Shown: piece by piece, positions 1 to 21,543 of the stretch
How positions within the stretch are numbered: the stretch's first letter is position 1
How the letters are laid out: every line of letters begins with the position of its first letter
From: a virus
DNA length: 21,543 nt
IMG/VR virus record: IMGVR_UViG_3300047195_000395
Coordinates: 1-21,543 of that record
Direction: 5' to 3' (one strand)
Program-made: the position numbers and the translations under genes
The notes under the pieces: model-generated
The model's database searches: none
The model's input: only the letters and a program-made list of their open reading frames with translations
Told to the model about the DNA's origin: nothing

Positions 1-145
1 ATACATTCCCCTGATAATGACGCCATTGGTGTACGATCCACAAAATTTTACTCCTCGTCGCGGCGTGATGACACGCTACGCGAAGAAAGTGGTTCGTCCA
101 GAATTTTTTGGAAAAATTTATATCGACAAGCTCAACCTCGTCTAA
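1..145 (+). CDS. 23: Major capsid protein, C-terminal fragment (gp23-like, 5' end outside window)
   Basis: An open frame enters from the left edge (first full codon at base 2) and stops at TAA 143-145, leaving 47 residues. The fragment begins YIPLIMTPLVYDPQ, continues with FTPRRGVMTRYAKK and VRPEFFG, and ends near the sequence KLNLV. A Y-I-P-L stretch followed by a basic 'R.G..TRY' segment is what I recall from the C-terminus of T4-type major capsid proteins (gp23), the hexamer-forming shell protein. A strong terminator follows 27 bases after the stop, as expected for a highly expressed late gene. The assignment rests on a short fragment and on the neighbouring T4-like neck genes, so the family is likely but not certain. 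A competing frame across the same bases runs on to about base 228 but reads through the terminator and does not look like a protein. Confidence 0.68.
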   Translation, partial: YIPLIMTPLVYDPQNFTPRRGVMTRYAKKVVRPEFFGKIYIDKLNLV

Positions 146-171
146 TAGATTTTGTAACACGATTAGTAAAT

Positions 172-199
172 GGGGGTGGCCGAAAGGTCACCCCTTTTT
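172..199 (+). terminator. Rho-independent terminator after the capsid gene
   Basis: A 9-bp stem, GGGGTGGCC (173-181) with GGTCACCCC (186-194) and one G-U pair, closes a GAAA tetraloop and is followed directly by TTTTT (195-199). This is a textbook intrinsic terminator. It separates capsid-gene transcription from the endonuclease and neck genes. Confidence 0.93.
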
Positions 200-233
200 A
201 TTGTTATAAAGTTATGGTTATATAAACTATTTT

Positions 234-245
234 GATATTTATAGT
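234..245 (+). promoter_or_regulatory. Putative phage promoter motif, copy 1
   Basis: GATATTTATAGT lies in the gap between the capsid terminator and the GIY-YIG gene, ending 27 bases before its ATG. It matches motifs at 6190, 6780 and 7756 in sequence and in distance to the start codon. It contains the reverse complement of the T4 late core TATAAATA, so orientation cannot be proven. All neighbouring genes are on the + strand, which favours + reading. Confidence 0.55.
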
Positions 246-272
246 ATATGACTCTAATAGAGGGCTTGTAAT

Positions 273-1037
273 ATGGGTAATTTTTATGTGTATGTACATT
301 TACGAGCAGACGGAACACCTTTTTATGTAGGAAAAGGTAAAGGTAACCGTGCGCATGAATTAAAAATTTCTAGAAGAAATTCTTTCTGGGTAAACGTTGC
401 TAAAAAAGAATATGGGGATATTACAAAAGTTCCCGTAGAATTAATATATACCAATTTAACCGAAGATATGGCACATGAATTGGAAATATTGACCATAAAA
501 AAATATGGAAGACGAAATAATAATACGGGTATACTAGCAAATCTTACAGATGGTGGTGAAGGGACGTCTGGGATAATACGATCAGTAGAATACAGTCAGA
601 ATATTTCAAAGAGAATGTCGGGGAAAAATCACCCATATTACAATAAAGTTGGACCTAATTTTGGCAAATCGTGTTCTGAATTTACTAAACAAAAATTACG
701 TGAAATTAATTTAGGTGATAAAAACCCTAACTTTGGGACGGTGCGAAGTTTGGAATCAAGAGTAAAAACTAGGCAGTCAAACATTAAAAATAAATCAGTG
801 CATTTAACAAAAAAACACAACGATAAAATGTCTATGAGTAAATCTGGTGGGAAAATTTATACAGTAATTTCACCAAATGGGCAAGAATTTACTTTTATTA
901 ATCAAGCATCATTTGCTAGAGAACATGACGTATCACAGCAATCATTGAGTAGGTTATTGAGAGGAGAACGTAAAAGTTATTTGGGTTGGACGGTAAAAGC
1001 TATAAATATTTCTGAGGAAAATCATGCAAAATCGTGA
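273..1037 (+). CDS. Free-standing GIY-YIG homing endonuclease with NUMOD3 motifs
   Basis: This 254-aa protein is a site-specific DNA endonuclease of the GIY-YIG family, a selfish element common in T4-like phages (the Seg/I-TevI group). The N-terminal nuclease domain (about 1-97) shows the YVY (5-7) and FYVG (17-20) strands, the GKGKGNRA turn with R26, a glutamate in MAHELEIL (69 or 71) before KKYGR, and the closing LTDGGEG (91-97). NUMOD3-like DNA-binding motifs follow (SGKNHPYY near 116 and NLGDKNPNFG near 146). A C-terminal helix-turn-helix of NUMOD1/IENR1 type comes next (about 193-240: SPNGQEF, ASFAREHDVSQQSLSRLLRG). The start is supported by AGAGGG at 259-264. The gene is visibly AT-richer than its neighbours, consistent with horizontal arrival. 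Its last 14 bases overlap gene 13, and it carries that gene's ribosome-binding site. Confidence 0.92.
   Translation: MGNFYVYVHLRADGTPFYVGKGKGNRAHELKISRRNSFWVNVAKKEYGDITKVPVELIYTNLTEDMAHELEILTIKKYGRRNNNTGILANLTDGGEGTSGIIRSVEYSQNISKRMSGKNHPYYNKVGPNFGKSCSEFTKQKLREINLGDKNPNFGTVRSLESRVKTRQSNIKNKSVHLTKKHNDKMSMSKSGGKIYTVISPNGQEFTFINQASFAREHDVSQQSLSRLLRGERKSYLGWTVKAINISEENHAKS
1014..1018 (+). promoter_or_regulatory. Ribosome-binding site of gene 13 inside the endonuclease gene
   Basis: GAGGA lies 5 bases before the ATG at 1024 and is embedded in the last codons of the GIY-YIG gene. It fixes the start of gene 13. A TATAAATATT stretch at 1001-1010 just upstream matches the T4 late core but would leave almost no leader, so it is not called as a promoter. 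Confidence 0.7.
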
Positions 1038-2190
1038 ACCAATTATATTCGAAGAAAGTCCCGTAAATCCGGTTAATTTAACTGCGTTTGGGTTCTACGA
1101 TTATGACGCGGAATTTCAAACGGAAGCTCCGCAAGTTGCCTCATTTGTAGCAAGACGGTTGGGGTATCCTGTCGTAGATGTTGAACTCACGCATCGTCAA
1201 CTGTATACGTGTCTAGAAGAAGCAATCACTACGTATAGCAATCAAGTCAATCAATTCAATGCCCGTGAACATATGTTGTCCATGCAGGGTATGAGTACAT
1301 CGACCAATATTACCCAACGAAATATTGTATCCACGCCACTGCCACAGCTGGTAAAATTATCTGCGCAATATGGTACGGAAGCAGACAGTGGGGGAAGTGT
1401 AACGGTAAAAAAAGGATTTGTTACTGCATCTGCATATCAACAATCATATGACCTAAAAAAACTATGGGCAGACCCATATGAAAGTGGATCGGCAATAGAA
1501 ATTCGTCGTATCTATCATCAGATGCCACCCGCAATTGCTCGATACTATGATCCATTTGCTACTACGGGTCTTGGATTAACAAATCTTATGAGTGAATTTG
1601 GGTTTGATGGATATAGTCCACCGGTAACCTTCGTCATGATGCCTGCATTTGAAGATTTATTGCGTATTCAAGCAATTGAAATTAATGATATGATTCGTAA
1701 AAGTCAATATAGTTTTACGGTGTCCAACAATATTATCAGATTCACCCCCATTTTTACCAAAGATACCCAAGTATGGTTTGATTATGTGGTGGTATCAGAT
1801 AAACAAAGTGGAAACGCATTATTGCAATCTGGATCAGAAAATAGCACAGTATCCGATCTCTCTAATATTCCATATGACAACATTCAATACAAAAATATCA
1901 ATAGTATTGGAAGAAATTGGGTATACCGATACACGCTTGCGTTAGCAAAGGAAGTGTTGGGCAATATTCGTTCCAAGTACGAAAATATTCCTATACCTGA
2001 CGCACAGATACGAATGGACGGTGATGCACTTCGGAGAGAATCTGCGCAAGAAAAAGATAATTTAATCAAAGAAATTCGGGAGACATTGGAACAAACTGGA
2101 CATCAAGCACAAATGAAAAAGCACATGGAAAACGCAGAAGCAATGCAAGCAATGTTTAAGTACATTCCAGTTCCTTTTTACATCTTATAA
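1024..2190 (+). CDS. 13: Neck protein gp13-like (head completion)
   Basis: This 388-aa protein resembles T4 gp13, which with gp14 forms the neck that seals the filled head and receives the tail. The N-terminal part contains ARRLGYPVVDVELTHRQLY (about 44-62) followed by CLEEAITTYSNQ. This aligns well with the T4 gp13 stretch RRLGAPIINVELTPDQIY as I remember it. The C-terminal part (about 298-350) has WVYRYTLALAKEVLGNIRSKY and then MDGDALRRESAQEKDNL, again parallel to the T4 C-terminus (ATALAKELNGQI, IDGQRLIEEARLEKEAL). It is longer than T4 gp13 (309 aa), mostly through a Ser/Thr/Gln-rich insertion at about 90-150. A charged amphipathic helix lies near the end. The start overlaps the endonuclease by 14 bases. 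The stop is followed by a three-base gap before the gp14-like gene. Confidence 0.85.
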   Translation: MQNREPIIFEESPVNPVNLTAFGFYDYDAEFQTEAPQVASFVARRLGYPVVDVELTHRQLYTCLEEAITTYSNQVNQFNAREHMLSMQGMSTSTNITQRNIVSTPLPQLVKLSAQYGTEADSGGSVTVKKGFVTASAYQQSYDLKKLWADPYESGSAIEIRRIYHQMPPAIARYYDPFATTGLGLTNLMSEFGFDGYSPPVTFVMMPAFEDLLRIQAIEINDMIRKSQYSFTVSNNIIRFTPIFTKDTQVWFDYVVVSDKQSGNALLQSGSENSTVSDLSNIPYDNIQYKNINSIGRNWVYRYTLALAKEVLGNIRSKYENIPIPDAQIRMDGDALRRESAQEKDNLIKEIRETLEQTGHQAQMKKHMENAEAMQAMFKYIPVPFYIL

Positions 2191-2193
2191 TAT

Positions 2194-2652
2194 ATGCCAC
2201 GTTTCGTATCCGAAAGAGATTATCTATTCTTTCAGCACATCAACCGAGAAATAGTTGTAGATGTGGTGGACGTAGAAGTAATCCTATATAAAATAATACA
2301 TGATATTATCAGTGTGAATATTTACGGTGAATCTACCACTAAACCACGATATCGTGGTATTAGTTTGAATGCCTTGGTAAAATATCCAAAAACCAATCCT
2401 AAAGCTGAAGGGTTTGGCTATGATGCAGAACAACCTGGCGTGGAATTTCGATTTGTGCGGAAAATATTGGAAGATGTTGACGTATATCCAGATGTTGGTG
2501 ACATTATTCATTATAATGAAAATTATTATGAGATTGATAATACCAATGAAATTCAATTAATTGCAAGTAGACCCGAATACAATCACAATATTATTTGTGA
2601 GGCGCACTTGACTCGTCTAAGTAGTCTTAATATTGAGGAAACCCATACATGA
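2194..2652 (+). CDS. 14: Neck protein gp14-like
   Basis: This 152-aa protein sits between gp13 and gp15, where T4-like phages encode gp14, the second neck protein. The core contains RYRGISLNALVKYPK, then FRFVRKILEDVDVYPDVGDIIHYNENYYEIDN (about 90-115) followed by IICEAHLTRLS. The 'GD-I-hydrophobic-Y...YYEID' pattern resembles the GDLIYFP...FEI segment of T4 gp14. It is much shorter than T4 gp14 (256 aa), so the name rests partly on gene order. No clear Shine-Dalgarno precedes the ATG; TAA, three bases, then ATG suggests re-initiation by ribosomes leaving gene 13. Its TGA overlaps the next ATG as ATGA. Confidence 0.62.
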   Translation: MPRFVSERDYLFFQHINREIVVDVVDVEVILYKIIHDIISVNIYGESTTKPRYRGISLNALVKYPKTNPKAEGFGYDAEQPGVEFRFVRKILEDVDVYPDVGDIIHYNENYYEIDNTNEIQLIASRPEYNHNIICEAHLTRLSSLNIEETHT

Positions 2653-3437
2653 GTACGCCCATATTTGATAGAAATAGAATTGTATTACCCAACCGATATA
2701 ATCGTGGAACTGATAACAAAAATGTTCCAGGAGTCAGCTCTCCGGTATCGGTAGGGTTATATACAATTGACAATGCCATTCTGAAATATCTACAGACAAA
2801 AATTAAACCCGTGGTTATGCAAGACGGAAAGCAAATACAAATTCCAGTGATTTATGGTAATCCGGAACGATGGAAAAGTGCGCAGCAAGATGGGAATATT
2901 CGTGATAAGAACGGAAAACTTATGCTACCAATTATTATGGTCAAACGTTCTACCATGAAGAAAAATGCAATGGCATCCCCGGTCAACAAATATCAACAAT
3001 ATACGTTTAAAACGGGATGGAATTCCAGAAACATCTACGATAGATTTACGGCACAAAACGGTATTACCCCAAGTCAAATCTATCATACGACAATGATTCC
3101 AGATTATTATGATTTTACCTATGATGCGATGATTTGGACAGAATATATGGAACAAATGAATGGGGTGGTAGAAAATATTTCATTTGAAAGTGATGAATAT
3201 TGGGGAGAAGCAAATAATTATAAATTTATTACCAAGATTACACAATTCGAACAAATGACCGAGACGCCGGCATTAAATGATCGGTTAGTTCGTAATAAAT
3301 TTTCTATTGAAGTAAAGGCATACATTCTTCCACAAAGTGCATTGGATAAAAATGGGAACCGTGGGGCAACTACACAGTTGCAATATTCTCCAAAAAAGGT
3401 AGTGTTTGATACGGAAATTGTTACAAATCTTGTATAA
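2649..3437 (+). CDS. 15: Tail terminator / sheath stabiliser gp15-like
   Basis: This 262-aa protein resembles T4 gp15 (272 aa), which caps the finished tail tube and sheath and docks them to the neck. Matching features in order are a basic N-terminus, IQIPVIYGNPERW (about 63-75), LPIIMVKR (about 93-100), PDYYDFTYDAMIWTEYMEQM (about 151-170), and FITKITQFEQMTE with NKFSIEVKAYILP near 195-235. This order of beta-rich segments parallels T4 gp15 (VPITYASKEH, PSPIKMIYELSIFTRY, WSLTFEVNGWMYPP). GAGGA at 2635-2639 supports the start, which overlaps the preceding stop as ATGA. No terminator was seen after the stop, but a promoter-like motif follows at 3461. Confidence 0.8.
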   Translation: MSTPIFDRNRIVLPNRYNRGTDNKNVPGVSSPVSVGLYTIDNAILKYLQTKIKPVVMQDGKQIQIPVIYGNPERWKSAQQDGNIRDKNGKLMLPIIMVKRSTMKKNAMASPVNKYQQYTFKTGWNSRNIYDRFTAQNGITPSQIYHTTMIPDYYDFTYDAMIWTEYMEQMNGVVENISFESDEYWGEANNYKFITKITQFEQMTETPALNDRLVRNKFSIEVKAYILPQSALDKNGNRGATTQLQYSPKKVVFDTEIVTNLV

Positions 3438-3460
3438 CAATAAGTTTGGAATTGATGGGT

Positions 3461-3472
3461 GATATTTATTAA
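3461..3472 (+). promoter_or_regulatory. Putative phage promoter motif, copy 2 (weaker spacing)
   Basis: GATATTTATTAA matches the shared motif over its first nine bases. It lies in the gap before the small coiled-coil gene and the sheath. The distance to the ATG at 3516 is 43 bases, longer than for the other four copies, so this is the least certain member. Confidence 0.4.
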
Positions 3473-3515
3473 TAAGATTATATAAGTAATCAATCTATAC
3501 ATTAATGAGGCACGT

Positions 3516-3776
3516 ATGAAGAAAGTTACGGATGCAGAATTGTTGGAAATTCAAACATTGCGGGAAACACTATTAGAAGTAATTACTGCAACGGGAGAAC
3601 TAACGTTAAATAAGTTCATGTTACAGAACCAATTAGATGCTGTAACCTCCGAGATTACCAAACAACAAGATAAGTTTATAGATTTCCAAGCAAAAGAAAG
3701 GGTTTTATTTGAGAAGTTGCAACAGACATATGGAACTGGTAACATCAATATGGAAACCGGGGAAGTATCAGAATAA
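3516..3776 (+). CDS. Small helical / coiled-coil-like protein before the sheath gene
   Basis: This 86-aa protein is of unknown function. Residues about 5-70 are strongly helix-forming with leucine/isoleucine heptad-like spacing (AELLEIQTLRETLLEV, then LMLQNQL-type segments and QDKFIDFQAKERVLFEKLQ), suggesting a coiled coil. The tail GTGNINMETGEVSE is short and polar. No signal peptide or membrane segment is visible. GAGG at 3507-3510, five bases before the ATG, supports the start. It lies directly upstream of the sheath gene with 23 bases between them, so the two are likely made together. I believe similar small proteins occur at this place in other environmental T4-like phages, but this is from memory. 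A structural or assembly role is inferred from context only. Confidence 0.72.
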   Translation: MKKVTDAELLEIQTLRETLLEVITATGELTLNKFMLQNQLDAVTSEITKQQDKFIDFQAKERVLFEKLQQTYGTGNINMETGEVSE

Positions 3777-3799
3777 TATAACCCATTTGGAGGATTCGT

Positions 3800-6139
3800 A
3801 TGGCAAATGAAAGAATTGTTTCCCCTGGCGTATTTACCAGAGAAAAGGATTTGAGTTTCCTGACTCAAGGTATTAGTGAGATTGGGGCAGCATTTATTGG
3901 ACCGACACCAAAAGGTCCGGCGTTTATACCGTCTATTGTAAGAAGTCAGCAAGAATACGTCACAAAATTTGGTGATGCAGATGCAAACGCATACACAGGC
4001 ATGACGGTGAAGAATTATCTCCGTGAATCTGGAGTTGCAACAATTGTTCGTACGCTAGGATTAAGTGGATATCTTCCTACTACCGCACAATCGGTTGCAA
4101 TTTACGCATCTGGTTCTACTGGTAAAAAACTGTATGCAGTACTACATCCTACTAGCACGGGTGTATCATTGGTCACGGCCTCAGCAGCAGGAACTACGGC
4201 AAGTTTCAGTGTTCTCGTCAGTGGATCAGCAGGCACCAATATTAGTGCAAGTGGATTAAGTCCCGTAGAAGGATCATCGACATATTTTGGAGATTATTTC
4301 TTCACAGGAACAACTACGGTAAAAAATTCATATGTATATGCGTTGTTCCCAGATGCTATTACATCGTCATTAGGTGCAACGCCAATCATGACAGCAGAAA
4401 CATCCAGTACAATATTAAATTTCTCTGGATCAAGTTTCTCTAATGCACATACGCCATGGATTCAATCACAAACAATTGGTAGTATTAAGACCGACTTGTT
4501 CAGATTATATACGTTGGGTGACGGTAATGCAGCAAATAGTGAAATTAAGGTATCATTCTCCAATGTGAAGCCGAGTACGGATACATTATATCAATATGGT
4601 ACATTCTCTATGGTAATTCGTCGGTTTACAGACACCGATGCACGTCAAGAAATACTGGAACAGTATGACAACTTAGTACTTGACCCCAATAGCCCACAGT
4701 ATATTGCTAGAGTCATTGGCAATAGTGTCCCAACCACCGATGCGGTAACGGGAGAACGATATTATCAGGGTGACTTCCCCAATATGTCACAATACGTGTA
4801 TGTAACGATGGCTACGGGAGTACTTGCCCCTACAGCATTACCGTTTGGATTCCAAGCAGTGGAAGCACCGGTGGTAGTTGCAACGGGTGCATTGAATGCA
4901 CCAACTTATGTGACGAGTCGCTGGTATAATACTACCACAACATCGGCATCATATACAACCGAATCTATTGATAGAAAATATTTCTATGGATGGGATTTTG
5001 CAAGTACGAACGAAGCATGTCTATCCTATATTGCACCTATTCCACAAGGCGCGGTACAAGTTGGATCATCCTTCAATCTGGAAAACATCACCGACGTACC
5101 TAGTACGGGAAGTACGGCAAAGGCAATCAGTATTACCGATAGTGATAGTCTCAATTATCGTAGATTTACCGTTCCATTCCAAGGTGGATTTGACGGATTA
5201 AATCCTGCGAGATCTATCAATTTAGGAGCAGACATTGTTTCTACAAATAGCCAAGGATTTAATCTCCAAAGTTCTGTGACGGATGGATCAAGGGCATACA
5301 AGAAAGCATTAGATGCACTGAGCAATCCTGATCAGTTTGATTTTAATCTCCTTGTTCTTCCCGGCGTAATTTATGAATACCATTCATATGTTGCAACAGA
5401 AGCATTGGCACTTTGTGAAAATCGTGGAGATGCATTTTATATCATGGATACAACAAATATAAATGCAACTCTTGCAACTGCGACTGCAAAGGCGGGAGAA
5501 ATTGATAGTAACTACGCAGCAACCTACTATCCGTGGTTACGAGTCATTGACACCAATACCAATAAACTCTTATGGGTACCGCCGTCAGTAATTCTTCCAG
5601 AAATTTACGCTTACAACGACAATGTTGCAGCAGAATGGTTTGCACCTGCTGGATTAAATCGTGGTGGCATTGCAAGTGCAGTTGGTGTCAAGGTTCGCTT
5701 ACCGCAAGCAAGTCGTGATACGCTCTACGAAGGAAAGGTGAACCCAATCGCACAGTTTCCTGGTCAAGGTATCTGTGTATGGGGTCAGAAGACACTACAA
5801 CGTCGTTCATCAGCACTAGATCGTGTGAATGTCCGTCGTTTGTTAATCGCGGTCAAGAAGTATATTGCAAGTTCTGCACGATACTTAGTATTTGAACAAA
5901 ATGTTGAAGCAACCAGAAATCGTTTCCTCAACATTGTCAACCCATACCTCGCAAGTGTACAAGAACGGTCTGGACTGTACGCATTCCGTGTGGTAATGGA
6001 TGAAACAAATAACACGCCTGATGTGATTGATAGAAATATCCTGTATGGACAACTCTATCTACAACCCACACGAACAGCTGAATTCATCATTCTTGATTTC
6101 AATGTTCTTCCAACAGGCGCGACGTTCCCAACCGCGTAA
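3800..6139 (+). CDS. 18: Tail sheath protein gp18-like
   Basis: This 779-aa protein is the contractile sheath subunit that polymerises around the tube and drives injection. The N-terminus has IVSPGVFTREKDLSF (5-19), the SPGV..E.D.S signature of phage sheaths, then the linker-type AAFIGPTPKGPAF. A Ser/Thr/Gly/Ala-rich section (about 95-290) probably forms the surface-exposed insertion domains. The conserved C-terminal domain (about 610-779) is clear: WFAPAGLNRGGIASAVGVKVRLP, then NPIAQFPGQGICVWGQKTLQ, LDRVNVRRLLIAVKKYI and QLYLQPTRTAEFIILDFNV. It is longer than T4 gp18 (659 aa), mainly in the middle. A good Shine-Dalgarno, GGAGGA at 3789-3794, precedes the ATG. A strong terminator follows the stop. 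Confidence 0.95.
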   Translation: MANERIVSPGVFTREKDLSFLTQGISEIGAAFIGPTPKGPAFIPSIVRSQQEYVTKFGDADANAYTGMTVKNYLRESGVATIVRTLGLSGYLPTTAQSVAIYASGSTGKKLYAVLHPTSTGVSLVTASAAGTTASFSVLVSGSAGTNISASGLSPVEGSSTYFGDYFFTGTTTVKNSYVYALFPDAITSSLGATPIMTAETSSTILNFSGSSFSNAHTPWIQSQTIGSIKTDLFRLYTLGDGNAANSEIKVSFSNVKPSTDTLYQYGTFSMVIRRFTDTDARQEILEQYDNLVLDPNSPQYIARVIGNSVPTTDAVTGERYYQGDFPNMSQYVYVTMATGVLAPTALPFGFQAVEAPVVVATGALNAPTYVTSRWYNTTTTSASYTTESIDRKYFYGWDFASTNEACLSYIAPIPQGAVQVGSSFNLENITDVPSTGSTAKAISITDSDSLNYRRFTVPFQGGFDGLNPARSINLGADIVSTNSQGFNLQSSVTDGSRAYKKALDALSNPDQFDFNLLVLPGVIYEYHSYVATEALALCENRGDAFYIMDTTNINATLATATAKAGEIDSNYAATYYPWLRVIDTNTNKLLWVPPSVILPEIYAYNDNVAAEWFAPAGLNRGGIASAVGVKVRLPQASRDTLYEGKVNPIAQFPGQGICVWGQKTLQRRSSALDRVNVRRLLIAVKKYIASSARYLVFEQNVEATRNRFLNIVNPYLASVQERSGLYAFRVVMDETNNTPDVIDRNILYGQLYLQPTRTAEFIILDFNVLPTGATFPTA

Positions 6140-6149
6140 ATTGAGAAAC

Positions 6150-6180
6150 GTGGGGGAGGTAAACTCTCCCCCACAATTTT
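6150..6180 (+). terminator. Rho-independent terminator after the sheath gene
   Basis: GTGGGGGAG (6150-6158) pairs perfectly with CTCCCCCAC (6166-6174) around a seven-base loop, followed by AATTTT. It lies 10 bases after the sheath stop and separates sheath from tube transcription, which then has its own promoter-like motif. Confidence 0.9.
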
Positions 6181-6189
6181 CAACCTTCT

Positions 6190-6201
6190 TATATTTATAG
6201 T
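6190..6201 (+). promoter_or_regulatory. Putative phage promoter motif, copy 3
   Basis: TATATTTATAGT differs from copy 1 only in the first base. It lies between the sheath terminator and the tail tube gene and ends 24 bases before the ATG at 6226. A strong terminator immediately upstream makes a promoter in this short gap necessary, which supports the motif. Confidence 0.6.
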
Positions 6202-6225
6202 TAGATATCCTTTCGGAGATTATAC

Positions 6226-6714
6226 ATGGCAAACCTAGTATCAGAACAAGAGCTGTTCTTTACAGCATTTGAACCAAAAATGAAGAATCGTTTCATCCTG
6301 TATATGGATGGAATTCCTTCATATCTTGTAAATAAAGTATCTCGCCCCAAATTAACACAAGAAGCAAAGGCGCTTGATCATATCAATCTACAACGATATG
6401 TCAAGGGAAAAAGTAAATGGGGTACAATGTCATTAACGTTGTACGATCCAATTGTCCCCTCTGGCGCTCAAGCAGTCATGGAATGGGTCCGTCTTCACCA
6501 TGAATCGGTCACCGGTCGTGACGGATATCTTGAATTCTACAAGAAAGATTTAACCCTCAACGTCCTCGGACCTGTGGGCGATAAAGTAGAAGAATGGATT
6601 ATTAAGGGCGCGCAGATTACGGATGCAACCTTCGGTGATATGGCATGGAGTGACGATGCGCAGTTGGAAATCACATTAACCATCCAACCCGACTATTGTG
6701 TGCTCAATTTTTGA
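6226..6714 (+). CDS. 19: Tail tube protein gp19-like
   Basis: This 162-aa protein is about the size of T4 gp19 (163 aa), the subunit of the inner tail tube that stacks as hexameric rings under the sheath. Typical segments are KNRFILYMDGIPSYLV (about 20-35), followed by the Lys-rich VSRPKL, then GTMSLTLYDPIVPSGAQAVMEWVRLHHES (about 66-95), GYLEFYKKDLTLNVLGP and the closing strand QLEITLTIQPDYCVLNF. The VMEW and LxPDYCVL elements are common in T4-type tubes. CGGAG upstream provides the ribosome-binding site. The gene has its own promoter-like motif after the sheath terminator, allowing expression separate from the sheath. A selfish nuclease gene follows where T4 would have the portal gene. Confidence 0.93.
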   Translation: MANLVSEQELFFTAFEPKMKNRFILYMDGIPSYLVNKVSRPKLTQEAKALDHINLQRYVKGKSKWGTMSLTLYDPIVPSGAQAVMEWVRLHHESVTGRDGYLEFYKKDLTLNVLGPVGDKVEEWIIKGAQITDATFGDMAWSDDAQLEITLTIQPDYCVLNF

Positions 6715-6768
6715 TTATATGGTATTTTTTATAGTATTCAACACGAAATAATCAAATTGAAGTTTTAG

Positions 6769-6813
6769 AATTTCTCCGTGATATATATAGTAAACGTATA
6801 TCACGGAGAAATT
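6769..6813 (+). promoter_or_regulatory. Perfect 17-bp hairpin sequestering the nuclease ribosome-binding site
   Basis: Bases 6769-6785 (AATTTCTCCGTGATATA) are the exact reverse complement of 6797-6813, with an 11-base loop. The right arm contains GGAG (6805-6808), the ribosome-binding site for the ATG at 6817, so read-through RNA from the tube gene would hide it. The stem is followed by a T-run (6812-6816), so the hairpin may also act as a terminator for the tube transcript. A promoter-like motif sits across the left arm and loop. Confidence 0.85.
6780..6791 (+). promoter_or_regulatory. Putative phage promoter motif, copy 4, inside the hairpin
   Basis: GATATATATAGT differs from copy 1 by one base and ends 25 bases before the ATG at 6817, the same spacing as copies 1, 3 and 5. 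A transcript starting a few bases downstream would lack the left hairpin arm and leave the ribosome-binding site free. Because the region is AT-rich, part of the match could be chance. Confidence 0.5.
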
Positions 6814-6816
6814 TTT

Positions 6817-7686
6817 ATGTTTAAGTGCCCAAGATGCAATGAAGAACATCTATCTTATAATTCATTGTCAAAACACACACGAATTACTTATAAATTAAGC
6901 GGCGAACAATTATATCGTGAATATTATAATATAAAAGAAATACCTACGTGTAAGTGTGGTTGTGGCATCCCTACAAAGTGGCGTATTGACCGTGGGTATG
7001 GTGAATATGTTGCTGGGCACAACGCAAGAATGAGCAATCCTATGGCAGGTAAAACGCACTCGGAAATAGCCAAGCAAAATATATCACAAAAACGTAAAGA
7101 AAAATTTGCTAACGGCGAGTATAATTTTATTAATTCAGAAAAATGGTCAACCGCTCAGAAAGAAGTTTGGAACCGCATTGGATATAAAGAAAAAATGAAA
7201 GAAGCTAGGGAAAATTCAGGTTGGCGCAAAAAATTATCTTCTGCACACAAAGGTGAAAAAAATTATTTTTACGGCAAAAAAAGACCGGAACACAGTAAAC
7301 TCATGAAAACTCCAGAAATGATGGAAAAGATATTTGCTAAACGTAGTATGACTGATATTGAACAGTTGATGGTGACTATGCTTGAGCAAATAAACGTTCC
7401 ACATCATTCACAGTTTTTTATCAAACACAATGATGATACCTACGCCTACGATTTCAAACTCAAAGAGTTGCCAATTTTAATTGAAGTGGATGGCGATTAC
7501 TGGCACGGTGGTCCTGGCACAAACAAACACGTTCCATTCGTTACAGAAGTACAGGATAACGATAATATCAAAGATGTCGTTGCCGAACAACACGGTTATA
7601 CGGTATTACGCTTTTGGGGCAGTGATGTTAAATCACGCCCCTTCTGGGTCATCCAACAAATATTATCATCTATATCCCCGACATAA
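6817..7686 (+). CDS. Putative homing endonuclease: zinc finger, NUMOD3 repeats, Vsr/DUF559-like nuclease domain
   Basis: This 289-aa protein is a probable selfish DNA endonuclease. The N-terminus has two likely zinc-binding clusters, CPRC (4-7) with H11/H20, and CKCGC (45-49). NUMOD3-like DNA-binding repeats follow (NPMAGKTHSEIAKQNIS, about 74-90; KNYFYGKKRPEHSK, about 148-161). The C-terminal domain (about 180-289) has the pattern of a PD-(D/E)XK-type Vsr/DUF559 nuclease: YDF with D212, then IEVDGDYWHG with E223, D225, W229 and H230, and finally GYTVLRFWGSDV. An upstream in-frame ATG at 6778 exists, but it lies inside the hairpin and has no ribosome-binding site. The ATG at 6817 has GGAG eight bases upstream and begins with the zinc finger. 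The gene is AT-rich like the GIY-YIG gene and unlike the tube gene beside it. Confidence 0.85.
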   Translation: MFKCPRCNEEHLSYNSLSKHTRITYKLSGEQLYREYYNIKEIPTCKCGCGIPTKWRIDRGYGEYVAGHNARMSNPMAGKTHSEIAKQNISQKRKEKFANGEYNFINSEKWSTAQKEVWNRIGYKEKMKEARENSGWRKKLSSAHKGEKNYFYGKKRPEHSKLMKTPEMMEKIFAKRSMTDIEQLMVTMLEQINVPHHSQFFIKHNDDTYAYDFKLKELPILIEVDGDYWHGGPGTNKHVPFVTEVQDNDNIKDVVAEQHGYTVLRFWGSDVKSRPFWVIQQILSSISPT

Positions 7687-7755
7687 AGTTATAAATTGCG
7701 GTGTGGAGATTTTGTATATAAAGTCATATAAAAACACTCTATTAAGACACTTTTT

Positions 7756-7767
7756 GATATTTATACT
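7756..7767 (+). promoter_or_regulatory. Putative phage promoter motif, copy 5
   Basis: GATATTTATACT differs from copy 1 at one base and ends 26 bases before the ATG at 7794. It is the only promoter candidate seen for the small BppU-like gene and the three fibre/spike genes behind it. Confidence 0.55.
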
Positions 7768-7793
7768 AGAGTCGTCTTTACAATGAGAATTCT

Positions 7794-8135
7794 ATGGCAG
7801 ATATTACCGATTTTCAAATTGGTCAAGGTGAAACATTCAAAGTTATGGTACAATTACTGAATCAAAGTAATAATAATATCCCATTGGACATAACAGACTA
7901 TACACTTACCGGCCAACTTCGTGAAAATTATACTACCGACGAACTTGCCGCTGACTTTACATTTGAAAAACTACAACCGTATCCCAGTGGAGCAGTGTTC
8001 ATTCAATTGCCCGCCGACACAACAGCAACGCTATCGCAAAGAAAATATGTATATGATATCACCCTCACCAGTGGATCAATCACTCGTAGAATTCTAGAAG
8101 GTGGATTAACGGTCAGACCCGCTGTAACGAGATAA
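7794..8135 (+). CDS. Small BppU-like structural protein ahead of the fibres
   Basis: This 113-aa protein resembles the BppU N-terminal (Ig-like) type of baseplate or fibre-associated domain. It begins with FQIGQGETFKVMVQLLNQ, continues with PLDITDYTLTGQLRENY (about 32-48) and ADFTFEKL, and ends in beta-strand-rich YVYDITLTSGSITRRILEGGLTVRP (about 82-107). The 'G-hydrophobic-LR' and 'YxYDI..T.G....L.G.l.V.P' pattern is typical of these small modules. It may link the fibres to the tail or be a small decoration; the sequence does not decide. It has its own promoter-like motif. Stop TAA-TAG is followed by the ATG of the first fibre three bases after TAA, suggesting coupling. Confidence 0.72.
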   Translation: MADITDFQIGQGETFKVMVQLLNQSNNNIPLDITDYTLTGQLRENYTTDELAADFTFEKLQPYPSGAVFIQLPADTTATLSQRKYVYDITLTSGSITRRILEGGLTVRPAVTR

Positions 8136-8138
8136 TAG

Positions 8139-11100
8139 ATGAGCGAAATAAAACTGGACATACCAAATTTATTGGTGGTAGTGGATAAAGGCGATCAATA
8201 TAATGTAAAACTGACCCCAGCATTAACCGTAACGTCGCAAACTGCTGGTACATTTTTTAAATATGCAGATTATGCAAATCTTGCAGGGCTTGCCACTTTA
8301 GCAACTACGGCATCTTATGCATTGGCTTCTGCGGGTACTATTACCGATGCTATTAATGCACAGACCGCCAGTACCGTATTGGGTGGTACACAATATTACC
8401 TTCCATTGTGGAGTAGTGCCACCACACTAACGTCCAGTTTAATATATCAAACCGGATCGAGTATACTCATTGGGTCAACCACACAACATACTCCAGAAGC
8501 ACCTGACGCGCTTGGTATATATGCGGGAGTAACTGATTCCTATAATCTACTGTCTGCGCACGGATCTATTGATAATTATTTACAATTAAATGTCAAGAAT
8601 TTTAGTACGGGAATAACGGCATCCGCAGATATCGTTGCATATAATGATAGTGATGTATTCCTCGACATGGGGGTGAATTCCAGTACGTATGACTTTGGTG
8701 GTATTGGTGGGCCAAACGATGCGTATTTCTTTGCAAGTTCGGTTGCGAGCGGTGAAGGCGATTTATTAATTGGTAATACCTCGCCAAATAAACGGATTAT
8801 CTTATTCACCGGCGGGGGTGACGCAGATGCAAACGCCCGAGTATATATCAATCCAGTTGGCGTCGTCGGTATTAATACCACACAATACAATGCAGTTCAA
8901 CCAGAAGCACTGACCGTCCGTGCATTAACTAACACCTATAATTTGATTAAGGCATCATCAAATATCAATAATTATAGTCAGATTGTTATGCAAAATGAAG
9001 CCCCTGGTACCAACGCTTCTTCTGATATCGTCGCCGCTGCAGATAATAGTACGGAAACGGTTAATTATATTGACATGGGTGTCAACAGTAGTGCGTTTAA
9101 TACGGGGTACGTCGGTGACGCCAACGATGCATACCTCTACTCCACGGCAAAACATTTACATATCGGTAACGTCTCCAATGAATATGTGGCATTTTTTGCC
9201 GGTGGTAGTGACGTAGACGTACATAATAAGTTTGTAATATCCCCGAACAATCAACACAGCATGACGGGATCGTTGACGTTGACGGGCACTCTTACAACAC
9301 TTGCGGGTACCATTAATAATATAACTGCCTCCTATGCAATGACGGCAAGTTATGTGTCTGGAGCAGCAAGTACATGGGACACAATTGCAAACAAACCATC
9401 GGGATTAGTATCCAGTTCTTCACAGATCAATACGGGATCGTTTAGTGGATCATTTACTGGTACATTAACGGGTACGGGTAGTTGGGCAGTTTCTGCGTCA
9501 CGGGCAACTACGGCATCGTTTGCAACTACCGCGTCGTATGTAGATTATACCAATGTGGCAAACAAACCTACGTTGATATCCAGTTCAACTCAAATTAATA
9601 CAGGATCATTTAGCGGATCATTTACAGGTACGTTTATTGGGACGGCAAGTGTCGCAAGTACGGCAGTAAGTGCATCATATGTATCAATATCGGGACTTCC
9701 TGTAGGAACAGTCTCCAGTTCTACGCAAGTCTCATATACAAGTATATCTAATGTTCCCGCTAATATCGTCAGTAGTTCTGCCCAAGTTACAGCACTGCTG
9801 CCAACCGGAGCGGTATCGAGCTCGGCGCAAATTAATACCGGTTCGTTTACGGGATCGTTTATAGGTACACATTCTGGTTCAACTTTTGGTACCGCAAGTT
9901 GGGCGTCTAATGTAATCAGTGCATCATATATCTCCCCGTCAGGACTGCCCTCAGGAGTAGTCTCCAGTTCGTCACAAGTCTCGTATACGGGACTCAGTAA
10001 TATCCCGACAGGTATAGTGTCCAGTTCTACTCAAGCAAGTACATGGACCGTTGCTACATCATCAATTGCCACGTCCGCATCTTACGCATTAACGGCAAGT
10101 TATGTAGCAGGAGCAGTTGCAGATTGGAATACATTAGCCAATAAACCAGCTGGGTTAGTATCAAGTTCTACACAAATTAATACGGGATCATTTAGTGGAT
10201 CATTTACAGGAAATTTTATCGGTACGAGTAGTTGGGCCAGTAATGTAATATCCAGTTCATTTGCTACTACTGCTTCTGCGGCCACGTCCATCACGTTTAC
10301 CCCAGCATCAGCGTCATTTGCAACCACAGCAAGTTATGCATTAAATGCTAGTGGTGGTACGGGAACCGGATTTCCATTCAGTGGATCAGCAATTATTACG
10401 GGATCGTTGTTAGTATCGCAGAGTGGAGTAAATGTTACAGGGTCGGTAAATGTATTGGGAAATATATCATCCACCGCAATAATTGCAACTACGATTACTG
10501 CAAGTAATGGAATTTCAACGTCAATCTCAGCATCAAATATTACCAATGGTATACCAACATCGAATGCATGGCAAACAAGTTTAAACGGATCATATTTTAA
10601 TAACTTTACATCCAACACAAATGTGTCAGAAATACTACGATTTGTTGCGGGACTATTGTCAGCATCAGCGCCAGATGCAGCTCCAAATACCAAAACGTTT
10701 AGTACCGTTACGGCAAACCAAGTTAATGCAACCACGGGTACAGTAACAGTAGGAAATGTTCCACAAGCTAGTACAAATGCAACAATTAACTATCTAAATT
10801 CCAGAGGATTTGCAACGGTTGGTAGTGCAATATTTGCAGGAATTAGTCCCATTTATACTGCAACTAATTATGGATATACCTATACATCGGTTGCCGCAGG
10901 AACAACCACTGTATCATCGTCAGTCGATGCACAATTGTTTGGTTTGGGACAACTATCATCCGGAACTCCCACCAATTTTAACGTATCGGGATCATTCACG
11001 TTTAAATTCAAAGATAATAGTACGAAAACCGACACCGCAACATCCAGTTCGGGTCAAATTATTACACAAACTGGTGCTGGAACAACTAATGGTGTAACCT

Positions 11101-12518
11101 TAGCAAAAATTAATACAGTAAATTCCGCAGTCATTCCCGCAGCATATCAAGATGGAAAGTTTGCGGCAGCGTTTGCACCGTCTCTATATACAGGAAGTGC
11201 AACCACGGTGAGTAGTAGTGGATATGTACACATTTCTGCATCTATTTCCATCGCAAGTGGGTCGGGATTATACAATACACCCATTACAAGTAGTAATGAA
11301 ATATTCTGGGCACCACTAGCAACCATATCCGCCAATATACCCGCACAAACTCCAACGGTAACGGGTTCTATGGCCGTATTAACCGCGACCTCACGGTCAT
11401 TGAGTGGTGCACCATACCTAAGTGGGTCAACGTATAGTCTCTCGGGGTCGGTGTCGGGTGCATTCAACCCGTTGTATTTTGTGGGAAATATTACGACCAC
11501 CGCAAATTCTGGGATCGGACTATCGGGAACTACGACAGTTACTACAAACGCCGCCGGAGTAGCTACTGCAAATGCGGTATATGATTCTACTGGAGTTACT
11601 GCTCGCGCAACATCAACCGTTCCTTTTGAAACCGATGTCATAAAAGTTAATCAGTTAGTTACATTTGCCGCAAGTACAAATACAAATATTGCACAATCTA
11701 GTATAACACCCACAACATTTACGATAACAACGAGTGGATTAAATAAAGCCGGAACCGCAACTACCAGTGTACAAACGGTAAACTATCATACCGCAGGAAC
11801 ATTTGGTCAGCCTGTATCAAGCGGTTCAATGGCGTATTGGGGAAGAAATCAAGGAACAGATACTTCCCCCAGCGGGTCAAGTACAACGGTAACGGAAGCA
11901 TTCTTAGGGGAAAATAATCGTATCCAATTAACTGATAGTGTACTATCCTTCACAGGAACCGCATGGAACACTGGGTCGGTGTTTTATAACTTGGGATCAA
12001 AGGATTTACAAGTAAAACCAGGATATTTAGTGACGCCGGGTGGTACAAACGGATATTGGATAACCAACCCAAGTTCGGCAAGTACATACAAATATTATAT
12101 ACGAAGATTCCAGGTATCTCCCGCATCAACAAAAACAACTATGACATTAAATTTGGGAGTTACATTATTAGATTGGGAATCTACATCGGCGGGAGTAGCA
12201 GCATTAATTTTATTTGAATCGTCAAACTCCACCACGCCAAATGTTACTGCAGGAAGAGCACGATTCTATGATCCTACCCAAACAACAGCACAATCTGCAT
12301 TCACCGTTGCCGCAAACACCGATGGAACGAACCCATTTGGGGCTAGCATTGATATATATGATAATAGTAATGGTGGCAGCGTCGCCTCAAATGTCTATAC
12401 AGTCGGCATCTACAACCCAGCCGGTATGATTTTGAATAGTACATATGATGAAATATATGTATTAGTTAGATATAACGGCGATCCAACTCCAATAACAAGT
12501 ATGACAGTAACATGGTAA
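8139..12518 (+). CDS. Giant tail fibre protein 1 (repetitive shaft)
   Basis: This 1459-aa fibre probably mediates adsorption. The N-terminus (about 1-60) is followed by two related modules of about 115 residues (about 120-240 and 254-367), each with 'DMGVNSS', '.NDAY.', an IGN turn and a Gly-Gly/Asp 'GG.D.D' patch. A Ser/Thr/Gly/Ala shaft follows (about 370-740). It has four copies of SS(S/A)(S/T)QINTGSF.GSF.G, SASYA-type spacers and NKP turns, likely a trimeric beta shaft. Residues about 745-1220 are beta-rich with less regular repeats, and about 1230-1459 form a distinct C-terminal domain (KPGYLVTPGGTNGYW, YKYYIRRFQVSP, ending MTVTW) that could be the receptor-binding tip. No S74 peptidase or chaperone signature was recognised. 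It shares shaft modules with the next gene. A long antisense open frame on its other strand is a codon-bias artefact. Confidence 0.88.
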   Translation: MSEIKLDIPNLLVVVDKGDQYNVKLTPALTVTSQTAGTFFKYADYANLAGLATLATTASYALASAGTITDAINAQTASTVLGGTQYYLPLWSSATTLTSSLIYQTGSSILIGSTTQHTPEAPDALGIYAGVTDSYNLLSAHGSIDNYLQLNVKNFSTGITASADIVAYNDSDVFLDMGVNSSTYDFGGIGGPNDAYFFASSVASGEGDLLIGNTSPNKRIILFTGGGDADANARVYINPVGVVGINTTQYNAVQPEALTVRALTNTYNLIKASSNINNYSQIVMQNEAPGTNASSDIVAAADNSTETVNYIDMGVNSSAFNTGYVGDANDAYLYSTAKHLHIGNVSNEYVAFFAGGSDVDVHNKFVISPNNQHSMTGSLTLTGTLTTLAGTINNITASYAMTASYVSGAASTWDTIANKPSGLVSSSSQINTGSFSGSFTGTLTGTGSWAVSASRATTASFATTASYVDYTNVANKPTLISSSTQINTGSFSGSFTGTFIGTASVASTAVSASYVSISGLPVGTVSSSTQVSYTSISNVPANIVSSSAQVTALLPTGAVSSSAQINTGSFTGSFIGTHSGSTFGTASWASNVISASYISPSGLPSGVVSSSSQVSYTGLSNIPTGIVSSSTQASTWTVATSSIATSASYALTASYVAGAVADWNTLANKPAGLVSSSTQINTGSFSGSFTGNFIGTSSWASNVISSSFATTASAATSITFTPASASFATTASYALNASGGTGTGFPFSGSAIITGSLLVSQSGVNVTGSVNVLGNISSTAIIATTITASNGISTSISASNITNGIPTSNAWQTSLNGSYFNNFTSNTNVSEILRFVAGLLSASAPDAAPNTKTFSTVTANQVNATTGTVTVGNVPQASTNATINYLNSRGFATVGSAIFAGISPIYTATNYGYTYTSVAAGTTTVSSSVDAQLFGLGQLSSGTPTNFNVSGSFTFKFKDNSTKTDTATSSSGQIITQTGAGTTNGVTLAKINTVNSAVIPAAYQDGKFAAAFAPSLYTGSATTVSSSGYVHISASISIASGSGLYNTPITSSNEIFWAPLATISANIPAQTPTVTGSMAVLTATSRSLSGAPYLSGSTYSLSGSVSGAFNPLYFVGNITTTANSGIGLSGTTTVTTNAAGVATANAVYDSTGVTARATSTVPFETDVIKVNQLVTFAASTNTNIAQSSITPTTFTITTSGLNKAGTATTSVQTVNYHTAGTFGQPVSSGSMAYWGRNQGTDTSPSGSSTTVTEAFLGENNRIQLTDSVLSFTGTAWNTGSVFYNLGSKDLQVKPGYLVTPGGTNGYWITNPSSASTYKYYIRRFQVSPASTKTTMTLNLGVTLLDWESTSAGVAALILFESSNSTTPNVTAGRARFYDPTQTTAQSAFTVAANTDGTNPFGASIDIYDNSNGGSVASNVYTVGIYNPAGMILNSTYDEIYVLVRYNGDPTPITSMTVTW
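9408..10208 (+). repeat. Shaft repeat array in fibre 1 (INTGSF module, four copies)
   Basis: The protein module SS(S/A)(S/T)QINTGSF(T/S)GSF recurs near bases 9410, 9580, 9803 and 10158, separated by SASYA/TTASYV spacers. Copies agree closely in protein but use different codons. Confidence 0.8.
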
Positions 12519-12557
12519 GTAAGATGACTATTCAGCACTCAATATCAAGAGAATATA

Positions 12558-15500
12558 ATGTCGATAGATAATACAAAGAAATCTGGACGGCTACTTCAAA
12601 GTAGACGATATACACATGATACACTTTCGGATTTCCAAGAAGCGTTTACATCCACATTGGATATTAATGCGGGTGATATTTACATTGACCAATCATTAAT
12701 ACCCACCAGTAGCCTACCATTCAGCGGTAGTGGTCAGCATTTAGCCACGTATTCGGGCAGTCTGAAATATTATTATCGACAAGCATTAACCAAATCAGAC
12801 TTAAATAACGAAGTCTGGTTTTTTCTCGTACCCTCTGCGTCATCGGCGGGCATTGGGGCACAAATAATTACTGGTAGTCAACAAACTAATTTCATTTCAC
12901 CTAAATATGCGGCACCAACCGTATTCAATAATACAGAAGGTACTCCCCCTGGATATGGGGTGGCAGTGTATGTATCTACCAATCCAACAACACCGGCAGC
13001 AGGTGATATTTACTCCACTGCTAATTACGCATTTGATTATAAGACCGGCGTATTGCAATTTAGTTCATCCGCAGTAGCACCAACTGCGGGGCAATATGTA
13101 TATATGTCCGCATATCAATATATTGGACGAACCTTAAGTTCCATAACCACACCAACTGGCGTAGTGTCTGCGTCATATGCACTTACGGCAAGCTACGTGT
13201 CTGGTGGAGCCGCAGATTGGAATACCTTGGCTAACAAACCCGCGGGGATAGTCTCCAGTTCTACTCAAATTAATACGGGGTCGTTTAGTGGGTCATTCAT
13301 CGGATCATTAACGGGCACTGGAAGTTGGGCGGTGTCTGCGTCCTATGTACTTCCAACCGGATTGCCGAATGGGATCGTATCTAGTTCTATACAGGTTACT
13401 ACCTTCTTACCAACCGGCGTGGTTTCTAGTTCTACGCAAATCAACACCGGTTCATTTACAGGATCATTTACAGGTACACTAATCGGCACTGGTAGTTGGG
13501 CTACTTCCGCATCATATGCAATTACCTCTTCATTAGCAATTAATAACATAGTAACAGCTAGTGTATCTAATACCACAATTACTTTTACAAAAGGTGACAA
13601 TACTCAATTTAGTGTTACGGTTGCGCAGTCTGGATCAGTGTCCACCGCATCATATGCAACATTGGCAGCAAGTGCATTTACCGCATCGTATGTAGATTAT
13701 CCGAACATTGCTAATAAACCCACGTTGATATCTAGTTCAACCCAAATCAATACGGGATCGTTTACTGGGTCATTTACGGGTACATTAACAGGAACCGGCA
13801 GTTGGGCAACTAACGCTATTTCTAGTTCATTTGCAACCACTGCTTCTGCAGCAACGTCCATTACCTTTACACCGACCACTGCTTCATTTGCCACTACGGC
13901 ATCTTATGCATTAAATGCAATTGCGACACTTCCTAGTGGACTTATTTCAAGTTCCGCGCAGGTTACCGCAAGTTTGGTGGGCACAACCATCAATCCCTCA
14001 ATCGTATCAGCAAGTACCGTGAGTGCGTCTGCATTACACGTTACTACATTGGCTACCGTTAAGGGTCCGTTAGAATTACAAAAGACTTCTACACCTTCTC
14101 CGATTAATGCAAATTCGGCATATTGGTTTGTGAGTGGAGCAAATAATAATTTTGGACAAGATTTATATTATACCCACAATGGTGATACCAACCGTATGGA
14201 TTGGTTTGAAGGAATGTTGGGGTCTAGTCTACTCTATGGCGGCATCGTCAGTTGGAGTGCGGCAAACATATACGTGTCCAGTGGATCAGGGTTAATTGTC
14301 AATCATAATGTATCCACGGGGTCGGAAGCATCACCGACAATTACCTATATACAATGGCCTAGCCAATCCGCTGCAATTTCTGGTATTAGTACACGGCAAG
14401 TTACCTATCTGTATATTGATACCACGGGCACGATACAACAACAAACAACTCCATTTACCCCCGAGCAATATTATCAATATATTCCCTTGGGAGCCGTTGG
14501 ACATTTTGATTATGCAAATGTTACGGCATTTGGTGGAAGCGTTACTACCCATTATAATCAAATTCAACAAACGAACACCTTTATTGATGCATTTGGACCA
14601 TTAAAATTAAGTGGATATACCATTACCGCACAACCATCATCATTACGATTAAGTGTTGGGTTAGGTAAGGGATTTATCCACGGGGGATTCTATAAGCAAA
14701 ATCCGAAACTTCCATCGGTAATTGATACTACTGCCGTAGTAACGGCAAGTATGGCACGGGTATATCGGTCTGGGTCAAATGGTAATATAAAATTTGATAC
14801 CAATGGGGGAGCAATGTATACCGTTACAGACCCGTCATTATATGATAATGGGACCGGTATATTAGCAGCAGTGGGAAATTCCGACTGGACCATTCAACGA
14901 GTATTTACTGATCCCGTAACCAATACGTTGTATGTATACTATGGTCAAAATAAATATGATACATATTTAAATGCAGTTGCTGCCGTCAACACGGACCCCT
15001 TTACGGAAGGTGTTGCAACTCAAGAATTTACAATATTTGCAGGATATATAATTGCAAAAGGCAATGAAACTAGTTTGGCATCTGCCGACTCCATGGTTGC
15101 TCAAGCAGGATTATTTCGAAATACTTCGGGCGCTAGTACGGGTGCAGGGGCAGCAACTACGGCATTAGATCAACTCACCGACGTTTCCATTATTTCTCCA
15201 AGTAATGGGCAAGCATTGGTATATAATGCAGGTGTCTGGAGTAATGCAACCGTTTCGACTTCTTCGTTTGCTACAACGGCATCGTATGTAACCTATGCTA
15301 ATGTGGCAAATAAACCCACGTTGGTGTCCAGTTCAACCCAAATTAATACGGGATCATTTACTGGATCGTTTATCGGTATATTCAGTGGGTCCACCTTTGG
15401 TACCGCGAGTTGGGCCAGTAATGCAACGTCTGCGTCGTTTGCCACCACTGCATCAGCAGCAACGTCTATCACATTTACTCCATCAACAGCATCATTTGCT

Positions 15501-18500
15501 ACAACGGCATCGTATGCAGTCTCTGCATCCGTTGCAAATCAATTTGATGGGTATGTGAACTTCCCAACAGGGCTAGATGTTACCGGATCGTTCGTGGTCA
15601 CGGGATCGGCAAGTATCACCGGATCGGTATCTGCAACGGCTGGATTTACGGGATCGTTATTCGGGAGTAGTAGTTACGCATTAAGTGCATCTTACGCACC
15701 GGGTTCAAGCGCAACGTTCCCCTACACGGGTAATGCGGTCATTAGTGGCTCACTCAATACGTCGGGCAGTATTACAGCGTCCGCAGGATTTAGTGGAACA
15801 TTATTTGGTACGGCATCATTTGCCACTACCACCGTCACTGCTTCATACTTCTCAGGAAGTGTGTCATTCCCCAATGGATTAATTATCACAGGATCGTTGG
15901 TGGCAACGTCGGTGTCAGCGTCAATTATTACTTCGTCCAATATAAATTTGGTTGGATTGGCTGATACCATAAATGTAAATAAAGTTCTCGTTCTTGAAAC
16001 AGCAACCGGAAAAATCTTTACGACCTCAAGTGTTGGAACCGGCGGTGGTTCTGGTAATGGATTCCCGTTCGTGGGAACTGCCTTAATTACGGGATCATTA
16101 ATTGTATCGAGTAGTGGTATTAATGTGATTGGGGCGGGTATTACGGGATCACTGTCTGGAAGCGCAACCTCGGCAACATCCGCATCCTTTGCCACTACAT
16201 CAAGTTACGCAGTCTCTGCCTCCTATGCACCGGGTAGCAGTGCAACGTTCCCCTACACGGGTAATGCGGTCATTAGTGGCTCACTCAATACGTCGGGCAG
16301 TATTACAGCATCCGCAGGATTTAGTGGAACATTATTTGGTACTGCATCGTATGCAAATTCTTTCTCTGGATATATTAACTTTCCAACCGGATTAGATGTC
16401 ACGGGATCATTGACCGTTAGCGGATCGGCGACTATAACGGGATCAATTTCTGCAACCGCTGGATTTACGGGGTCGCTGTTCGGGAGTAGTAGTTACGCAC
16501 TCAGTGCATCTTACGCACCGGGTTCAAGCGCAACGTTCCCATATACGGGTAATGCGGTCATTAGTGGCTCACTCAATACGTCGGGCAGTATTACAGCATC
16601 CGCAGGATTTAGTGGAACATTATTTGGCACCGCGTCGTATGCAACGTCAGCAGCCACCGCATCATATTTCTCGGGCAGTATTAGTTTCCCTAATGGGTTA
16701 ACTATGACTGGTTCACTCAACGTTTCGGGTAGTATCACCGCATCCGCAGGATTTAGTGGAACATTGTTCGGTAGTAGCAGTTACGCAACCACATCAAGTT
16801 ACGCACTAAGCGCTTCCTACGCACCTGGTGGTAGTGCAACGTTCCCCTACACGGGTGCAGCAGTTATTACTGGGTCACTCACTATCACCGGCAGTGGTAT
16901 CAACGTTATTTCGGGCAGTGTTTCCGCATCAGCAGTAAGAATTAGTGGTCGAGCAGACACCGCATTAGTATTGACTGATGGTAATGGTAGTTCCATTATC
17001 GATACTATAGGAACATCTTTACGATTGCGTAGTCAAGGTGGCAACGGAATTTATACCAACGGTAGTGGGTGGTATCCCGAAGCAAATAATACACTAGAAT
17101 TGGGAGGTTCATTAGGTGGGCCGTCCGTGTGGAAATCTATTGCAGGAACGATAATTACCGCATCTATCATCAGCGCATCTTCAGGTATTACTGGTTCACT
17201 CTTTGGTAGTAGCAGTTACGCACTCTCTGCGTCCTACGCACCCGGTAGCAGTGCAACGTTCCCCTACACGGGGGACGCGGCTATCACGGGATCATTAACT
17301 ATATCAGGAAGTAGAAATGGTGGATTAATTATATCTGGTGCTAATACTTCTGCCTCGCTGTTGGTAACAAATGGTACCATAATTGGTGTTATAATTCCAA
17401 GTAATAATGCAAGTGCTTTGCGAATTGGTACAACTACCAATGCTGATGTTGGAATTATGGTTAATAATTCACAAGCATTTACATTTAATGCATCAATGTT
17501 ATATCCCGGCTCCCCGTATAATTTAGGAGGTCCGTCAAATAGATGGGGTGCACTAACTGTAAATAATATTTTCTCCAGTGGGTCTATTACGCATACGGGT
17601 TCACTCGATATATTGTCGGGTAGTATCACTGTAACCAACGGAGCAATAACAAGTTCACTCTTTGGTACCAGTAGTTGGGCAACCAATACAGTATCCAGTT
17701 CATTTGCCACCACGGCATCGTATGCATTAAACGCAACTGCAACATTACCCGCAGGAGTTGTCTCCAGTTCCACACAATTTACCTCACTAACTGCACCGTT
17801 TACTGGTTCCTTTACAGGGTCATTCAAGGGTGATGGTACAGGATTAACGGGGGTTACGGCAACCGCATTCCCATACAGTGGAAGTGCAGTTATTACGGGG
17901 TCATTAACAGTGACGGGTAGTAAAGACGGAGTAATTATTATCTCAGGGTCAGATTCCTCGGCATCATTGTTAGTATCAGCTGGAGGTTTGTTAGGTGGTA
18001 TCATTCCTACCGTTGGATATGGTAGTTCATTATCTATTGGTACACTGTCAAATCATAATGTGTCCATTAGAATAAATGGTGGATATTATTATACATTTTC
18101 TCCGACCGCACTTGCTCCCGCAGATAGTACATTTAATTTAGGAAGCAATGGTAATCGTTGGGGAACAGGATATTTCAACAATATCAATTCCACCGGTTCT
18201 ATTACGCATACGGGGTCGTTGAATATTCTGTCGGGCAGTATCAATGTAACCAACGGAGCAATAACCGCATCCAATGTCAATTTAGTAAATATATCCAATA
18301 CCACCAATGCAAATAGTGTATTAGTATTAGAAACTTCTACCGGAAAAATCTTTACCACCTCAAGTGTTGGGACGGGTGGTGGATCAACGTTCCCTTATAC
18401 GGGAAACGCCGTGATTACAGGATCATTGACAGTAACCGGAAGTATATTACTGAATTCAGGATCAAATCAGTCGCCGCAGTTGGCAATGACGAGTGATGGT

Positions 18501-19253
18501 GGTGGAGTAAAATTCAATGTAATTGCCACAGGTGGTTCTGATATATTAAATTTCTTTAATACTAACGTAGGCACAGTAACACTAGCTGGAAGCTATTTGG
18601 CACCATATGGAACTGGTGGTGGTGTATCATTAGGTACAAGTAACAATCGTTGGGGAACAGGATATTTCAACAATATCAATTCCACCGGTTCTATTACGCA
18701 TACGGGGTCATTGAATATCCTCTCCGGTAGTATCAATGTTACCAATGGCGGAATTACGAGTTCACTTTTCGGCACCGCAAGTTATGCAGTATCAGCCTCC
18801 TATGCCCCAGGCGGCAGTGCAACGTTCCCCTACACGGGCGCAGCAGTTATTAGTGGATCATTGACCATTACGGGCAGCGCGGGCTTAAATGTCACTGGAC
18901 CTGCAACGGTTGTTGGAGCATTTCAAGCAACCACCAAGAGTTTCAAAATTGACCATCAACGGTTGTTGGGCAAGAAACTCATCTACGGTGTTGTTGAAGC
19001 ACCAGAACATTCGGTCATGGTACGTGGTAAGTTGTCGGGTACCAATACCATCACACTTCCAGACGAATGGGAATGGTTGGTAGATCATGATAGTATCACG
19101 GTCCATCTGACCTCTATTGGTAGACATCAAGAATTATTTGTACAGGAAATATTATCTGATAGAATTATTATTGGTTCAGATATGACGATCAACTGTTTCT
19201 ATACGGTACAAGCAACACGTAAGGACGTTGATCCACTCGTCACGGTGGAATAA
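12558..19253 (+). CDS. Giant tail fibre protein 2 (2231 aa, repetitive shaft with globular insert)
   Basis: This 2231-aa fibre begins with a non-repetitive N-terminal domain (about 1-195: SGRLLQSRRYTHDTLSDFQ, NFISPKYAAP, PPGYGVAVYVS, VLQFSSSA, YQYIGRTL), probably for baseplate attachment. A first shaft (about 205-480) carries INTGSF modules. A less repetitive, probably globular segment (about 495-900) contains YYQYIPLGAVGHFDY, GKGFIHGGFYKQNP and LDQLTDVSIISPSNGQALVYNAGVW. A long second shaft (about 905-2115) follows, with repeated FPYTGxAxI(T/S)GSL, SASYAPG and NRWGTGYFNNI units; the NRWG-type units resemble those of other phage fibres. The last about 105 residues form a separate domain (KIDHQRLLGKKLIYG, EAPEHSVMVRGKL, EWEWLVDHDSITVHL, KDVDPLVTVE) that I recall at the ends of fibres from aquatic T4-like phages. 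A weak AAGAGA precedes the start. Confidence 0.9.
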   Translation: MSIDNTKKSGRLLQSRRYTHDTLSDFQEAFTSTLDINAGDIYIDQSLIPTSSLPFSGSGQHLATYSGSLKYYYRQALTKSDLNNEVWFFLVPSASSAGIGAQIITGSQQTNFISPKYAAPTVFNNTEGTPPGYGVAVYVSTNPTTPAAGDIYSTANYAFDYKTGVLQFSSSAVAPTAGQYVYMSAYQYIGRTLSSITTPTGVVSASYALTASYVSGGAADWNTLANKPAGIVSSSTQINTGSFSGSFIGSLTGTGSWAVSASYVLPTGLPNGIVSSSIQVTTFLPTGVVSSSTQINTGSFTGSFTGTLIGTGSWATSASYAITSSLAINNIVTASVSNTTITFTKGDNTQFSVTVAQSGSVSTASYATLAASAFTASYVDYPNIANKPTLISSSTQINTGSFTGSFTGTLTGTGSWATNAISSSFATTASAATSITFTPTTASFATTASYALNAIATLPSGLISSSAQVTASLVGTTINPSIVSASTVSASALHVTTLATVKGPLELQKTSTPSPINANSAYWFVSGANNNFGQDLYYTHNGDTNRMDWFEGMLGSSLLYGGIVSWSAANIYVSSGSGLIVNHNVSTGSEASPTITYIQWPSQSAAISGISTRQVTYLYIDTTGTIQQQTTPFTPEQYYQYIPLGAVGHFDYANVTAFGGSVTTHYNQIQQTNTFIDAFGPLKLSGYTITAQPSSLRLSVGLGKGFIHGGFYKQNPKLPSVIDTTAVVTASMARVYRSGSNGNIKFDTNGGAMYTVTDPSLYDNGTGILAAVGNSDWTIQRVFTDPVTNTLYVYYGQNKYDTYLNAVAAVNTDPFTEGVATQEFTIFAGYIIAKGNETSLASADSMVAQAGLFRNTSGASTGAGAATTALDQLTDVSIISPSNGQALVYNAGVWSNATVSTSSFATTASYVTYANVANKPTLVSSSTQINTGSFTGSFIGIFSGSTFGTASWASNATSASFATTASAATSITFTPSTASFATTASYAVSASVANQFDGYVNFPTGLDVTGSFVVTGSASITGSVSATAGFTGSLFGSSSYALSASYAPGSSATFPYTGNAVISGSLNTSGSITASAGFSGTLFGTASFATTTVTASYFSGSVSFPNGLIITGSLVATSVSASIITSSNINLVGLADTINVNKVLVLETATGKIFTTSSVGTGGGSGNGFPFVGTALITGSLIVSSSGINVIGAGITGSLSGSATSATSASFATTSSYAVSASYAPGSSATFPYTGNAVISGSLNTSGSITASAGFSGTLFGTASYANSFSGYINFPTGLDVTGSLTVSGSATITGSISATAGFTGSLFGSSSYALSASYAPGSSATFPYTGNAVISGSLNTSGSITASAGFSGTLFGTASYATSAATASYFSGSISFPNGLTMTGSLNVSGSITASAGFSGTLFGSSSYATTSSYALSASYAPGGSATFPYTGAAVITGSLTITGSGINVISGSVSASAVRISGRADTALVLTDGNGSSIIDTIGTSLRLRSQGGNGIYTNGSGWYPEANNTLELGGSLGGPSVWKSIAGTIITASIISASSGITGSLFGSSSYALSASYAPGSSATFPYTGDAAITGSLTISGSRNGGLIISGANTSASLLVTNGTIIGVIIPSNNASALRIGTTTNADVGIMVNNSQAFTFNASMLYPGSPYNLGGPSNRWGALTVNNIFSSGSITHTGSLDILSGSITVTNGAITSSLFGTSSWATNTVSSSFATTASYALNATATLPAGVVSSSTQFTSLTAPFTGSFTGSFKGDGTGLTGVTATAFPYSGSAVITGSLTVTGSKDGVIIISGSDSSASLLVSAGGLLGGIIPTVGYGSSLSIGTLSNHNVSIRINGGYYYTFSPTALAPADSTFNLGSNGNRWGTGYFNNINSTGSITHTGSLNILSGSINVTNGAITASNVNLVNISNTTNANSVLVLETSTGKIFTTSSVGTGGGSTFPYTGNAVITGSLTVTGSILLNSGSNQSPQLAMTSDGGGVKFNVIATGGSDILNFFNTNVGTVTLAGSYLAPYGTGGGVSLGTSNNRWGTGYFNNINSTGSITHTGSLNILSGSINVTNGGITSSLFGTASYAVSASYAPGGSATFPYTGAAVISGSLTITGSAGLNVTGPATVVGAFQATTKSFKIDHQRLLGKKLIYGVVEAPEHSVMVRGKLSGTNTITLPDEWEWLVDHDSITVHLTSIGRHQELFVQEILSDRIIIGSDMTINCFYTVQATRKDVDPLVTVE
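13250..13931 (+). repeat. Shaft repeat array 1 in fibre 2
   Basis: INTGSF modules lie near 13256, 13425-13478 and 13731-13784, followed by SFATTASAATSITFTP, which also occurs near 10258 in fibre 1 and near 15436. The copies at 13425 and 13731 encode the same 18 residues with 9 of 18 codons different. Confidence 0.82.
15662..15811 (+). repeat. Near-identical DNA repeat, copy A
   Basis: This 150-base block differs from 16481-16630 at about 6 positions, while the homologous sequence on both sides is much more diverged. Its last 101 bases (15711-15811) match 16242-16342 with one difference. It encodes GSSSYALSASYAPG and FPYTGNAVISGSLNTSG. Confidence 0.88.
16242..16342 (+). repeat. Near-identical DNA repeat, copy B (short)
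   Basis: This 101-base block matches 15711-15811 at all but one position and 16530-16630 at all but about three. The bases just upstream encode the same SASYAPG with different codons, so the near-identity starts abruptly. Confidence 0.88.
16481..16630 (+). repeat. Near-identical DNA repeat, copy C
   Basis: This is the partner of 15662-15811, exactly 819 bases (273 codons) downstream. The wider duplication starts near 16371 (GYINFPTGLDVTGS), but its first 110 bases differ from the A copy at about 27 positions. Confidence 0.88.
18153..18217 (+). repeat. 65-bp identical repeat, copy 1 (NRWGTGYFNNINSTGSITHTG)
   Basis: This 65-base run is identical to 18645-18709. Flanks on both sides encode related peptides but differ in codons. 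A more diverged relative lies near 17538 (NRWGALTVNNI). Confidence 0.9.
18645..18709 (+). repeat. 65-bp identical repeat, copy 2
   Basis: Identical to 18153-18217, 492 bases (164 codons) downstream, and in the same reading frame of fibre 2. Confidence 0.9.
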
Positions 19254-19256
19254 TCT

Positions 19257-21543
19257 ATGGCATACGTAACATTTAGAAAAACCACCGCTCAAGGCGGAAA
19301 AGCTATTTCGGTACGAAATGTACCCGGATTTGGCAAACGAATTACGGGACCGTATTATGGCGGCAGTGGTGGAGGACAGACCGGCAATCCATCAACATTT
19401 GCCTTTCCATACACCCCACCAACGGGTATGAATGCATATGGCGCAGGATCAACCATCTCAATTACATGGACGACTGCTGCAAATACGGGAACCGTACACA
19501 CTGTAACAACCGCAGCAGAACTTACGACGGCATTATCGGCATGTGCTCGCGGCGATATTATTAAGGTAATGCCCGGTACCTATACGGGATCGTGGACGCT
19601 TCCTGCAAAAGCTGGCACTGGATGGGTATGGATTACATCTGAAGCATGTTATAATAATACGTTTGTCCGTGGGTTTAACTTGAATCCTGAGGGGGCATAC
19701 GTGGATGGCGTGTGGACAGAGCTAAGCGTGGCTACTCGGGCGGCATTACGGGTTCGTCCAAGTGACGCGGGATCAAGTATGCCAATTCTACAAGGTAATA
19801 ATGCTACAAATACACAAGTATTCACATCGGCTGCATATACTACATGGGGTGGAAATACCTGCTCAAACTGGATTATTTCTGGATTTGAAATACGTCAGAA
19901 CCCCAGTGTATCAGATACCGGAACACTGTATGGAATTATTGCACTGGGACAAGATGCAATTTCAGCCGCAACGTTGCCCTCAGACATTGTTATTGATCGT
20001 TGTTGGATTCATGCAAAAGATACATCAGACATTCGTCGGCAGATTAGCGCTCAGTGTAAAAGTTTTACGTGTGTGAATTCGTGGATCGAAGACGTTCATA
20101 CTAGAGATTCAGCTGACAATCAGTGTATTGCTGCATGGGGATCGCCGGGGCCATTTAAGATTGTCAATAATTATTTAGAAGCAGTAGGAGAAAATATTTT
20201 ATTTGGGGGAAATGATAACCCAGTTGTAGATGGCTCAATGTCACCTAAAAATATTTTGGTTAAGTGGAACTATATTATATGTCCTCTAGATGTGAGTCCA
20301 TTATCACCAGGATATGCCACCGGCCCTTATGCAAGTGTAACCCCCGTGTTCAAGATGAAAAATTTATATGAACATAAAAACGGTTCACAAGCATGGATTG
20401 AAGGAAATGTGTTTGAAGGTTCAATGACCGGTGGCCAAGATGGATCGGGGTTATTATTTCAATCTGTGGCACAAAGTAATACTGATCCATCTGTGGCAGT
20501 TCGTGATGTTGCTATACGATATAATCAGTTTAAGAATTTTGCATCTGGAATTTCGATGGCAACTCCAACCTATACATCTCGTACTATTACTAATGCAAGT
20601 AATACGACACCAATTGTAATTACAACTAGTACTGCTCATAATTATCAAACCGGTGATAGAGTTCGTATTGAGGGGGTTGTTGGAAATACCGCTGCAAATG
20701 TTTCAACTTCTCCAACCATTACGGTATTATCATCTAACACATTTTCTATTGATGGAAGTGTTGGAAACGGAGCATACGTCAGCGGGGGTACATATGGAGT
20801 TCGTTCTCGCCAAAAAACAGGACGGTTTGAAATTTTACATAATGTTGCTGTTGGGTTGGGAAGTGATTATACGGTTCGTGGGGCGTCGGCAGGAAAACCA
20901 ACCATGTTTGGGACAGTTGATTATGTAGACGTTCGAAGATGCACATTTGACAATCGAGGGAATGATGTATATAACAATTCATTTCTTACGGTGGGAAGTG
21001 GGACGGGGATTGATACGACAGATCATATGACATTTGATAGTGTTATTGGTCCACGAGGAAACTATGGGATTATAGGTGATTCTGTTAGTGAAGGAAGCTC
21101 TACATTAAATACCCATACAACCAATACCACTTGGAATAAGGTGGCATTTTTTGGTAATACTGCAGATACTGGTGGATATACTGGAGCGGCAGCAGATACG
21201 CTGTTTAATGCAGCAGATACTGAATATCTTACTGATCCCGCCGCTGGTGATTTTACAGTAAAATCTACATATTCATCAAATTATGGTGCTGATTGGTCTG
21301 CGGTGTCTTCTCGTACTGCAAATGTTATTATTCCTGCTGCAGTGGGTCCAGGATCAACTGTTCTTATTGATACAGCAACCGCAATGATGTGGGAAAATTG
21401 GACAGTATACGCTAATACCGCAGCATTTTACGCTGATGCACGAGAGCTAAGTGATCCTGACCCGTCATTTGCAACAGGAGGAGCTAACTGTAGATATAAC
21501 CAAATTAGTTGGGGAAGAAATTTCGAACTTCGAACGGGTTCTA
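19257..21543 (+). CDS. Right-handed beta-helix tailspike / pectate-lyase-like protein (3' end outside window)
   Basis: This frame stays open from ATG 19257 to the right edge (762 codons, no stop found). The short N-terminus ends in a Gly-rich linker (GGSGGGQTG near 37-45). A parallel beta-helix follows (about 80-430): ACARGDIIKVMPGTYTG, WIISGFEIRQNP, DIVIDRCWIHAKD, NSWIEDVHTRDSADNQCIAAW, FKIVNNYLEAVGENILFGGND and WIEGNVFEG. These rungs are typical of pectate-lyase-like proteins and phage tailspikes. Residues about 440-518 look like an inserted FCCH-type domain (TTSTAHNYQTGDRVRIEGVVG, SIDGSVGNGAYVSGGTYG). More helix-like segments follow (DYVDVRRCTFDN), and DPAAGDFTVKS near 660. A polysaccharide-binding or -cleaving role at the host surface is inferred; catalytic residues were not identified. 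It follows fibre 2 by three bases. Confidence 0.86.
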   Translation, partial: MAYVTFRKTTAQGGKAISVRNVPGFGKRITGPYYGGSGGGQTGNPSTFAFPYTPPTGMNAYGAGSTISITWTTAANTGTVHTVTTAAELTTALSACARGDIIKVMPGTYTGSWTLPAKAGTGWVWITSEACYNNTFVRGFNLNPEGAYVDGVWTELSVATRAALRVRPSDAGSSMPILQGNNATNTQVFTSAAYTTWGGNTCSNWIISGFEIRQNPSVSDTGTLYGIIALGQDAISAATLPSDIVIDRCWIHAKDTSDIRRQISAQCKSFTCVNSWIEDVHTRDSADNQCIAAWGSPGPFKIVNNYLEAVGENILFGGNDNPVVDGSMSPKNILVKWNYIICPLDVSPLSPGYATGPYASVTPVFKMKNLYEHKNGSQAWIEGNVFEGSMTGGQDGSGLLFQSVAQSNTDPSVAVRDVAIRYNQFKNFASGISMATPTYTSRTITNASNTTPIVITTSTAHNYQTGDRVRIEGVVGNTAANVSTSPTITVLSSNTFSIDGSVGNGAYVSGGTYGVRSRQKTGRFEILHNVAVGLGSDYTVRGASAGKPTMFGTVDYVDVRRCTFDNRGNDVYNNSFLTVGSGTGIDTTDHMTFDSVIGPRGNYGIIGDSVSEGSSTLNTHTTNTTWNKVAFFGNTADTGGYTGAAADTLFNAADTEYLTDPAAGDFTVKSTYSSNYGADWSAVSSRTANVIIPAAVGPGSTVLIDTATAMMWENWTVYANTAAFYADARELSDPDPSFATGGANCRYNQISWGRNFELRTGS

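Follow-up and report, generated by a model that had tools for sequence, protein, structure and literature searches.

The tail tube gene, the nuclease gene and the hairpin between them

The window, i.e. the whole 21.5-kb stretch of DNA analysed here, is the record of an uncultured virus with T4-like structural genes, among them those for the neck, the sheath and the tail tube. The tail tube gene (gp19-like, positions 6226-6714, + strand) matched the tail tube family phrog_4542 (E 4.6e-26) and, weakly, Pfam gp19; the nearest isolate by tube protein was Microcystis phage Mel-JY01 (65%). Downstream of it on the + strand, at 6817-7686, lies the gene for a free-standing Vsr-fold homing-type endonuclease with an N-terminal Cys/His finger, NUMOD3 motifs (Pfam, 1.7e-9) and a DUF559/Vsr-like C-terminus (DUF559, 1.2e-6). 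The structural model of this protein was poor as a whole (pLDDT 57); residues from about 180 onwards were mostly in the 80s, except for 227-244. When the predicted C-terminal domain was searched with Foldseek, the best structural match was the catalytic domain of I-Bth0305I (3r3p; E 3.5e-4, TM 0.73 by target), an EDxHD/Vsr-fold homing endonuclease, followed by 1vsr (E 8.8e-4). The fold thus confirmed the label "Vsr-like" given to the enzyme in a preliminary description of this DNA. Residues E223, D225, H230 and D249 are conserved. A search with the single nuclease sequence retrieved no relative among phage isolates or in IMG/VR; relatives were found with the tube gene and later with nuclease profiles. 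The named phages searched for a gp19-linked nuclease yielded partial matches only (at most 51% of the query), in Bacillus and other phages. Farther downstream, at 8139-19253, the window encodes two very long proteins of 1459 and 2231 aa that are rich in short repeats (SGSFTGSFTGT, TASYA) and are probably tail or fibre proteins.

A hairpin of about 50 bases is located between the tail tube gene and the nuclease gene. Its left arm (6769-6785, + strand) and right arm (6797-6813) are perfectly complementary, forming a 17-bp inverted repeat that ranks first among the inverted repeats of the window, and enclose a loop at 6786-6796. The Shine-Dalgarno sequence of the nuclease gene, GGAG at 6805-6808, is situated inside the right arm and is followed by AAA, by TTTTT at 6812-6816 and by the ATG at 6817. 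The perfect repeat, the GGAG in its right arm and the T-run had been described in the preliminary account and were confirmed, as was the occurrence of GATATATATAGT in the left arm and loop (6780-6791). The RNA folding that had been proposed as a check on the hairpin gave, for 6755-6819, a 20-bp stem (6767-6786 paired to 6796-6815) of -25.1 kcal/mol with z = -7.6, and none of 200 dinucleotide shuffles was equally stable; the longer stretch 6750-6850 gave z = -5.9. RNA begun at 6796 formed no hairpin in these predictions and its GGAG was unpaired. At the foot of the stem the TTTTT forms a terminator-like U-tract, which doubles as the spacer between the Shine-Dalgarno sequence and the ATG; five U residues directly 3' of a stem, here at a conserved terminator site (see below), are the arrangement of an intrinsic terminator. 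Rfam returned nothing relevant, the three sub-threshold chance matches including two miRNA models on the hairpin.

Promoter classes of the clade and the motif within the hairpin

Promoter classes were derived from an unbiased count of the 8-mers that precede genes in two large contigs from related phages (164 and 146 kb; G001, G002). The top 8-mer, TATTTATA, was strand-specific (12 vs 0 and 14 vs 1 in the two contigs), and sites of this type were mostly found 28-40 nt, usually about 35 nt, 5' of the ATG. The genes behind them encode the tube, neck, baseplate hub and other virion proteins, and TTGACA-N17-TATATT sites precede the uvsX, thymidylate synthase, ligase and primase genes. We take TATTTATA to represent the late class and the TTGACA type the early class, an assignment that rests on the kinds of genes served, not on timing measurements. 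Of the 46 late-type sites in these contigs, 28 were TATTTATA, six TATTTATT and four TATGTATA. This promoter class could serve as a handle on late transcription in an uncultured T4-related group.

In the window, late-type TATTTATA cores are located on the + strand 34 nt 5' of the ATG of the tube gene (6192-6199, PWM 14.9) and 36 nt 5' of the ATG of the next structural gene, at 7794 (7758-7765, PWM 16.2). The motif within the hairpin, TGATATATATAG (6779-6790), spans left arm and loop, and its core TATATATA (6782-6789) lies 35 nt 5' of the nuclease ATG. The earlier proposal of a promoter-like motif inside the hairpin stands as regards its presence at the distance usual in the clade. As to its identity, the T4 motif TATAAATA was rejected as the late motif, since the strand-specific motif of the clade is TATTTATA, of which the window site TATATATA is a variant. 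None of the 46 late-type contig sites has exactly the core TATATATA, which is off consensus, and the predicted hairpin promoter may be weak. With the motif 35 nt from the ATG, the putative promoter is placed such that its RNA would lack the left arm, and by analogy with -10-type promoters its spacing would put the RNA start at about 6795-6797.

To guard against circularity, the two large contigs alone, to the exclusion of the window and of every nuclease locus, supplied a second promoter matrix. Under this independent matrix the score of the hairpin site dropped from 10.9 to 7.5, which is still uncommon (about 0.003-0.005 per 8-nt window). The corresponding sites of the other nuclease-bearing copies, each a variant of the same motif, scored 8.7 (L051), 13.6 (L011), 11.9 (L119) and 5.2 (L041), scores from 7.5 down to 5 having a chance of about 0.003-0.012 per 8-nt window. 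All five nuclease-bearing copies had the nested motif, 31-36 nt 5' of the ATG; in three nuclease-free hairpins (L026, L006 and L030) it was not recovered.

Exactly three GATATNTATA sites were detected in the window, all on the + strand: in the hairpin, before the gene at 7794 and before a gene at 273. The last of these (273-1037) is a second NUMOD3-bearing endonuclease-like gene, which precedes the neck gene and stands behind a TATTTATA promoter (core at 236). In contig G001 the counterpart of this promoter directly precedes the neck gene, which suggests that the insert has taken over the neck-gene promoter.

The hairpin in close and remote relatives

A search with the tube protein recovered 80 loci, most of which have no nuclease and carry a terminator-like hairpin with a T-run right behind the tube gene. 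Such hairpins were present in 37 of the 43 distinct regions counted, four of the 37 being nuclease hairpins, and this supports the earlier idea that the tube transcript may stop at the T-run. The nuclease was found in the window and in loci L041/L048, L011/L012, L051-L053 and L119. That close relatives either have or lack the nuclease at one and the same site agrees with homing. Just past the nuclease stop codon the sequence aligns with a nuclease-free relative from mid-terminator on (window 7699 with L002, L041 6333 with L028, L011 1920 with L025). In the window the segment concerned is 7699-7713 (+ strand), the right half of the native tube terminator, as near-identity with L002 begins at 7699. 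These alignments imply that the nuclease unit, together with the hairpin at its front, has replaced the left part of the native terminator, the native right arm remaining behind. L030, L034 and L035 have no nuclease but possess, about 70 nt past the tube stop codon, a left arm of the nuclease hairpin that is fused to an intact native terminator; L026, likewise nuclease-free, has the whole hairpin with its T-run, in which no promoter motif was recovered. These arms and this hairpin look like traces of lost nuclease copies. The nuclease of L041 (5567-6331) shares the hairpin and the N-terminal 136 residues with the window (76%), and its C-terminal half is shorter and diverged (40%), possibly as a result of a domain swap.

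Stem covariation in related phages had also been put forward as a check. Across the five diverged nuclease-bearing copies 95.3% of stem cells were paired and six of the 17 stem pairs were changed on both sides. None of 500 shuffles matched this, and slid structures had 0-2 double-changed pairs; the alignment is small, and the unslid register is favoured by the definition of the pairs from the window. In the lower stem the sequence varies and complementarity is kept. Thus, the four diverged relatives maintain the stem by compensatory changes, and the alignment indicates that the hairpin is conserved much beyond chance. Fold, shuffles and covariation agree on a stable hairpin that pairs the nuclease Shine-Dalgarno sequence, as in I-TevI, segB and Aeh1 mobE. 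The comparison with relatives therefore backs the earlier claim that the ribosome-binding site is hidden.

Among 6533 distinct ORF starts of the clade loci, the combination of a hairpin over the start with a nested motif was found almost only on endonuclease genes. These were the window family, an enzyme encoded between sheath and tube (L002, L051), a second finger/NUMOD3 enzyme (L135) and GIY-YIG enzymes (L073 and, more weakly, L134); the nested motifs of L135 and L073 were strong (12.5 each under the independent matrix). The sheath-tube gene (L002:965-1892, L051:4030-4956, L178) is endonuclease-like and unrelated to the window nuclease; its ribosome-binding site lies in a hairpin that has a promoter-like motif and no U-tract. 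Its product had no Pfam match in L002 and L051, and the gene has replaced the sheath terminator that is present in nuclease-free relatives. The lack of a U-tract in L002 and L051 implies that termination is not essential to the design. Before homologues of the gene at 7794, late-type promoter motifs were also seen nested in terminator hairpins without any nuclease (L068:4723, L070, L074:5510 and L073:5503). This suggests that a promoter embedded in a terminator is a compact habit of the clade, to which the nuclease adds a ribosome-binding site.

A profile of five nuclease sequences retrieved a further set of 80 loci, most of them at only 25-45% identity. At least 23 of 42 distinct remote nuclease starts have a strong hairpin that runs up to the start codon, as against none of 145 other ORFs of the same loci (Fisher P 3e-18, a statistic that ignores relatedness). 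The remaining 19 failed the strict hairpin test, about ten of them showing a sub-threshold hairpin by eye. A run of five or more T accompanied 21 of the 23 hairpins, and a promoter-like motif was found in 22, resembling TATTTATA, TACTTATA or TATGTATA in 14 and TAnnTTTG in 11, with some overlap; the antisense control gave four late-type and no TAnnTTTG-type motifs. TAnnTTTG with an upstream TTG resembles the Bacteroidetes promoter. In L238, L239, L250 and L252 TATAAT occurs just before the left arm, perhaps as a third promoter type. A tube-like C-terminus was encoded just upstream in 50 of 72 remote loci by a strict pattern and in about 65 by reading, and all six upstream genes tested matched the tail tube family phrog_4542. 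The layout thus recurs in remote relatives, which makes the earlier statement that it had "evolved here" too narrow. It is about as likely as not that these loci represent a family of Vsr-fold homing endonucleases that is associated with tail tube genes, widespread and so far undescribed, and whose three-in-one hairpin is constant in geometry across very different phages while carrying either TATTTATA-like or TAnnTTTG-like promoters. In that case the conserved design would be the hairpin as a valve, and the promoter a swappable part.

Proposed function and comparison with known systems

We propose, at a probability of roughly 0.7, that the hairpin is a composite element at the tube/nuclease junction, acting as a terminator, as a lock on the ribosome-binding site and as the seat of an embedded late-type promoter. 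This reading is built on observed features, namely the folding and covariation of the stem, the presence and position of the motif, the terminator history of the site and the recurrence in relatives; the conserved terminator site together with the terminal U-tract makes it probable that the three functions are united in one structure. The termination, RNA start and repression of translation that we infer would operate as a one-way valve. The tube transcript would end at the hairpin, in part at least: with only five T and an A/U-rich stem foot, termination may be partial. RNA that reads through would fold, and the right arm would lock the GGAG of the nuclease gene. From the putative late-type promoter TGATATATATA in left arm and loop, RNA would start at about 6795-6797; lacking the left arm, it would not fold, the GGAG would be exposed and the nuclease translated. 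Incoming transcription would thereby be stopped and its message silenced, and the enzyme would be made only from its own short, probably weak, late transcript.

According to the preliminary description, the lock silences early RNA and so confines the nuclease to the late stage. In its strict form, such a timing switch of the I-TevI type would only hide the ribosome-binding site on read-through RNA of early or middle origin; the U-tract would be a spacer, and there would be no termination. This reading has the layout of I-TevI, segB and Aeh1 mobE in its favour (PMC2988022), as well as the sheath-tube endonuclease hairpin of L002 and L051, which manages without a U-tract. We nevertheless consider it unlikely. 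The tube gene is preceded by a late-type promoter of its own, the + strand of the 6.8 kb upstream yielded none of the TTGACA type, terminators occupy the site in most close relatives and the T-run is kept in nearly all remote hairpins. The promoter evidence suggests that the lock probably acts mainly against abundant late tube RNA, and dose control beside a late structural gene appears a more natural purpose than timing. Still less likely is a plain tube terminator whose right arm happens to serve as ribosome-binding site, with no internal promoter and the nuclease made from leaky read-through only. Terminators of the clade often end in GGAG and a T-run, so that a start codon just downstream gains a ribosome-binding site free, and the window motif is a non-consensus variant. 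This reading does not account for the constant position of the motif in the five nuclease loci and the failure to recover it in nuclease-free hairpins, for the strong motifs in the endonuclease hairpins of L135 and L073 or for the excess over the antisense control in the remote set.

Two further readings leave the promoter or the RNA structure aside. A perfect palindrome could bind a dimer, and I-TevI binds an operator overlapping its late promoter as an autorepressor (PMC2988022); the hairpin might accordingly be a DNA-level operator bound by the nuclease or a repressor. We regard this as very improbable, as the lower stem changes its sequence yet stays complementary, which fits pairing and not a fixed binding sequence. 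Least probable of all is a processing site at which a host RNase cuts off the left arm and frees the ribosome-binding site, making a promoter unnecessary. The RNA of Aeh1 mobE is processed at an RNase E-like site (PMC2988022) and a 20-bp stem could be a substrate of RNase III, but processing would leave unexplained both the conserved promoter motif and the motifs of two promoter classes in the corresponding hairpins of other phages.

If the composite reading holds, a selfish gene could live beside a structural gene without being over-expressed or disturbing its neighbour. One 50-base hairpin would retain the neighbour's terminator, silence read-through and supply the parasite's own promoter. 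The recurrence of this arrangement in many uncultured phages, with two promoter types, would provide a comparative test of the I-TevI/mobE idea outside T4.

The combination of a ribosome-site hairpin with an internal late promoter is already established for I-TevI, I-TevII, I-TevIII, segB, Aeh1 mobE and gene e. In T4 I-TevI (td intron), I-TevII and I-TevIII, as here, the ribosome-binding site of an endonuclease lies in a hairpin and promoter RNA lacks part of it, and in I-TevI what is locked is early RNA, made from early promoters (PMC2988022, PMC3014915). These are intron-encoded GIY-YIG or HNH enzymes within early or middle transcripts, whereas in the window a Vsr-fold enzyme stands free behind a late gene, with a putative promoter of the TATTTATA type and with lock and probable terminator in one hairpin. 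Aeh1 mobE and T4 segB also encode free-standing endonucleases, and both combine a hairpin over the ribosome-binding site with a late promoter, predicted in the case of segB; they differ in enzyme class (HNH and GIY-YIG) and site (nrd genes and tRNA region), and the review describes no terminator role for their hairpins (PMC2988022). Late promoters immediately upstream of T4 gene e (lysozyme) give RNA without the 5' part of an inhibitory hairpin, and the start region of soc is likewise listed as sequestered (PMC3014915); both are host-function genes of the phage, not mobile, and silence early read-through RNA. Intrinsic terminators are associated with the endonuclease genes mobE and segF of T4 (PMC2988022), where they lie inside the 5' coding region, whereas the probable terminator of the window reaches precisely to the start codon, with the ribosome-binding site inside it. 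The best structural match, I-Bth0305I, shares 19% identity with the nuclease over the domain, and the window family adds an N-terminal Cys/His finger and sits behind tail-tube genes. The apparent novelties are a lock merged with the neighbour's terminator, a promoter motif other than that of T4, a Vsr-fold family fixed behind tail-tube genes and a geometry that persists across promoter types.
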